A program made the translations under genes and the position numbers. A stretch of 64,000 nucleotides of DNA, from positions 1,922,001 to 1,986,000 of the forward strand of contig NZ_JAMKCQ010000001.1 of assembly GCF_024169515.1 (NCBI RefSeq), given 5' to 3'. The notes beneath the pieces were generated by a model, which was not told the origin of the DNA, did no database searches, and was given only the letters and a program-made list of their open reading frames with translations. Shown here piece after piece: positions 1-64,000 of the stretch. Each line of letters begins with the position of its first letter. The stretch's first letter is position 1. This stretch comes from Erwinia aphidicola. Lineage in GTDB: Bacteria > Pseudomonadota > Gammaproteobacteria > Enterobacterales > Enterobacteriaceae.

Positions 1-3
1 GCA

Positions 4-201
4 ATACCCGTCATACTTCAAGCTGCCTGTGCGTTAGCTGCCCTCGTTCACCCGAATCACTGACTTCAGTCAGCTCATCGGGATTAGTGAGCCTCATCCC
101 TGAGGCTCAGCCCTCGGCCAGCGCGAGCGCTGCTCAAATCGGTTTCCGACCGATTTGTCACTCTTTTGCTGCCTTCATGCAACTCGAATTATTTTGGGTA
201 T
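4..201. repeat. Palindromic interspersed repeat element
   Basis: A segment of about 198 bp bounded by imperfect terminal inverted repeats: ATACCCGTCATACTTCAAGC at the left, and a right end whose reverse complement reads ATACCCAAAATAATTCGAGT. Between them are several small hairpins: TGACTTCAGTCA (61-72), GCCTCA/TGAGGC (91-106), AGCGCGAGCGCT (120-131) and AAATCGG...CCGATTT (137-157). There is no convincing ORF inside, so it behaves like a non-coding, MITE-like enterobacterial repeat. Similar ends (ATACCC-N-ATAATTCGAGTTGC) are, from memory, common in intergenic DNA of Erwinia, Pectobacterium and Serratia. It ends about 50 bp before rep and could shape the rep leader. Confidence 0.7.
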
Positions 202-253
202 ATACTACCACGCTGTTTTCTCCTCCCTCGCAATTTCATTGAGTGATTTATCT

Positions 254-2272
254 ATGCGTCTTAATCCTGGTCAGCAACACGCCGTCGAATTTGTTACCGG
301 ACCCTGTCTGGTACTGGCTGGTGCCGGTTCGGGAAAAACACGCGTCATTACCAATAAAATTGCCCACTTGATCCGCGAATGCGGCTATCAGGCGCGCCAT
401 ATCGCCGCGGTGACCTTTACCAACAAGGCATCGCGTGAGATGAAAGAGCGCGTGGCGCAGACGCTGGGGCGCAAAGAAGCGCGCGGGTTGATGATCTCCA
501 CCTTCCATACGCTGGGGCTGGAAATTATTAAGCGCGAATACGCCGCGCTGGGGATGAAATCGAACTTCTCTCTGTTTGACGACCAGGATCAGCTGGCGCT
601 GTTAAAAGACCTGACCGAGGAGTGGCTGGAAAACGATAAAACCCTGCTGCAGCAGCTGATATCAACGATCTCTAACTGGAAGAACGATCTGATGGATCCG
701 CCGCGTGCGGCTGCGGGGGCGTTATCGGAGCGCGATAAGCTGTTCGCGCACTGCTACGCGCTGTATGACCGCCATCTGAAGTCCTGCAACGTGCTGGATT
801 TCGACGATCTGATCCTGCTGCCGACCCTGCTGTTCCAGCGCAATCTGGAAGTGCGCGAACGCTGGCAGCAGAAAATCCGCTACCTGCTGGTGGATGAATA
901 TCAGGATACCAACACCAGCCAGTATGAGCTGGTAAAGCTGCTGGTGGGTAGCCGTGCTCGATTTACCGTGGTGGGGGATGACGATCAGTCGATCTACTCC
1001 TGGCGCGGTGCGCGGCCGCAGAACCTGGTGCTGCTTCAGGAAGATTTCCCGGCGCTGCAGGTGATCAAGCTGGAGCAGAACTACCGCTCTTCGGAACGCA
1101 TTCTGAAAGCGGCGAATATCCTGATCGCCAATAACCCGCACGTGTTTGAAAAGCGTCTGTTCTCCGAGCTGGGCTACGGCGCGGAGCTGAAGGTGGTGAC
1201 GGCCAACAACGAAGATCACGAAGCGGAACGCGTTACCGGCGAGCTGATTGCTCATCACTTTATCAATAAGACCGCTTATAAAGACTACGCCATTCTGTAT
1301 CGCGGCAACCATCAGTCGCGGGTGTTTGAAAAAATGCTGATGCAGAACCGCATTCCCTACCGTATCTCCGGCGGCACCTCATTCTTCTCGCGTCCGGAAA
1401 TCAAGGATCTGCTGGCCTACCTGCGCGTACTGACCAACGCCGACGACGACAGCGCCTTTATGCGCATTGTGAATACGCCACGGCGTGAAATCGGTTCGGC
1501 TACGCTGCAAAAACTGGGCGAGTGGGCGATGCAGCGCAATAAAAGCCTGTTTAGCGCCAGCTTTGATATGGGGCTCGGCCAGACTCTGACCGGGCGCGGT
1601 CTGGAATCTCTGCAGCGCTTTACCCACTGGCTGCGGGAGGTAGCGCAGCTGGCGGAGCGCGAGCCGGTGGCTGCGGTACGCGATCTGATCCGCGGTATCG
1701 ATTACGAGAGCTGGCTGTTCGAAACTTCCGGCAGCCCGAAAGCGGCTGAAATGCGCATGAAAAACGTCAATACCCTGTTCCAGTGGATGACGGAAATGCT
1801 GGAGGGCAGCGATATCGACGAACCGATGACGCTGACTCAGGTCGTTACGCGCTTCACGCTGCGCGACATGATGGAGCGCGGTGAAAGTGATGAAGAGTCA
1901 GATCAGGTTCAGTTAATGACGCTGCACGCCTCGAAAGGTCTGGAGTTCCCCTACGTGTTCCTGGTGGGCATGGAGGAGGGATTACTGCCGCATCAGAGCA
2001 GCATTGACGAAAATAACGTTGAAGAGGAGCGTCGTCTGGCTTACGTGGGTATCACGCGTGCGCAGAAGGAGCTGACGTTTACTCTGTGCCGCGAGCGCCG
2101 TCAGTATGGTGAATCAATCCGTCCGGAGCCAAGCCGCTTCCTGCTGGAGCTACCGCAGGATGATCTGAAATGGGAGTCGGAGCGGAAAGTCGTCAGCGCA
2201 GAAGAGCGCATGCAAACCGGCCAGAGTCGTGTGGCCGGGTTGCGGGCGATGCTGGATAAAGCGAAGAAATAG
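254..2272 (+). CDS. rep: ATP-dependent DNA helicase Rep
   Basis: A 672-residue superfamily 1A (UvrD/Rep) 3'-5' helicase that removes protein roadblocks ahead of the replisome and helps restart forks. Walker A AGAGSGKT lies at residues 22-29, the Walker B region LLVDEYQDT near 211, and [15 protein letters not shown] near 237. Motif V/VI segments ([21 protein letters not shown]) are near the C-terminus. The length matches E. coli Rep (673). The open frame extends upstream to 155, but those codons lie inside the palindromic repeat; the ATG at 254 ([13 protein letters not shown]) aligns with the family start. The upstream ribosome site is weak (GAGTGA). It is convergent with gppA, 37 bp apart. 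Confidence 0.97.
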
Positions 2273-2309
2273 AAGCGGATTAACGCCGCATTACCGAGCG
2301 TAGTAGATT

Positions 2310-3794
2310 TTAATTAATGACTAATGACCAGTGCACATAGCTCTGCCAGTGTGCTTCCTGCTCCAGCAGCTCAGCGCGCAGAGGATGGGCATCCAGCCAG
2401 CCCTGCGGCAGCGTCAGCGTCAGGTTGTCCTCATCTGCCTGCAAACGGACCGCAGGCAGCGTGTCATCGCGGCGGCGGCTGGCAAAAATGATCGCCAGAC
2501 GCAGCAGGCGGCTCAGCCGTTCAGCCACGCGCGGCGGCACGGCATTCTGCTGGCTTAACAGCGCCAGATCGATGCTGTTGACCTGATTTTGCAGCAGCGT
2601 TGCCAGCAGCTTTTTCTGCGCGGGGGTAAAGCCTGGCAGATCGAGATGGCGCACCAGATATGCGGAGTGCTGCGGAGCCTGGCGGAAATCCACGCTTAAA
2701 CCAATTTCATGGATCAGGCAGGCGCTATCCAACAGTTCACGGCTGCGATCGTCCAGCTTCCAGCTCTGCCCCACCTGGCGGGCGAAGGTATCGGCTAACT
2801 GACGCACGCGCTCAGCCTGCTCGGGATCGATAGCAAAACGGCGCTGGATATTATGCAGCGTGCGGTTGCGAATATCGCGATCCACCGGCAGGTGCAGCAT
2901 GCCGTAAACCAATCCTTCGCGCAGTGCGCCGCCGGCCAGCGTCATGCTGGTAATATTCAGTTCATTAAAGATGGCGATGAGAATGGATAAGCCGCTCGGG
3001 AAAACCAGCGCGCGCTCAAGGGTCAGCCCCTCAATCTCCAGCTCTTCCAGTTTGCCGCACTGGATGGCGCGCTGTTTGAGCTGCTGAAGCTTACTCAGCG
3101 TAATACGCTCATCCATGCCCTGCGCCATCATAATTTCCTGCAGCGCCTGAACGGTGCCGGAAGCCCCGACGCAAACCTGCCAGCCCTGTTCGCGCAGCGC
3201 ACCGGCCACCGGCCGGATCATCGCCCGCGCGGCCTGTTCGGCCTGTTCGAAATTCTCTTTACCGAGATGACGATCGGTAAAATAGCGCTCCAGCCAGGTC
3301 ACGCAGCCCATCGACAGGCTGAACAGCGTAGTGGCCTGCGAACCCTTGCCGGTGACCAGCTCGGTGCTGCCGCCGCCGATATCCACCACCAGGCGCTTAT
3401 CCGAACCGCCGGTGGTATGCGCGACGCCCTGATAAATCAGGCGAGCTTCTTCCTCACCGCTGATCACATTGACCGGGCAACCCAGAATTTTCTCAGCTTT
3501 TACGAGGAATTCACCGGCGTTTGAGGCAATACGCAGGGTGGCGGTGGCGACGACGCGGATCTGCTGCGGTGGGATATCCTGCAGCTGCTCGGAGAACAGC
3601 CGCAGGCACTGCCAGCCACGCTCCATCGCCTCTTCCGAGAGATGGTGGCTGGCATCAAGCCCGGCAGCCAGGCGAACCTTACGCTTGATGCGGGCAATGG
3701 TCTGGATACTGCCAGCCACTTCACGCACCACCAACATATGAAAGCTGTTCGATCCTAAATCGATGGCAGCATAGAGTGATGATGCGCTCAGCAT
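2310..3794 (-). CDS. gppA: Guanosine-5'-triphosphate,3'-diphosphate pyrophosphatase
   Basis: GppA hydrolyses pppGpp to ppGpp and also has exopolyphosphatase activity, so it tunes the stringent alarmone pool. The product has 494 residues, the same as E. coli. The N-terminal ASKHA/Ppx-GppA fold begins [14 protein letters not shown] and carries the phosphate-binding [12 protein letters not shown] near residue 145. A C-terminal HD-like region contains [13 protein letters not shown] and [17 protein letters not shown] helices. It is transcribed with rhlB, with 6 bp between the two genes, as in other enterobacteria. Confidence 0.96.
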
Positions 3795-3800
3795 GGCGTT

Positions 3801-5093
3801 TTAACCTGAACGTTTACGGTTAGGGCTACGCGGCGCGCTGCTGCGGCGGTTGTTATTTCCCCCACGGCGCGGACCATTTCCAGAACGCGTTCGGGTTAAG
3901 CGTTTTGGCGGCGGCAGATCGCTCATCAGCGCATCGCTGTTATAGCGGCTGACGGCAATGCTATGGCCAATATAGTCTTCAATCGCCGGCAGGTTGAGAG
4001 CGTACTCTTCACAGGCCAGGCTGATTGAGTGACCGTTGGCACCGGCACGACCGGTACGGCCAATGCGGTGAACATAGTCTTCACGGTCATCAGGCAGATC
4101 GTAGTTGAAGACGTGGGTCACGGCTGGAATGTGCAGACCACGTGCCGCAACATCGGTAGCGACCAGGATATCAACATCACCTTTGGTGAAATCATCCAGA
4201 ATACGCAGGCGTTTCTTCTGTGCCACATCGCCGGTCAGCAGGCCCACGCGGTGACCATCGGCAGCCAGATGGCCCCAGATATCTTCACAGCGGTGCTTGG
4301 TATTCGCGAAGATGATCGCGCGATCGGGCCACTCTTCTTCCAGCAGCGTTTGCAGTAAACGCATTTTCTCTTCGTTGGAAGGGTAGAACAGCTCTTCTTT
4401 AATGCGGTGTCCGGTTTTCTGTTCCGGTTCAACTTCAACGTATTCAGCGTTGTTCATATTCTCAAAGGCCAGTTCACGCACGCGGAAGGAGAGGGTGGCG
4501 GAGAACAGCATATTGAGGCGCTGGTTAGCGGCAGGCATGCGGCGGAACAACCAGCGAATGTCTTTAATGAAGCCGAGGTCAAACATCCGGTCAGCTTCGT
4601 CGAGTACCACCACCTGGATGGCGCCTAAATTCACATGATTCTGTTTAGCGTAATCGATTAAACGACCCGTGGTGGCGATCAGCACATCGACGCCGCTTTC
4701 GAGCACTTTCAGCTGTTTATCGTAGCCATCGCCGCCGTAAGCCAGGCCCAGTTTCAGCCCGGTAACCTGCGCCAGCGGTTCTGCATCCGCATGGATCTGC
4801 ACCGCCAGTTCGCGCGTCGGTGCCAGGATCAGCGCGCGCGGTTGGTTAACCTGGCGACCTTCCGGGGCGGGGTGAGAAAGAAGATGATGGAACGTTGACG
4901 TCAGGAACGCCATCGTTTTGCCGGTACCGGTTTGCGCCTGACCTGCTACATCACGCCCGGAGAGCGTAAACGGTAATGCCAGCGCCTGAATAGGCGTGCA
5001 ATTATGAAACCCTTTAGTTTCAAGGGCTTCAATCACCTGAGGGTGCAGGGCGAAGTCGGAAAACTTCTGTTCTGTTAAGTGTGTTTTGCTCAT
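3801..5093 (-). CDS. rhlB: ATP-dependent RNA helicase RhlB
   Basis: A DEAD-box RNA helicase of the RNA degradosome that unwinds structured mRNA for PNPase and RNase E. The 430-residue product shows the Q motif ([13 protein letters not shown]), Walker [12 protein letters not shown], the DEAD box [14 protein letters not shown] (MLFSATLS) and motif [12 protein letters not shown]. The basic, low-complexity tail ([15 protein letters not shown]) is the usual RNA/RNase E-binding extension and is slightly longer than in E. coli (421 residues). It is divergent from trxA across about 129 bp. Confidence 0.96.
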
Positions 5094-5222
5094 AGTGTGG
5101 TAGAATATCAGCTTACTATTGCTTTACGAAAGCATATCCGGTGAAATAAAAGCAGTGCAATAAACTCAGCCTGATGCTGCTTAATGCTACATCAAAGGTA
5201 AAGATAATCCCTTGGAGTAAAC

Positions 5223-5552
5223 ATGAGCGATAAAATTACCCACGTGACCGATGACAGCTTTGACGCCGACGTTCTGAAAGCAGAAGATTTGGTACTGGTC
5301 GACTTCTGGGCAGAATGGTGCGGTCCTTGTAAGATGATCGCCCCTATTCTCGATGAAGTGGCTGCCGAATATGAAGGCAAGCTGAAAATCGCTAAGTTGA
5401 ACATTGATGAGAACCCAGCAACGGCGCCTAAGTACGGCATCCGTGGTATCCCAACCCTGCTGCTGTTCAAAAATGGCGAAGTGGCTGCGACCAAAGTCGG
5501 CGCACTCTCTAAAGGCCAGCTCAAAGAGTTCCTGAACGCGAACCTGGGCTAA
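5223..5552 (+). CDS. trxA: Thioredoxin 1
   Basis: Cytosolic thioredoxin, the dithiol reductant for ribonucleotide reductase, PAPS reductase and MsrA. It is 109 residues, with the redox motif WCGPCK at Cys33/Cys36 and the cis-proline region [11 protein letters not shown]. The start codon is preceded by a clear TTGGAG ribosome site 4-8 nt upstream. It stands alone between rhlB and rho, and its terminator-proximal sequence runs into the rho leader. Confidence 0.97.
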
Positions 5553-5916
5553 TCATGCCTTGCCGGCGTTTTGCGGTTTGATTTTTCATCTATCCGCTAG
5601 ACGCCCGGCATTAAGCGTGCTAAGTTAAATCCACTGCACGACGAACTTACCTTGTAGTTTGCACCTTATAGAATGACTCCTTGTTGAACGCTGTATTCAT
5701 CAGAATCTTACAGACATTCAGCAATCTGACGGTTAGTATCTACTGAATTTCCGGCTTCTTGTCCTCACCGTCTCCTCGTTTCAGATCTGCGTTTTCCTGC
5801 ACGTGATCATCGAGCGGACTTCGGAACCAAGAGCCAATTAAACAGGCATGGATCTTTCGCCATACCATTTACGACAAACAATTCAAGTTTTACCCCGAGT
5901 TTAAGAACCCACCATT
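5553..5916 (+). promoter_or_regulatory. Long untranslated leader of rho
   Basis: A 364-base stretch without a recognisable gene between trxA and rho. It is rich in unstructured C/T runs (for example GTCCTCACCGTCTCCTCG near 5761), as expected of the rut-containing leader through which Rho autoregulates in E. coli. I could not find a convincing rhoL match. One 18-codon frame (ATG 5848 to stop 5904) is open but has a poor ribosome site. Confidence 0.55.
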
Positions 5917-7176
<1,260 letters not shown>

Positions 7177-7257
7177 CTGGCTGGTTGCCGGGGGCTAAAC
7201 GGTCGAATTGCCGTTTTACAACACTACCCCCGTCAATAAACAGATGAAAACTCGGGT

Positions 7258-7290
7258 AACGCCACGCATAGTCGTGGCGTTTTTTGTTTT
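7258..7290 (+). terminator. Intrinsic terminator after rho
   Basis: A 9-bp perfect stem, AACGCCACG / CGTGGCGTT, with a 6-nt loop (CATAGT), followed directly by a T-rich tract (7280-7290). It separates rho from the ECA operon. Confidence 0.9.
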
Positions 7291-7361
7291 TGGCCTATAG
7301 GCTATTCTGATTATGGAGAATTAGACCTAATGTGCGGTACAGGGCGAAGTTATATGGTGCA

Positions 7362-7390
7362 TTGATGATGCGCGCCCTGGTGAATAAAAT
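7362..7390 (+). promoter_or_regulatory. Candidate sigma-70 promoter of the ECA operon
   Basis: TTGATG (7362-7367), a 17-bp spacer and TAAAAT (7385-7390), about 75 bp before wecA and downstream of the rho terminator. Chosen by eye from consensus spacing; not unique in this AT-rich gap. Confidence 0.4.
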
Positions 7391-7464
7391 CAGAATTATA
7401 CGGGTGCTAATGGCATGAAAATTGCTTATAACACTGCGCAATTCTTATCAGAGAGCTGGTTAAT

Positions 7465-8568
7465 GTGAATTTACTCAATACGAGTACGGAGCTTGCCCTA
7501 ACTTTTTTATTTTCATTGGCATTTCTTTTTTTCGCGCGTAAAGCCGCTATTAAAGTTGGTCTGGTGGATAAACCCAACTACCGCAAACGACATCAGGGCG
7601 CGATTCCGCTGGTTGGTGGCATCTCCGTGTTTGCTGGCAGCTGTTTCGCTTTTGCATTGACGAATTTCTATGTGCCTAACGTCCTGCTGTATCTCAGCTG
7701 TGCCGGCTGTCTGGTATTCGTCGGCGCGCTCGATGATCGTTTCGACATCAGTGTAAAACTGCGCGCGGTGGTTCAGGCCGGCGTGGCGGTTGTCATGATG
7801 ATGAAAGCTAAACTCTATCTGCTAAGCCTTGGCTACATCTTCGGCCCCTGGGAGCTGGTGGTCGGACCGTTTGGCTATGTTCTGACGCTATTTGCCGTCT
7901 GGGCCGCGATCAACGCCTTCAACATGGTTGACGGCATTGATGGTCTGTTGGGGGGATTGTCCTGCGTCACCTTCCTCGCCATTGGCGTTATCCTGCTGCT
8001 GGATGGCCAGAGCAGCCTGGCGATGTGGTGCTTCATTATGATGGCCGCCATCATTCCCTATATTTTGCTCAACCTCGGCGTGTTTGGTCGCCGCTACAAA
8101 GTTTTCATGGGAGATGCCGGCAGCACGCTGATTGGCTTTACCATTATCTGGATCCTGCTGGAGGCCACCCAGGGTCCGAGCCATCCTATTACCCCGGTCA
8201 CCGCGCTATGGCTGATTGCTATTCCGTTAATGGATATGGTGGCGATTATGTATCGCCGCCTGAGCAAGGGGATGAGTCCCTTCTCGGCAGATCGGCAGCA
8301 CATTCACCACCTGATCATGCGTGCGGGCTTCACCTCCCGCCAGGCGTTTGTCCTGATCACCGCTGCCGCTGCGCTGCTGGCTGCGGTGGGTGTGCTCGGC
8401 GAATACCTGACCTTTGTCCCGGAATGGGCGATGTTGGTACTTTTCTTGCTGGCTTTCATGCTGTACGGCTACTGCATCAAGCGGGCATGGCGCGTTGCGC
8501 GCATGATTAAAAGATGGAAGCGCCGACTGCGTAATCACCATAACGAGAAGAAAACCTCTACTGACTAA
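7465..8568 (+). CDS. wecA: UDP-GlcNAc:undecaprenyl-phosphate GlcNAc-1-phosphate transferase
   Basis: WecA loads GlcNAc-1-P onto undecaprenyl phosphate, the first lipid-linked step of ECA (lipid I) and of many O antigens. It is a polytopic inner-membrane protein of 367 residues, the same length as E. coli. Visible family motifs are GALDDRFD near residue 90, AFNMVDGIDGLLGG near 150-163, the substrate loop FMGDAGSTLIGF and the HIHH motif (DRQHIHHLIMRAG). The start is GTG at 7465, because an ATG two bases upstream runs straight into a stop; GAGAG lies upstream as ribosome site. First gene of the ECA operon. Confidence 0.97.
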   Translation: MNLLNTSTELALTFLFSLAFLFFARKAAIKVGLVDKPNYRKRHQGAIPLVGGISVFAGSCFAFALTNFYVPNVLLYLSCAGCLVFVGALDDRFDISVKLRAVVQAGVAVVMMMKAKLYLLSLGYIFGPWELVVGPFGYVLTLFAVWAAINAFNMVDGIDGLLGGLSCVTFLAIGVILLLDGQSSLAMWCFIMMAAIIPYILLNLGVFGRRYKVFMGDAGSTLIGFTIIWILLEATQGPSHPITPVTALWLIAIPLMDMVAIMYRRLSKGMSPFSADRQHIHHLIMRAGFTSRQAFVLITAAAALLAAVGVLGEYLTFVPEWAMLVLFLLAFMLYGYCIKRAWRVARMIKRWKRRLRNHHNEKKTSTD

Positions 8569-8596
8569 GTCAGCCTGACAACAAGGAACCTGAAGT

Positions 8597-9628
8597 ATGA
8601 CCTATCCTGACGCGGCGGATAACGAGCTGGATATTCGTGGTCTTTGCTGCACGCTGTGGCGCGGTAAATTCTGGATTGTCGCCGGTGGCGCACTGTTTGC
8701 CGCCCTGGCCTTTATTTACTCGCTGCTGGTTACGCCGAAATGGAGTACTACCGCGATTGTCGATCGTCCAACGGTGAACATGCTTTCCGGCTATTACTCG
8801 CAGCAGCAGTTTTTAAATAATCTGGATGTCCGTTCGGGCAGCCTGACCGTGGCCCCACCTACAGTGATGGATGAGGCGTATCAGGAGTTCATCATGCAGC
8901 TGTTTGCCTGGGATACCCGGCGTGATTTCTGGCTGCAGACCGACTATTACAAACAGCGGAAAACCGGTAATGCCATGGAAGACGCAGCCCTGTTGGATGA
9001 GCTGATTGCCAATATTCAGCTGCAGCCCGCCGACAGCGCGAAGAATATCAAGGATAGCGTGACGCTGGTGGCTGAGACCGCCGCCGACGCCAACACTCTG
9101 CTGCGCCAGTACGTGGCTTTCGCCAATGCGCGCGCCACCGTACATCTGAATGAAGAGCTGGCGGCCGACTGGGCAGCCCGCAGCATTCAGTTGAAAGCGC
9201 AGATAAAGCGCCAGGAAGCGGTAGCAAAAGCGATTTACGACCGTCAGGTGAACAGCGTACAGCAGGCGTTAAAAATTGCTCAGCAGCAGGGCTTAGAGCA
9301 GTCGAAAACTCAGACGCCATCCGAACAGCTGCCGGATTCCGAACTGTTCCTGCTGGGGCGCCCGCTGCTGCAGGGGCGTCTGGAAAACCTTCAGGCCAGC
9401 GGTCCGTCTTACGATCTGGACTACGACCAGAACCGGGCTATGCAGGCGACGCTGAGTGTCGGGCCAACGCTGGTGCCGTCTTTCCACACCTGGCGCTACC
9501 TGCGCACCCCGGAGGAGCCGGTCAAGCGTGACAGCCCGCGCCGCGTGCTGCTGATGGTGATGTGGGGCGCTGTAGGGGTTCTGCTGGGTGCCGGAACGGC
9601 TCTGGTCCGTCGCAGAAAGTGTCACTAA
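8597..9628 (+). CDS. wzzE: ECA polysaccharide co-polymerase WzzE
   Basis: Chain-length regulator of ECA. The 343-residue product has the Wzz architecture: a membrane segment near residues 25-45 (KFWIVAGGALFAALAFIYSL), a large helical periplasmic domain rich in Gln/Glu, and a C-terminal membrane segment (VLLMVMWGAVGVLLGAG) preceded by the PxxP-type stretch PEEPVKRDSPRR. It would oligomerise and set the modal length of chains made by WzyE. It follows wecA by 28 bp, with an AAGGAA ribosome site. Confidence 0.93.
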   Translation: MTYPDAADNELDIRGLCCTLWRGKFWIVAGGALFAALAFIYSLLVTPKWSTTAIVDRPTVNMLSGYYSQQQFLNNLDVRSGSLTVAPPTVMDEAYQEFIMQLFAWDTRRDFWLQTDYYKQRKTGNAMEDAALLDELIANIQLQPADSAKNIKDSVTLVAETAADANTLLRQYVAFANARATVHLNEELAADWAARSIQLKAQIKRQEAVAKAIYDRQVNSVQQALKIAQQQGLEQSKTQTPSEQLPDSELFLLGRPLLQGRLENLQASGPSYDLDYDQNRAMQATLSVGPTLVPSFHTWRYLRTPEEPVKRDSPRRVLLMVMWGAVGVLLGAGTALVRRRKCH

Positions 9629-9658
9629 GTTAAATACGAGCGAATTAAGAGAGTCACG

Positions 9659-10789
9659 GTGAAAGTATTAACAGTTTTTGGCACGCGCCCCGAAGCGATT
9701 AAAATGGCGCCGCTGGTGCATGCGCTGGCGCAGGAAGAGGGTATCGAGTCACGCTTATGCGTGACGGCACAGCATCGCGAAATGCTCGATCAGGTGCTGC
9801 AGCTGTTTTCAATCGTGCCGGACTACGATCTTAATATTATGCAGCCGGGACAGGGGTTAACCGAGATCACCAGCCGTATTCTGGAAGGGCTGAAAACGGT
9901 ATTTAGCGACTTCACTCCTGATGTGGTGCTGGTACACGGTGACACCACCACCACTTTTGCCGCCAGCCTTGCGGCTTTCTACCACCGTATTCCCGTAGGG
10001 CACGTGGAGGCCGGGCTGCGTACCGGCGATCTGTGGTCACCGTGGCCGGAAGAAGCCAACCGTACGCTGACCGGGCACCTGGCGAGCTACCACTTCACGC
10101 CCACCACCACTTCGCAGCAAAATCTGCTGCGCGAGAATCTGCCTGCCCAGCGCATTTTCGTCACCGGTAATACGGTGATCGACGCGCTGTTCTGGGTGCG
10201 TGACCGCGTGCTGAGTGATGATGCATTGCGTAACAGTCTTGCGGCGCGCTATCCATTCCTGGCTGCGGACAAGAAGATGATTCTGGTCACGGGGCACCGC
10301 CGTGAGAGCTTCGGCGACGGATTTGAGCGTATCTGTAATGCGCTGGCGGAAATTGCCCGCCTGCATCCCGATACGCAGATTGTTTACCCGGTGCATCTCA
10401 ACCCCAACGTCAGCGAGCCGGTTAACCGCATTTTGAGTGGGATCGACAACATTATCCTGATCGAGCCGCAGGAGTACCTGCCGTTTGTCTGGCTGATGGA
10501 CCGCGCCTGGCTGATCCTCACCGATTCCGGTGGCATTCAGGAAGAAGCGCCGTCGCTGGGCAAACCGGTGCTGGTGATGCGCGATACCACCGAGCGCCCG
10601 GAAGCGATTGCTGCCGGTACGGTGATGCTGGTCGGCACCGATGGTGCAAAAATTGTTAGCGAAGTCAACCGTTTACTTACCGATGAGGAAGCGTGGCACA
10701 CCATGAGTCGCGCACATAATCCTTACGGAGACGGACTGGCCTGCCAGCGTATTGTGCAGGCGCTTAAACACAACCGGATTACATTATGA
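9659..10789 (+). CDS. wecB: UDP-N-acetylglucosamine 2-epimerase (non-hydrolysing)
   Basis: Converts UDP-GlcNAc to UDP-ManNAc for the ManNAcA residue of ECA. The 376-residue GT-B-like epimerase shows [13 protein letters not shown] at the N-terminus, [33 protein letters not shown] and the UDP-binding [20 protein letters not shown]. The start is GTG at 9659, after AAGAGAG. The stop overlaps the wecC start (ATGA), implying translational coupling. Confidence 0.96.
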
Positions 10790-12048
10790 GTTTCAACACC
10801 ATTTCTGTTATCGGGCTGGGCTACATCGGCCTGCCCACTGCCGCGGCCTTTGCTTCCTGCCAGAAGCAGGTGATCGGCATCGATATTAATGCGCACGCGG
10901 TGGAGACCATCAATCGTGGCGACATTCATATCGTTGAGCCGGACCTCGACCGCGTGGTGAAAACCGCCGTCGAGGGCGGCTATTTGCGTGCTGCCACTCA
11001 GCCACAGGCTGCAGATGCATTTCTGATCGCCGTTCCCACGCCGTTTAAAGGCGAGCATCAGCCGGATATGGCCTTTGTCCGGGCGGCGGCAGAGTCCCTT
11101 GCGCCAGTGCTGAAGAAGGGCGATCTGGTGATCCTCGAATCCACCTCTCCGGTGGGGGCTACCGAGCAGATGGCCGCGTGGCTGGCGGCAGCGCGCCCGG
11201 ACCTGAGCTTCCCGCAGCAGGCGGGTGAGCAGGCGGACATTCAGGTTGCCTACTGCCCGGAGCGCGTCTTGCCGGGTCAGGTGATGGTTGAGCTGTTTAA
11301 AAATGACCGTGTGATAGGCGGTATGACGGCCGTCTGCTCGCAGCGCGCCTGCGATCTGTACAATATCTTTCTCGAAGGTGAGTGCGTGGTCACCAATTCG
11401 CGCACCGCTGAAATGTGTAAGCTCACCGAGAACAGCTTCCGCGACGTCAATATTGCCTTCGCTAACGAGCTGTCGTTGATCTGCGCCGAGCAGGATATCA
11501 ACGTCTGGGAGCTGATCCGTCTCGCCAACCGCCATCCGCGCGTGAACATTCTGCAACCCGGCCCGGGCGTTGGCGGGCACTGCATCGCCGTCGATCCGTG
11601 GTTTATCGTGGCGCAAAATCCCGAGCAGGCGCGGTTGATCCGCACCGCGCGCGAAGTGAATGACGGTAAACCGCACTGGGTGCTGGAGCAGGTGCAGCGC
11701 CGGGTTGCCGACTGCCTGATGAGCAGCAACAAGCGCGCCAGCGAGCTGAAAATTGCCTGCCTGGGCCTGGCGTTCAAGCCCGATATTGACGACCTGCGTG
11801 AAAGCCCGGCCGTTCAGGTAACGAAGCTGATCGCCGACTGGCATCAGGGCAGCACGCTGGTGGTCGAACCTAACGTGCAGCAGCTGCCCGCGAAGCTGCA
11901 GCAAAGCGTCACGCTGGTGGCGCTGGATGACGCCCTGCAGCAGGCTGATGTACTGGTGCTGCTGGTCGATCACCGTCAGTTTAAAGCCATCGATCCCGCC
12001 AGTGTAAACCAGCCGTGGGTTGTGGATACCAAAGGAGTATGGCGATGA
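10786..12048 (+). CDS. wecC: UDP-N-acetyl-D-mannosamine dehydrogenase
   Basis: NAD-dependent four-electron oxidation of UDP-ManNAc to UDP-ManNAcA. The 420-residue product has the UDP-glucose/GDP-mannose dehydrogenase layout: Rossmann motif [14 protein letters not shown] at residues 9-22, a central domain with the catalytic Cys in [16 protein letters not shown], and a C-terminal UDP-binding domain ([17 protein letters not shown]). In E. coli rffG and rffH follow; here wecD begins 12 bp downstream. Confidence 0.96.
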
Positions 12049-12060
12049 GAGATTCGAGCT

Positions 12061-12756
12061 GTGAACGGCACGCTTAAACCCCTCCTCTGGGAGAACAGTT
12101 TCTTTAACCGGCAGAGTGCGCTGCTGGAGCTGGGCGGTGAGCATCAGCTGGATAGCGTTCAGCTCGACGACTGGCCGCTGGTGCAGGTCAAGGTGCTGGC
12201 GCAGCAGAGCGCAGAGCTGGATGCGCTCAGCGCGCTCGGTTTTCGCCTGGTGGAAGGGGAAGCGGACTGCGTGCTGGGCATCACGCCGGTGGATCGCCCA
12301 ACCGGCGTGCGTATTGCGCGCGCGGAACATATCCCGGCGCTGCGCCAGGCCGCGGAAGAAGCATTCACCTTTAGCCGTTTTCGTGCCCCGTGGTATGCAT
12401 CCGGCGACAGCGGACGCTTCTATGCGCAGTGGGTGGAAAACGCGGTGCGCGGCACCTTTGATCATCAGTGCCTGTTGGCGGTGGATGAGCAGGGTATTAT
12501 GCAGGGCTTTGTCTCCCTGCGTGAGCTGGATGACGGCACCGCGCGCATTGGCCTGCTGGCGGTATTACCTGCGGCTCAGGGGCTGGGCATCGGCCAGCGG
12601 TTGATGAATGCGGCTAACGACTGGTGCCGCGCACGCCGCCTGACACGACTTCACGTCGCCACGCAGCTGGGCAACCTCGCTGCGCTGCGTCTTTATCTTC
12701 GCTGCGGCGGCGTGATTGAACGCACCGCATACTGGTTATACAGGGAAACACCATGA
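12061..12756 (+). CDS. wecD: dTDP-fucosamine acetyltransferase
   Basis: Acetyl-CoA-dependent N-acetylation of dTDP-4-amino-4,6-dideoxygalactose to dTDP-Fuc4NAc. GNAT-fold protein of 231 residues; the first half (ENSFFNRQSALLEL) and the diagnostic GRFYAQWVENAVRGTFDH match WecD/RffC, and the acetyl-CoA loop is QGLGIGQRLM. The only start that keeps the conserved N-terminus is GTG at 12061; the ATG overlapping the wecC stop is in another frame and stops after ten codons. The end overlaps the wecE ATG by 4 bp. Confidence 0.93.
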   Translation: MNGTLKPLLWENSFFNRQSALLELGGEHQLDSVQLDDWPLVQVKVLAQQSAELDALSALGFRLVEGEADCVLGITPVDRPTGVRIARAEHIPALRQAAEEAFTFSRFRAPWYASGDSGRFYAQWVENAVRGTFDHQCLLAVDEQGIMQGFVSLRELDDGTARIGLLAVLPAAQGLGIGQRLMNAANDWCRARRLTRLHVATQLGNLAALRLYLRCGGVIERTAYWLYRETP

Positions 12757-13883
12757 TTCCGTTTAATGCGCCGCCGGTGGTGGGAACTGAACTTGAATAT
12801 ATGCAGTCGGCCATGGGTAGCGGCAAGCTGTGCGGCGATGGCGGTTTTACCCGTCGCTGCCAGCAGTGGATGGAGCAGCGCTTCGCCAGTCGTAAAGTAC
12901 TGCTTACCCCTTCCTGCACCGCTTCGCTCGAAATGGCGGCGATCCTGATTGATATTCAGCCCGGTGATGAAGTGATCATGCCGAGCTACACCTTTGTCTC
13001 GACGGCCAATGCCTTTGTGCTGCGTGGGGCGACCATCGTCTTTGTCGACGTGCGCCCGGATACCATGAATATCGATGAGACGCTGATTGAGGCGGCGATC
13101 ACCGATAAGACTAAAGCGATTGTGCCGGTGCACTATGCGGGCGTGGCCTGCGAGATGGACACCATTATGGCGCTGGCGAAAAAGCACCAGCTGTGGGTGG
13201 TGGAGGATGCTGCGCAGGGCGTGATGTCGACCTACAAAGGTCGCGCGCTTGGCAGCATTGGGCATATCGGCTGCTTCAGCTTTCATGAAACCAAAAACTA
13301 CACGGCCGGTGGCGAAGGTGGCGCGACGCTGGTCAACGATGCCTCGCTGGTCGAGCGCGCGGAGATCGTGCGCGAGAAAGGCACCAACCGCAGCCAGTTT
13401 TTCCGTGGTCAGGTGGATAAGTACACCTGGCGCGATATCGGCTCCAGCTATCTGATGGCTGATTTGCAGGCCGCGTATCTCTGGGCACAGCTGGAGGCGG
13501 CAGAGCGCATCAACCAGCAGCGCCTGCGGCTGTGGCAGAACTATCATGATGCCCTGCAGCCCCTGGCGGCACGCGGGCGCATCGAGCTGCCCGTCATCCC
13601 GGCAAACTGCGAACACAATGCGCATATGTTTTACCTCAAGCTGCGCGATCAGGATGACCGCAGCGCGCTGATCTCCTGGCTGAAAGAGGCCGAGATCCTT
13701 GCGGTCTTCCACTACATTCCGCTGCACAGCTCTCCTGCCGGTCTGCGTTTTGGCCGCTTCCACGGTACCGATCGCGCAACCCAGACCGAAAGTGAGCGCC
13801 TGCTGCGCCTGCCGCTGTTCTATAACCTCTCTGATAACAATCAGAAAACGGTGATCGGTTCGCTGCTGAGCTATTTCTCCTGA
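12753..13883 (+). CDS. wecE: dTDP-4-amino-4,6-dideoxygalactose transaminase
   Basis: PLP-dependent sugar aminotransferase of the DegT/DnrJ/EryC1 family that converts dTDP-4-keto-6-deoxyglucose to dTDP-Fuc4N. The product has 376 residues. It shows TPSCTASLEMAA, the DAAQG motif, and the PLP lysine in CFSFHETKNYTAGGEGGA. Its substrate is normally made by RffG/RffH, which are not encoded next to it here, so another rmlA/rmlB pair must supply it. Confidence 0.96.
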   Translation: MIPFNAPPVVGTELEYMQSAMGSGKLCGDGGFTRRCQQWMEQRFASRKVLLTPSCTASLEMAAILIDIQPGDEVIMPSYTFVSTANAFVLRGATIVFVDVRPDTMNIDETLIEAAITDKTKAIVPVHYAGVACEMDTIMALAKKHQLWVVEDAAQGVMSTYKGRALGSIGHIGCFSFHETKNYTAGGEGGATLVNDASLVERAEIVREKGTNRSQFFRGQVDKYTWRDIGSSYLMADLQAAYLWAQLEAAERINQQRLRLWQNYHDALQPLAARGRIELPVIPANCEHNAHMFYLKLRDQDDRSALISWLKEAEILAVFHYIPLHSSPAGLRFGRFHGTDRATQTESERLLRLPLFYNLSDNNQKTVIGSLLSYFS

Positions 13884-13884
13884 T

Positions 13885-15135
13885 ATGTCACTGGCAAAAG
13901 CGTCGGTGTGGACGGCCGTTTCCACACTGGTAAAGATTGCTGCCGGGCTGCTGGTGGTAAAAATGCTGGCAGTGACCTACGGACCTGCGGGGGTTGGGCA
14001 GGCGGGTAACTTCCGCCAGCTGATCACCGTGCTTGGCGTGCTGGCAGGGGCCGGAATTTTCAACGGCGTGACCAAATATGTCGCACAGACTCAGCAGCAG
14101 CCAGCAGAACTGCGCGGGGTTCTTGGCACGGCGTCGGCGATGGTGCTCGGATTCTCCCTGCTGCTGGCGGCCGTGTTCCTGCTGTTTGCTGCGCCAATAA
14201 GCCGGGCACTGTTTGGCCACGAGCAGTATCAGCAGGTGATCCGCATCGTCGCCTTCCTGCAGCTGGGCATCGCCTGGGCTAACCTCGCGCTGGCGATCAT
14301 GAAAGGCTTCCGCGATGCCGCAGGCAACGCGCTGGCGCTGATTGTCGGCAGCGCGATCGGGGTGGCCGCGTGGTTTGTCTGCTACTGGCTCGGCGGCTAT
14401 AGCGGCGCGCTGGTGGGTCTGGCCATGGTCCCGGCTCTGGTCGTGGTGCCTGCGGTGTGGCTACTGGCGCGGCGCGGCCATTTGCCGATGCGCTATCTGC
14501 TGCCGCAGTGGCGGCCGGAGTATGTGCGCAGCCTGGGTAAGTTTACGCTGATGGCGCTGATCACCGCAGTCACGCTGCCGGTGGCGTGGATGATGATGCG
14601 TAACCTGCTGGCGCAGCACGCGGGCTGGGAGCAGGTTGGTTTATGGCAGGGGGTGAGCAGTATTTCGGATGCCTACCTGCAGTTTATTACCGCCTCGTTC
14701 AGCGTCTATCTGCTACCTACGCTGGCCCGCCTGCAGACGAAGGCCGAGATTTCGCGTGAGATCCTCAAGTCGCTGCGCTTCGTCCTGCCCGCCGTCGCTG
14801 CGGTCAGCTTCAGCGTCTGGCTACTGCGCGACTTTGCCATCTGGCTGCTGTTCTCCAGCCAGTTCACCGGCATGCGTGACCTGTTTGTCTGGCAGCTGAT
14901 TGGCGATGTGCTGAAAGTCGGCTGCTACGTATTTGGTTACCTGGTGATCGCCAAAGCGTCACTGCGTTTTTATATTCTTACCGAGGTCAGCCAGTTTGCG
15001 CTGCTGACCGGTTTTTCCCGCTGGCTGATCCCGCTGCACGGCGCAGCAGGCGCAGCTCAGGCGTATATGGCGACCTATGTCGCTTACTTTGCACTCTGTG
15101 CTGGCGTTTTTATTATCTATCGTAGACGAGTATGA
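13885..15135 (+). CDS. wzxE: ECA lipid III flippase
   Basis: Polytopic MATE/MVF-superfamily transporter that flips undecaprenyl-PP-linked ECA trisaccharide across the inner membrane. The 416-residue product is hydrophobic throughout, with about a dozen membrane helices and the Wzx-type opening [20 protein letters not shown]. It starts one base after the wecE stop and overlaps wecF by 4 bp. Confidence 0.94.
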
Positions 15136-16208
15136 CCAGAGTAATTCATCTTTTAGGCTCAGATATTCCGCATCACAACGCGACGGTGCTGGGCTTTTTT
15201 AACCAGGTTTTACATGAAGTTGCCCCATCTTCAACGCCGCGTGAGTTTTGGGTGGTGAGCGGGCAGGCCACCCTGGCTGGGCAGTATCCGCAGCTGGCTA
15301 TTCGCTTGTTCTCAAGCAAGGCGGAGCTGGCGCAGACGACGATTGCTACCGCCAGCCAGCAGCGCAGCACGCGCTTCTTCTGCCACGGGCAGTTCAATCC
15401 ACGCCTGTGGCTGGCCCTGCTGGCGGGCAGGATCGCACGCCAGCAGTTTTACTGGCATATCTGGGGGGCCGATCTGTATGAAGATGCGGCCAGCCTGAAG
15501 TTTCGTCTGTTCTATATGCTGCGGCGCCAGGCGCAAAAACGCGTGGGGCATGTGTTTGCCACCCGTGGCGACATCAATCACTTTCACCAGCGCTGCCCGC
15601 GCGTGCCGGCATCGCTGCTCTACTTCCCGACCCGGCTGGCGGATAGCGTGCCGGAAAGCCAGGCTGCTGACGGCCCGCTGACCATCCTGCTCGGTAATTC
15701 CGGGGATGCCAGCAATCGTCATATTCAGGCGTTAGAGGAGATCCATCAGCAGTTCGGCAATGGGGTGCAGGTGCTGGTGCCGCTGGGCTACCCGGCCAAC
15801 AATGACGTCTACATCGGGCGCGTGCGTGCGGCTGCGGATGCGCTTTTTGCACCGGGCCACGTGCAGCTGTTGACGGAGAAGCTGGCGTTCGATAACTATT
15901 TACAGCTGCTGTCTCGCTGTCACCTCGGCTATTTTATCTTCGAGCGCCAGCAGGGGATCGGCACGCTGTGTCTGCTGATGCAGGCCAACGTGCCGTTTGT
16001 GTTGAACCGCAAAAACCCGTTCTGGCAGGACCTGGCCGAGCAGCAGGTGCCGGTGCTGTTTAACGGCGATGCGCTGGATGCGGCGACTGTCGCGGAGGCG
16101 CGGCGTCAGCTGCAGAGCCTGGATAAAAGCCGCATCGCCTTTTTCGAGCCGGGCTATCTGGCGGGCTGGCAGCAGGCGCTGCAAATGGTGGAAGGGGAGA
16201 GCGCATGA
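15132..16208 (+). CDS. wecF: dTDP-Fuc4NAc:lipid II Fuc4NAc transferase
   Basis: Adds the third sugar (Fuc4NAc) to ECA lipid II at the cytoplasmic face of the inner membrane. The 358-residue GT56-family protein carries [19 protein letters not shown] at the N-terminus, [14 protein letters not shown], and the C-terminal [19 protein letters not shown]. Four-base overlaps with both wzxE and wzyE indicate tight coupling. Confidence 0.95.
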
Positions 16209-17551
16209 CCTTATTCGAGTTTGTCGGTCTGCTGGTGGTGTACCTGTGCTGCGGCGGATTTATCCTGACGCTGACATGGCGTGAGTTCAGGCGCGTGCGC
16301 TTCAACTTCAACGTCTTCTTCTCGCTGCTGTTTTTGCTGACCTTCTTCTTTGGTTTTCCGCTGACCTGCCTGCTGGTATTTGGCTTTGACGTGCAGGTGG
16401 TGCCGCCAGAGTATCTTTTACAGGCGCTGCTGTCGGCGGGCTGTTTCTATGCCATCTACTATGTCAGCTACAAGACCCGGCTGCGCGCGCGCAGCACGGC
16501 TCCTGCACGACAGATATTCACCATCAACCGTATTGAAGCCCACCTGAGCTGGGGACTGATGGCGCTGGTGGCGCTGGGCACCGTCAGCGTGTTCTTTATG
16601 CATAACGGCTTTCTGCTGTTTAAGCTGCACAGCTACAGCCAGATTTTCTCTGCGGATGTCTCCGGCGTGGCGCTCAAGCGCTTCTTCTACTTCTTTATTC
16701 CGGCGATGCTGGTGGTTTACTTCCTCAAGCAGGATTTACGCGGCTGGCTGTTCTTCCTCGTGGCCACCGTCGGCTTTGGTCTGCTGACCTACACCATCGT
16801 TGGCGGCACGCGCGCCAATATCATCATCGCTTTCGCCCTGTTTCTGTTTATCGGCATTATTCGCGGCTGGATCACGCTCTGGATGCTGGTGCTGGCGGGC
16901 GTGGGCGGTATTGTTGGCATGTTCTGGCTGGCGCTCAAGCGCTACAACCTCGACGTTAGCGGTCCGGAGGCGTTCTACACCTTCCTCTATCTGACGCGGG
17001 ATACCTTCTCCCCCTGGGAGAATCTCGGCCTGCTGCTGCAAAACTACGACAAGATTGATTTTCAGGGGCTGGCCCCCATCTGGCGCGATTTCTACGTGTT
17101 TATCCCCAGCTGGCTGTGGCACGGGCGGCCAACCGAAGTGCTTAACAGCGCGAACTACTTTACCTGGGAAGTGCTGGATAACCACTCGGGCCTGGCGATT
17201 TCCCCCACGCTGATTGGCTCACTGGTGGTGATGGGCGGCGCGCTGTTTATCCCGCTGGGTGCGGTTGCCGTCGGCATGATTATCAAATGGTTTGACTGGC
17301 TGTACGACAAAGGGCGCCATGAACCCAACCGCTACAAAGCCGCAATTCTGCAAAGCTTCTGTTTTGGCGCGGTGTTTAACATGATCGTGCTGGCGCGTGA
17401 GGGGCTGGATGCGTTTGCTTCACGCGTGGTGTTCTTCTGTATTATTTTTGCTGCCTGCGTGGTGGCCGCTAAGCTGCTGTACTGGCTGCTGGATGTGGCC
17501 GGGGTAGTTCGTCCGCGCGCGGCCAGCCGCCCGCTGTCGCCACAGCTGTAG
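16205..17551 (+). CDS. wzyE: ECA polymerase WzyE
   Basis: Inner-membrane polymerase that joins ECA repeat units on the periplasmic side under WzzE control. The 448-residue product has around ten or eleven hydrophobic segments and the family stretches [19 protein letters not shown] and [14 protein letters not shown]. The start overlaps the wecF stop by 4 bp. Confidence 0.94.
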
Positions 17552-17585
17552 ACTTTGTTTTGCTTATGACCTCAAGGAAATCCCG

Positions 17586-18326
17586 ATGAATGCCCCTGTA
17601 ACCGTGCCGCACTATCAGATTCGCGGCATTACGCTGTCAGGCTTTAGTGATATGGCGCAGTTTGTCGACTACCTCAATCACGACGGTAAGCTGAAAACCG
17701 GCACGCTGGTGGCGATCAACGCCGAGAAAGTGCTGACGGCTGAAGCAGATGCGGCAGTGGCTGAGCTGATTGCCGCGGCAGAATATAAGTATGCCGATGG
17801 CATCAGTATTGTACGTTCGATCCGCAAGAAGTATCCGCAGGCCGAGGTGTCACGTATTGCCGGCGCCGATCTGTGGGAAGCGTTGATGGAGCGCGCCGGG
17901 CGCGAAGGCACGCCGGTGTTTCTGATTGGCGGGCGGGAGTCGGTGCTGGCGCAGACTCAGGACCAGCTGCGCCGCCGCTGGAATGTGAATATCGTTGGCG
18001 CTCAGGACGGCTTCTTCACCCCCGCCGAGCGTGATGCGCTGTTTGCCCGCATTCAGGCCAGCGGCGCCAGGCTGGTAACCGTCGCGATGGGCTCGCCGCG
18101 CCAGGAGATCCTGATGCGCGACTGTAAAGCCGTTTACCCGGATGCGCTATATATGGGAGTAGGCGGTACCTACGACGTGTTTACCGGCCACGTGAAGCGT
18201 GCGCCAAAGATATGGCAGAAAATGGGTCTGGAGTGGCTTTACCGCCTTCTGTCGCAGCCTTCCCGCCTAAAGCGCCAGCTGCGACTGCTGAAATACCTTA
18301 AATATCACTGGCGCGGCGATCTTTAA
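17586..18326 (+). CDS. wecG: UDP-ManNAcA transferase
   Basis: Transfers ManNAcA from UDP-ManNAcA to undecaprenyl-PP-GlcNAc, forming ECA lipid II. The 246-residue WecG/TagA/CpsF (GT26) protein shows [32 protein letters not shown] and [15 protein letters not shown] good ribosome site (CAAGGAAA) precedes the start. It is the last gene of the ECA operon; yifK, which follows in E. coli, is absent and the tRNA promoter comes next. Confidence 0.95.
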
Positions 18327-18454
18327 CGCCTGGGACAATTTTCTCTAACCCGGCTATTTAGTGGCTTTTTTGCCATAAAGAGGCAGAAAAACGCTGTGAC
18401 TTTAGACGGAATGCACAAAGCGTAATCAAACGCGTTTTTTTGTGAAAAAAGCAC

Positions 18455-18483
18455 TGGACAGGTAAGGCTCCCGTCCGTAGTAT
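18455..18483 (+). promoter_or_regulatory. Candidate promoter of the tRNA operon
   Basis: TGGACA (18455-18460), a 17-bp spacer and TAGTAT (18478-18483), followed by a C-rich discriminator (GCACATCCGC), as in stringently controlled stable-RNA promoters. It lies 21 bp before tRNA-Arg. Confidence 0.65.
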
Positions 18484-18504
18484 GCACATCCGCAACGGCG
18501 CTAC

Positions 18505-18581
<77 letters not shown>

Positions 18582-18672
18582 TGAATTTTGTGCGCAATGA
18601 GCGGCGGTGGTAACATTTACCGCGTTAGTAAGAAGTAAAGCAGTCGCAACAAGCAGTAAAGAAATCAGGTAT

Positions 18673-18749
18673 GGTGGCTATAGCTCAGTTGGTAGAGCCC
18701 TGGATTGTGATTCCAGTTGTCGTGGGTTCGAGTCCCATTAGCCACCCCA
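18673..18749 (+). tRNA. hisR: tRNA-His (anticodon GTG)
   Basis: 77 nt including the extra 5' G(-1) that is diagnostic of tRNA-His; acceptor GTGGCTA/TAGCCAC, anticodon loop TTGTGAT, CCA encoded. Confidence 0.97.
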
Positions 18750-18775
18750 GATTTTTAGTAAAGATTTTGTCGTAT

Positions 18776-18862
18776 GCGAAGGTGGCGGAATTGGTAGACG
18801 CGCTAGCTTCAGGTGTTAGTGTCTTAACGGACGTGAGGGTTCAAGTCCCTCTCTTCGCACCA
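18776..18862 (+). tRNA. leuT: tRNA-Leu (anticodon CAG)
   Basis: 87 nt with the long class II variable arm (TGTCTTAACGGACG). Acceptor GCGAAGG pairs with the 3' strand CTCTTCGC (one mismatch or wobble); anticodon CAG in CTTCAGGT; CCA encoded. Confidence 0.96.
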
Positions 18863-18895
18863 CAAAATCTGTAGCAAAGAAGTGCCAGCAGTATT

Positions 18896-18972
18896 CGGCG
18901 AGTAGCGCAGCTTGGTAGCGCAACTGGTTTGGGACCAGTGGGTCGGAGGTTCGAATCCTCTCTCGCCGACCA
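18896..18972 (+). tRNA. proM: tRNA-Pro (anticodon TGG), copy 1
   Basis: 77 nt, acceptor CGGCGAG/CTCGCCG, anticodon loop TTTGGGA, CCA encoded. Followed by its own intrinsic terminator. Confidence 0.97.
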
Positions 18973-18980
18973 ATTTTAAG

Positions 18981-19004
18981 ACCCTGCTGTACTGCGGGGT
19001 TTTT
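18981..19004 (+). terminator. Terminator after first tRNA-Pro
   Basis: Stem ACCCTGC / GCGGGGT (one T-G wobble), loop TGTACT, followed by TTTTT. It lies between the two identical proline tRNAs. Confidence 0.75.
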
Positions 19005-19061
19005 GCTTAAAACCTGAAGGTTTGGGCAACGATAAGAAAAGTAGTGGCAAAAAGAAGTATT

Positions 19062-19138
19062 CGGCGAGTAGCGCAGCTTGGTAGCGCAACTGGTTTGGGA
19101 CCAGTGGGTCGGAGGTTCGAATCCTCTCTCGCCGACCA
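19062..19138 (+). tRNA. tRNA-Pro (anticodon TGG), copy 2
   Basis: Identical over all 77 nt to the copy at 18896-18972, and also sharing a few upstream bases (AGTATT). E. coli has one such gene at this place, so this is a local duplication. Confidence 0.97.
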
Positions 19139-19183
19139 ATTTAAGAAACCTGCTTGAAAAAGCAGGTTTTTTTTCGTCTGTAG
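19120..19183 (+). repeat. 64-bp direct repeat, copy A (3' end of tRNA-Pro plus terminator)
   Basis: Bases 19120-19183 recur exactly at 19279-19342. The unit comprises the last 19 bases of tRNA-Pro (from the T-loop to CCA), a terminator hairpin and a short tail ending CGTCTGTAG. Confidence 0.9.
19146..19174 (+). terminator. Terminator of the tRNA operon
   Basis: Perfect 10-bp stem AAACCTGCTT / AAGCAGGTTT with GAAA loop and a run of eight T. A second identical hairpin sits in the downstream repeat at about 19305-19333. Confidence 0.9.
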
Positions 19184-19278
19184 CCAATGAGGATGAGAAC
19201 CTCCGAAGGAGGTTTGAGCCGAGCGCAGCGAGACAGCGTTGCTTTAGCAACGGCCCGCAGGGCGGCTCGCAGAGCCGC
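19184..19278. other. Hairpin-rich segment between the two 64-bp repeats
   Basis: A 95-bp non-coding insert made of consecutive small hairpins: AACCTCC/GGAGGTT (19198-19214), CGTTGC/GCAACG (19237-19252), GCCC-GCA-GGGC (19253-19263) and GGCTC-GCA-GAGCC (19264-19276). No ORF. Its function is unknown. Confidence 0.7.
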
Positions 19279-19342
19279 AATCCTCTCTCGCCGACCAATT
19301 TAAGAAACCTGCTTGAAAAAGCAGGTTTTTTTTCGTCTGTAG
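19279..19342 (+). repeat. 64-bp direct repeat, copy B (truncated tRNA-Pro 3' end)
   Basis: Exact copy of 19120-19183. The upstream three quarters of the tRNA are missing, so only the 3' 19 bases remain; this resembles an att-type scar or partial duplication. Confidence 0.9.
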
Positions 19343-19428
19343 AGATGACCTTCCCCTCCTTTCTTTCCGTGAAGAAGTGCCTGTGCAGCGGACCCGTCCC
19401 GATATTATCACTCCACGCATTATCAGTT

Positions 19429-19446
19429 CGTCTCTGTTCAGAGACA
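19429..19446 (+). promoter_or_regulatory. GlrR-type activator site 1
   Basis: CGTC-N10-GACA, one mismatch to the GlrR (YfhA) consensus TGTC-N10-GACA, about 220 bp upstream of the glmZ start. One of three such sites. Confidence 0.7.
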
Positions 19447-19491
19447 TCTAACCACTTGTTTTAAAATGTGTTTACCTGACTTTGCTTTACT

Positions 19492-19509
19492 TGTCTCTAA
19501 TCAGCGACG
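19492..19509 (+). promoter_or_regulatory. GlrR-type activator site 2
   Basis: TGTC-N10-GACG, one mismatch to TGTC-N10-GACA, in the glmZ upstream region. Confidence 0.7.
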
Positions 19510-19524
19510 TAGGGAAGAGGGGGA

Positions 19525-19542
19525 TGTGGGTTTTTAACGACA
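19525..19542 (+). promoter_or_regulatory. GlrR-type activator site 3
   Basis: TGTG-N10-GACA, one mismatch to TGTC-N10-GACA. With sites 1 and 2 it reproduces the three-site arrangement known upstream of glmY/glmZ; the AT-rich stretch that follows (19556-19610) could hold an IHF site. Confidence 0.7.
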
Positions 19543-19628
19543 CAACCCTGAGCGGTTATAGCAATCTTAAATTTTAAATATCGATAAATCATAGAGATAG
19601 AATATTGAGAAGCAGAGAAATACCATTC

Positions 19629-19643
19629 TGGCACGGCATATGC
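19629..19643 (+). promoter_or_regulatory. Sigma-54 promoter of glmZ
   Basis: TGGCACG-N4-ATGC fits the -24/-12 consensus TGGCACG-N4-TTGC with one mismatch. The invariant GG and GC are correctly spaced, and the predicted start 12 bp after the GC falls on the conserved GTAGATGC 5' end of GlmZ. Confidence 0.82.
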
Positions 19644-19655
19644 AATACTATCCCT

Positions 19656-19860
19656 GTAGATGCTCATTCCACCTCTTATGTTTGCTAACGCTTCATAAAC
19701 CTGGGAATGATGCAGAGCCACATTACGGTACCTGTTGTCCAGCCAGCCAATATCGCTTACGCCTTATTGGATTTATCGGGCAAAACGTTGAGTCGGGTAC
19801 CAATCGGTTGTCTTAACCGACCTGATATTCAGACCTGCCAGATGGCAGGTCTTTTTTTTT
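19656..19860 (+). ncRNA. glmZ: Small regulatory RNA GlmZ
   Basis: A 205-nt RNA gene recognised by its conserved 5' part (GTAGATGCTCATTCC, CTCTTATGTT, GGAATGATGCAGAGCC), by the internal AAAACGTTGAGT and by ending in a strong intrinsic terminator (AGACCTGCC/GGCAGGTCT plus nine T). It occupies the same place as in E. coli, upstream of hemY. GlmZ base-pairs with the glmS leader, with Hfq, to increase glucosamine-6-phosphate synthase; GlmY and RapZ/RNase E control its cleavage. The three GlrR-like sites and the sigma-54 promoter suggest two-component (GlrK/GlrR) control here. Confidence 0.9.
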
Positions 19861-20029
19861 ACCTGGTGCCCGTCATCGTTCAGGTTGCAGATACGTCGGG
19901 TCATAATAACTGGCGAAAAAACTCGCCGGACAATGAAAACATGTCTCCTATGGATTGTTCTTTTTGTATGCACTCTTAATGGATGTTTGACATCTCTAAA
20001 ACAGTTTTTACATACTGTTGATTCAATTT

Positions 20030-20767
20030 TTACTGATAAATCAATTTACCAGCTGTAAGCCTGATCTGTTGCGGACCTGTGATAATGAATGAGACAGCTG
20101 ATTCAGAAAGCTGCATTTCCAATTCATATTCATTGCAAGGTTGCAGGGGATTTAAGAATTTAGCATTGTGGACTTGAAAATGCGTATTGAATCCGTAATT
20201 TAATAAAATATCACTAATAAACTCAATGATTAAAGAGGCCGGACAAACAGGATAGCCAGAGAAATGATTTTTTAGTATGTGATGGAATTCATTTATTTTA
20301 AATCTAATAAGTAACCTATCCTTTAATTTTTCAACTTCAAGTATATTAAACAAATCAGAACCATAACTAAGCATATCAACTGATGTATCGCAGTTAGTGA
20401 GTGGTATCTTTATCAGAAAAACATCTGCACGTCCTGATATCTGATCTGAAACTATCTGCGTTGTTCTGACATGTATAAATTCACCAGATGAAATCATCTC
20501 TCCTTTGAGAACCACTTTTTCCAGATTTATCGGATCATAAATATCCATGTTTTTAATCATCACAGGAATATAAACGCTGTCCGGATGTTTACCAAATACA
20601 CTTTCAGCTACAAGAGAAGAAAACTGATGGATTCCTTCAATTAGCAGCGCCTCATTTTTTCTAAGGTAAGACATAGTGTAATTTTTGATCAACAGGCGTC
20701 CAGTTGGAAATCCTTCAATTTGCTCGTGGTTTGAGTTTTTAATTTCGCATAGATCCAGAAAAGCCAT
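20030..20767 (-). CDS. FabZ-like double-hotdog dehydratase of the accessory cluster
   Basis: A 245-residue protein in AT-rich DNA. The C-terminal half has the FabA/FabZ dehydratase signature NHFSGYPVCPASLIIEF: His168 and Glu182 are spaced exactly as the catalytic His/Glu pair of FabZ, although the usual PGV after the second proline reads PAS. The N-terminal half (about residues 28-122) looks like a second, degenerate hotdog fold (YIPVMIKNMDIYDPI, VVLKGEMIS). It would dehydrate 3-hydroxyacyl-ACP to the trans-2-enoyl form. It is divergent from the ketoreductase gene across a 118-bp promoter region. The family is inferred from the motif; a thioesterase-like role is the alternative. Confidence 0.75.
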   Translation of the reverse strand: MAFLDLCEIKNSNHEQIEGFPTGRLLIKNYTMSYLRKNEALLIEGIHQFSSLVAESVFGKHPDSVYIPVMIKNMDIYDPINLEKVVLKGEMISSGEFIHVRTTQIVSDQISGRADVFLIKIPLTNCDTSVDMLSYGSDLFNILEVEKLKDRLLIRFKINEFHHILKNHFSGYPVCPASLIIEFISDILLNYGFNTHFQVHNAKFLNPLQPCNEYELEMQLSESAVSFIITGPQQIRLTAGKLIYQ

Positions 20768-20814
20768 TAAATATCCTTAATTAAGCCGAGTGAGTCAGGT
20801 AACGCTGCGGTTTG

Positions 20815-20830
20815 TGTGATCTTCATCACA
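20815..20830. promoter_or_regulatory. Perfect CRP site between the divergent accessory genes
   Basis: TGTGA-TCTTCA-TCACA, a full match to the CRP core TGTGA-N6-TCACA. Its centre (20822.5) lies 41.5 bp before the start predicted from the TATAAA at 20852-20857, the geometry of a class II CRP-activated promoter for the rightward operon. It could also act on the leftward dehydratase gene. Confidence 0.85.
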
Positions 20831-20851
20831 AAAAATGCTGAGAATAAATTA

Positions 20852-20857
20852 TATAAA
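20852..20857 (+). promoter_or_regulatory. Candidate -10 element of the rightward accessory operon
   Basis: TATAAA; no clear -35 box because that position is occupied by the CRP site. The predicted start is near 20864, about 22 bp before the ketoreductase ATG. Confidence 0.55.
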
Positions 20858-20885
20858 TTCGCACTTTCATGATTAGAGCAATTGT

Positions 20886-21638
20886 ATGTCTAAAAAAGAT
20901 AATGCTTCAACATCTAGAGTTTTAGTAGTCGGTGGAACCTCTGAAATAGGCAGGAAGGTAATATCCTCGCTTGCCGGTGATGGCTATTCTATCGATTTTA
21001 CCTATTTTACTAATGTAGGATGTAAGGATGAGATCTTAGAAGAAGTTAAGTTCACTAACTCATTTAAAGTAAACCTAACCGATCTGGATGCAGTATCTGA
21101 TTTTCTTAATGATATAGCTGAAGTCAATTACGATAGTGTAATCTACTGTCCAGGTGAGAATCCGTGTAAGTTGTGTCACGATCTTGCTCAGGATGATATT
21201 GTCAGAATAACAAACCTGAATTTCGTTTCCCCAACCTTAATTTTTAATCATTTAAGTAAAAAAATGGTTGAGTCAAAGGAAAAAGATAACCTGTTGGTTT
21301 ATTTCAGCTCAATATCATCTGGCAAAGCATCAATTGGCGACTCTGTTTACGGTGCAACGAAAATTGCTACTGAAAGATATCTTGCCTCATTGAGTCTCGA
21401 ACTGGCCAGGTTTAATGTCAGAACATTATGTATATCACCGGGTTTTGTCGATACGAAAATGATGCATAACTGTCGTGAAATATCGGGGGCATCATATAAC
21501 GATATCTTAAGGTCTATACCAGCAAGAAAAATGCTACAAACAACTGACGTGGCGAAGGTTGCTGCATTTTTTATAAACAACAAAAATGTTACCACGGGTA
21601 ATACCATCGTTATTGGGAATGGAGAAAAAGTATTTTGA
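20886..21638 (+). CDS. FabG-like 3-oxoacyl-ACP reductase (SDR) of the accessory cluster
   Basis: A 250-residue classical short-chain dehydrogenase/reductase. Visible are the nucleotide-binding GGTSEIG (residues 16-22), the Ser in VYFSSISSG (about Ser142), and the catalytic Tyr155-x3-Lys159 in SVYGATK. The tail (TTGNTIVIGNGE) resembles the FabG end. It probably reduces 3-oxoacyl-ACP in the pathway encoded by the following genes. First gene of the rightward operon; its stop overlaps the ACP start (TTGA). AT-rich codon use contrasts with the flanks. Confidence 0.85.
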   Translation: MSKKDNASTSRVLVVGGTSEIGRKVISSLAGDGYSIDFTYFTNVGCKDEILEEVKFTNSFKVNLTDLDAVSDFLNDIAEVNYDSVIYCPGENPCKLCHDLAQDDIVRITNLNFVSPTLIFNHLSKKMVESKEKDNLLVYFSSISSGKASIGDSVYGATKIATERYLASLSLELARFNVRTLCISPGFVDTKMMHNCREISGASYNDILRSIPARKMLQTTDVAKVAAFFINNKNVTTGNTIVIGNGEKVF

Positions 21639-22018
21639 ACATTCAAGAAAGAATCAAAAATGTGTTTAAAAAAGTGATGTATCTCAGTGAAGATACCCAC
21701 CTGGAGAATGATAAGTCTCTTTTTTTAATCTACGATATGTCTTCTGTTGATTTCATCGATTTTGCATTTGAAATCAGAAAGGAATTCAATGTGATTTCAA
21801 AGGATGAACATCTCTGGCCTGTTAAAAGTTTAATGGATAACCCTGATTATTACTCATCTGAAAATACATGGACGGATTTGGGTTTGAAAAAAATCAATGA
21901 ATGCTTATTGCTCAGCGAGGAGTGTCTCATCATGAATAGAAAAATCACCGCGAAGGAATTGATGGAGTACTTCACTATTAACTATATTACCAAAAGGCTA
22001 AGTCAGGAGATAAAGTGA
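21635..22018 (+). CDS. Acyl carrier protein with C-terminal extension
   Basis: A 127-residue acidic protein. The helix II region DMSSVDFIDFAFEIRKEF aligns with the ACP signature DSLDTVELVMALEEEF, so Ser37 is the likely 4'-phosphopantetheine site (SSV instead of DSL). The chain is about 45 residues longer than a usual ACP; the extra C-terminal part (MNRKITAKELMEYF and following) is of unknown role. The TTG start at 21635 is chosen because GGAG lies 10 nt upstream and the helix I residues precede the only internal ATG. Coupled to both neighbours by 4-bp overlaps. Confidence 0.75.
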   Translation: MNIQERIKNVFKKVMYLSEDTHLENDKSLFLIYDMSSVDFIDFAFEIRKEFNVISKDEHLWPVKSLMDNPDYYSSENTWTDLGLKKINECLLLSEECLIMNRKITAKELMEYFTINYITKRLSQEIK

Positions 22019-22995
22019 GTAAGGTGTATATTAATGGAATAGGAGTTAATGGTGGAAGATATGGTTCGCTGAGTGAGTTGCGGGCTATATTAAATAACAA
22101 AGCGACTACTCTGATTAACAAAAATGTATCTTTAACCAGCAGAGATATGATACAGCGCGAAGATCGTGCTGTTTTAAATTCAATAACATTGATGGCCGTG
22201 AATGCACTGCATGATTTACTATCACAAAATAGTTATGATGACAGGTCTGACTGGGACATATTTACAGCATGTGATTACGCTTTTGATGATAATTTACTGT
22301 GCGATGGTATCGCACATATCAAGGAGCGGGGGAAAGATAATTTTTGGCATTCACTGGCACTGTTTTCCGAAGTCGTTAATCCACTGGAGCTATTAAGAGG
22401 GCTCCCGACAAATACCTTATACCACATATCAAAAATTTTGAACAATAACGGAAAGGGATTGCCGGTAGATGCAGGTAATTTAAGTGAATTAGTTTCTTTG
22501 AATTTTATTCAGAACAACCGTCCAACGCTTATCGTCAGTGCAGGTGGACAAACCGGAACGAAAGATAGAGTTATTCAACGTAAAAATAAATTAGCAAACA
22601 GTTTTATTCAAAATATGACATGGGGAGGGTGTGCTCTGCTTACGGGGGACTACACACCTCAAAGTATTGGCAGCATTCAGGATGTTGTATTAACCAGCGA
22701 TCAATCTGCAGACTTATCGATATATTTAGACAAATATTTACCTGCTACCGATGATGCCGTTTATTTTATTCCTTTTGGGGAACGATTGCATGAATGGGAT
22801 GACGATGCGATCGCCAGGAGTTCCCTGAAGAAGATTGATTATGATGTGATTGGATATGCTGGCCGCCCAGATATGTTAACGAAACTTGCATGTTTCATGA
22901 ACGATGATAATGTTCCGGATCAATCCATAGCTTATTTATCAGGATATGACTCGCAATATGGTTTCGGTTGCGCTGTTATACAAAAAGGAGTATGA
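22015..22995 (+). CDS. Ketosynthase-like protein lacking the active-site Cys (chain-length-factor-like)
   Basis: A 326-residue thiolase-fold, ketosynthase-like protein. The segment NPLELLRGLPTNTLYHISK corresponds to the conserved NPxxLLxxLPN..HIS stretch of ketosynthases, and the following VDAGNLSEL aligns with VSTACASG, placing Asn155 where the nucleophilic Cys should be. The second half has SAGGQTGTKDR and WGGCALLTGD. The catalytic His motifs are not seen. This is the pattern of a ketosynthase partner (KS-beta/chain length factor) that pairs with the intact ketosynthase next door. GTG start with AGGAG upstream, overlapping the ACP stop. Confidence 0.65.
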   Translation: MSKVYINGIGVNGGRYGSLSELRAILNNKATTLINKNVSLTSRDMIQREDRAVLNSITLMAVNALHDLLSQNSYDDRSDWDIFTACDYAFDDNLLCDGIAHIKERGKDNFWHSLALFSEVVNPLELLRGLPTNTLYHISKILNNNGKGLPVDAGNLSELVSLNFIQNNRPTLIVSAGGQTGTKDRVIQRKNKLANSFIQNMTWGGCALLTGDYTPQSIGSIQDVVLTSDQSADLSIYLDKYLPATDDAVYFIPFGERLHEWDDDAIARSSLKKIDYDVIGYAGRPDMLTKLACFMNDDNVPDQSIAYLSGYDSQYGFGCAVIQKGV

Positions 22996-22996
22996 A

Positions 22997-24280
22997 ATGA
23001 ACAAGGCTGAAGCATCCGTTTCTCCTCTGTGTATTAGCGTTTACAGTGCCATAACACCATTAGGAAACTCTATTGATGAGGTCTCTCCTTTTCTGAAGAA
23101 TAAAGTTTCTGGTTTTTCTGAAATAAATAAATTTCATACTGAAGATTATAAGTGTAAGTTTGCCGGAATTCCCCAGGCGTACAATAGAAATCTCGCATGG
23201 CCAGCCAAAAATGAAAGTACCCCCTATGAGGTTCTCTATGCCAGAGATGCGGCCAGTCAATTAATTCGAAAAATTAATATCTTCAATTACTATGATCCGC
23301 ATGAAGTAGGCTGTATTCTTGGTGTTGAGCAACCTATTTTAGATGTTAATATCTGCAAAGCTGTTCATGATAATTTATCCGGAGATATCACTAAAGAATC
23401 TGTATTCACCGCAGCGAGAGACAGTTTCGATGCAAAACTTTTCGAGGCTAGCACTCCCGGAGGCCTTATTAATGAAGTAAAAAAACATATACCATTCTCT
23501 GCATTTTCAATCACCTTGCCCGGTGTTTGTGCCGCATCTTTACAAAGTGTATCGATGGCTATAGAGAGTATAGAGTCAGGCACGGCAAGAGCGGTAATAT
23601 GTGGTGGCATATCTGCTAAGGTCACCCCCTTCGATTTGGCCCTCTTTGAGGGGATGGGAGTCGTCAGTACCGATGTGCGCTTTAACGCCGATGAAATGTC
23701 AAGACCATTCGATAAAGACAGGGGCGGATTTGTACTGTCTGAAGGGGCAGTCCTGTTTTTGATTGAGAGAGAGTCCGAAGTCTTAAAGCGGGGCGACAGC
23801 CCTTTGCTGCGAATTTGTGGGCATGGGTTTTCGATGAGTGCACAACATATTGTCACACCCCATACTGATGAAACTGAAATGACCTCTGCCATGTTGAGAG
23901 CACTGGAGCGATCAAAACTGAATCCTGCAGATATAGATGCCATCAGTGCTCACGGAACATCAACGCAGCAGAATGATTTACATGAAGCTAATGCTATTGC
24001 TAAGATTTTTAAACAACATAAGCCGTATGTGACGGCAACGAAGTCCAACCACGGTCATATGATGGCCGCTGCGGGAGCGATGGAAATCCTATGCATCATT
24101 TCATATTTGAAGCATGGTTATATTCCCGGTATCGCCAATCTTAATAAGGTGGATAATAATATCCCTGAGATCAATCTGGTAAAAAACACCACTGAATTTA
24201 GGCCCAGATATATACTCAAAAATTCGTTTGGGATGGGAGGTGTAGCGTCTTCTGTTATCTTTGAATCTTATATGTGTTAG
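22997..24280 (+). CDS. Beta-ketoacyl-ACP synthase (FabF-like) of the accessory cluster
   Basis: A 427-residue condensing enzyme with the full Cys-His-His set: Cys178 in LPGVCAASLQS, His319 in SAHGTSTQQND, and Lys349/His354 in ATKSNHGHMMAAAG; the C-terminal NSFGMGGVASS loop is also intact. It should condense malonyl-ACP with an acyl primer held on the neighbouring ACP or on the enzyme. The open frame begins upstream at 22946 inside the previous gene; the ATG at 22997 follows AAGGAG at a 6-nt spacing and starts one base after the previous stop. The middle is less conserved than in housekeeping FabF, suggesting a specialised pathway. Confidence 0.88.
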   Translation: MNKAEASVSPLCISVYSAITPLGNSIDEVSPFLKNKVSGFSEINKFHTEDYKCKFAGIPQAYNRNLAWPAKNESTPYEVLYARDAASQLIRKINIFNYYDPHEVGCILGVEQPILDVNICKAVHDNLSGDITKESVFTAARDSFDAKLFEASTPGGLINEVKKHIPFSAFSITLPGVCAASLQSVSMAIESIESGTARAVICGGISAKVTPFDLALFEGMGVVSTDVRFNADEMSRPFDKDRGGFVLSEGAVLFLIERESEVLKRGDSPLLRICGHGFSMSAQHIVTPHTDETEMTSAMLRALERSKLNPADIDAISAHGTSTQQNDLHEANAIAKIFKQHKPYVTATKSNHGHMMAAAGAMEILCIISYLKHGYIPGIANLNKVDNNIPEINLVKNTTEFRPRYILKNSFGMGGVASSVIFESYMC

Positions 24281-24283
24281 CCA

Positions 24284-24907
24284 ATGCTATTATACACTCT
24301 TAATGGTGATGAAGGTTGTATTTATATTTTCAGGCAGCGCCATAATGGCGTTGTCAGATTGTTGTCTCAGCTATCGTGGCTATATGTACCCGGGTATATA
24401 TTAAATTCCAGTAAGTTAACGAAAAATAAATATATCTCCTCTATTATTTTACGTGCATTTATCGGAGTGATTAACAAAGTTCAGCGGCGAAGAGGGAAGT
24501 GGTCTTTTAGTCATTCAGAAAATGAAACTCTTTGTGCGTATACTGCTACAAAATTAATTAAAAGTATTGGTGTTGATATTGAATGCGTCACTGGCAAACC
24601 ACGAGAATCAATAATAACCTATCTGGGAAATAGCATTGGTAATAACCTAATAAAAACCACTTTAAATCCCCATGAGATGGCAATCATTGTTATGTCGTGC
24701 ATGGAAAGTGCTTTTAAAGCACTCTCTTTTTCAATAAAAGAAGATTTTTCTTTAGATTTGTTTGATGTTCTATTGATAACTGAAAATACCTGTCGCCTCA
24801 GAATTAAACTCATTAAAAATGAATGCTTTATCGCTAATGTCCATTACGTCCTGAACGACAGGCGGGTCGTTTCTGTGTGCTGTGTCAGAAATACCGATTT
24901 AACCTGA
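24284..24907 (+). CDS. 4'-Phosphopantetheinyl transferase (Sfp/EntD type)
   Basis: A 207-residue protein with the Sfp-superfamily motifs: WSFSHSE (about 73-79), SIGVDIE with the Mg-binding Asp98/Glu100, and SCMESAFKAL with Glu141 and Lys145, 43 residues after Asp98. The usual K of KE is Met140, a deviation. It would transfer phosphopantetheine from CoA to Ser37 of the cluster ACP. It starts 3 bp after the ketosynthase stop and is the last gene of the rightward operon; it converges with hemY. Confidence 0.78.
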   Translation: MLLYTLNGDEGCIYIFRQRHNGVVRLLSQLSWLYVPGYILNSSKLTKNKYISSIILRAFIGVINKVQRRRGKWSFSHSENETLCAYTATKLIKSIGVDIECVTGKPRESIITYLGNSIGNNLIKTTLNPHEMAIIVMSCMESAFKALSFSIKEDFSLDLFDVLLITENTCRLRIKLIKNECFIANVHYVLNDRRVVSVCCVRNTDLT

Positions 24908-24994
24908 CCAGCCGGGAGTGATGCAGTAATTGAGTTATCACTTTCACGTCAGGTTGACGATCTGGATCCGACACTGATGCTAATGCGACAGAGT

Positions 24995-25020
24995 AAAAAA
25001 AAACCGGGCAGAGCCCGGTT
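24995..25020 (-). terminator. Terminator of the hemCDXY operon
   Basis: Stem AACCGGGC / GCCCGGTT with a 3-nt loop, followed on the reverse strand by a run of T (A run 24995-25003 on the forward strand). It lies just downstream of hemY and may also stop transcription from the accessory cluster less efficiently. Confidence 0.85.
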
Positions 25021-25038
25021 AGTTGCACCATTTAATCA

Positions 25039-26229
25039 TCAGGGATTATTCTTCAGCGTCAGCAGCAGGCCGTCGCGACGCATGCTGGCCGCTTCTTCCG
25101 GCTTGTGCTGGCGGTCCAGCGTATCGGCCAGCCAGGCATAGTCAAACGCGTCCGGGCGCTGCGCGAGCGCAGAACGGAAGGCTTCACTGGCCTGTTCCCA
25201 CTCCCCGTGCTGCATCAGCAGTTGCCCCAGCGTGCTGTACAGCAGCGGCGTGGCGCCGTGCTGCTTAATCTGCTGGCGCAGTGCTTTTTCCAGCTGCTCC
25301 GGGTTACCGGTTTTCAGGCGCGGCATCAGCAGCACCAGGCGCTCATCATACTGGCGCTTGAGGCCATCCAGCACGATTTGCTGCGCGGTGTCATGGTCGT
25401 CACAGACGATCAGGTGATCGGCCATGGCGACCTGCAATGCAGTTTCATGACGCGTTTTACGGCTCTGATTCTGCCACCAGCGCTTCAGGCCATCGCTGCC
25501 CTGATCGGCCATTGCCTGGCTCATCAGACCCAGCCATGCCTGCTGCTGTAGCGCAACACGATGAGTTTCATCACCCACCTGCACTTTCTCCATCGCTGGC
25601 AGAATATCTAACAGCGCGCTCCATGCTTGAGTGCGCACGTAAGCCTGCTCGGCCAGGCGCAGCACTTCAGGATGACGCGGAGCAATCTCCAGCAGGCGGT
25701 CAACGCCGTGACGGGCGGCGTGATCTTCATTACGTGCCAGCTGGATGCGCACGCGGGTAATCTCAACCGGCAGCGGGTCGCCGTCGTTGAGCTCGGTGGC
25801 ACGTTCCAGATGCTGATTGGCGCGGATTTCGTCACCGCGCTGCTGAGCGGCCTCAGCGGCCAGCAGATAGTTGACCATAGGCTGCTCAGCGTGATCGGCA
25901 TGGCGCGACAGCAGTTTTTCCACCTGCTGGTAGTCACCTTCCGCCAGCTTCACCAGCGCAGCATTGGTCTGCTTGCGGGCGCTGCGGCGTTTACGACCGG
26001 TGAACCAGCCACGGGTGCGGGCGCCGGTGCGGAAAATGCGGCGCAGCAGCCATTCGATAGCGAGGATCGCCAGCAGCGCCAGCACCAGCATAATCACCAG
26101 GCCAGTCACGCTGGTTTCAATATTCCAGTTATCGGTCTGGATCAGCACATAGCCCTGATGGCCCGCTATCATTGGGCCAATCACCACGCCAGCGATTAAC
26201 AGCAGGAAAAGAAGGAGAACTTTTAACAT
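25039..26229 (-). CDS. hemY: Inner-membrane TPR protein HemY
   Basis: A 396-residue protein with two N-terminal membrane helices (about 1-20 and 40-62) and a cytoplasmic TPR-rich domain (for example EGDYQQVEKLLSRHA, LLAAEAAQQRGDEIRANQHLERATEL, LLMQHGEWEQASEAFRSAL). It is linked to haem synthesis only by operon position and regulation; it is not the protoporphyrinogen oxidase of the same name in Bacillus. Last gene of hemC-hemD-hemX-hemY, 2 bp after hemX. Confidence 0.94.
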   Translation of the reverse strand: MLKVLLLFLLLIAGVVIGPMIAGHQGYVLIQTDNWNIETSVTGLVIMLVLALLAILAIEWLLRRIFRTGARTRGWFTGRKRRSARKQTNAALVKLAEGDYQQVEKLLSRHADHAEQPMVNYLLAAEAAQQRGDEIRANQHLERATELNDGDPLPVEITRVRIQLARNEDHAARHGVDRLLEIAPRHPEVLRLAEQAYVRTQAWSALLDILPAMEKVQVGDETHRVALQQQAWLGLMSQAMADQGSDGLKRWWQNQSRKTRHETALQVAMADHLIVCDDHDTAQQIVLDGLKRQYDERLVLLMPRLKTGNPEQLEKALRQQIKQHGATPLLYSTLGQLLMQHGEWEQASEAFRSALAQRPDAFDYAWLADTLDRQHKPEEAASMRRDGLLLTLKNNP

Positions 26230-26231
26230 GG

Positions 26232-27371
26232 TTATTCTCCCTGCTGCGCGGGTTTAGCGGCATTCACAGAAGGTTGTGCCAACAGGTTACGTACGCGGGT
26301 CTGCATCAATTTATCCAGCAGTGGCTGGCTTTCCAGCGCGTCCGGCACGTCCATCGACACGCTCTGCTGGCTCAGTTCATCGAGCTGGCTGAGAAACGCC
26401 TTGGTGCTGGCATCGTTAGTATCGAACCAGGCACGCACCCAGGCGGAAACGGTATCGATCGACTGCTTATAGATTTCGTCCTGGTGGCGCGGTACGGCCT
26501 GGGCGGCAATCAACAGGCGCGAACGGATATTTTCACGCAGATAAACGTCCTGATTCGGTGCCAGCAGCGGCTCAGCGGTGGCATCGCGGCGGCGGATGGT
26601 GATGAAATCATCCATAAAGTTATGCCAGCTTTTCACCAGGTTCTGGCGCCATTCACGCAGGGATGAAGAGAGTTCGCCGCTGTCGGCATCCATTGGCTCA
26701 TCATCGCTGTTGTTGTCGGCAAGGCGCAGATTATCCACGCCGTTAGACAGCTGGTTCAGCTTAAGGATGATGCCGTCATAGTCGACCTGGCTGAGGGTGG
26801 AAAGCGTGCTGATATCCTGCGCCAGGGCGCGACGTGCGTCGATCAGGCTGGGATCGTTCATATCGGCCAGGCTGGCGTCGGCGCTCTTCAGCAGCGCGGC
26901 GGCGGTGGTGACATCCTGATCGCTCCACAGCTTGCGCCCGGCCATTTTCACCAGATAATCAGACTGGGCCAGCAGCCAGGTTTGTGCATCGCTGCCGGAA
27001 ATCGTCGCAACCTTCTCTTTCAGTTCGTCGAGCTGCTGGCTCATCGCCGTTTGCTGCTGACGCGCTGTATCCAGTGCGCTGGTCTGCGTTGCCAGCTGCT
27101 GAACCAGTGACTGCCGGTCGCTGACCGACTGCTGCTGCAGTTCAGAGAGCTGTGCGGCCAGTGCCTGGCTGGCAGCGGCCTGCTGTTGAGCCTGATGCTT
27201 CCCATACATATAGAGGCCACCGCCCACTGCCAGCGCAATCGCGATAGCGACAATGCTGAGCACGGTGGCGCTATTTTTCGCTTTACGCGCTGGCGTAGAT
27301 TCAGGTGTTGAGGTTTCAACCGCTGGGGTGGTCTCTTCAACCATGGCGGAGGAATCTTTGTGTTCCGTCAT
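26232..27371 (-). CDS. hemX: HemX, membrane-anchored protein of the hem operon
   Basis: A 379-residue protein with an acidic/Pro-Thr N-terminal tail, one membrane helix ([21 protein letters not shown]), a Gln-rich coiled coil (about 60-130) and a periplasmic HemX domain ([23 protein letters not shown]). Older annotation as uroporphyrinogen-III methyltransferase is not supported by motifs: no SAM-binding signature is visible. It lies between hemD (6 bp) and hemY (2 bp). Confidence 0.93.
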
Positions 27372-27377
27372 AATGGC

Positions 27378-28124
27378 TCATCCCATATTAAGTGCGCGTA
27401 GTAACGCGTCATTATCGGCACCCCCGGCGACACAGATGTTCGCCCAGCCCAGTTCCCTGGCCAGGGTAGCCAAACGTTCACTGACGACAACAAGCCGACA
27501 GTGCAGAAGCCATTCATCCCGATCGACCTCGGGGAATAGCGAGTAAAGCTGTTGCAGCATCTCTCCGCTGGTGACCACCAGGGTGTCTATTCCCTGATTG
27601 CGCCAGCGCCGGCCCTGCTCCGCGCCGTGGTAATACTTTGCACACCGTTGATAGCACTCAATAAACTCTACCTGAGCGCCACGGTTAAGCAAAGTTTCCG
27701 CCAGTAATTCACGCCCGCCGTTGCCGCGCAGAATCAACGCCCGCTTGCCAGCGACCGCCTGCAGCGCCGGGAGTTGAATAAGAATTTCACTGGTTTCCTG
27801 CTCGTGCGGCCAGACAACGTCGTAACCGCTGACGGCATGCAGCGCCAGCGCGGTGCTGCGGCCTATAGCATAATAGTTCAGGCTGGCGGGCCATGTTGCT
27901 CCGGCGCGCATTAACGCGGGCTGAGCATAGTGAATGGCGTGCTGTGAGAGAATAAACACCAGATCCCCGTCCTGCAATGCGCTCAGGCGTGCGGGTAGAA
28001 GGTCCAGCTGAGTTCCGGGGGTAAATTCAATCAGCGGAAAGGCCCAGGCAACCTGGCCGCGTGCGCACAAACGGCTGACCAGCTCATCTGCGGCAGGTGA
28101 CGGACGGGTTACCAGGATACTCAT
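27378..28124 (-). CDS. hemD: Uroporphyrinogen-III synthase
   Basis: Closes hydroxymethylbilane to uroporphyrinogen III with inversion of ring D. The 248-residue two-domain HemD fold has [15 protein letters not shown] at the start, [30 protein letters not shown] and [15 protein letters not shown]. Overlaps hemC by 4 bp. Confidence 0.95.
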
Positions 28125-29062
28125 GTTGGTGGATTTCCCTGATAAACCTCGGCGAGAATTTCGCGCGCGCCGTTATCCAGCAGCTCTTCCGCCAGCGAAA
28201 TGCCCATTTTCTCGGCATCCGCACGCGGGCCACGGCGTTCACCGCTGACCATTTGACTGCCGTCCGGTGAACCCACCAGACCGCGCAGCCACAGCTGCTC
28301 ACCTTCCAGCAGCGCGAAGCTGCCGATAGGCACCTGACAGCCACCTTCCAGCCGGGTGTTCATCGCACGTTCAGCCAGCACGCGGCAGGCCGTGTCTGCA
28401 TCATTCAGCGCTGCCAGTAGCCCGATGGTATAAGCGTCATCAAGGCGGCACTCAATGCCCACCGCGCCCTGGCCAACGGCAGGAAGCGACTCCTCAGCGG
28501 GCATGATCTGGCGAATGCGATCGCCAAGGCCCAGGCGCTTTAATCCGGCCACGGCCAAAATAATCGCGTCATACTCTCCGGCATCCAGCTTGCTTAAGCG
28601 GGTGCCGACGTTACCCCGCAGCGAGCGGATCACCAGATCCGGACGACGTGCGCTGATCTGGCACTGACGGCGCAGGCTGGAAGTGCCGACAATGGCGCCC
28701 TGCGGCAGCGCGTCAACCGAATCATAATGATGGGAGACAAACGCATCGTGCGGATCTTCTCGTTCACAGATCGTCACCAGCCCCAAACCCTCAGGAAAAG
28801 CGACCGGGACATCTTTCATCGAGTGCACGGCAATATCGGCGCGGCCTTCCAGCATCGCCTGTTCCAGCTCTTTGACGAACAGACCCTTGCCGCCCACCTT
28901 CGCCAGTGGCGTGTCAAGGATCACATCACCCTTGGTGACCATCGGCACCAGTTCGACGCGCAGCCCCGGATGGCTGGCGGTTAAACGCTGCTGTACGTAC
29001 TCCGCCTGCCATAAGGCCAGCGGACTTTGCCTGGTGGCAATTCTTAAAATTTTGTCTAACAT
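28121..29062 (-). CDS. hemC: Porphobilinogen deaminase (hydroxymethylbilane synthase)
   Basis: Condenses four porphobilinogens using the covalently bound dipyrromethane cofactor. The 313-residue product has [16 protein letters not shown], the catalytic Asp region [13 protein letters not shown], the [14 protein letters not shown] loop, and the cofactor cysteine in [14 protein letters not shown]. First gene of the hem operon, divergent from cyaA with about 290 bp between. Confidence 0.97.
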
Positions 29063-29217
29063 GCTTGATACCGTTTTGATCGTTCACTGATTATCCTATC
29101 ATTGAACCGGGAAGGCTGTCAGTTAAACGGCGGCACACGGACGTATTGCAGTAGGTTGAACGCAAAATGTGCTAAACTGTTAAGTAGCGCAACTTTCTTT
29201 ACGGTCAATCTGCCAGG

Positions 29218-29233
29218 TGTTAGATTGATCACG
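29218..29233. promoter_or_regulatory. CRP site in the cyaA promoter region
   Basis: TGTTA-N6-TCACG, with the flanking sequence AGGTGTTAGATTGATCACGT nearly the same as the known E. coli cyaA P2 CRP site. It implies feedback repression of cyaA by cAMP-CRP. Confidence 0.75.
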
Positions 29234-29353
29234 TTTCCAGCAAAATTCTGCACGACTATTTTTAAAGCAAACGGCAGATTTCGGAAACCGAACTTTTATA
29301 TACCCTTTTCAGTCCATAAGGGTGTAAGCACTGGGACAATCAGGCGAGACGTC

Positions 29354-31909
29354 TTGTACCTCTACATTGAGACACTGAAACAGAGACTGGATGCCATTAA
29401 CCAGCTGCGCGTTGACCGCGCACTGGCCGCTATGGGACCTGCATTCCAACAGGTTTACAGTCTGCTGCCGACCTTATTACATTGTCATCATCCGCTGATG
29501 CCGGGTTACCTTGAAGGTAACGTTCCACATGGCATCAGCTTCTACTCGCCTGATGAAAGCCAGATTAGCTATCTTAATGATTTGGAAGATAAATCCGGAT
29601 CTCTTGCCGCCATTCCCGCCGCGGGTGAAATGCCGATTACCGGTGTTTACTCCATGGGCAGCACCTCCTCTATCGGCCAAAACTACACTTCTGACCTCGA
29701 TATCTGGGTCTGCCATCAGTCGTGGCTGGACAATGACGAGCGCCTCAGCCTGCAAAAAAAATGCACCCTGCTGCAGAAGTGGTGCGCCTCAATGGGGGTG
29801 GAAGCCAGCTTCTTCCTGATTGATGAAAACCGTTTCCGTCATAATGAGAGCGGTAACCTGGGTGGAGAAGACTGTGGTTCAACCCAGCACATTCTGCTGC
29901 TTGATGAGTTCTATCGCACCGCCGTGCGTATGGCGGGCAAACGTATTCTGTGGAATATGGTGCCGCGTGAAGAGGAAGAGCATTACGACGACTACGTGAT
30001 GTCGCTGTATCAGCAGGGGGTTCTGACGCCCAACGAGTGGCTCGACCTCGGTGGGCTTGGCACGCTGTCGGCGGAAGAGTATTTCGGCGCCAGCCTGTGG
30101 CAGCTGTATAAAAGTATCGACTCGCCGTACAAAGCCGTGTTGAAAACCCTGCTGCTGGAAGCCTATTCATGGGAATATCCGGCCACCCGCCTGCTGGCAA
30201 TGGATATCAAACAGCGCCTGCACGATGGAGAAATCGTCTGCTACGGGCTGGATCCTTACTGCATGATGCTGGAGCGGGTAACGCACTATCTGACCAGCAT
30301 TGACGACCACGCACGCCTTGATCTGGTGCGCCGCTGTTTCTATCTGAAAGTGTGTGAGAAGCTCTCACTCGCGACAGAGGATGCCGGCTGGCGCCGCGAG
30401 ATCCTCAGCCAGCAGGTAAAAGAGTGGGGCTGGGACAGCGCACGTCTGGCGATGCTCGACAGCCGAGCCGACTGGAAAATCGGCCAGGTACGCGAAGCGC
30501 ACAACGAGCTGTTAGACGCGATGATGCAGAGCTATCGCAACCTGATCCGCTTTGCGCGGCGCAACAATTTAAGCGTGAGTGCCAGCCCGCAGGATATTGG
30601 CGTACTGACGCGTAAACTGTATGCCGCGTTCGAAGCGCTGCCGGGGAAAGTCACGCTACTGAACCCGCAGATCTCCCCGGATCTCTCTGAGCAGCACCTG
30701 ACCTTTATTCACGTGCCTAACGGCCGCGCCAATCGTGCAGGCTGGTATCTGTACAACCAGTCGCCGGATATGAGCTCGATCATCAGCCATCAGCCGCTGG
30801 AATATAACCGCTATCTCAATAAGCTGGTGGCGTGGGCATGGTTCAACGGATTGCTGACCAGCAAAACAAGGCTGCATATTAAAGGCAATGAGATTTGCGA
30901 CCTGGCGCGTCTGCAGGAGCTGGTGGCCGATGTGTCACACCATTTCCCGCTGCGCCTGCCTTCTCCGACGCCCAAAGCGCTCTACAGCCCCTGCGAAATT
31001 CGCCATCTGGCCATTATCGTCAATCTCGAATATGACCCGACGGCCGCGTTCCGCAATCAGGTGGTTCACTTTGATTTCCGCAAGCTGGACGTGTTCAGCT
31101 TTGGCCAGCAGCAGCAGTGCCTGATTGGCAGCATCGATCTTCTGTACCGCAACTCGTGGAATGAAGTGCGTACCCTGCATTTCAACGGCGAGCAGTCGAT
31201 GATCGAAGCGCTGAAAACCATCCTCGGCAAAATGCATCAGGACGCCTCACCGCCGGACAATGTTGAGGTGTTCTGCTACAGCCAGCATCTGCGCGGACTG
31301 ATCCGTACCCGCGTGCAGCAGCTGGTGTCCGAGTGTGTTGAGCTGCGTCTCTCCAGTACCCGCCATGAGCCGGGCCGTTTTAAAGCGCTGCGCGTGGCGG
31401 GCCAGACGTGGGGGCTGTTCTTTGAGCGCCTCAGCGTGTCAGTACAGAAGCTGGAAAATGCCGTGGAGTTCTACGGTGCTATCTCCAATAACAAGCTGCA
31501 CGGCCTGTCGCTGAAGGTGGAAACTGACCAGGCGCGCTTACCGGCAGTGGTGAACGGCTACGCCAGCGAAGGGATTATCCAGTTCTTCTTTGAAGACACG
31601 CGCGACGATCGCGGCTTCAATATCTATATCCTCGACGAAACTAACCGCGTTGAGGTTTATCACCATTGCGAAGGCAGTAAAGAGGAGCTGGTGCGCGACG
31701 TCAGCCGCTTCTACTCCTCTTCACACGATCGCTTCACCTACGGTTCCAGCTTTATTAACTTCAATCTGCCGCAGTTCTACCAGATTGTGCCGCTTGACGA
31801 TCGCTTCCAGGTGATCCCGTTTCGCAGTCAGACTCTGACCCAGCTGTGCGCCACGCTACCGGAAAGCGGCTCCAGCGAAGATTACGCCCAGCGCTATCAG
31901 ATGCATTAA
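29354..31909 (+). CDS. cyaA: Adenylate cyclase, class I
   Basis: Makes cAMP for CRP and is controlled by the PTS enzyme IIA-Glc through its C-terminal half. The product has 851 residues (E. coli 848). The catalytic nucleotidyltransferase motif [17 protein letters not shown] lies near residues 100-116, and the C-terminal regulatory domain ends with [18 protein letters not shown]. The open frame reaches back to 29102, but the family N-terminus ([18 protein letters not shown]) begins at the TTG at 29354; use of TTG is conserved in E. coli and limits translation. cyaY, normally convergent downstream, is missing. Confidence 0.97.
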
Positions 31910-32013
31910 TAGCGTCACGGCGGCTTCTGCTGCGCGATTCGCTTTTCCTGTTGCTTTTCGAACTTCAGCTGCGATGATAGACAGCATTAGGTATCTTTCA
32001 CGAGCAGAAAAGA

Positions 32014-32223
32014 ATGAAGAAAACGATTTGCCAGCTGGCACTGTTACTGACTGTCGTCAGCCTGGCGGGATGCGGGCTAAAAGGGCCGCTCTATTTCCCA
32101 AAGGATGAGCAGCCGAAGTCACAGGTGACCCAACCGGTCCAAACCACGCCATCAACGACGCCATCCACCGATACCGGGCAAACGCCTGCAAGCGGCGGGA
32201 CGAGTGTGCAACCGGCTCAGTAA
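32014..32223 (+). CDS. lptM: LPS-assembly lipoprotein LptM (YifL)
   Basis: A 69-residue lipoprotein precursor: MKK, a hydrophobic core and the lipobox LAGC with the acylated Cys at about residue 22, followed by GLKGPLYFPK. LptM helps LptD oxidative maturation at the outer membrane. The mature tail is Thr/Pro/Gln-rich and poorly conserved. It begins only 104 bp after cyaA and ends 27 bp before the dapF start. Confidence 0.93.
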   Translation: MKKTICQLALLLTVVSLAGCGLKGPLYFPKDEQPKSQVTQPVQTTPSTTPSTDTGQTPASGGTSVQPAQ

Positions 32224-32250
32224 CCCATGACGCACCCGGCGGAGCAGAAA

Positions 32251-33075
32251 ATGCAGTTCTCAAAAATGCACGGCCTTGGCAACGACTTTATGGTTGTGGA
32301 TGCCGTCACGCAAAACGTCTATTTCTCTCCAGAGCTGATCCGCCGCCTGGCCGATCGTCATCTGGGGATCGGCTTTGATCAGTTGCTGATCGTCGAACCG
32401 CCTTACGATCCCGATCTCGATTTTCACTACCGTATCTTCAACGCCGACGGCAGTGAAGTAGCGCAGTGCGGCAATGGCGCCCGCTGTTTTGCCCGCTTTG
32501 TGCGCCTGAAAGGGCTGACCAATAAAAGCGATATTCGCGTCAGTACGCAAAATGGCCGCATGGTGCTGAGCGTCAACCAGGATGAACTGGTGTGCGTGAA
32601 TATGGGCGAGCCGAATTTTGAGCCGCAGCAGGTGCCGTTCCGCGCCAACAAAGCTGAATCAATCTATCTGATGCGCGCCGCTGAGCAAACGGTGATGTGC
32701 GGCGTAGTGTCGATGGGTAATCCTCACTGCGTGCTGCAGGTTGAAAGCATTCAGACCGCCACGGTCGAGGTCCTCGGACCGGTGCTGGAAAGCCACGAGC
32801 GCTTCCCGGAGCGCGTTAACGTCGGCTTTATGGAAGTGGTCAGCCGTGAACACATTCGCCTGCGCGTCTATGAACGCGGCGCGGGAGAAACCCAGGCCTG
32901 CGGCAGCGGCGCCTGTGCGGCGGTGGCGGTGGGAATTCAGCAGGCGCTGCTGAGCGATAAAGTGCGGGTCGACCTGCCTGGCGGCACGTTGCACATCGCC
33001 TGGAAAGGTCCGGGGCATCCGCTGTACATGACCGGGCCAGCCACTCACGTTTACGACGGGTTTATTCATCTATGA
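32251..33075 (+). CDS. dapF: Diaminopimelate epimerase
   Basis: Converts LL- to meso-diaminopimelate for lysine and peptidoglycan synthesis. The product has 274 residues, the same as E. coli. The two catalytic cysteines lie in [10 protein letters not shown] and [12 protein letters not shown]. The open frame starts 8 codons earlier at 32227, but the ATG at 32251 ([13 protein letters not shown]) is the family start and has GGCGGAG at good spacing. Overlaps yigA by 4 bp. Confidence 0.97.
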
Positions 33076-33782
33076 AATATGTCGGGGAGCCACAGCAGGA
33101 AGAGAGCGAACTTCTGCTGGACGATCGCGCCGTCAGCGATTTTCTGCTGCAAAATCCAGACTTCTTTATTCGCAATGCGCGCCAGGTTGAACAGATGCTG
33201 GTACCGCACCCGGTCCGCGGCACCGTGTCGCTGGTCGAGTGGCAGCTGGCGCGCCAGCGCAACCATATCCAGCAGCTGGAAGAAGAGATTACGCTGCTGA
33301 TGGAGCAGGCGAGCGCCAACCAGCAGCTGTTCGATCGGCTGTTTGCGCTGCAGGCGCAGTTGGCTTCGGCCCCGAGCCTGCATGAGATGCTGAATCGTCT
33401 GCACCGCTGGGCGCGTGAATTTGGGCTGGCCGGGGCGAACATCCGCCTGTTCAGCGAGAAATGGCATATCGGTGCGCCATCCGATTTCACCCAGCTGGCG
33501 TTGCCGCGTCAGGCTTTCGAATCCGTGCGCATTCAGCGTCTTGGCAAGCAGAATCACTATCTCGGCAGCCTCAACGGCCCTGAACTGCTGCTGCTGTTAC
33601 CGCAGGCGAAAGCCATCGGTTCAGTCGCCATGTCGCTGCTGGGCGAAGAGGGCGACCTCGGCGTGTTGATCTTCAGCAGCCGCGACAGCCAGCACTATCA
33701 GTCCGGGATGGGTACCGTCCTGCTCCAGCACCTGGCGCTAATGCTGCCGCAGCTGCTGTCGCGCTGGATTGAGCGCGTGTGA
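33072..33782 (+). CDS. yigA: DUF484 family protein YigA
   Basis: A 236-residue GAF-like DUF484 protein. It shows [34 protein letters not shown], a coiled-coil segment and [23 protein letters not shown], as in E. coli YigA. The molecular role is unknown; it is always between dapF and xerC and overlaps both by 4 bp. Confidence 0.93.
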
Positions 33783-34687
33783 GCAGCGAATCGCCTCTGC
33801 AACCTGCCGTAGAGGGCTTCCTGCGTTACCTGAAGGTTGAGCGCCAGCTCAGCCCGCTGACCCAGATCAACTACCAGCGCCAGCTGACGGCAGTGATCGC
33901 CCTGCTGGACGAACTCAAGGTCAGCGACTGGCCGCGCCTCGATGCCGCGCTGGTACGTTCGCTGGCTGCACGCAGCAGCCGCAGCGGACTGAAACCCGCC
34001 AGCCTGGCGCTGCGCCTCTCTGCGCTGCGCAGTTTTCTTGACTGGCTGATTAGCCAGGGCGTGATTAAAGCGAACCCGGCGAAAGGGGTGGCGACGCCGC
34101 GTGCGCCGCGCCACCTGCCGAAAAATATTGATGTCGATGAAGTGGATCGCCTGCTGGAGATCGACCTTAACGATCCGCTGGCGGTGCGTGACAGGGCGAT
34201 GCTGGAAGTGATGTACGGCGCAGGGCTGCGTCTGTCTGAACTGGTCGGTATCGACCTCGGTCATCTCGACCTCGCGACGGGTGAAGTCTGGGTGATGGGT
34301 AAAGGCAGCAAAGAGCGCCGCCTGCCGATTGGCCGCACGGCGGTGCTGTGGCTTGAACACTGGCTGGCGCTGCGCGAGCTGTTTGCACCCGAAGATAACG
34401 CGCTGTTCCTGGCGAAACAGGGCCGGCGTATCTCGGCGCGCAATGTACAGAAGCGCTTTGCCGAATGGGGCGTGAAGCAGGGGCTGTCGGGCCACGTACA
34501 TCCGCACAAACTGCGCCACTCTTTTGCCACGCATATGCTGGAATCCAGCGGAGATTTGCGTGCGGTGCAGGAGCTGCTGGGTCATGCCAACCTGACCACC
34601 ACCCAGATCTATACTCATCTCGACTTTCAACACCTGGCGTCGGTTTACGATGCTGCTCATCCCCGTGCGAAACGAGGAAAATCCTGA
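33779..34687 (+). CDS. xerC: Tyrosine recombinase XerC
   Basis: Acts with XerD at dif to resolve chromosome dimers. The 302-residue product has the N-terminal SAM-like DNA-binding domain and a catalytic domain with Arg in GLRLSELVG, Lys in [19 protein letters not shown], and His/Tyr in [20 protein letters not shown] start, overlapping the yigA stop. The same operon order as in E. coli. Confidence 0.97.
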
Positions 34688-35403
34688 TGCACTTTTACCG
34701 ACCACTGCGCCCGATTGCGGCGATGACCTTCGATCTCGACGATACCCTGTATGACAACTCACCGGTGATCCGTCGTACCACTAAAGAGTCCCACGCTGCG
34801 CTGCAGGCGCATCATCCTTTACTGAAGGATTACAGCGTTGAACAGTATCAGCAGGTGCGCGATCGCCTGCTGGCCGCCGAGCCGGAAATCTATCATGACG
34901 TTAGCGAATGGCGCCGCCGTGCGGTTGAGCAGGCGATGCTGGATGTCGGTATTGCTGCGACCCAGGCCGCCAGCGGCTCGCGCGAGGTGATGGACGTGTT
35001 CGCCCACTGGCGCAGCCAGATCGACATTCCTGAAGAGACGCACCAGACGCTGACCGCGCTGGCCAAACGCATTCCGCTGGTGGCGATCACCAACGGTAAC
35101 GCTGAACCGCATCTGTGCGGGCTGGATCACTACTTCCAGTTTGTGCTGCGTGCCGGTCCGGACGGGCGTGCTAAACCGTATCAGGATATGTATCAAACGG
35201 CGGCTGAAAAGCTGAATCTGCGTCCTGAGCAGATCCTGCATATCGGTGACGATCTCACCACCGATGTTGCCGGTGCGGTTCGCTGCGGGATGCAGGCGTG
35301 CTGGATTAACCTGCGTGAAGGGAATCTGATGCATATCGACGATACCCGCCTGCTTCCCACGCTGGAAATTTCGCAGTTGGCTTCTTTAACTGCGCTTGTA
35401 TAA
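34687..35403 (+). CDS. yigB: HAD phosphatase YigB (5-amino-6-(5-phosphoribitylamino)uracil phosphatase)
   Basis: HAD-family phosphatase of 238 residues; in E. coli YigB dephosphorylates the riboflavin intermediate and FMN. Catalytic Asp16/Asp18 in [11 protein letters not shown], Thr in [11 protein letters not shown], and the acidic motif [13 protein letters not shown]. The start ATG overlaps the xerC stop by one base (TGATG); longer upstream frames lie within xerC. Confidence 0.94.
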
Positions 35404-35407
35404 TAAG

Positions 35408-35423
35408 CTGGTTAAATATCCAG
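35408..35423. promoter_or_regulatory. LexA (SOS) box of uvrD
   Basis: CTG-GTTAAATATC-CAG fits CTG-N10-CAG with an AT-rich centre, 40 bp before the uvrD start, where E. coli uvrD also has its SOS box. Confidence 0.75.
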
Positions 35424-35462
35424 TGGGTGGCCTGACGCCGCCCCCGATCTCCGACGGTGCCT

Positions 35463-37625
35463 ATGGACGTTTCTGACCTGCTCGACAGCTTGAATGATAA
35501 ACAACGCGAAGCCGTAGCCGCCCCGCGCAGCAACCTGCTGGTGCTGGCCGGTGCCGGCAGTGGTAAAACCCGCGTGCTGGTGCATCGCATTGCCTGGCTG
35601 ATGGCGGTTGAAAACTGTTCTCCGTATTCGATCATGGCCGTCACCTTCACCAATAAAGCGGCGGCGGAGATGCGCCACCGCATCGAGCAGCTGATCGGCA
35701 CCAGTCAGGGCGGCATGTGGATCGGGACCTTCCACGGCCTGGCGCACCGCCTGCTGCGTGCGCACCACCTCGATGCTAACCTGCCGCAGGATTTTCAGAT
35801 CCTCGACAGTGAAGACCAGCTGCGCCTGCTTAAGCGCCTGATCAAGGCGATGAACCTTGATGAGAAGCAGTGGCCGGCCCGCCAGGGGATGTGGTACATC
35901 AACGGCAAAAAAGATGAAGGGCTGCGGCCGAAACATATTGAGAGCTACGGCAACCCGATTGAGCAGACCTGGCTGAGGATCTACCAGGCCTATCAGGAAG
36001 CCTGCGATCGCGCCGGGCTGGTGGACTTCGCCGAGCTGCTGCTGCGTGCACACGAGCTGTGGCTGAACAAGCCGCATATCCTTAATCACTACCGCGAGCG
36101 CTTCACCAATATTCTGGTGGACGAGTTCCAGGATACCAATAACATCCAGTACGCCTGGATCCGCATGCTGGCGGGCGACAGCGGCAAAGTAATTATCGTC
36201 GGCGATGATGACCAGTCAATCTACGGCTGGCGCGGGGCGCAGGTGGAAAATATCCAGCGTTTCCTCAACGATTTTCCCGGCGCGGAAACTATCCGTCTTG
36301 AGCAGAACTACCGCTCGACCAACAACATCCTTAAAGCCGCCAACACCCTGATCGCTAACAACAACGGGCGCCTGGGTAAAGAGCTGTGGACCGAAGACAG
36401 CGACGGTGAACCGATCGCCATCTACTGCGCGTTTAACGAGCTGGACGAAGCGCGCTTTGTGGTAAACCGCATTAAGGTGTGGATGGAGAACGGCGGCGCG
36501 CTGAACGACTGTGCCATTCTCTACCGCAGTAACGCCCAGTCGCGCGTGCTGGAAGAGGCGCTGCTGCAAACCAGCCTGCCTTACCGGATTTACGGCGGGA
36601 TGCGCTTCTTCGAACGGCAGGAGATCAAAGATGCGCTGGCCTATCTGCGTCTGATCTCTAACCGCAACGATGACGCGGCATTTGAGCGCGTGGTGAATAC
36701 GCCAACGCGCGGTATTGGCGACCGCACGCTGGATGTGGTGCGCCAGACTTCGCGCGAGCGCCAGCTGACGCTGTGGCAGGCTACGCGTGCGCTATTGCAG
36801 GAGAAAGCGCTGGCCGGGCGTGCTGCCTCCGCGCTGCAGCGCTTTACCGAACTGGTCGACTCGCTGGCGCAGGAAACGGTTGAGATGCCGCTGCACGTAC
36901 AGACCGACCGGGTAATCAAAGACTCCGGCCTGTGGATCATGTACGAGCAGGAGAAAGGTGAGAAGGGCCAGGCGCGTATTGAGAACCTTGAAGAGCTGGT
37001 AAACGCCACGCGCCAGTATGCCTATCAGGATGAAGATGAAGATCTAATGCCGCTTCAGGCGTTCCTGTCCCATGCCGCGCTGGAAGCGGGTGAAGGCCAG
37101 GCTGACAAATGGCAGGATGCGGTGCAGCTGATGACCCTCCATTCGGCCAAAGGGCTGGAGTTTATGCAGGTGTTTATCGTCGGCATGGAAGAGGGGATGT
37201 TCCCGAGCCAGATGTCGCTGGATGAGGGCGGGCGGCTGGAGGAAGAGCGTCGTCTGGCCTACGTTGGCGTGACGCGTGCCATGCAAAAGCTGACCCTGAC
37301 CTATGCGGAAACCCGACGTTTGTATGGCAAAGAGGTGTATCACCGTCCGTCGCGCTTTATCGGCGAGCTGCCGGAAGAGTGCATCGAGGAGGTTCGCCTG
37401 CGCGCCAGCGTTACCCGCCCGGTGAATCATCAGCGCATGGGCACGCCGGTAGCACAAAACGACAGTGGCTTTGCCCTTGGTCAGCGCGTGCGCCACGCCA
37501 AGTTTGGTGAAGGGACTATCGTCAATCTGGAAGGCAGCGGCGAACACAGTCGTCTGCAGGTCGCGTTCCAGGGGCAGGGCATAAAGTGGCTGGTTGCGGC
37601 CTACGCGAAACTGGAAACAGTCTGA
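35463..37625 (+). CDS. uvrD: DNA helicase II UvrD
   Basis: SF1A 3'-5' helicase of mismatch and nucleotide excision repair. The product has 720 residues, the same as E. coli. Walker [10 protein letters not shown] near residue 29-37, [45 protein letters not shown], and the C-terminal Tudor-like RNA-polymerase-binding domain (RVRHAKFGEGTIV). The ATG at 35463 gives the conserved MDVSDLLDSLNDKQ; an in-frame GTG two codons earlier is less likely. Confidence 0.97.
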   Translation: MDVSDLLDSLNDKQREAVAAPRSNLLVLAGAGSGKTRVLVHRIAWLMAVENCSPYSIMAVTFTNKAAAEMRHRIEQLIGTSQGGMWIGTFHGLAHRLLRAHHLDANLPQDFQILDSEDQLRLLKRLIKAMNLDEKQWPARQGMWYINGKKDEGLRPKHIESYGNPIEQTWLRIYQAYQEACDRAGLVDFAELLLRAHELWLNKPHILNHYRERFTNILVDEFQDTNNIQYAWIRMLAGDSGKVIIVGDDDQSIYGWRGAQVENIQRFLNDFPGAETIRLEQNYRSTNNILKAANTLIANNNGRLGKELWTEDSDGEPIAIYCAFNELDEARFVVNRIKVWMENGGALNDCAILYRSNAQSRVLEEALLQTSLPYRIYGGMRFFERQEIKDALAYLRLISNRNDDAAFERVVNTPTRGIGDRTLDVVRQTSRERQLTLWQATRALLQEKALAGRAASALQRFTELVDSLAQETVEMPLHVQTDRVIKDSGLWIMYEQEKGEKGQARIENLEELVNATRQYAYQDEDEDLMPLQAFLSHAALEAGEGQADKWQDAVQLMTLHSAKGLEFMQVFIVGMEEGMFPSQMSLDEGGRLEEERRLAYVGVTRAMQKLTLTYAETRRLYGKEVYHRPSRFIGELPEECIEEVRLRASVTRPVNHQRMGTPVAQNDSGFALGQRVRHAKFGEGTIVNLEGSGEHSRLQVAFQGQGIKWLVAAYAKLETV

Positions 37626-37648
37626 TACTTTACGGGCGCGTGGCCTGC

Positions 37649-37677
37649 TTGACGGCTTTTTCGTCTCAGCGTAACAT
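37649..37677 (+). promoter_or_regulatory. Candidate corA promoter
   Basis: TTGACG (37649-37654), 17-bp spacer, TAACAT (37672-37677); about 33 bp upstream of the corL leader frame. Confidence 0.65.
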
Positions 37678-37709
37678 GCGCCCACCATTACCCTTAGAGG
37701 ACACCCGCC

Positions 37710-37766
37710 TTGGACACACCCAGTACATACTGGCTCATTGACCTGCTCACCAGGTACAACTCCTAA
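37710..37766 (+). CDS. corL: CorL leader peptide of corA
   Basis: An 18-codon frame starting with TTG and reading MDTPSTYWLIDLLTRYNS, preceded by AGAGG 9 nt upstream. Sequence and place match, from memory, the CorL leader peptide of Salmonella and E. coli, whose translation controls Rho-dependent termination in the corA leader. It is followed at once by a hairpin. Confidence 0.75.
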   Translation: MDTPSTYWLIDLLTRYNS

Positions 37767-37792
37767 GGCTATCCTCCTTTGCCGATAGCCTT
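37765..37792 (+). promoter_or_regulatory. Leader hairpin after corL
   Basis: AAGGCTAT (37765-37772) pairs with ATAGCCTT (37785-37792), overlapping the corL stop codon. It probably takes part in the alternative RNA structures governed by corL translation. Confidence 0.6.
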
Positions 37793-37913
37793 CGTGGTTG
37801 TTGGCGACCCCCGTATATCGTCGCACTGAGTCAGTTTTGCTCGCTGACTGAAACGCTTGTTTCCCGTGTTCAACGCTTTGTCCCATTTGTTGTTACGAAT
37901 TGGGAGTACAGCT

Positions 37914-38873
37914 ATGCTGAGCGCATTTAAACTGCATCAAAACCGTCTGACCCGCCTTGAACTGGATGATGCTGATGCCAGTGAAGAGCTGACGGGGTCC
38001 GTTTGGGTCGACCTGATTGAACCCGAAGAAACCGAGCGTGACCGTGTGCAGACCGAACTGGGTCAGAGCCTTGCGACACGTCCGGAACTGGAAGATATCG
38101 AAGCCTCGGCGCGTTTCTTCGAAGACGAAGATGGCCTGCATATCCACTCCTTTTTCTTCTATGAGGATGCGGACGATCACGCGGGTAACTCCACCGTGGC
38201 GTTCACCATCCGCGAAGGGCGACTCTACACGCTGCGCGAGCGTGAGCTGCCGGCGTTCCGTCTCTACCGCATGCGCGCCCGCAATCAGACGCTAATCGAC
38301 GGCAATGCCTTCGAGCTGCTGCTTGACCTGTTTGAAACCAAGATCGAACAGCTGGCGGATGAGATTGAAAATATCTACAGCGACCTGGAAAAGTTGAGCC
38401 GCGTGATTATGGAAGGGCAGCAGGGTGATGCCTTCGACGAAGCGCTGTCGACGCTGGCGGAGCTGGAAGATATTGGCTGGAAAGTGCGCCTGTGTCTGAT
38501 GGATACCCAGCGCGCGCTTAACTTCCTGGTGCGCAAGGCCCGCCTGCCGGGTAACCAGCTGGAGCAGGCGCGCGAGATCCTGCGCGATATCGAATCCCTG
38601 CTGCCGCACAACGAGTCGCTGTTCCAGAAGGTCAACTTCCTGATGCAGGCGGCAATGGGCTTTATCAATATTGAGCAGAACCGCATTATCAAGATCTTCT
38701 CGGTGGTTTCGGTGGTATTCCTGCCGCCAACGCTGGTGGCTTCCAGCTACGGGATGAACTTTGAATTTATGCCGGAGCTGAAGTGGAGCTTTGGCTATCC
38801 AGGGGCGATTACCCTGATGATCCTGGCGGGGCTGGCACCTTACGCCTACTTTAAGCGTAAAAACTGGCTGTAA
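37914..38873 (+). CDS. corA: Magnesium/cobalt transporter CorA
   Basis: Pentameric inner-membrane Mg2+ channel of 319 residues. A large acidic cytoplasmic domain ([27 protein letters not shown] sequence) is followed by the long stalk helix and two C-terminal membrane helices joined by the signature [11 protein letters not shown] loop, ending with the basic KRKNWL. Start ATG 37914 follows GGGAG; the longer frame from 37857 is leader sequence. Controlled by the corL leader upstream. Confidence 0.96.
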
Positions 38874-38882
38874 GATAAGAGT

Positions 38883-38907
38883 AAAAACCCCGCGTTCAGC
38901 GGGGTTT
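38883..38907. terminator. Terminator between corA and the ankyrin gene
   Basis: Perfect 9-bp stem AAACCCCGC / GCGGGGTTT with loop GTTCA, flanked by A and T on both sides, so it could work in both directions between convergent genes. Confidence 0.8.
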
Positions 38908-38921
38908 GCTTACGTAGACAA

Positions 38922-39647
38922 TTACTGGCAGCTTGAACGACCGGTTTTATTGTTAACTGCACCGTTGCTGATGAGCAGCTGTGCCACATCATAAAAACCT
39001 TTCTCACAGGCCACGCTCAGCGAGCTGGTTTCATTACCGGTAGTGCTGTTTTTCACCACCACATTCAAATCGGGTTTGAACTGCAGCGCCCATTTTACAA
39101 AGTCGTAGCGGCCATCCACAGCGCCGACGAGGAATAATGTCTCCCCGTCTGATTCACGCGCATTCCAGTCGGTCTCTTTTTTTAACTTCTCGTAGAGATA
39201 GCTAATCACTTCGACGTGGCCCCCCATCACGGCAGACTTCAACGCGTTGTACACATCGGCGCGGTCAGTGGCGCGAATATCGGCCCCTTTATCCACTAAA
39301 TAGTGAACAATGTCGCTATAACCAATGAAGGCCGCCCAGCCCAACGCGGTTTGCCCCTGTGATGCCTCGTCTTTAGCTTCAAGATTCTGACCCGCTTCGA
39401 CCCGTTTTTTAATCTCGGCCAGATTCCCCTGCTTCACCGCATCAAACCACGCTGCATCCGGTCCGACAGAGGGCTTGTCATAGAAGGTGCGGTGCTGAAG
39501 AAGGTTAGGGTTAGCAATAAGGTACATTTCGTTAAAGCTGAGACGAAACTTTGAGTAATCAACCTGCATCAGCGGGTCGCTGTCGGCCGATACTGCGGTT
39601 GCCGATGCGCCTATCAGGGTGAGCATCACCATAATTCTTTTCAACAT
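38922..39647 (-). CDS. Exported ankyrin-repeat protein
   Basis: A 241-residue protein with a Sec signal peptide (MLKRIMVMLTLIGASATAVSA, cleavage likely after Ala21) and four or so ankyrin repeats: AAWFDAVKQGNLAEIKKRVEAG, TALGWAAFIGYSDIVHYLVD, NALKSAVMGGHVEVISYLYE and SLSVACEKGFYDVAQLLISNG. Two cysteines (in SVACEKG and at the end, SSCQ) could form a disulphide in the periplasm. The partner is unknown. No E. coli counterpart is present at this locus. It starts after AAAGGAC and has its own intergenic region of 230 bp upstream. Confidence 0.85.
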   Translation of the reverse strand: MLKRIMVMLTLIGASATAVSADSDPLMQVDYSKFRLSFNEMYLIANPNLLQHRTFYDKPSVGPDAAWFDAVKQGNLAEIKKRVEAGQNLEAKDEASQGQTALGWAAFIGYSDIVHYLVDKGADIRATDRADVYNALKSAVMGGHVEVISYLYEKLKKETDWNARESDGETLFLVGAVDGRYDFVKWALQFKPDLNVVVKNSTTGNETSSLSVACEKGFYDVAQLLISNGAVNNKTGRSSCQ

Positions 39648-39877
39648 GTCCTTTCTTCCTTGTTAACTCATTATCAGTAAATAGCAGCACGACTCAGCTC
39701 ATTAGCCTCGCGCTGAGGTTAAGGCTGACGAGGTTTCTCATCAGACGCGGCATTTTGCCACGGTTAGGGATGGTTGATGCGGCGGGACGATGAATACAAG
39801 ACGGGTCCTGGGCTGGCGCATCCCGGCGGTAACGCGTACTCTTTAACCTCTTCTTTCAATAGATAAAGTTTTACTCT

Positions 39878-40921
39878 ATGGAACGCATTTCCCTGCACGG
39901 GCAGTGGGCGATTCTGCTTGGCGTCTCGCTGTTACTCGGTTTTATACTCCAGACTTTTCACGTACCGGCGGCGCTGCTGCTTGGCCCGATGATTGTCGGC
40001 GTGGTAATGGGGCTATGTGGTGCAACCATCCGCATTGATAAACGTATTTTCGTGCTGTGCCAGGCGGTACTGGGCTGCATGATCGCTCAGAGCCTGTCGC
40101 CATCTATCCTGCAACCGCTGATTGCCGACTGGCCGATAGTGCTGGCGGTATTGATCCTGACGCTGGCGGCCAGTGCGCTCTCCGGGTTTTTACTGGTGCG
40201 CTTTAGTAGCCTGCCGGGGCCGACCGGGGCGTGGGGATCCTCCCCTGGCGGGGCATCCGCCATGGTGGCGATGGCAGGGGACTTTGGGGCTGATACCCGG
40301 CTGGTGGCATTTATGCAGTATCTGCGGGTACTGTTTGTCGCTACCGCTGCCGCCATTGTGGCGCGTATCGGCTTAGGCGACAGCGCACATGCGGCCGATA
40401 CTGACTGGTTTCCCGCACTTGGCTCGCCGTTTGCCGCCACGATTGGCGTGATGCTGCTGGGCGCATTTCTCGGGCAAAAGTTTCGCATCCCTTCCGGCGC
40501 ACTGCTGCTCCCGGCGATTATTGGCGCGACATTGCACTCCAGTGGAACGCTGAGTTTGCAGGTGCCGGAGTGGCTGCTGGCGCTGGCCTATGCGCTGATT
40601 GGCTGGACCGTCGGGCTGCGTTTTACCCGCCCGGTATTCCTGCTGGCGTTGCGCACGCTGCCGCAGATGGTGATATCGATAATTGGTCTGATGCTGCTGT
40701 GTGGCGCGATGGCATGGATGCTGACCAAAACGCTGCATGTCGATATGCTCACGGCCTATCTGGCAACCAGCCCCGGCGGGTTGGATACCGTGGCGATCAT
40801 TGCGGCCGGCAGCCGGGTGGATATGGCGTTTGTGATGGCGATGCAGACGCTGCGCCTGTTTACCATTCTGTTCACCGGCCCGGCGCTGGCACGTTTTCTC
40901 TCGCGCTATGCGCGCAGCTGA
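39878..40921 (+). CDS. AbrB/YbgN-family inner-membrane protein
   Basis: A 347-residue polytopic membrane protein, about ten helices, with an internal duplication typical of the AbrB domain family (often named putative ammonia monooxygenase): the repeated halves share PxxLLLGPMIVG and SGALLLPAIIGA, and GPTGAWGSSPGGASAM resembles AYLATSPGGLDTVAI. The biochemical function is not established; the name AbrB does not refer to the Bacillus regulator. Convergent with yigI, one base apart. Confidence 0.85.
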   Translation: MERISLHGQWAILLGVSLLLGFILQTFHVPAALLLGPMIVGVVMGLCGATIRIDKRIFVLCQAVLGCMIAQSLSPSILQPLIADWPIVLAVLILTLAASALSGFLLVRFSSLPGPTGAWGSSPGGASAMVAMAGDFGADTRLVAFMQYLRVLFVATAAAIVARIGLGDSAHAADTDWFPALGSPFAATIGVMLLGAFLGQKFRIPSGALLLPAIIGATLHSSGTLSLQVPEWLLALAYALIGWTVGLRFTRPVFLLALRTLPQMVISIIGLMLLCGAMAWMLTKTLHVDMLTAYLATSPGGLDTVAIIAAGSRVDMAFVMAMQTLRLFTILFTGPALARFLSRYARS

Positions 40922-40922
40922 C

Positions 40923-41393
40923 TCAGCCAATCATATAGGTGGCCGTGGCGCTGGCGATATGCAGGCCCGCATCGTTATGCAGTTCGACGCGCGCCACCGA
41001 CACTTTATTACCGCCGCGCAGCAGGCTGCTGCTGGCGATAAAGCGCTCACCGCGCCCCGGACGCAGGTAATCCACCCGTAAATCGATGGTGCCCATGCGC
41101 GATAATCGCTGGCGCAGCTCCTCTTCGGTAATACTCTCCTGGCGGGTCAGCGCGCTGGTGACGCACACCAGCCCGGCGGCGACATCCAGCACCGATGCAA
41201 TCACCCCGCCGTGCAGGATCTTCTGCGCGGAGTTGCCGACCAGCATCGTCTGGTTGGCCAGGCTAAGCTCGGCGTAATCGGACTCCAGCCGGTCAAGTTC
41301 CAGCCCCAGGGCGCGATTGAAGGGCATGTGGTAGACAAAAATTTCACCGATCAGGCGGCGGGCGGCAGCCTGATCCATAGGTACTGCTGACAT
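40923..41393 (-). CDS. yigI: Hotdog thioesterase YigI
   Basis: A 156-residue PaaI-like hotdog protein. [16 protein letters not shown], the helix [17 protein letters not shown] and [13 protein letters not shown] match E. coli YigI, reported as an acyl-CoA thioesterase. Divergent from pldA. Confidence 0.93.
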
Positions 41394-41565
41394 TATCGGC
41401 TTTTCCTGTGATGCGTGCTGAGTGAAAGTCAGGTTAACGGAGTGTGTATATTATGCTTCGTTGTTAGTGCTTTCCACTTTCGAAAATGAGCACTAATCCC
41501 TCATGATTTTTCTGTGTAGAATGGCGTGCTTTTTATTCAATCATTCGCCTCTCTGGGAGAACCCT

Positions 41566-42441
41566 ATGGCTCTGCTGAAAGGATTGCTGGCGTCAGCAAT
41601 TCTGTTTCCTACATTAGTGCTGGCTCAGGAAGCCACGGTTAAAGTGATTCATGACCGTCCTGCGGTGAAGGGCAGTATTATTGCCAACATGCTGGAGAAA
41701 CACGACAACCCGTTTGTCCTGTTGCCTTATGAAAGCAACTATCTGCTGTATACCGATACCAGCAACATTAATAAGGAAGCGATCGAGTCTTATAACTGGG
41801 ACAAAACGAAACACGATGAAGTGAAGTTTCAGCTGAGCCTCGCATTCCCGCTGTGGCGCGGCATTCTCGGTGAAAACTCGGTGCTTGGCGCATCCTATAC
41901 TCAGAAATCCTGGTGGCAGCTCTCTAACCGCAGCGCCTCTTCGCCGTTCCGCGAAACTGACTACGAGCCACAGGTCTTCCTCGGCTGGGCAACAGACTAC
42001 AGCCTGGGCGGCTGGACGCTGCGCGATGTGGAAACCGGTGTGAACCATCAGTCCAACGGCCGCTCCGACCCAACCTCGCGCAGCTGGAACCGCGTCTATG
42101 CGCGTCTGATGGCGGAAAACGGCAACTGGCTGGTGGAAGTGAAACCCTGGTACCGTATTCCAGAAAATGAAAATAATGACGATAACCCGGATATCACTAA
42201 GTACATGGGGTATTATCGCCTGACGGTGGGATATCAGTGGGGCGAGAGCATCTTCAGCGTGAAGAGCCAGTATAACTGGAACAGCGGCTACGGCGGCGCT
42301 GAACTGGGCTGGAGCTACCCAATGACTGAGCATGTGCGTTTTTACACGCAGGTGTATAGCGGTTATGGTGAATCCCTGATCGATTACAATCATCGTCAAA
42401 CGCGCGTCGGTGTCGGCGTGACGCTCAACGACCTCTTCTAA
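41566..42441 (+). CDS. pldA: Outer-membrane phospholipase A
   Basis: OMPLA, a 12-strand outer-membrane beta-barrel that degrades mislocalised phospholipids when it dimerises with Ca2+. It is 291 residues with a signal peptide ending LVLAQ. The active site VNHQSNGRSDPTSRSWNR contains His161 and Ser163 and the downstream Asn. The sequence ends in Phe, as usual for barrel proteins. Start ATG 41566 follows GGGAGA; the frame upstream to 41503 is not family-like. Confidence 0.96.
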   Translation: MALLKGLLASAILFPTLVLAQEATVKVIHDRPAVKGSIIANMLEKHDNPFVLLPYESNYLLYTDTSNINKEAIESYNWDKTKHDEVKFQLSLAFPLWRGILGENSVLGASYTQKSWWQLSNRSASSPFRETDYEPQVFLGWATDYSLGGWTLRDVETGVNHQSNGRSDPTSRSWNRVYARLMAENGNWLVEVKPWYRIPENENNDDNPDITKYMGYYRLTVGYQWGESIFSVKSQYNWNSGYGGAELGWSYPMTEHVRFYTQVYSGYGESLIDYNHRQTRVGVGVTLNDLF

Positions 42442-42510
42442 GGTCGCCGCTTACCGGGCAGGCACTGCCGCCCGGTTAAAAATTCAGTCACTTCAGATTT
42501 TGGGGACAAT

Positions 42511-44343
42511 GTGTCTACGGCAGCAGTCATCAATAAAGAAACGCTGGCAGAGCAGGTATTACGCGATACCTTCGGCTACCAGCAGTTTCGTCCGGGGCAA
42601 CAAACTATCATTCAGGAATCGCTTAACGGCCGCGACTGTCTGGTAGTCATGCCGACCGGCGGCGGAAAATCACTCTGTTATCAGATCCCGGCGCTGGTGC
42701 GCGAAGGGCTGACGCTGGTGGTGTCGCCGTTGATCTCGCTGATGAAAGACCAGGTGGACCAGCTGCTGGCAAACGGCGTGGCGGCAGCCTGCCTCAACTC
42801 GACGCAGAACCGTGAAGAGCAGCAGGAAGTGATGGCGGGCTGTCGTACTGGCCGCATCCGCCTGCTGTACATTGCGCCTGAACGTCTGATGATGGACAAC
42901 TTCCTCGACCAGCTGACGCACTGCAATCCGGCCATGCTGGCGGTCGATGAAGCTCACTGTATCTCCCAGTGGGGCCACGATTTCCGTCCGGAGTATGGCG
43001 CTTTAGGCCAGCTGCGCCAGCGCCTGCCGGATGTGCCGGTGATGGCGCTGACCGCGACCGCCGATGAAACCACGCGTAACGATATTGCCCGCCTGTTACA
43101 GCTTGACGATCCGCTGATCCAGATCAGTAGCTTTGACCGCCCCAATATCCGCTACACGCTGGTGGAAAAATTCAAACCAACCGAACAGCTGCTGCGCTAT
43201 GTGCAGGATCAGCGCGGTAAGTGCGGCATTATTTACTGTAACAGCCGGGCAAAAGTGGAAGACACCGCAGCCCGACTGCAAAGCCGTGGGCTCAGCGTCG
43301 GGGCTTATCATGCCGGAATGGATAACGCTCACCGTGCGCACGTGCAGGAAGCGTTTCAGCGCGACGATCTGCAAATCGTGGTGGCGACCGTCGCATTCGG
43401 CATGGGCATCAACAAACCCAACGTGCGCTTCGTGGTGCACTTTGATATCCCGCGTAATATTGAATCCTACTATCAGGAAACCGGCCGCGCCGGGCGTGAC
43501 GGTCTGCCTGCTGAAGCGCTGCTGCTGTACGATCCGGCCGATATGGCCTGGTTACGTAAGTGCCTGGAAGAGAAAGCGCCAGGCCCGCTGCAGGATATCG
43601 AGCGCCATAAGCTGAATGCGATGGGCGCGTTTGCCGAAGCGCAAACCTGCCGCCGCCTAGTGCTGCTGAACTACTTCGGCGAAGGCCGTCAGCAGGCGTG
43701 CGACAACTGTGATATCTGCCTCGATCCGCCGCGCCGCTACGACGGACTGGTGGAGGCACAGAAAGCGCTGTCCTGCATTTACCGCGTGGGTCAGCGTTTC
43801 GGGATGGGCTATATCGTCGAGATCCTGCGCGGGGCCAACAACCAGCGCATCCGCGATATGCAGCATGATAAATTGCCAGTCTATGGCATTGGCCGCGAGC
43901 AGACGCACGAGCACTGGACCAGCGTGCTGCGCCAGCTCATTCACCTCGGTCTGGTGACGCAGAACATTGCGATGCACTCGGCGCTGCAGCTGACCGAAGC
44001 CGCCAGGCCAATTCTGCGCGGGGAAGCGCCGCTCCAGCTGGCGGTGCCGCGCCTGGTCAGCATCAAGCCGCGCAGCAGCAGCCAGAAGTCGTTCGGCGGC
44101 AACTACGACCGCAAGCTGTTTGCCAAACTGCGCAAGCTGCGTAAAGCGATTGCGGATGAAGCGAACGTGCCGCCATACGTGGTGTTTAACGATGCGACGC
44201 TGATTGAAATGGCGGAGCAGATGCCGATTACCGCCTCAGAGATGCTGAGCGTGAACGGGGTCGGTCACAAGAAGCTGGAACGTTTTGGCAAGCCGTTCCT
44301 GGTGATGATCAAAGAGCACGTCGACGGCGACGATGTGGAGTAA
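42511..44343 (+). CDS. recQ: ATP-dependent DNA helicase RecQ
   Basis: SF2 3'-5' helicase of the RecF pathway; 610 residues. Q/0 motif [11 protein letters not shown], Walker [17 protein letters not shown] box [15 protein letters not shown], motif [12 protein letters not shown], the zinc-binding cysteines ([12 protein letters not shown]...CDNCDIC), a winged-helix domain and a C-terminal HRDC domain ([20 protein letters not shown]). GTG start at 42511, as GTG/ATG starts with MSTAAV in relatives. Confidence 0.96.
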
Positions 44344-44347
44344 TCCG

Positions 44348-44369
44348 TAGGGGCGGGCATGCCCGACCC
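44348..44369. repeat. REP-like palindrome after recQ
   Basis: GTAGGGGCGGGCATGCCCGACC, an almost perfect palindrome centred on GGGCATGCCC between the convergent recQ and rhtB. A sister copy lies at 46977-47001 between yigL and glpQ. Confidence 0.7.
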
Positions 44370-44375
44370 TGTTGG

Positions 44376-44999
44376 TTACGCTATTCTGCGCGCCGAAGCC
44401 AGCAGTGCACCCACCGCGATAAACAATCCGCCAAAGGTCCGGTTCAACAACTTCATCTGATGCGGGCCTTTAATCCACACCGCAATGCGCGTCGCCAGCG
44501 TGGCGTAGCCAATCATCACAATGATATCGACCACCACCGTGGTGACGCCGAGCACCAGATACTGCATCGCCTGGGGCTGATGCGGAATAATGAACTGCGG
44601 GAACAGCGCGGCGAGGAATATGATGCTCTTCGGGTTGGTCAGATTGACCAGCACGGCGCGGCGAAACAGCTTGCGGCGTGGCATCGCCTTCGCCACCGCG
44701 CTGAGATCAATCGCGCCGGATGAGCGCCACTGCTGAATGCCCAGCCACACCAGATAGGCGGCACCCGCCCACTTAAGAACTTCAAACGCCAGCACTGACT
44801 GAGAAAACAGCGCGCCCAGCCCGACGCCGACCAGCACGATATGCAGCGAAAGCCCGACCTGCAGCCCGGCAATGGAGGCCAATGCACCGCGATAGCCGTG
44901 GCTGATGCCGGTACTCATGGTGTTAATCGCCCCGGAACCGGGCGACAGGCTTAAGATGCTGGTTGTTAATAAATAGGTCAGCCACCATTCGATGGTCAT
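44376..44999 (-). CDS. rhtB: Homoserine/homoserine lactone efflux protein RhtB
   Basis: LysE/RhtB-family exporter of 207 residues with about six membrane helices. Family marks are [11 protein letters not shown] near the first helix, [30 protein letters not shown] and [18 protein letters not shown]. The open frame begins 12 codons earlier, but the ATG at 44999 ([12 protein letters not shown]) matches E. coli MTLEWW. rhtC, its E. coli neighbour, is absent. Confidence 0.94.
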
Positions 45000-45112
45000 G
45001 GGGTAAAGCTCCCTGAAAACGCTCAATTGTGACACAATACGACATTGTTGAATGTTGCGCTATGGGTAACAATGTCCGCTGCCCGCAGTTTGTCTCTTCT
45101 GGGAAACGCCCG

Positions 45113-46105
45113 ATGGAACATCTTAAAAACAGCTGGCTGACGCGGGAGAGAGCCTTCGCCGCTTTTGCCACCGGCCCGCTGCTGGATTTCTGGAAGCAGC
45201 GTGAAGAGGGTGAGTTTGCCGGCGTGGAAAATGTGCCTATTCGCTATGTCCGCTTCATCTCCCCGCAACACGATAAAGTTATTTTGCTGTGTCCCGGCAG
45301 GATTGAAAGCTATGTGAAATATCCCGAGTTGGCCTACGACCTGTTCCACAGTGGGTACGACGTGGTGATTATCGACCATCGAGGCCAGGGGCGCTCCGGT
45401 CGACTTCTTGCTGATTCACATCGCGGCCACGTGGTGGAATTTGAAGATTACGTCGACGATCTGGAAACCCTGTACCTGAAAGAGATCGTCGCACGCCACT
45501 ATCGTCACCGCTACGCACTGGCCCACTCGATGGGCGGGGCGATCCTCGCACTGATGCTGGCGCGTCAGCCAGCAGCCTTCGACGCGGTGGCGCTGGCATC
45601 GCCGATGTTCGGCATCTATCTGCCGATGCCGCTGTGGATGGCGCATCAGATCCTTAACTGGGCGGAGAAACGCCCGGCGGTGCGCGATGGCTATGCGCTC
45701 GGCACCGGAAAATGGCATGCGCGCCCCTTTGCCATCAACGAGCTGACGCACAGCCGCGAACGCTATCGCCGTAATCTGCGCTTCTACGCTGACGACCCGG
45801 GGCTGCGCGTCGGCGGACCAACTTATCACTGGGTGCGTGAAGGCGTGCGCGCCGGGCAGAGCATCCTCAGTCAGGCCGCGCAGATTGCCACGCCGCTGCT
45901 GCTGCTGCAGGCGTCAGAGGATAAGGTGGTGGACAACCGCGCTCAGGATCTGTTCTGTCAGACGATGGTGGCGGCAGGCCAGCCCTGTGCCGGCGGCAAG
46001 CCGTGGGTGATTGACGGTGCCCGGCACGAGATCCTGTTTGAGAGCGACCGCATGCGTGCCGAAGCGCTGGAGGCGATCCTCACCTTCTTTGCACGCCACC
46101 CGTAA
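45113..46105 (+). CDS. pldB: Lysophospholipase L2
   Basis: Inner-membrane-associated alpha/beta hydrolase that removes the acyl chain of lysophospholipids; 330 residues. CPGRIESYVKYPELAYDLF, the oxyanion DHRGQGRSGR, nucleophile AHSMGGAI, Asp in EDKVVDNR and His in DGARHEILFE. The ATG at 45113 gives the same N-terminal length as E. coli PldB; upstream codons from 45029 are not family-like. Confidence 0.95.
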   Translation: MEHLKNSWLTRERAFAAFATGPLLDFWKQREEGEFAGVENVPIRYVRFISPQHDKVILLCPGRIESYVKYPELAYDLFHSGYDVVIIDHRGQGRSGRLLADSHRGHVVEFEDYVDDLETLYLKEIVARHYRHRYALAHSMGGAILALMLARQPAAFDAVALASPMFGIYLPMPLWMAHQILNWAEKRPAVRDGYALGTGKWHARPFAINELTHSRERYRRNLRFYADDPGLRVGGPTYHWVREGVRAGQSILSQAAQIATPLLLLQASEDKVVDNRAQDLFCQTMVAAGQPCAGGKPWVIDGARHEILFESDRMRAEALEAILTFFARHP

Positions 46106-46164
46106 GTGGCCAGTATTCAGTGACCGGCGGGGAGTTCCGCCAGAAAATGTTAACCAGAGGATTT

Positions 46165-46965
46165 ATGTTCCATATTGTTGCTTCAGACCTGGATGGCACG
46201 CTGCTGTCACCGGATCACACCCTTTCTCCTTTTGCACGCGAAACGCTACAGCTGCTGACGCGTAAAGGCGTGCACTTTGTCTTCGCCACCGGTCGTCACT
46301 ACATTGATGTGGCGCAGATGCGCGACAGCCTCGGCATCGACGCTGACATGATCACCTCAAACGGCGCGCGCGTGCACAACACCGCCGGTGAGCTGGTGTT
46401 CAGCCATAATCTGGATGAAGATATCGCGCAGGAGCTGTTTGCCATGCAGCACGCCAACCCGGATATCTACACCAACGTCTATCGCGATGAAGAGTGGTTC
46501 CTTAACCGCCATCGTCCGGAAGAGGTGGATTTCTTCCGCGAATCAGACTTTAACTACCAGATTTTTCAGCCGGGCCAGCTGCAGACCGACGGTATCAGCA
46601 AGGTGTTCTTTACCTGCGCGATCCCTGAGCTGCTGGTGCCGCTGGAGCAGGCGCTGATGGCGCGCTGGGGCGACCGGGTAAATGTCAGCTTCTCGCTGCC
46701 GACCTGTCTGGAAGTGATGGCGGGCGGCGTGTCGAAAGGGCACGCGCTGGATGCCGTCGCAAAATCGCTCGGCTATTCGCTGCAGGAGTGCATCGCCTTT
46801 GGTGACGGCATGAACGATAAAGAGATGCTGAGCATGGCGGGTAAGGGCTGCGTGATGAGCAACTCGCATCAGCGCCTGAAGGATATTTTGCCGGAGCTGG
46901 AAGTGATTGGTTCAAATGCCGATCTGGCGGTGCCGAAGTATCTGCGCGAGCTGTTTGACGTCTAA
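46165..46965 (+). CDS. yigL: Sugar/pyridoxal phosphatase YigL
   Basis: HAD-IIB (Cof-type) phosphatase; in E. coli it dephosphorylates pyridoxal phosphate and sugar phosphates, including those built up in glucose-phosphate stress. 266 residues, the same as E. coli. Asp8/Asp10 in VASDLDGTLL, ITSNGARVH, and FGDGMNDKEML. The ATG at 46165 follows AGAGG; the frame from 46120 is untranslated leader. In E. coli the pldB-yigL mRNA is an SgrS target; I did not look for that pairing. Confidence 0.95.
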   Translation: MFHIVASDLDGTLLSPDHTLSPFARETLQLLTRKGVHFVFATGRHYIDVAQMRDSLGIDADMITSNGARVHNTAGELVFSHNLDEDIAQELFAMQHANPDIYTNVYRDEEWFLNRHRPEEVDFFRESDFNYQIFQPGQLQTDGISKVFFTCAIPELLVPLEQALMARWGDRVNVSFSLPTCLEVMAGGVSKGHALDAVAKSLGYSLQECIAFGDGMNDKEMLSMAGKGCVMSNSHQRLKDILPELEVIGSNADLAVPKYLRELFDV

Positions 46966-46976
46966 GCTTTTAAAAC

Positions 46977-47001
46977 GGGTCAGGCATGCCTGACCCCTAC
47001 G
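46977..47001. repeat. REP-like palindrome between yigL and glpQ
   Basis: GGGTCAGGCATGCCTGACCC followed by CTACG: a perfect 20-bp palindrome. On the reverse strand it reads CGTAGGGGTCAGGCATGCC, closely related to the copy at 44348-44369. It ends next to the ancestral glpQ stop. Confidence 0.75.
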
Positions 47002-47003
47002 TT

Positions 47004-48053
47004 TTATCGTCCTAAAAAATGCACCGCTTTATCCGGGAAGTCGGTAAACAGCCCGTCGACGCCGGCCTTGTGATAGAGCAGGTCATACAGCTGGTCGACA
47101 TCACTGACATACGGCGGCAGCTGATCGGCGCGCACGGTTTAAGGGTGCACCACCATCTTATTCAGATGTGCTTCTTTGACCATGTCGGTGAAGCGCACGT
47201 CGCCGCGCTGCGATCCGTCCGCTATCAGCATGTGGTAATCCGGCCCGATACCGTCGGCATACTGCGCAATCGTCTTCATCGCGCCCGGTTTAAACATCCA
47301 GTCGTAGCTGTAGTTAACCCACTTGCCGTTCTGCTGCTCCTGGGTTTCATCCCATTTGGTATAGGCAATCAGCTGCACCAGCTTGAGGTTCATCGCGCGC
47401 TGCGGCTCCAGCTCAGTTTTGATGCGCTTCACTTCGTTATAGTCAAAGCACTGCAGATAAACCTTATCGTCCTTGCCGCTGTAACCGTATTGCTTCAGCA
47501 CATCCAGCACCTTCGCCGAGATGTCTTTGCCCTCCTTACGGTGGAACCACGGTGCTTTGATTTCGGTATAGATACCGATGTTCTTGCCGGTGGAGTGGTT
47601 CAGACCCTGGATAAACTCCAGCTCCTCCTCGAAGGTGTGCACGCGGAAGTCCGATTTTCCCATCGGGAAACGACCGGGGAAGGTCTGCACTTTTTTGCCG
47701 TTCTCAATCTCAAACCCTTCGCTGAATTTGAGGCTTTTGATCTCGGCCAGCGTAAAGTCGATGGCGTAATAGCGCCCGTCGGGACGGGCACGCTGTGGGA
47801 AGCGCGTGGCAACATCGGTGACGCGATCGAGGTAGTGGTCATGCAGCACCACCAGACGATCGTCTTTGGTCATCACCAGATCCTGCTCAAGATAATCGGC
47901 ACCCTGGGCGTAGGCCATCGCCTTCGCCGGCAGCGAATGTTCCGGCAGATACCCGCTGGCCCCGCGATGGGCAATCACGATGGGTGCGGTACTCGCGGCA
48001 GTAGCCGCGAGAGAGGTCGAAAGCAGTAAAGTTGCGATAACGTTTTTCAACAT
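47004..48053 (-). pseudogene. glpQ: Glycerophosphodiester phosphodiesterase GlpQ, interrupted by an in-frame stop
   Basis: Periplasmic hydrolase giving glycerol-3-phosphate for GlpT. The frame begins with a signal peptide (MLKNVIATLLLSTSLAATAAS) and the catalytic IAHRGASGYLPEHS and LVVLHDHYLDRVT segments. It stops after 304 residues at TAA (47139-47141), directly after NKMVVHP where E. coli has Tyr (VVHPYTVRSDKLPEY). In the same frame, reading resumes TVRADQLPPYVSDVDQL and continues through GLFTDFPDKAV to the normal stop at 47004-47006. So a single codon change (TAC/TAT to TAA) removes the last 45 residues, including a conserved GDPD barrel strand. The product is probably inactive, unless this is a sequencing error. 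Confidence 0.9.
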
Positions 48054-48067
48054 AATGGCGTCTCCTT

Positions 48068-49414
48068 TCAGCGAGTTTTCAGTGCCTGCTTGTGTTTGTT
48101 CTCACTTACCATGGTCATAAACAGCAGGATCACTGCCAGTACGCAGCCGCCGATCATCACCATAAAGCCGCCGTCCCAGCCGAAGAAGTCCACGGTGTAA
48201 CCGACGATGGCGCTGGCCGCGACGGAGCCGCCGAGGTAGCCAAACAGCCCGGTGAATCCGGCCGCCGTCCCTGCCGCTTTCTTCGGTGCCAGCTCCAGCG
48301 CATGCAGTCCAATCAGCATCACCGGGCCGTAGATCAGGAAGCCGATAATCGTCATACACGCCATATCAACGCCCGGATTGCCGGCCGGGTTCATCCAGTA
48401 CACCACGGTGGCAATCGTCACCAGTACCATAAAGAACACGCCGGTGGCACCGCGATTGCCCTTGAAGACTTTATCCGACATCCAGCCGCACAGCAGCGTC
48501 CCTGGAATACCGGCGTACTCGTAGAAGAAGTAGGCCCACGAAGATTTATCCAGCGTGAAGTGCTTCACCTCTTTCAGGTAGGTCGGTGACCAGTCGAGGA
48601 TGCCGTAACGCAGCAGATAGACGAACACGTTCGCCAGCGCGATATACCACAGCAGCTTGTTGGGCAGGATGTACTGCATAAAGATCTGTTTCGCCGTCAG
48701 CTCTTCTTCATGCTTTTCATCATAGTCCGGCGGATAGTCGTTCTTATACTCTTCAATCGGCGGCAGGCCGCATGACTGAGGGGTGTCACGCATTAAAGCA
48801 AAGGCAAAGATGGCGATAAGAATGGCGCCGAAGGCAGGCATATACAGTGCGGCTTTCCAGTCGTTAAACCACGCCATCCCCAGCAGGAACAGCAGTGGAG
48901 GGATCCCGCCGCCAACGTTGTGCGCGCAGTTCCACACCGACACGATACCGCCGCGCTCTTTTTGCGACCACCAGTGCACCATGGTGCGTCCGCACGGTGG
49001 CCAGCCCATTCCCTGGAACCAGCCGCACAGGAACAGCAGCACGAACATCACCATAATGCTCGACGTCGCCCACGGCACGAAGCCCATAAACAGCATCACC
49101 ACCGCGGCCAGGATCAAGCCAGCAGGCAGAAATACGCGCGGGTTTGAGCGGTCCGATACCGAACCCATAATAAATTTGGAGAAGCCGTAAGCAATGGAGA
49201 TCCCGGACAGGGCAAAGCCGAGGTCGCCGCGCGAAAAGCCCTGCTCAACCAGGTAAGGCATTGCCAGTGCGAAATTCTTTCGCACCAGATAGTAGGCGGC
49301 GTAGCCAAAGAAAATACCCAGAAAGATCTGCCAGCGCAGTTTGCGGTACAGCGGATCGACGCGGCTGTCATCGACACGCGGTTGATGTGCAGCAGGTTTG
49401 AAAATACTTAGCAT
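48068..49414 (-). CDS. glpT: sn-Glycerol-3-phosphate:phosphate antiporter GlpT
   Basis: Major-facilitator antiporter importing glycerol-3-phosphate (and fosfomycin) in exchange for phosphate; 448 residues and 12 membrane helices. Family sequences: [20 protein letters not shown] with the substrate-binding Arg, [26 protein letters not shown], and [12 protein letters not shown]. The start ATG 49414 (MLSIFKP) has GGGAGG upstream; the longer frame to 49516 is leader. It is followed by glpQ after 14 bp. In E. coli glpTQ lies beside glpABC; here it is between yigL and yehS. Confidence 0.95.
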
Positions 49415-49636
49415 GTAAACGGCCTCCCGTGGCTTATAAAACTGACACCCTGATGGATGTACAGCAAAAGGAACAAAATCCGGCCAGTGCAGGGTTAAAT
49501 GTTCCATTTCGCGCACAGCCTAGTGGTTATCAGCACAAAGGACTGTGAAGAAGGGCGCAGATGTTACACTTTTATGACAAAGTGGCTATATGTGCATCAC
49601 AAAATGATGAAATATTTTCGCAATGAAACGATAAAG

Positions 49637-49652
49637 CGTGATGACTATCACG
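49637..49652. promoter_or_regulatory. Candidate CRP site upstream of glpT
   Basis: CGTGA-TGACTA-TCACG, a palindromic GTGA-N6-TCAC core about 220 bp before the glpT start. TATGTTC and AATGTTC half-sites nearby (about 49697 and 49497) resemble GlpR half-operators. No gene is convincing in the rest of this 357-base gap. Confidence 0.5.
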
Positions 49653-49733
49653 TTTTGAGCGAGAGGGGATGCTGCGGTGTTCGTTTGGTGAGTGGTTATG
49701 TTCTAAATGGAAGATATGGCGAAGGGAAGATAA

Positions 49734-49765
49734 ATGCGATTAACGCAGTCGGGCGTTAATCGCAT
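49734..49765 (-). terminator. Perfect 13-bp inverted repeat after yehS
   Basis: ATGCGATTAACGC / GCGTTAATCGCAT with loop AGTCGG, 6 bp beyond the yehS stop. The T tract on the reverse strand is short (TTTATCTT), so it may be a weak terminator or an RNA 3'-end stabiliser. Confidence 0.6.
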
Positions 49766-49771
49766 CAGGCG

Positions 49772-50254
49772 TTAAGCCTGCGCTTTAGGTTTGGCCGGGC
49801 GAATTTTCATCGTCAGGCCTTTGAGGAAGTTACGCAGGATCTGATCGCCACATTCGCGGTAGTTTTTATGCCCCGGTTTACGGAAGATCGCGCCGATCTC
49901 TGACTGACCTACCGCAAAATCGGTGCTTTTCAGCAGCTCAATAATGTCGGTAGTTTTCAGGTCGAATGCCACGCGCAGCTTTTTCATCATGATGTTGTTG
50001 GTCATCTTGCGTTCGATAGAGGGCGCCGGGGCATCTTCGCTTTTGCCGCGACGCTCGAAAATCAGACCGTTGAGAAAGTAACCCATGATGACATCCGGGC
50101 AGGCGCGAAAACCGGGCTCTTCCTCTTTCTTCAGGAAGCTGGCAACTTCGGCTTCTGTTACTTCGCTCTCTGCCAGCGCCAGAATGCTTACCACTTTCGC
50201 ATCGCTTAAATTCAGCATGTAACGCACGCTGCGCAGGACATCATTATTCGTCAT
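49772..50254 (-). CDS. yehS: DUF1456 family protein YehS
   Basis: A 160-residue protein with two DUF1456 repeats (NDVLRSVRYMLNLSDAKVVSILAL and NIMMKKLRVAFDLKTTDIIELL), each followed by a conserved F(R)xCPD or FRECGD-type segment (GFRACPDVIMGYFLNGLI; NYRECGDQILRNFLKGL). Same architecture as E. coli YehS, where the function is unknown. It is at a different chromosomal place than in E. coli. Confidence 0.9.
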   Translation of the reverse strand: MTNNDVLRSVRYMLNLSDAKVVSILALAESEVTEAEVASFLKKEEEPGFRACPDVIMGYFLNGLIFERRGKSEDAPAPSIERKMTNNIMMKKLRVAFDLKTTDIIELLKSTDFAVGQSEIGAIFRKPGHKNYRECGDQILRNFLKGLTMKIRPAKPKAQA

Positions 50255-50352
50255 AGGAACTCTCTTTCATTGAAACCATAGCAATGAGCGCATTATAGAG
50301 ACAATTCGTGAGTTAAACAGGAAAAACCGCCAGCGGCAGGCTGGCGATGGTG

Positions 50353-51291
50353 TTACAGAGGATTGATCGCGGATAACGGCGTGCCGGGGCGTGAAGCGTC
50401 ACGCACCAGCGGCAGGTGATCGCAGGCGTGCTGACGGGCGGAACGGATAAACGCCTCCACGATTGGCTGGCGCTGTTCGCCGTCGCGCACGGCGGCATAC
50501 AGCCTGCTCCACAGGCCGTCCCCTAACGTTTTCGTCACCACCAGCCCCTGGTGTTCAAAACTTTCTACCACCCAGTGCGGCAGTGCGGCAATGCCCATCT
50601 GCGCGGAAACCATCTGAATCAGCAGCAGCGTATTATCGACGTTTTTCAGCGCCGGGCTGATGCCCGCGGGCTGCAGGAAATGGCGCCAGATATCCAGGCG
50701 CTGGCGCTGTACCGGGTAGATCATCAGCACTTCACTGGCCAGATCCTCCGGCGTGATGTGATCCTTCTGTGCCAGTGGGTGATCCGGGGCCAGCACCAGG
50801 CGTACCTCAAAATCAAACATCGGCGTATAGAACAATCCGCTGCGCGGCAGAATATCTGAGGTCAGGACGATATCCAGCTCGCCCTGCTGTAAAGCGGGCT
50901 GTGGATCAAAGGTCACGCCCGACTTGAAGTCCATCACGACCTGCGGCCAGCTCTGACGGAAGTTATTCAGCGCGGGCGTCAGCCACTGAATACAGCTGTG
51001 ACACTCAATGGCAATGCGCAGCGTGGTCTGATGCGGCTCGTGGCATGCCTGAAGCGCGTGCTGGATCTGCGGCAATACCTGCTCTGCCAGCTGAAGCAGG
51101 ATCTCCCCCTGTGGCGTAAAGCGCAGCGGCTGGCTTTTTCGCACAAACAGGCGAAAGCCAAGGCGCTGCTCCAGATCGCTGAACTGGTGAGATAACGCCG
51201 ATTGCGTCTGGTGGAGCTGAGCGGCAGCGGCGGCCAGCGACCCGGTATTTCGCAGTGCCTGCAGCGTTCGCAGGTGCTTGAGTTCGATCAT
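50353..51291 (-). CDS. metR: Methionine biosynthesis regulator MetR
   Basis: LysR-type activator of metE, metH and others, with homocysteine as effector; 312 residues. N-terminal winged helix ([36 protein letters not shown] in outline), and an effector domain with [16 protein letters not shown]. Divergent from metE, sharing a 136-bp control region. Confidence 0.95.
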
Positions 51292-51427
51292 GAGAGTCCT
51301 TCACATCGACAGTGAACATTTTGCGCTTGTGGTGAATACACTACCTGCGGATTATAGCGGTGTAAACATCTGGATGGCTAAATGAGTCAGCCAGCCCGGT
51401 AAATATGGATTCTACGAGGCAAAACTG
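51292..51427. promoter_or_regulatory. metR-metE divergent control region
   Basis: Short region between divergent genes. It contains TGAA half-sites (TGAACATTTT at 51313, TGAATACACT at 51333) that partly match the MetR operator TGAA-N2-TTCA, and a GAGG ribosome site for metE. No perfect operator or MetJ box was found by eye. Confidence 0.45.
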
Positions 51428-53698
51428 ATGACTATTCTGAACCATACACTTGGATTTCCGCGTGTCGGTCTGCGCCGCGAACTGAAAAAAGCACAGGAAA
51501 GCTACTGGGCGGGTAACAGCTCTCAGGAAGCGCTGTTGGCGACCGGTCGTGAACTGCGCGCCCGCCACTGGCAGCAGCAGAAAGAGGCCGGTGTTGACCT
51601 GCTGCCGGTCGGCGATTTCGCCTGGTACGATCACGTCCTGACGACCAGCCTGCTGCTGGGGAACGTTCCGGCGCGCCATCTCAATAAAGACGGTTCAGTT
51701 GACCTCGACACCCTATTTCGCCTGGGCCGTGGCCGTGCACCCGGCGGTGAACCGGCGGCGGCGGCAGAAATGACCAAATGGTTTAACACCAACTATCACT
51801 ACATGGTGCCGGAATTTGTGCAGGGCCAGCAGTTCAAGCTGAGCTGGACTCAGCTGCTGGACGAAGTGGATGAAGCGCTGGCGCTTGGACACAAAATCAA
51901 ACCTGTGCTGCTTGGCCCGGTAACCTATTTATGGCTGGGGAAAGTGAAGGGCGCCGCGTTTGACCGCCTGAGCCTGCTCAAAGCGATCCTGCCGGTTTAC
52001 CAGCAGGTGCTGGCTGAGCTGGCAAAACGCGATATCGAGTGGGTGCAGATTGACGAGCCAGCGCTGGCGCTGGAACTGCCAGCCGTATGGCTTGCGGCCT
52101 TCAAACCTGCTTATGCTGCATTGCAGGGCCATACCAGACTGCTGCTGACCACCTACTTCGACAGCATCGGCCAGAATATCGATACCATTCGCGTACTGCC
52201 GGTGCAGGGCCTGCATGTGGACCTGGTGCACGGTAAAGACGATATCAACGCGCTGAACCGCCAGCTTCCGGCGAGCTGGCTGCTGTCGGTTGGGGTGATC
52301 AATGGCCGTAACGTCTGGCGTGCCGACCTCAGCCGCTGGTTTGAGCGCCTGCAACCGCTTGTCGCCGCCCGTAAGCAGCTGTGGATTGGCTCTTCCTGCT
52401 CGCTGCTGCACAGCCCGATTGACCTGAGCGTGGAGACCCGCCTCGATGACGAGGTCAAAAGCTGGTTCGCCTTTGCCCTGCAGAAATGCGCAGAGCTGTC
52501 GCTGTTGAGCCATGCGCTAAATAACAGTGACCCGGCCTCGCTGGAAGCCTGGAGCGCCCCAATCCGCGCCCGAAAATCCTCGACCCGAGTGCACAATCCG
52601 GCAGTAGGCCAGCGCCTGGCGGCAATAACCGCTCAGGACAGCCAGCGTAATCACCGCTATGCGGTGCGCGCGGAGGCTCAGCGCCAGCGCTTCCAGCTGC
52701 CTGCGTGGCCCACCACCACCATCGGTTCGTTCCCGCAGACCAGCGAAATTCGTGGCCTGCGCCTCGATTTTAAGCAGGGGCGTCTGGATGCTAACCACTA
52801 CCGCACCGGTATCGCTGAGCACATCAAGCAGGCGATTGTCGAGCAGGAGCGCCTGGGGTTGGACGTGCTGGTCCACGGGGAAGCCGAGCGCAACGACATG
52901 GTGGAGTACTTTGGGGAAAACCTCGACGGCTTCATCTTTACGCAAAATGGCTGGGTGCAGAGCTACGGCTCACGCTGCGTGAAGCCACCGGTGATTATTG
53001 GCGACGTCAGCCGCCCTCAGGCCATCACCGTGGAGTGGGCAAAGTATGCCCAGTCGCTGACCAACAAGCCGGTGAAAGGCATGCTGACCGGTCCGGTGAC
53101 CATTCTCTGCTGGTCATTCCCGCGTGAAGACGTTTCGCGTGAAACCATCGCTAAGCAGATTGCCCTGGCGCTGCGTGATGAAGTGGCAGACCTGGAAAAA
53201 GCGGGAATTGGCATCATCCAGATTGATGAGCCAGCGCTGCGAGAAGGGCTGCCGCTGCACAAATCCGACTGGGCCGCCTACCTGGAGTGGGCAGTGGACG
53301 CTTTCCGCCTGAACGCCGCCGTGGCGCAGGATGACACCCAGATCCACACCCACATGTGCTACTGCGAGTTCAACGACATTATGGATTCGATCGCTGCGCT
53401 GGACGCCGACGTGATCACCATTGAAACCTCACGGTCCGATATGGAGCTGCTGGAGTCGTTCGAAGAATTTGAGTACCCGAATGAGATTGGCCCGGGCGTG
53501 TACGACATTCACTCGCCGAACGTGCCGTCGATAGAGTGGATAGAAGCGCTGCTGCTGAAAGCGGCTCAGCGCATCCCGACTGAACGTCTGTGGGTTAACC
53601 CGGACTGCGGCCTGAAAACCCGTGGCTGGGCTGAAACCCGCCAGGCGCTGGCGAACATGGTACAGGCGGCGCAAAACCTGCGTAACGCCAAAGCGTAA
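51428..53698 (+). CDS. metE: Cobalamin-independent methionine synthase
   Basis: Transfers the methyl group of methyltetrahydropteroyl-triglutamate to homocysteine. The 756-residue two-barrel protein has the N-terminal [15 protein letters not shown], the catalytic barrel [12 protein letters not shown], and zinc ligands in [11 protein letters not shown] and [11 protein letters not shown]. Regulated with MetR from the shared upstream region. Strong terminator downstream. Confidence 0.97.
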
Positions 53699-53723
53699 TT
53701 ATCTGTGTTGTTGATGTGTATTT

Positions 53724-53747
53724 GGGGCGCTAAGCGCCCCCTTTTTT
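53724..53747 (+). terminator. Terminator after metE
   Basis: GGGGCGC / GCGCCCC stem with a 3-nt loop (TAA) followed by CTTTTTT. It lies between the convergent metE and ysgA and overlaps the last bases of ysgA. Confidence 0.88.
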
Positions 53748-54582
53748 ATGCCTTTGGCGCAACGCCATACTGTTTAAACCACGCCAGCATACGTTGCCAG
53801 CCGTCCTGGGCGGACTCGGCGTGATAGCTGGCGCGATAGTCAGCATTAAAGGCGTGACCGGCATCGGGATAGACAATAATTTCCGCATTCGCATTGGCCG
53901 CCCGCAGTGCCTGACGCATGGTTTCCACGCTCTCCTGCGGGATGCTGTCATCTTTACCACCGTACAGCCCTAATACCGGGGCATTCAGATCGACGGCGAT
54001 ATCGACCGGCTGCTTCTGCTGCTTCATGGTTTTATCACCGACCAGCTTGCCGTACCAGGCGACGGCAGCCTTCAGCTGCGGATTGTGCGCCGCATAGAGC
54101 CAGGTAATGCGCCCGCCCCAGCAGAAACCGGTAATCGCCATATTGCGCATATCGCCGTCGTGACGCGATGCCCAGTTAGCCACATGATCCAGGTCGGCCA
54201 GCACCTGATTGTCCGGCACTTTACTCACCAGCTCTGAGAACAGGGTTGGGATATCGTCATATTCGCTCGGGTCGCCCTGGCGGAAGTAAAGCTCAGGAGC
54301 GACAGCCAGATATCCCTCCGCCGCCAGGCGGCGACAGATATCGCGGATGTGTTCGTGAACGCCGAAGATCTCCTGGACGACTAACACCACCGGCAGCGGG
54401 CCCGTGGCATTACGCGGTTTGGCGTGAAACGCCGGCATATTCTCCCCCTGAGTGGGAATCGAGGTTTCCCCGGAGATAATCCCGGCGCTGTCGGTAATAA
54501 TTGTGGTGGCAGCCGTCGGCAGGACTGCGGGCGCAAAGCCTTTTTCGCTCAGTTCTTGAGTCATGTTATCTTCGTTTTTCAT
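53746..54582 (-). CDS. ysgA: Dienelactone hydrolase family protein YsgA
   Basis: A 278-residue alpha/beta hydrolase of the dienelactone hydrolase family. Nucleophile Cys in ITGFCWGGRI, Asp in LYGGKDDSI and His in DAGHAFNADY form the Cys-Asp-His triad. The N-terminus is a short non-conserved extension. The first ATG (54582) is used because GGAGAG precedes it. The physiological substrate is unknown. Confidence 0.92.
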   Translation of the reverse strand: MKNEDNMTQELSEKGFAPAVLPTAATTIITDSAGIISGETSIPTQGENMPAFHAKPRNATGPLPVVLVVQEIFGVHEHIRDICRRLAAEGYLAVAPELYFRQGDPSEYDDIPTLFSELVSKVPDNQVLADLDHVANWASRHDGDMRNMAITGFCWGGRITWLYAAHNPQLKAAVAWYGKLVGDKTMKQQKQPVDIAVDLNAPVLGLYGGKDDSIPQESVETMRQALRAANANAEIIVYPDAGHAFNADYRASYHAESAQDGWQRMLAWFKQYGVAPKA

Positions 54583-54731
54583 GGTTCTCTCCGTGCAGGC
54601 GCGAATGCAATCAGCTAACTATAGCCAGGAATGCGATGGGGTCAGAGCTTGAGTGAGGGTATCTCTTTATCACCTGATAAAGCTGAACCACAGGGCAAGT
54701 TGTGTCAAAGTGGCATGAGCAAATAATGAAA

Positions 54732-54747
54732 TGTGATGCTGGTCACT
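54732..54747. promoter_or_regulatory. CRP site upstream of udp
   Basis: TGTGA-TGCTGG-TCACT, 122 bp before the udp start. A second, weaker match AGCGA-CATTAA-TCACA is at 54784-54799. Two CRP sites with a CytR site between them are known for E. coli udp. Confidence 0.7.
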
Positions 54748-54869
54748 ATTTTCAGTGTAAGGCGTGTAACTTTCATTTTAATCAGCGACATTAATCACAC
54801 TAAAGAGCGCCGTTATTCCTTACAGTAGCGCTTAATTACTATCCCCGCTTTCCGCGACAGGAGTTTGAA

Positions 54870-55631
54870 ATGGCACATTCTGACGTTTTCCATCTTGGCC
54901 TCACTAAAGCCGATCTCCAGGGCGCGACGCTGGCCATCGTGCCTGGCGACCCGGAGCGCGTAAAGAAAATTGCTGCCCTGATGGACAATCCTGTCCACCT
55001 GGCTTCACACCGTGAATTTACCACCTGGCGCGCCGAGCTTTCCGGTAAGCCGGTGATCGTCTGTTCGACCGGTATCGGCGGTCCTTCGACGTCTATTGCC
55101 GTGGAGGAGCTGGCGCAGCTCGGCGTACGCACCTTCCTGCGTGTAGGTACCACCGGTGCTATTCAGCCAGACATCAACGTTGGCGATGTGCTGGTGACGA
55201 CCGGTTCCGTACGTCTCGACGGTGCCAGCCTGCACTTTGCGCCGCTGGAGTTCCCGGCGGTAGCGGATTTCACCTGCACCACCGCGCTGGTCGATGCGGC
55301 GAAAGAGGCCGGCGCGCGCACCCACATCGGCATCACTGCTTCATCTGATACTTTCTATCCGGGCCAGGAACGTTACGACACCTGGTCAGGCCGGGTGGTG
55401 AGCCGCTTCCAGGGGTCGATGAAAGAGTGGCAGGAGATGGGCGTGCTGAACTATGAAATGGAGTCCGCTACCCTGCTGACCATGTGTGCCAGCCAGGGGC
55501 TTCGCGCCGGAATGGTCGCTGGGGTGATTGTTAACCGTACCCAGCAGGAGATCCCGGATGCGGAAACCATGAAAAAAACCGAAAGCGATGCGGTGAAAAT
55601 CGTGGTTGAGGCTGCACGCCGCCTGATCTAA
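54870..55631 (+). CDS. udp: Uridine phosphorylase
   Basis: Phosphorolysis of uridine to uracil and ribose-1-phosphate; hexameric NP-I family enzyme of 253 residues. [14 protein letters not shown], the phosphate-binding [29 protein letters not shown] and the substrate-binding [19 protein letters not shown] precedes the start. Monocistronic; CRP sites upstream suggest cAMP control. Confidence 0.97.
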
Positions 55632-55640
55632 ATTTCTCAC

Positions 55641-55672
55641 TTTGCGGGCAGCGTCTGAAAGCTGCCCGCAAA
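55641..55672 (+). terminator. Hairpin after udp
   Basis: Perfect 12-bp stem TTTGCGGGCAGC / GCTGCCCGCAAA with an 8-nt loop, but no following T run; possible terminator or mRNA end stabiliser. Confidence 0.65.
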
Positions 55673-55809
55673 CCGCAACCGCCCCCTCATTTATCTGCGT
55701 ACCCTCTCCAAAATTTCTCCTAAGCCCGTGAGCAAGTTGCTTTTTATCTGGACATTTATACAGTGCGCCTCTATTTTTCCCCTGTCAGGGTTTCAGCAGG
55801 AGAAGCAGG

Positions 55810-57339
55810 GTGGATCCAACAATCGTTTATAGCGCAGGTATCGGTCTGGTCGGGCTACTGGCAGGGTGGCTGTTCGCCTCTTATCGCAGCCAGCAGCAGC
55901 TGGCGAAGGGCGAGACGGAGCGACAGCTGCTGTTACAGGCGTCTGAGCAGGCGCAGGCTGAACGTCAGCGCTTACAGCAGCAGCTTGAGGCCCAGTTACT
56001 TGTCCATAAGCAGAGCGAGCAGGAGCTGCGCCAGCTCCACGCTGCGCATGCCGCAGCCGGTGAAAAGCTACAGCACCTCGATCACTGGCGCGCAGAGAGC
56101 GACCAGCTCACGCGTGAATTGCGCACTCAGCTGGAGATCAACAGCGCCCAGGAGGCGGAGCTGCGTGAAGTTACCATCCGCCTGGAAGAGACGCGCATGG
56201 CGGCTGAAGAGAAGCAGCGCCTGCTGGTCAACAGCGAGCAGCGCCTTAATGCGCAGTTTGAAAACCTGGCAAACCGAATTTTTGAAAACAGCGGCCGTCG
56301 CGTCGATGAACAGAACCGCCAGAGCCTGAATGGGCTGATTACGCCGCTGCGTGAACAGCTGGAGGGCTTCCGCCGTCAGGTGCAGGAAGGTTTCGGTCAG
56401 GAAGCGCGCGAACGCCATACGCTTTCTCACGAAATTCGTAACCTGCAGCAGCTCAATGCCCAGATGGCGCAGGAAGCGATTAACCTCACCAAAGCGCTGA
56501 AGGGCGATAACAAAACTCAGGGCAACTGGGGGGAAGTGGTACTCAGCCGGGTGCTGGAGGCTTCCGGCCTACGCGAAGGTCATGAGTATGAGACTCAGGT
56601 GAATATACAGCTGGAACAGAGTGGCCGCATGCAGCCGGATGTCATTGTGCACTTGCCGCAGGGCAAAGACGTAGTGATCGACGCCAAGATGACGCTGGTG
56701 GCCTATGAACGCTACTACAATGGTGAAGATGAAGCCGGGCGTGAAGCGGCGATTAGCGAGCACATCGCCGCCATCCGCAGCCACCTGCGGGGCCTTAGCC
56801 GAAAAGATTACCAACAATTGCCCGGTTTACGCTCGCTGGATTATGTGTTGATGTTTATCCCGGTGGAGCCGGCCTTTCTGCTGGCTATCGACCGTCAGCC
56901 AGAGTTGATCAACGAGGCGCTAAACCTCAATATCATGCTGGTCAGCCCGACCACGCTGCTGGTGGCGCTGCGCACGATCAACAACTTATGGCGCTATGAG
57001 CATCAGAGCCGTCATGCCCAGCGCATTGCCGACCGGGCCGCCAGGCTCTATGACAAAATGCGCTTATTCGTTGACGATATGAGTGCTATCGGCCAGAACC
57101 TGGATAAAGCTCAGGATAGCTACCGTCAGGCGATGAAAAAGCTGTCGGAAGGGCGCGGCAACCTGATTGCGCAGACGGAAGGCTTCCGCCAGATGGGCGT
57201 TGAGATCAAACGCCCGATAAATCCTCGTCTGGTCGAGCAGGCGCTGCCCGCGGAACAGGGGGAGGAAGATGACGCTGCCGGGGAAGCAGAAAGTGAAGAA
57301 TTTTCTCCTGCCGCAATGCCACACCGCATCAATGAATAA
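55810..57339 (+). CDS. rmuC: DNA recombination protein RmuC
   Basis: A 509-residue protein that limits inversions at short inverted repeats. N-terminal membrane anchor ([19 protein letters not shown]), long Gln/Glu-rich coiled coil (about 25-200), then the RmuC nuclease-like core with [38 protein letters not shown] and [16 protein letters not shown] start with AGGAG 7 nt upstream. Confidence 0.95.
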
Positions 57340-57413
57340 GCGAGTGGCAAGTGCCTGGTCTGCGTGACTCTGGTACACTTGGCAAATATTTGATTGTAGA
57401 GCAGGCAAAACAA

Positions 57414-58169
57414 ATGGCAGATGAATCAAAGGACACCACCCACTTCGGCTATCGCACGGTAGCGAAAAACGAAAAGGCCGAGATGGTGGCTGATGTTTTC
57501 CATTCCGTTGCGGCCAAATATGATCTGATGAATGACCTGATGTCTATGGGCATCCACCGCATCTGGAAGCGTTTTACCATCGACTGCAGCGGCGTGCGCC
57601 GTGGGCAGCGCGTACTTGATTTAGCAGGCGGCACCGGCGATCTCACGGCAAAATTCTCACGTCTGGTCGGTGAGACCGGTGAAGTGGTGCTGGCCGATAT
57701 CAACAGCTCAATGTTGAAAGTGGGCCGTGAAAAGCTGCGCAACAAAGGCGTCATCGGCAACGTAAATTACGTTCAGGCCAATGCCGAAGCACTGCCGTTC
57801 CCGGATAACTACTTCGACTGCATTACTATCGCTTTTGGTCTGCGTAACGTGACCGAAAAAGAGAAAGCGCTGGCCTCGATGTTCCGGGTGCTGAAGCCGG
57901 GCGGGCGTCTGCTGGTGCTGGAGTTCTCCAAGCCGCAGTTCGAACTGCTGAACAAAGCCTATGACGCTTACTCTTTCCACATCCTGCCGCGTATTGGCGA
58001 GCTGGTGGCGAAAGATGCAGGTAGCTACCGCTACCTGGCAGAATCCATCCGAATGCATCCCGATCAGGAAACCCTGAAGCAGATGATGATGGACGTTGGC
58101 TTTGAAAACACCACGTATCACAATCTGACGGGCGGCATTGTTGCCTTGCACCGCGGATTTAAGTTTTAA
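57414..58169 (+). CDS. ubiE: Ubiquinone/menaquinone C-methyltransferase
   Basis: SAM-dependent C-methylation of demethylmenaquinone and of 2-octaprenyl-6-methoxybenzoquinol. The product has 251 residues, the same as E. coli. SAM motif [37 protein letters not shown] and [16 protein letters not shown]. The start is the ATG at 57414, which gives the family MADESK...TTHFG; the frame from 57351 overlaps no family sequence. First gene of the ubiEJB-tatABC run. Confidence 0.96.
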
Positions 58170-58181
58170 GCAGGAAAACGC

Positions 58182-58787
58182 ATGACATTAACGCCGCTGT
58201 TAACTGCCAGTCTGGAGAGCGCGCTTAACCAGATTTTATACCGCGATCGCGGCCTGAAGGCGGCGCGTCAACGTCTTAACGGGCGTAGCCTTGCTATCGT
58301 TCTTGCGGAACTGCAACAGCCCGTCACCTTCGTCTTCAGTGAAAACCAGGTGGATGTGATAGGTGCGTGGGGTGACACGCCAGACTGTACGGTGAAAACC
58401 CGTCTGGCAACCTTGCCCAAACTGCGCGACCGCCAGCAGCTGACGGCCCTGATCCGCAGCGGCGAGCTGGAGGTGGAAGGTGACCTGCAGCTGGTGCAGC
58501 AGTTCTCTGCACTGCTGGACCTCGCAGAACTCGACCCGGCGGAATATCTTGCCCCGTGGATTGGCGACATAGCTGCGCAAGGGCTGACAAAGTTTGCCCG
58601 CCGTGGTTTCAACGCGCTGCGCCGTGATGTCGAGCGTAAGCAGAGTTATCTGGGCCAGACGCTGACGGAAGAGTGGCGGCTGGCACCGGGTAAGCTCGAG
58701 CTCGCCTGGTTCAGTGAAGAAGTGGATGCCTTAACCCGATCGTTGGATGCCCTTGATGCCCGAATTAATCAGCTGGAGGTCAAATGA
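58182..58787 (+). CDS. ubiJ: Ubiquinone biosynthesis accessory factor UbiJ
   Basis: A 201-residue SCP2-domain protein that binds ubiquinone intermediates' lipid part in the Ubi metabolon. The SCP2 fold covers about residues 15-110 ([44 protein letters not shown]). A C-terminal coiled coil ([21 protein letters not shown] region) ends the protein. Overlaps ubiB by 4 bp. Confidence 0.93.
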
Positions 58788-60421
58788 CCTTCGGTGAACT
58801 GCGTCGTCTCTACCTGATTATCCGCGTTTTTCTCAGCTACGGCCTGGATGAACTGATCCCCAAAACCCGCCTGACTTTACCCATTCGCCTGTGGCGCAAA
58901 TGCCTGTTCTGGATGCCAAATCGCCACAAAACTCAGCCGCTGGGCGAGCGTTTGCGTCTTGCGCTGGAGCAGCTCGGGCCGGTGTGGATCAAGTTTGGTC
59001 AGATGATGTCGACCCGCCGCGATCTGTTCCCGCCACATATCGCTGACCAGTTGGCAATGTTGCAGGACCGCGTGGCGCCGTTTGATGGTGCCAAAGCGTT
59101 GAAGCTGATTGAACATTCACTCGGTGCGCCAATTGAAAGCCAGTTCGACGACTTCGAGATCGTCCCGCTGGCTTCTGCCTCGATTGCTCAGGTTCACACG
59201 GCGACGCTGAAAGAAAACGGTCGCGAGGTGGTGATCAAAGTGATCCGCCCTGACATTCTTCCGGTCATTAAAGCGGATATGCGCTTGATCTACCGCCTGG
59301 CCCGCTGGGTGCCGCGCCTGCTGCCTGATGGCCGCCGTTTGCGCCCGCAGGAAGTGGTCGCCGACTATGAAAAAACGCTGCTGGATGAACTGAATCTGCT
59401 GCGCGAAGCCGCGAACGCCATTCAGCTGCGGCGTAACTTTGACAACAGCAGAATGCTGTATGTCCCAGAAATCTATTCCGATTACTGCAGTGAAAATATG
59501 CTGGTTATGGAGCGTATTTATGGCATCCCGATCTCTGATGTGGTGACGCTGGAGCAGCACGGTGTCAACATGAAGCTGCTGGCCGAGCGCGGCGTGCAGG
59601 TGTTCTTTACCCAGGTGTTCCGCGACAGCTTCTTCCATGCGGATATGCACCCGGGCAATATTTTCGTCAGCTATGAACACCCTGAAGATCCGCAATATAT
59701 CGGCATTGACTGCGGTATCGTCGGCTCGCTTAACAAAGAAGATAAGCGCTACCTGGCGGAAAACTTTATCGCCTTCTTCAACCGCGATTATCGCAAAGTG
59801 GCTGAACTGCACGTCGATTCAGGCTGGGTGCCGCCGGATACCAATGTTGAAGACTTCGAGTTCGCCATTCGTACCGTGTGTGAGCCGATCTTCGAGAAGC
59901 CGCTGGCAGAGATCTCTTTCGGCCACGTGCTGCTTAACCTGTTTAACACTGCGCGACGTTTCAATATGGAAGTGCAGCCGCAGCTGGTACTGTTACAGAA
60001 GACGCTGCTGTATGTTGAAGGCGTCGGCCGCCAGCTTTATCCACAGTTGGATCTCTGGAAGACAGCCAAGCCGTTCCTTGAAGACTGGATTAAAGACCAG
60101 ATCGGCATTCCCGCTATCGTGCGTGCACTGAAAGAGAAAGCGCCGTTCTGGGCAGAGAAGATGCCGGAGCTGCCGGAGCTGTTTTATGACAGCCTGCGGC
60201 AGCATAAGCAGCTGCGTCACAGTGTTGACCGCCTGGCAAGCGATCTCAAAGGGGAGAGGACCAGGCAGCATCAGTCACGCTATCTGTTTGGCGTGGGTGC
60301 CACGCTCCTGCTGAGCGGAACGGCTATTTTGCTGACGCGCCCTGAGTGGGATATGTTCTCCGCCGCCCTGATGGCTGCAGGTGCTGTCGCCTGGCTGATA
60401 GGTTGGCGCAGAACAAACTGA
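58784..60421 (+). CDS. ubiB: Ubiquinone biosynthesis protein kinase-like UbiB
   Basis: UbiB/ADCK-family atypical kinase/ATPase needed for ubiquinone synthesis; 545 residues. The KxGQ signature is in [18 protein letters not shown], the Ala-rich loop in [13 protein letters not shown], the catalytic region [12 protein letters not shown] and the DFG-equivalent GIDCGIVG. Two membrane helices lie at the C-terminus ([15 protein letters not shown] and [15 protein letters not shown]). Coupled to ubiJ. Confidence 0.96.
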
Positions 60422-60539
60422 TTGTCATGAAAGGTAAATAGGCAGTTTATTGTGCGTGGGTGGGGTTTGCGCATCGTCAGCAAGACATAAGCTGTTATAT
60501 ACTCGAAATTCGCATCAATTATTGATATCAGAGGTAATA

Positions 60540-60791
60540 ATGGGTGGCATTACACTTCCACATTTGTTGATCATCGCCGTACTGGTTGTCCTGCTGTTCG
60601 GTACTAAGAAACTGCGTTCGCTGGGTTCTGACCTCGGTTCATCAATCAAAGGCTTTAAAAAAGCCATGAGCGATGAAGACGACAAGGAAAAGGATAAAGC
60701 GCATGCTGATGATGCTGACTTCAACGCCAAACTGGCGGACAAACAGCATACTGAAGCAAAAAAAGAAGACGTTAAGAACGACAGGGTATAA
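60540..60791 (+). CDS. tatA: Sec-independent translocase subunit TatA
   Basis: Forms the size-variable pore of the Tat system. An 83-residue protein with a short N-terminal membrane helix ([14 protein letters not shown]), hinge [14 protein letters not shown], amphipathic helix and a charged tail. Unusually the first residues read MGGITLPH rather than the MGGISIWQ of E. coli. ATG 60540 follows GAGG; the longer frame from 60450 is leader. Confidence 0.96.
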
Positions 60792-60794
60792 ACC

Positions 60795-61343
60795 GTGTTC
60801 GACATAGGCTTTAGTGAGCTGGTACTGGTATTCGTTATTGGACTGGTGGTTCTGGGTCCGCAGCGTCTACCCGTAGCGGTTAGAACAGTGATGGGCTGGA
60901 TCCGCGCACTGCGTTCGCTGGCGACCAGCGTGCAGAATGAACTGGCGCAAGAGCTGAAAATTCAGGAGCTGCAGGACGGCCTGAAGAAAATCGAACAGGC
61001 GAGCAAAGACAGCCTCTCCCCTGAGCTTAAAGCCTCGGTGGAGGAGCTGAAGCAAACGGCTGACTCGATGAAACGCTCTTACCTTGGTGATAATGAAAAA
61101 GCTGACGATGAAGCGCACACTATTCATAACCCGCTGGTAAAAAACCCGCAGGAATCCCATGAAGGCGTGACGCCAGCCGAAGCGGACCATCAGGCTAGCG
61201 CACCAGCACAGGCACCGGTCACCGTGACCCAGACCGCCGCGACGCCGCAGCCTGAAGTCAACCCTGAGCCGGCTGTACCCGCTGAACCGAGAGCCCCCGT
61301 GAATTCCACTCAAGCGAGCGATAACGTAAAACATGGCAGTTGA
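60795..61343 (+). CDS. tatB: Sec-independent translocase subunit TatB
   Basis: Tat substrate-receptor component, 182 residues. Helix [21 protein letters not shown] with the conserved Gly-Pro hinge, amphipathic helix [25 protein letters not shown] and a Pro/Ala-rich tail. GTG start at 60795. The stop overlaps tatC by 11 bp. Confidence 0.96.
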
Positions 61344-62097
61344 AGATACCCAACCGCTTATCAGTCATCTGATCGAGCTACGTAAGCGCCTGCTGAACTG
61401 CATCATTGCTGTTCTGGCAATATTTCTGTGCCTGGCTTACTTCTCCAACGATATCTACCAGCTGGTTTCCGCACCGCTGATTAAGCAGATGCCTGCGGGC
61501 GCCAGCATGATCGCCACCGATGTCGCCTCGCCATTCTTTACGCCGATTAAGCTGACAATTATTGTCTCGCTGTTCCTGTCGGTACCGGTGATCCTCTATC
61601 AGGTCTGGGCATTCGTTGCGCCTGCGCTGTATCGCCACGAGCGCAAGCTGGTTATGCCGCTGCTGTTTTCCAGTTCATTCCTATTCTACCTGGGGATGGC
61701 TTTCGCCTACTTTATTGTCTTCCCGCTGGCGTTTGGCTTCTTCGCCAAAACCGCGCCTCAGGGCGTACAGATTGCCACCGACATCAATAACTATCTCGAC
61801 TTCGTGATGACGTTATTTATGGCGTTTGGTGTGTCGTTTGAAGTGCCGATTGCTATCGTGCTGCTGTGCTGGACCGGTGTGACCACGCCAGAAGATCTGC
61901 GCGCTAAGCGCCCTTATGTGCTGGTTGGTGCGTTCGTCGTTGGGATGTTGCTGACGCCGCCGGATATCTTCTCCCAGACGCTGTTAGCCATCCCGATGTA
62001 CTGCCTGTTTGAAGTCGGGGTTTTCTGCGCACGCTTCTATGTGGGTAAAAATCGTCGCGACGGAGATGAAGAAGAGCAGGACGCCGAATCGGAGTAA
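61333..62097 (+). CDS. tatC: Sec-independent translocase subunit TatC
   Basis: Twin-arginine signal-peptide receptor; 254 residues with six membrane helices. The N-terminal [16 protein letters not shown] contains the key Glu/Arg of the signal-binding site; [18 protein letters not shown] and [19 protein letters not shown] are family hallmarks. An acidic C-terminus ([10 protein letters not shown]) ends it. Confidence 0.97.
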
Positions 62098-62140
62098 TTG
62101 CCGCGAACGGCTGCCTCTGGCAGAACATATTGAGTTTACT

Positions 62141-62160
62141 AACCGCCCGTCAGGGCGGTT
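62141..62160 (+). terminator. Hairpin between tatC and tatD
   Basis: AACCGCCC / GGGCGGTT with GTCA loop, followed by ACTGTTTGG. It may partly terminate the tatABC transcript before tatD. Confidence 0.6.
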
Positions 62161-62177
62161 ACTGTTTGGAAGAGACT

Positions 62178-62957
62178 ATGTTTGATATTGGTGTGAACCT
62201 GACCAGCACGCAGTTTGCTAAAGATCGCGCTCTGGTGGTGAAACGTGCGCGCGAAGCGGGCGTTGAAGGCATGTTGATTACCGGGACCAGCGCGCTGGAG
62301 AGCCAGCAGGCCTGCAGTCTGGCGCAGCAGCACCCGGACTATTGCTGGTCCACTGCCGGCGTGCATCCACATCACGCCAGCGAGTGGTCGGCGGAAACCG
62401 CGTCAACCTTACGCCGCCTGGCAGAGAATCCACAGGTCGTCGCCATTGGCGAATGTGGCCTGGACTTCAACCGCAACTTCTCTGACCCGCAACAGCAGGC
62501 CTACGCGTTTAACGCGCAGCTGGAGCTGGCGGCTGAGCTGGCGCTGCCTGTTTTCCTGCACTGCCGGGAAGCGCACCAACGTTTTATTGAGATCCTTGAA
62601 CCCTGGCTGACAAAACTTCCGGCGGCGGTGCTGCACTGTTTTACCGGCACGCGTGAAGAACTGGAATCCTGCCTGTCGCTGGGATTGTCGATTGGCATTA
62701 CTGGCTGGGTATGTGATGAGCGGCGCGGGCAGGAACTGCGTGAGCTGATGCCATTGATCCCGGCAGAGCGCCTGCTGCTGGAAACCGATGCACCGTGGCT
62801 ACTGCCGCGTGATATGCGCCCGCGCCCGGCGACGCGCCGAAATGAGCCCTGCTTCCTGCCGCATATCGTTCAGCAGGTGGCGCTGCTACGGGGTGAGGAT
62901 GCACACACCCTGGCGCAGCAAACGGCGCTGAATGCGCGCACGTTGTTCCGGCTTTAA
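62178..62957 (+). CDS. tatD: 3'-5' ssDNA/RNA exonuclease TatD
   Basis: TIM-barrel metal-dependent nuclease, not part of the translocase; 259 residues. [13 protein letters not shown] at the start (as in E. coli, without the usual HxH), [49 protein letters not shown] and [12 protein letters not shown] carry the metal ligands. ATG 62178 follows GGAAGAG; the frame from 62130 is leader. Confidence 0.95.
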
Positions 62958-63002
62958 GGGGTGAAGTCTGTCGCTGAGAAGAGTGACGCTCTTGCGGATG
63001 AA

Positions 63003-63491
63003 TTACAGTTTTTGAAACTGGCGATTGCCAACGCTGCGAACCACCTGCTTATTAAGCAAGTTAAGCAACAGCATCGACCGGGCTTCACCATCGGGCTCGG
63101 TAAAGATTGCTTTCAATCCTTCAAATGCCCCTTCGGTTATGATCACGGTATCACCGGGCTGCGGCAGGTCGTGATCGATAACAATTTCTACCGGGTCATT
63201 TTGCAGCGCGGTGATCACATCCAGCGGCACGGTGGCGGGCTGGTTTCCAAAGCGGACAAAATGGCTCACGCCACGCGTTGCGCTAATGGTGGTGGTGTGG
63301 ATGGATTCCGGATCAAACTCAATAAAAAGATAGTTGGGAAATAGCGGCTCGCTGACCTGAGTACGTTTTCCGCGCACGGTTTTCTCTAAAGCAATCATTG
63401 GGCTAAGGCAATGCACGGCCTGACGCTCAAGATGTTCTTTCGCGCGCAGCAGCTGACCTCGTTTGCAATAAAGTAAATACCAGGATTCCAT
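63003..63491 (-). CDS. rfaH: Transcription antiterminator RfaH
   Basis: NusG paralogue of 162 residues recruited at ops sites in long LPS, capsule and pilus operons. The N-terminal NGN domain has [32 protein letters not shown] and [10 protein letters not shown]; the C-terminal KOW domain has [18 protein letters not shown]. The ATG at 63491 (MESWYLL) matches the family; an in-frame TTG five codons earlier has no support. I saw no ops (GGCGGTAGC) before the ECA operon here. Confidence 0.96.
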
Positions 63492-63663
63492 AACGTCACT
63501 TTCCAATTATCTGGCCGATAAGGATAGCAAAATCGCTCACATAGATATAGCGGGATTGGCAGTAACCGCGGGTTTTCACGCGCGTTCTTATTAACGAAAC
63601 GCATAACCCTATGGCTTTAAATTAGCAATAATTAGCCGCGCCGTTTGCCAATATACGCGCTAT

Positions 63664-63807
63664 TTGAATTTGACGTCATCTGGCAAGTTGTATCAGTATC
63701 CAGCTCTGTCTATTGGCAACGTTGAACAGGCGAAAGTGGAACTGTTCCTGCTGCGTAATGACAAATTGGCGCATGGTGAGCCGCAGGTGCCGTTCCACTG
63801 CGGCTAA
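63664..63807 (+). CDS. Possible small ORF upstream of ubiD (unrecognised)
   Basis: In the 393-base gap between rfaH and ubiD, a 47-codon frame from TTG reads through EQAKVELFLLRNDKLAHGEP and ends PFHCG. Its composition looks protein-like, but there is no ribosome site, the start is not certain and I know no homologue. It may be a gene remnant or chance. The rest of the gap contains the rfaH and ubiD leaders and nothing else I can identify. Confidence 0.25.
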   Translation: MNLTSSGKLYQYPALSIGNVEQAKVELFLLRNDKLAHGEPQVPFHCG

Positions 63808-63884
63808 ACTTCATAACAAAACTAACGACGAGCGCAGGATCGGCACTATAATGACCGACTCACTGACCGTACTGATGGAAAGTC

Positions 63885-64000
63885 ATGAAATACCACGACT
63901 TACGCGACTTCCTTTCTCTGCTTGAACAGCGTGGGGAATTAAAACGCATCAAACACGAGATCGATCCCGATCTGGAAATGACCGAAATTGCCGACCGCAC
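63885..64000 (+). CDS. ubiD: 3-Octaprenyl-4-hydroxybenzoate decarboxylase UbiD, 5' part
   Basis: Prenylated-FMN-dependent decarboxylase of ubiquinone synthesis; only the first 38 codons lie in the window. [20 protein letters not shown] and the following [13 protein letters not shown] match the UbiD N-terminus. The start ATG 63885 has GGAAAG only 2 nt away; the upstream ATG used in E. coli (MDAMKY) is out of frame here by one base. The gene continues past the window. Confidence 0.93.

Follow-up and report, generated by a model that had tools for sequence, protein, structure and literature searches.

Which function a compact, AT-rich block of six genes serves in the chromosome of Erwinia aphidicola, and how it came to lie between glmZ and hemY, is the question raised by the 64,000 nt stretch of DNA analysed here (hereafter, the window). 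A sequence-only reading had placed a pathway resembling type II fatty acid and polyketide synthesis at positions 20030–24907. All six ORFs were found there and are intact, and both flanks were confirmed, i.e. the glmZ sRNA on the left (19656–19858, plus strand; RF00083, 143.6 bits) and hemY on the right (25039–26229, minus strand; NF008017, 781.8 bits). The first gene, encoding a dehydratase (DH), lies on the minus strand and is divergent from the other five, which are all on the plus strand and encode a ketoreductase (KR), an acyl carrier protein (ACP), a chain-length-factor-like protein (CLF), a ketosynthase (KS) and a phosphopantetheinyl transferase (PPTase); their ORF ends overlap or sit 1–3 nt apart.

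The AT-rich island between the glmZ and hemY terminators covers approximately positions 19870–24995 and has a G+C content of 38.1 %, versus 56.7 % in the rest of the window; the compositional contrast noted earlier therefore holds over the full stretch, whereas the values of 33 and 58 % first quoted for it came from single lines of sequence. All 37 Erwinia genomes searched gave a hemY match, and in 26 of the 30 hemY loci drawn from them the glmZ–hemY junction is empty, with the two genes 39–243 bp apart, which indicates that the block was inserted within this Erwinia lineage. The other four loci comprise two island carriers, one locus too close to a contig end and one without glmZ at this place. 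A wide distribution in the genus, named beforehand as an observation that would speak against an unusual locus, was not seen: the CLF gene occurs in 2 of the 37 genomes, both of them E. aphidicola and the two island carriers. The best reading of these data is a horizontally acquired block of foreign DNA within host DNA of 57 % G+C; no integrase or att repeat was recognised at the island. Upstream of glmZ, the window carries a tRNA array (Arg-His-Leu-Pro-Pro, 18505–19297), in which tRNA-Pro occurs twice, together with an RtT element. In one Erwinia locus (L095) this tRNA cluster is present, though the interval from its tRNA-Pro genes to hemY yielded no glmZ.

The catalytic motifs reported from sequence are present as described, and the predicted residues are in place in KS, ACP, KR, PPTase and DH, with roles that we presume for each motif. 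The KR (20886–21638, plus strand), an SDR-family 3-ketoacyl-ACP reductase with SSIS and VYGATK motifs, and the KS (22997–24280, plus strand; Cys178/His319/His354), which starts at the ATG at 22997, 1 nt past the CLF stop, within a longest ORF beginning at 22946, both score far above the Pfam cut-offs. The remaining family calls were borne out less directly by the profile searches. The 127 aa ACP (21635–22018, plus strand, with a TTG start in the ORF list) falls slightly below the PF00550 cut-off (20.1 versus 20.8 bits), and its assignment rests on the phosphopantetheine site Ser37 and on homologues in all 18 related loci described below. Similarly below the cut-offs are the Sfp/EntD-like PPTase (24284–24907, plus strand; GVDIE at 96, ESAFK at 141; PF01648, 18.4 versus 25 bits) and the DH (20030–20767, minus strand; 16.5 versus 23 bits). 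The latter is assigned as a fused double-hotdog 3-hydroxyacyl-ACP dehydratase by its residues (Glu44 in the N-terminal and His168 in the C-terminal domain), homologues and modelled fold; seven relatives encode the two DH halves as separate genes. Close DH homologues carry the precomputed database label PF22818, which the local Pfam scan misses in the island DH; a whole-genome search with PF22818 was empty, missing the island DH itself, and none of 14 control genomes exceeded the cut-off.

The KS-like protein encoded at 22015–22995 (plus strand, GTG start) gave no relevant match in the Pfam search. It had been described as lacking cysteine; according to the alignment, this is true of the active-site position, while five cysteines are found elsewhere in the protein. 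Its modelled fold (pLDDT 82.4) retrieved the KS-CLF entries of the ishigamide and AntDE systems as top-ranked matches, and the fold model thus backs its predicted identity as a CLF. A KS-CLF heterodimer is probable, although a CLF-type fold alone does not prove one. Taken together, a KS with a Cys-His-His triad adjoins a CLF-fold partner lacking the active-site cysteine, accompanied by discrete ACP, KR, DH and PPTase proteins and by no enoyl reductase, which is the character of a highly reducing type II polyketide synthase (PKS), as had been proposed. The six genes also include no acyltransferase, ligase, thioesterase or exporter, again in agreement with the first reading.

Similar loci were collected by scanning GTDB representative contigs with a KS alignment, from which the best 80 were listed. 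Among these matches, 19 (L008–L026) belong to the KS subfamily, and the remaining 61 are ketosynthases with 27–38 % identity. The best public match is E. aphidicola strain JCM 21238 (L008; KS 98 % identical), and, this locus excluded, all 18 related loci among the matches listed contain KR, ACP, CLF and KS, with ACP-CLF-KS consecutive in every one; KR stands ahead of these three genes in 12 loci and at a more downstream position in six (L020–L023, L025 and L026). The KR-ACP-CLF-KS part of the gene order is therefore found elsewhere, but all 18 loci, several of which end early, have at least one adenylating-ligase match nearby, whereas neither positions 10001–35000 of the window nor the JCM 21238 locus gave a match for a ligase, methyltransferase or citrate-synthase-like protein. 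Methyltransferase, nicotianamine-synthase-like (NAS-like) and citrate-synthase-like neighbours occur in the Kosakonia, Rahnella and Burkholderia loci, ATP-grasp neighbours in those of Woeseia, Oxalobacteraceae, Pseudomonas, Pseudovibrio and Roseobacter (the last three also encoding an N-acetyltransferase-family protein), and DUF6622 in most related loci. Nearest to a minimal form is the Enterobacter asburiae locus (L014), i.e. the core, one ligase, DH and PPTase, followed by a dehydrogenase and an aminotransferase of uncertain membership. The cluster of Solimicrobium ends with a pentapeptide-repeat protein (L016: 17434–17742), and L024 and L015 have ORFs that belong to its sequence group. Since pentapeptide-repeat proteins can protect gyrase, this might hint at the target of the products of those clusters.

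The island KS shares around 37–47 % identity with family members outside the island type. In a KS tree of 44 rows, all four sequences of the island type group together (support 100/100) and nest inside a clade of 18 rows (100/98) that includes sequences from enterobacteria and Bartonella; one row is attached with less support (91/89), and the tree program warns of long branches there. Because of this nesting, loss from a larger cluster is the simpler history, although the island type is represented by just four sequences, two of which come from short contigs, and flanks were read for Erwinia alone. Relatives of DH, CLF and KS also lie together on one Morganella contig (61–85 % identity). The alphaproteobacterium Bartonella grahamii (L012) carries a cluster of the kind described in the next paragraph, lacking a match only to the NAS-like protein among the genes tested, and its KS nests with those of Kosakonia and Rahnella, which suggests cross-class transfer.

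The family leads to an antibiotic cluster of Pantoea agglomerans B025670, described in 2020 as 'cluster 675', for which the published table gives SDR, ACP, domainless, KS, AMP-binding, PPTase and RND proteins as genes 1–7, and a methyltransferase, a PaaK-like protein, a weak oxidoreductase match, a citrate-synthase-like protein, two domainless proteins and a membrane protein as genes 8–14 (PMC7744662). Disruption of its KS or pump is reported there to abolish inhibition of several targets, though not all. In a survey from 2024 the cluster is named PNP-4 and is described as 14 genes, found in Pantoea only, with 45.48 % G+C versus 54.85 % in the host (PMC11350110); it thereby shares with the island a G+C content lower than that of its host. 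According to the gene table, PNP-4 and the island have the same order of KR, ACP, domainless protein or CLF, and KS, and PNP-4 also has a PPTase (gene 6), while the domainless gene 12 holds the position of the DH. Position and family thus suggest that PNP-4 genes 3 and 12 encode a putative CLF and double-hotdog DH. The comparison runs through this table and the Kosakonia locus (L010), whose order of KR, ACP, CLF, KS, AMP ligase, PPTase, methyltransferase, PaaK-like, NAS-like, citrate-synthase-like, DH and DUF6622 matches most of the table gene for gene; in contrast to PNP-4, it lacks the RND gene and has a MacB/LolA-type exporter and a two-component system upstream. The NAS-like gene of Kosakonia (15263–16108, below the Pfam cut-off) and the citrate-synthase-like gene (16112–17185) form an unusual combination beside a highly reducing type II PKS core. 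Of what the table lists for PNP-4, the two AMP-binding ligases, methyltransferase, citrate-synthase-like protein and RND pump are all missing from the six-gene island. Searches of the island's genome for two non-core proteins of the PNP-4 type, for which Kosakonia served as the positive control, found neither of them, and a third, searched with no control, was not found either. As to the suggestion that the locus was possibly undescribed, its core is related to the published cluster, whereas the six-gene form as such was not found among the matches listed. In our judgement, the island is probably a reduced version of the PNP-4-type core, gained by horizontal transfer and working as a highly reducing type II PKS that makes an unsaturated acyl-ACP, as supported by gene content, catalytic residues, modelled CLF and double-hotdog folds, family relation and the pooled purifying selection described below.

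Such a reduced gene set might also be a fuller PNP-4-type cluster in decay, from which the ligases, tailoring enzymes and exporter have gone and which has ceased to yield a product; the ligase matches in all 18 relatives would fit such a loss. The comparison of the window with JCM 21238 (130 differences in 5500 bp, no gaps) gave dN/dS values of 0.25 for DH, 0.16 for KR, 0.33 for ACP, 0.22 for CLF, 0.24 for KS and 0.76 for PPTase, and a pooled value of 0.275 (P=6.5e-12 against neutrality, binomial test). Purifying selection therefore acts on the set as a whole, which argues against a dead remnant. The ACP alone has too few changes (P=0.22), and the PPTase alone is not distinguishable from neutral (P=0.36), so that this gene, with no detectable constraint, is in keeping with decay. 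Likewise, in a further E. aphidicola record (P0010, a 4.5 Mb contig) the KS frame is broken after around residue 210, and one DH record (P0129) is only 147 aa long; some strains may therefore be losing the island. The CLF stop codon is altered in JCM 21238, adding five residues. Against decay, the Morganella relatives and the fully supported KS clade indicate that the set has lasted, and the window and JCM 21238 do not differ in the intergenic region of 118 bp between DH and KR. On balance, we consider decay unlikely.

This intergenic region contains a perfect CRP-type palindrome (TGTGA-N6-TCACA, 20815–20830), of which 0.05 would be expected in the window. A TATAAA sequence around 21 bp downstream would place the palindrome near −41 of the predicted KR start site, and CRP may thus control the island genes. 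The consensus promoter scan listed no plus-strand site at this TATAAA, and promoter-like sites in the region were not above shuffles (13 versus 18.1).

Under the preferred reading of a reduced PKS core, the PPTase, or a housekeeping one, would arm the ACP, and housekeeping FabD would load malonyl; beside fabF of the island's genome (L129) lies an ORF in the position of fabD, which we take it to be. The KS-CLF pair would extend a small starter iteratively with malonyl units, and after each step the β-keto group would be reduced by KR and dehydrated by the double-hotdog DH, in line with the published description of the highly reducing type II cycle (PMC7949117). The CLF would limit chain length. 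Since there is no dedicated enoyl reductase, the chain would stay unsaturated, i.e. a dienoyl- or polyenoyl-ACP, and the product may be a short polyene. The island itself encodes neither a ligase nor a transferase or thioesterase, so the chain must be released or transferred by other means, and the acyl group would pass to an acceptor encoded elsewhere. One candidate is an autoinducer-synthase-like protein, for which the island's genome has a weak Autoind_synth match (PF00765; 3464146–3464418; E=4.7e-6, 27.7 bits, cut-off 24) and the 14 control genomes none. It is therefore conceivable, albeit improbable, that the island is an accessory supplier of acyl-ACP, its product being taken by this protein or by a lipid acyltransferase elsewhere and changing lipids or a signal. 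That no offloading gene lies in the island would suit such a role, and so would the cross-talk of FabD, which was present in the published aryl polyene assay (PMC8358021), but the ligase match near all 18 relatives speaks against it. In the same genome, at around 1.104–1.112 Mb (L130: 1260–8758), an HlyD-type adaptor, a MacB-type exporter, an outer-membrane efflux protein, a ketosynthase, a 263 aa protein with no Pfam match at 1e-5 and an SDR reductase make up another small gene set for acyl synthesis and export.

It is tempting to speculate further that the six genes are a mobile, free-standing acyl-ACP generator that has shed its loading and release enzymes and spreads among Enterobacterales as a unit, feeding an unsaturated chain to host acceptors. 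We hold this to be rather doubtful; it would cover Erwinia, Morganella and at least two further records, while the other 18 family loci seem to keep loading and release enzymes. The proposed assignment of genes 3 and 12 connects PNP-4, an orphan antibiotic cluster in the published accounts, with the chemistry of highly reducing type II PKSs, in a family spanning Pseudomonas and Burkholderia to Bartonella. The island is the smallest version among the loci examined, and its six proteins plus FabD are convenient for reconstitution in vitro, which could show which chain the family builds.

Among other known systems, the anthraquinone type II PKS AntDE-AntF has a KS partner whose fold resembles that predicted for the island CLF; it has no reducing set of the island's kind. 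AntDE-AntF makes aromatic compounds. The fold of the ishigamide type II PKS (6kxd–6kxf) also resembles the modelled CLF, but CLF sequence identity is 13 %, and the solved structures closest to the island KS by sequence are of the FabF/KasA types, not the ishigamide KS. The comparison with aryl polyenes drawn at the outset did not hold for the gene set: set against a published gene table (PMC8253772), the island has a single ACP instead of two, and the ApeH-type ligase, the second KS (ApeR), the acyltransferase and the envelope transport genes, including LolA and RND, are absent from it. An aryl polyene pigment system is therefore highly improbable, even though the C-terminal domain of the DH model closely matches one chain of the ApeI:P complex and the KS-CLF logic resembles that of the published system (PMC8358021). 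What the island and the aryl polyene clusters (ApeO-ApeC, ApeQ and ApeI:ApeP) have in common is a KS-CLF pair, a KR and two hotdog DH units, which are fused in the island, unlike in ApeI:ApeP.
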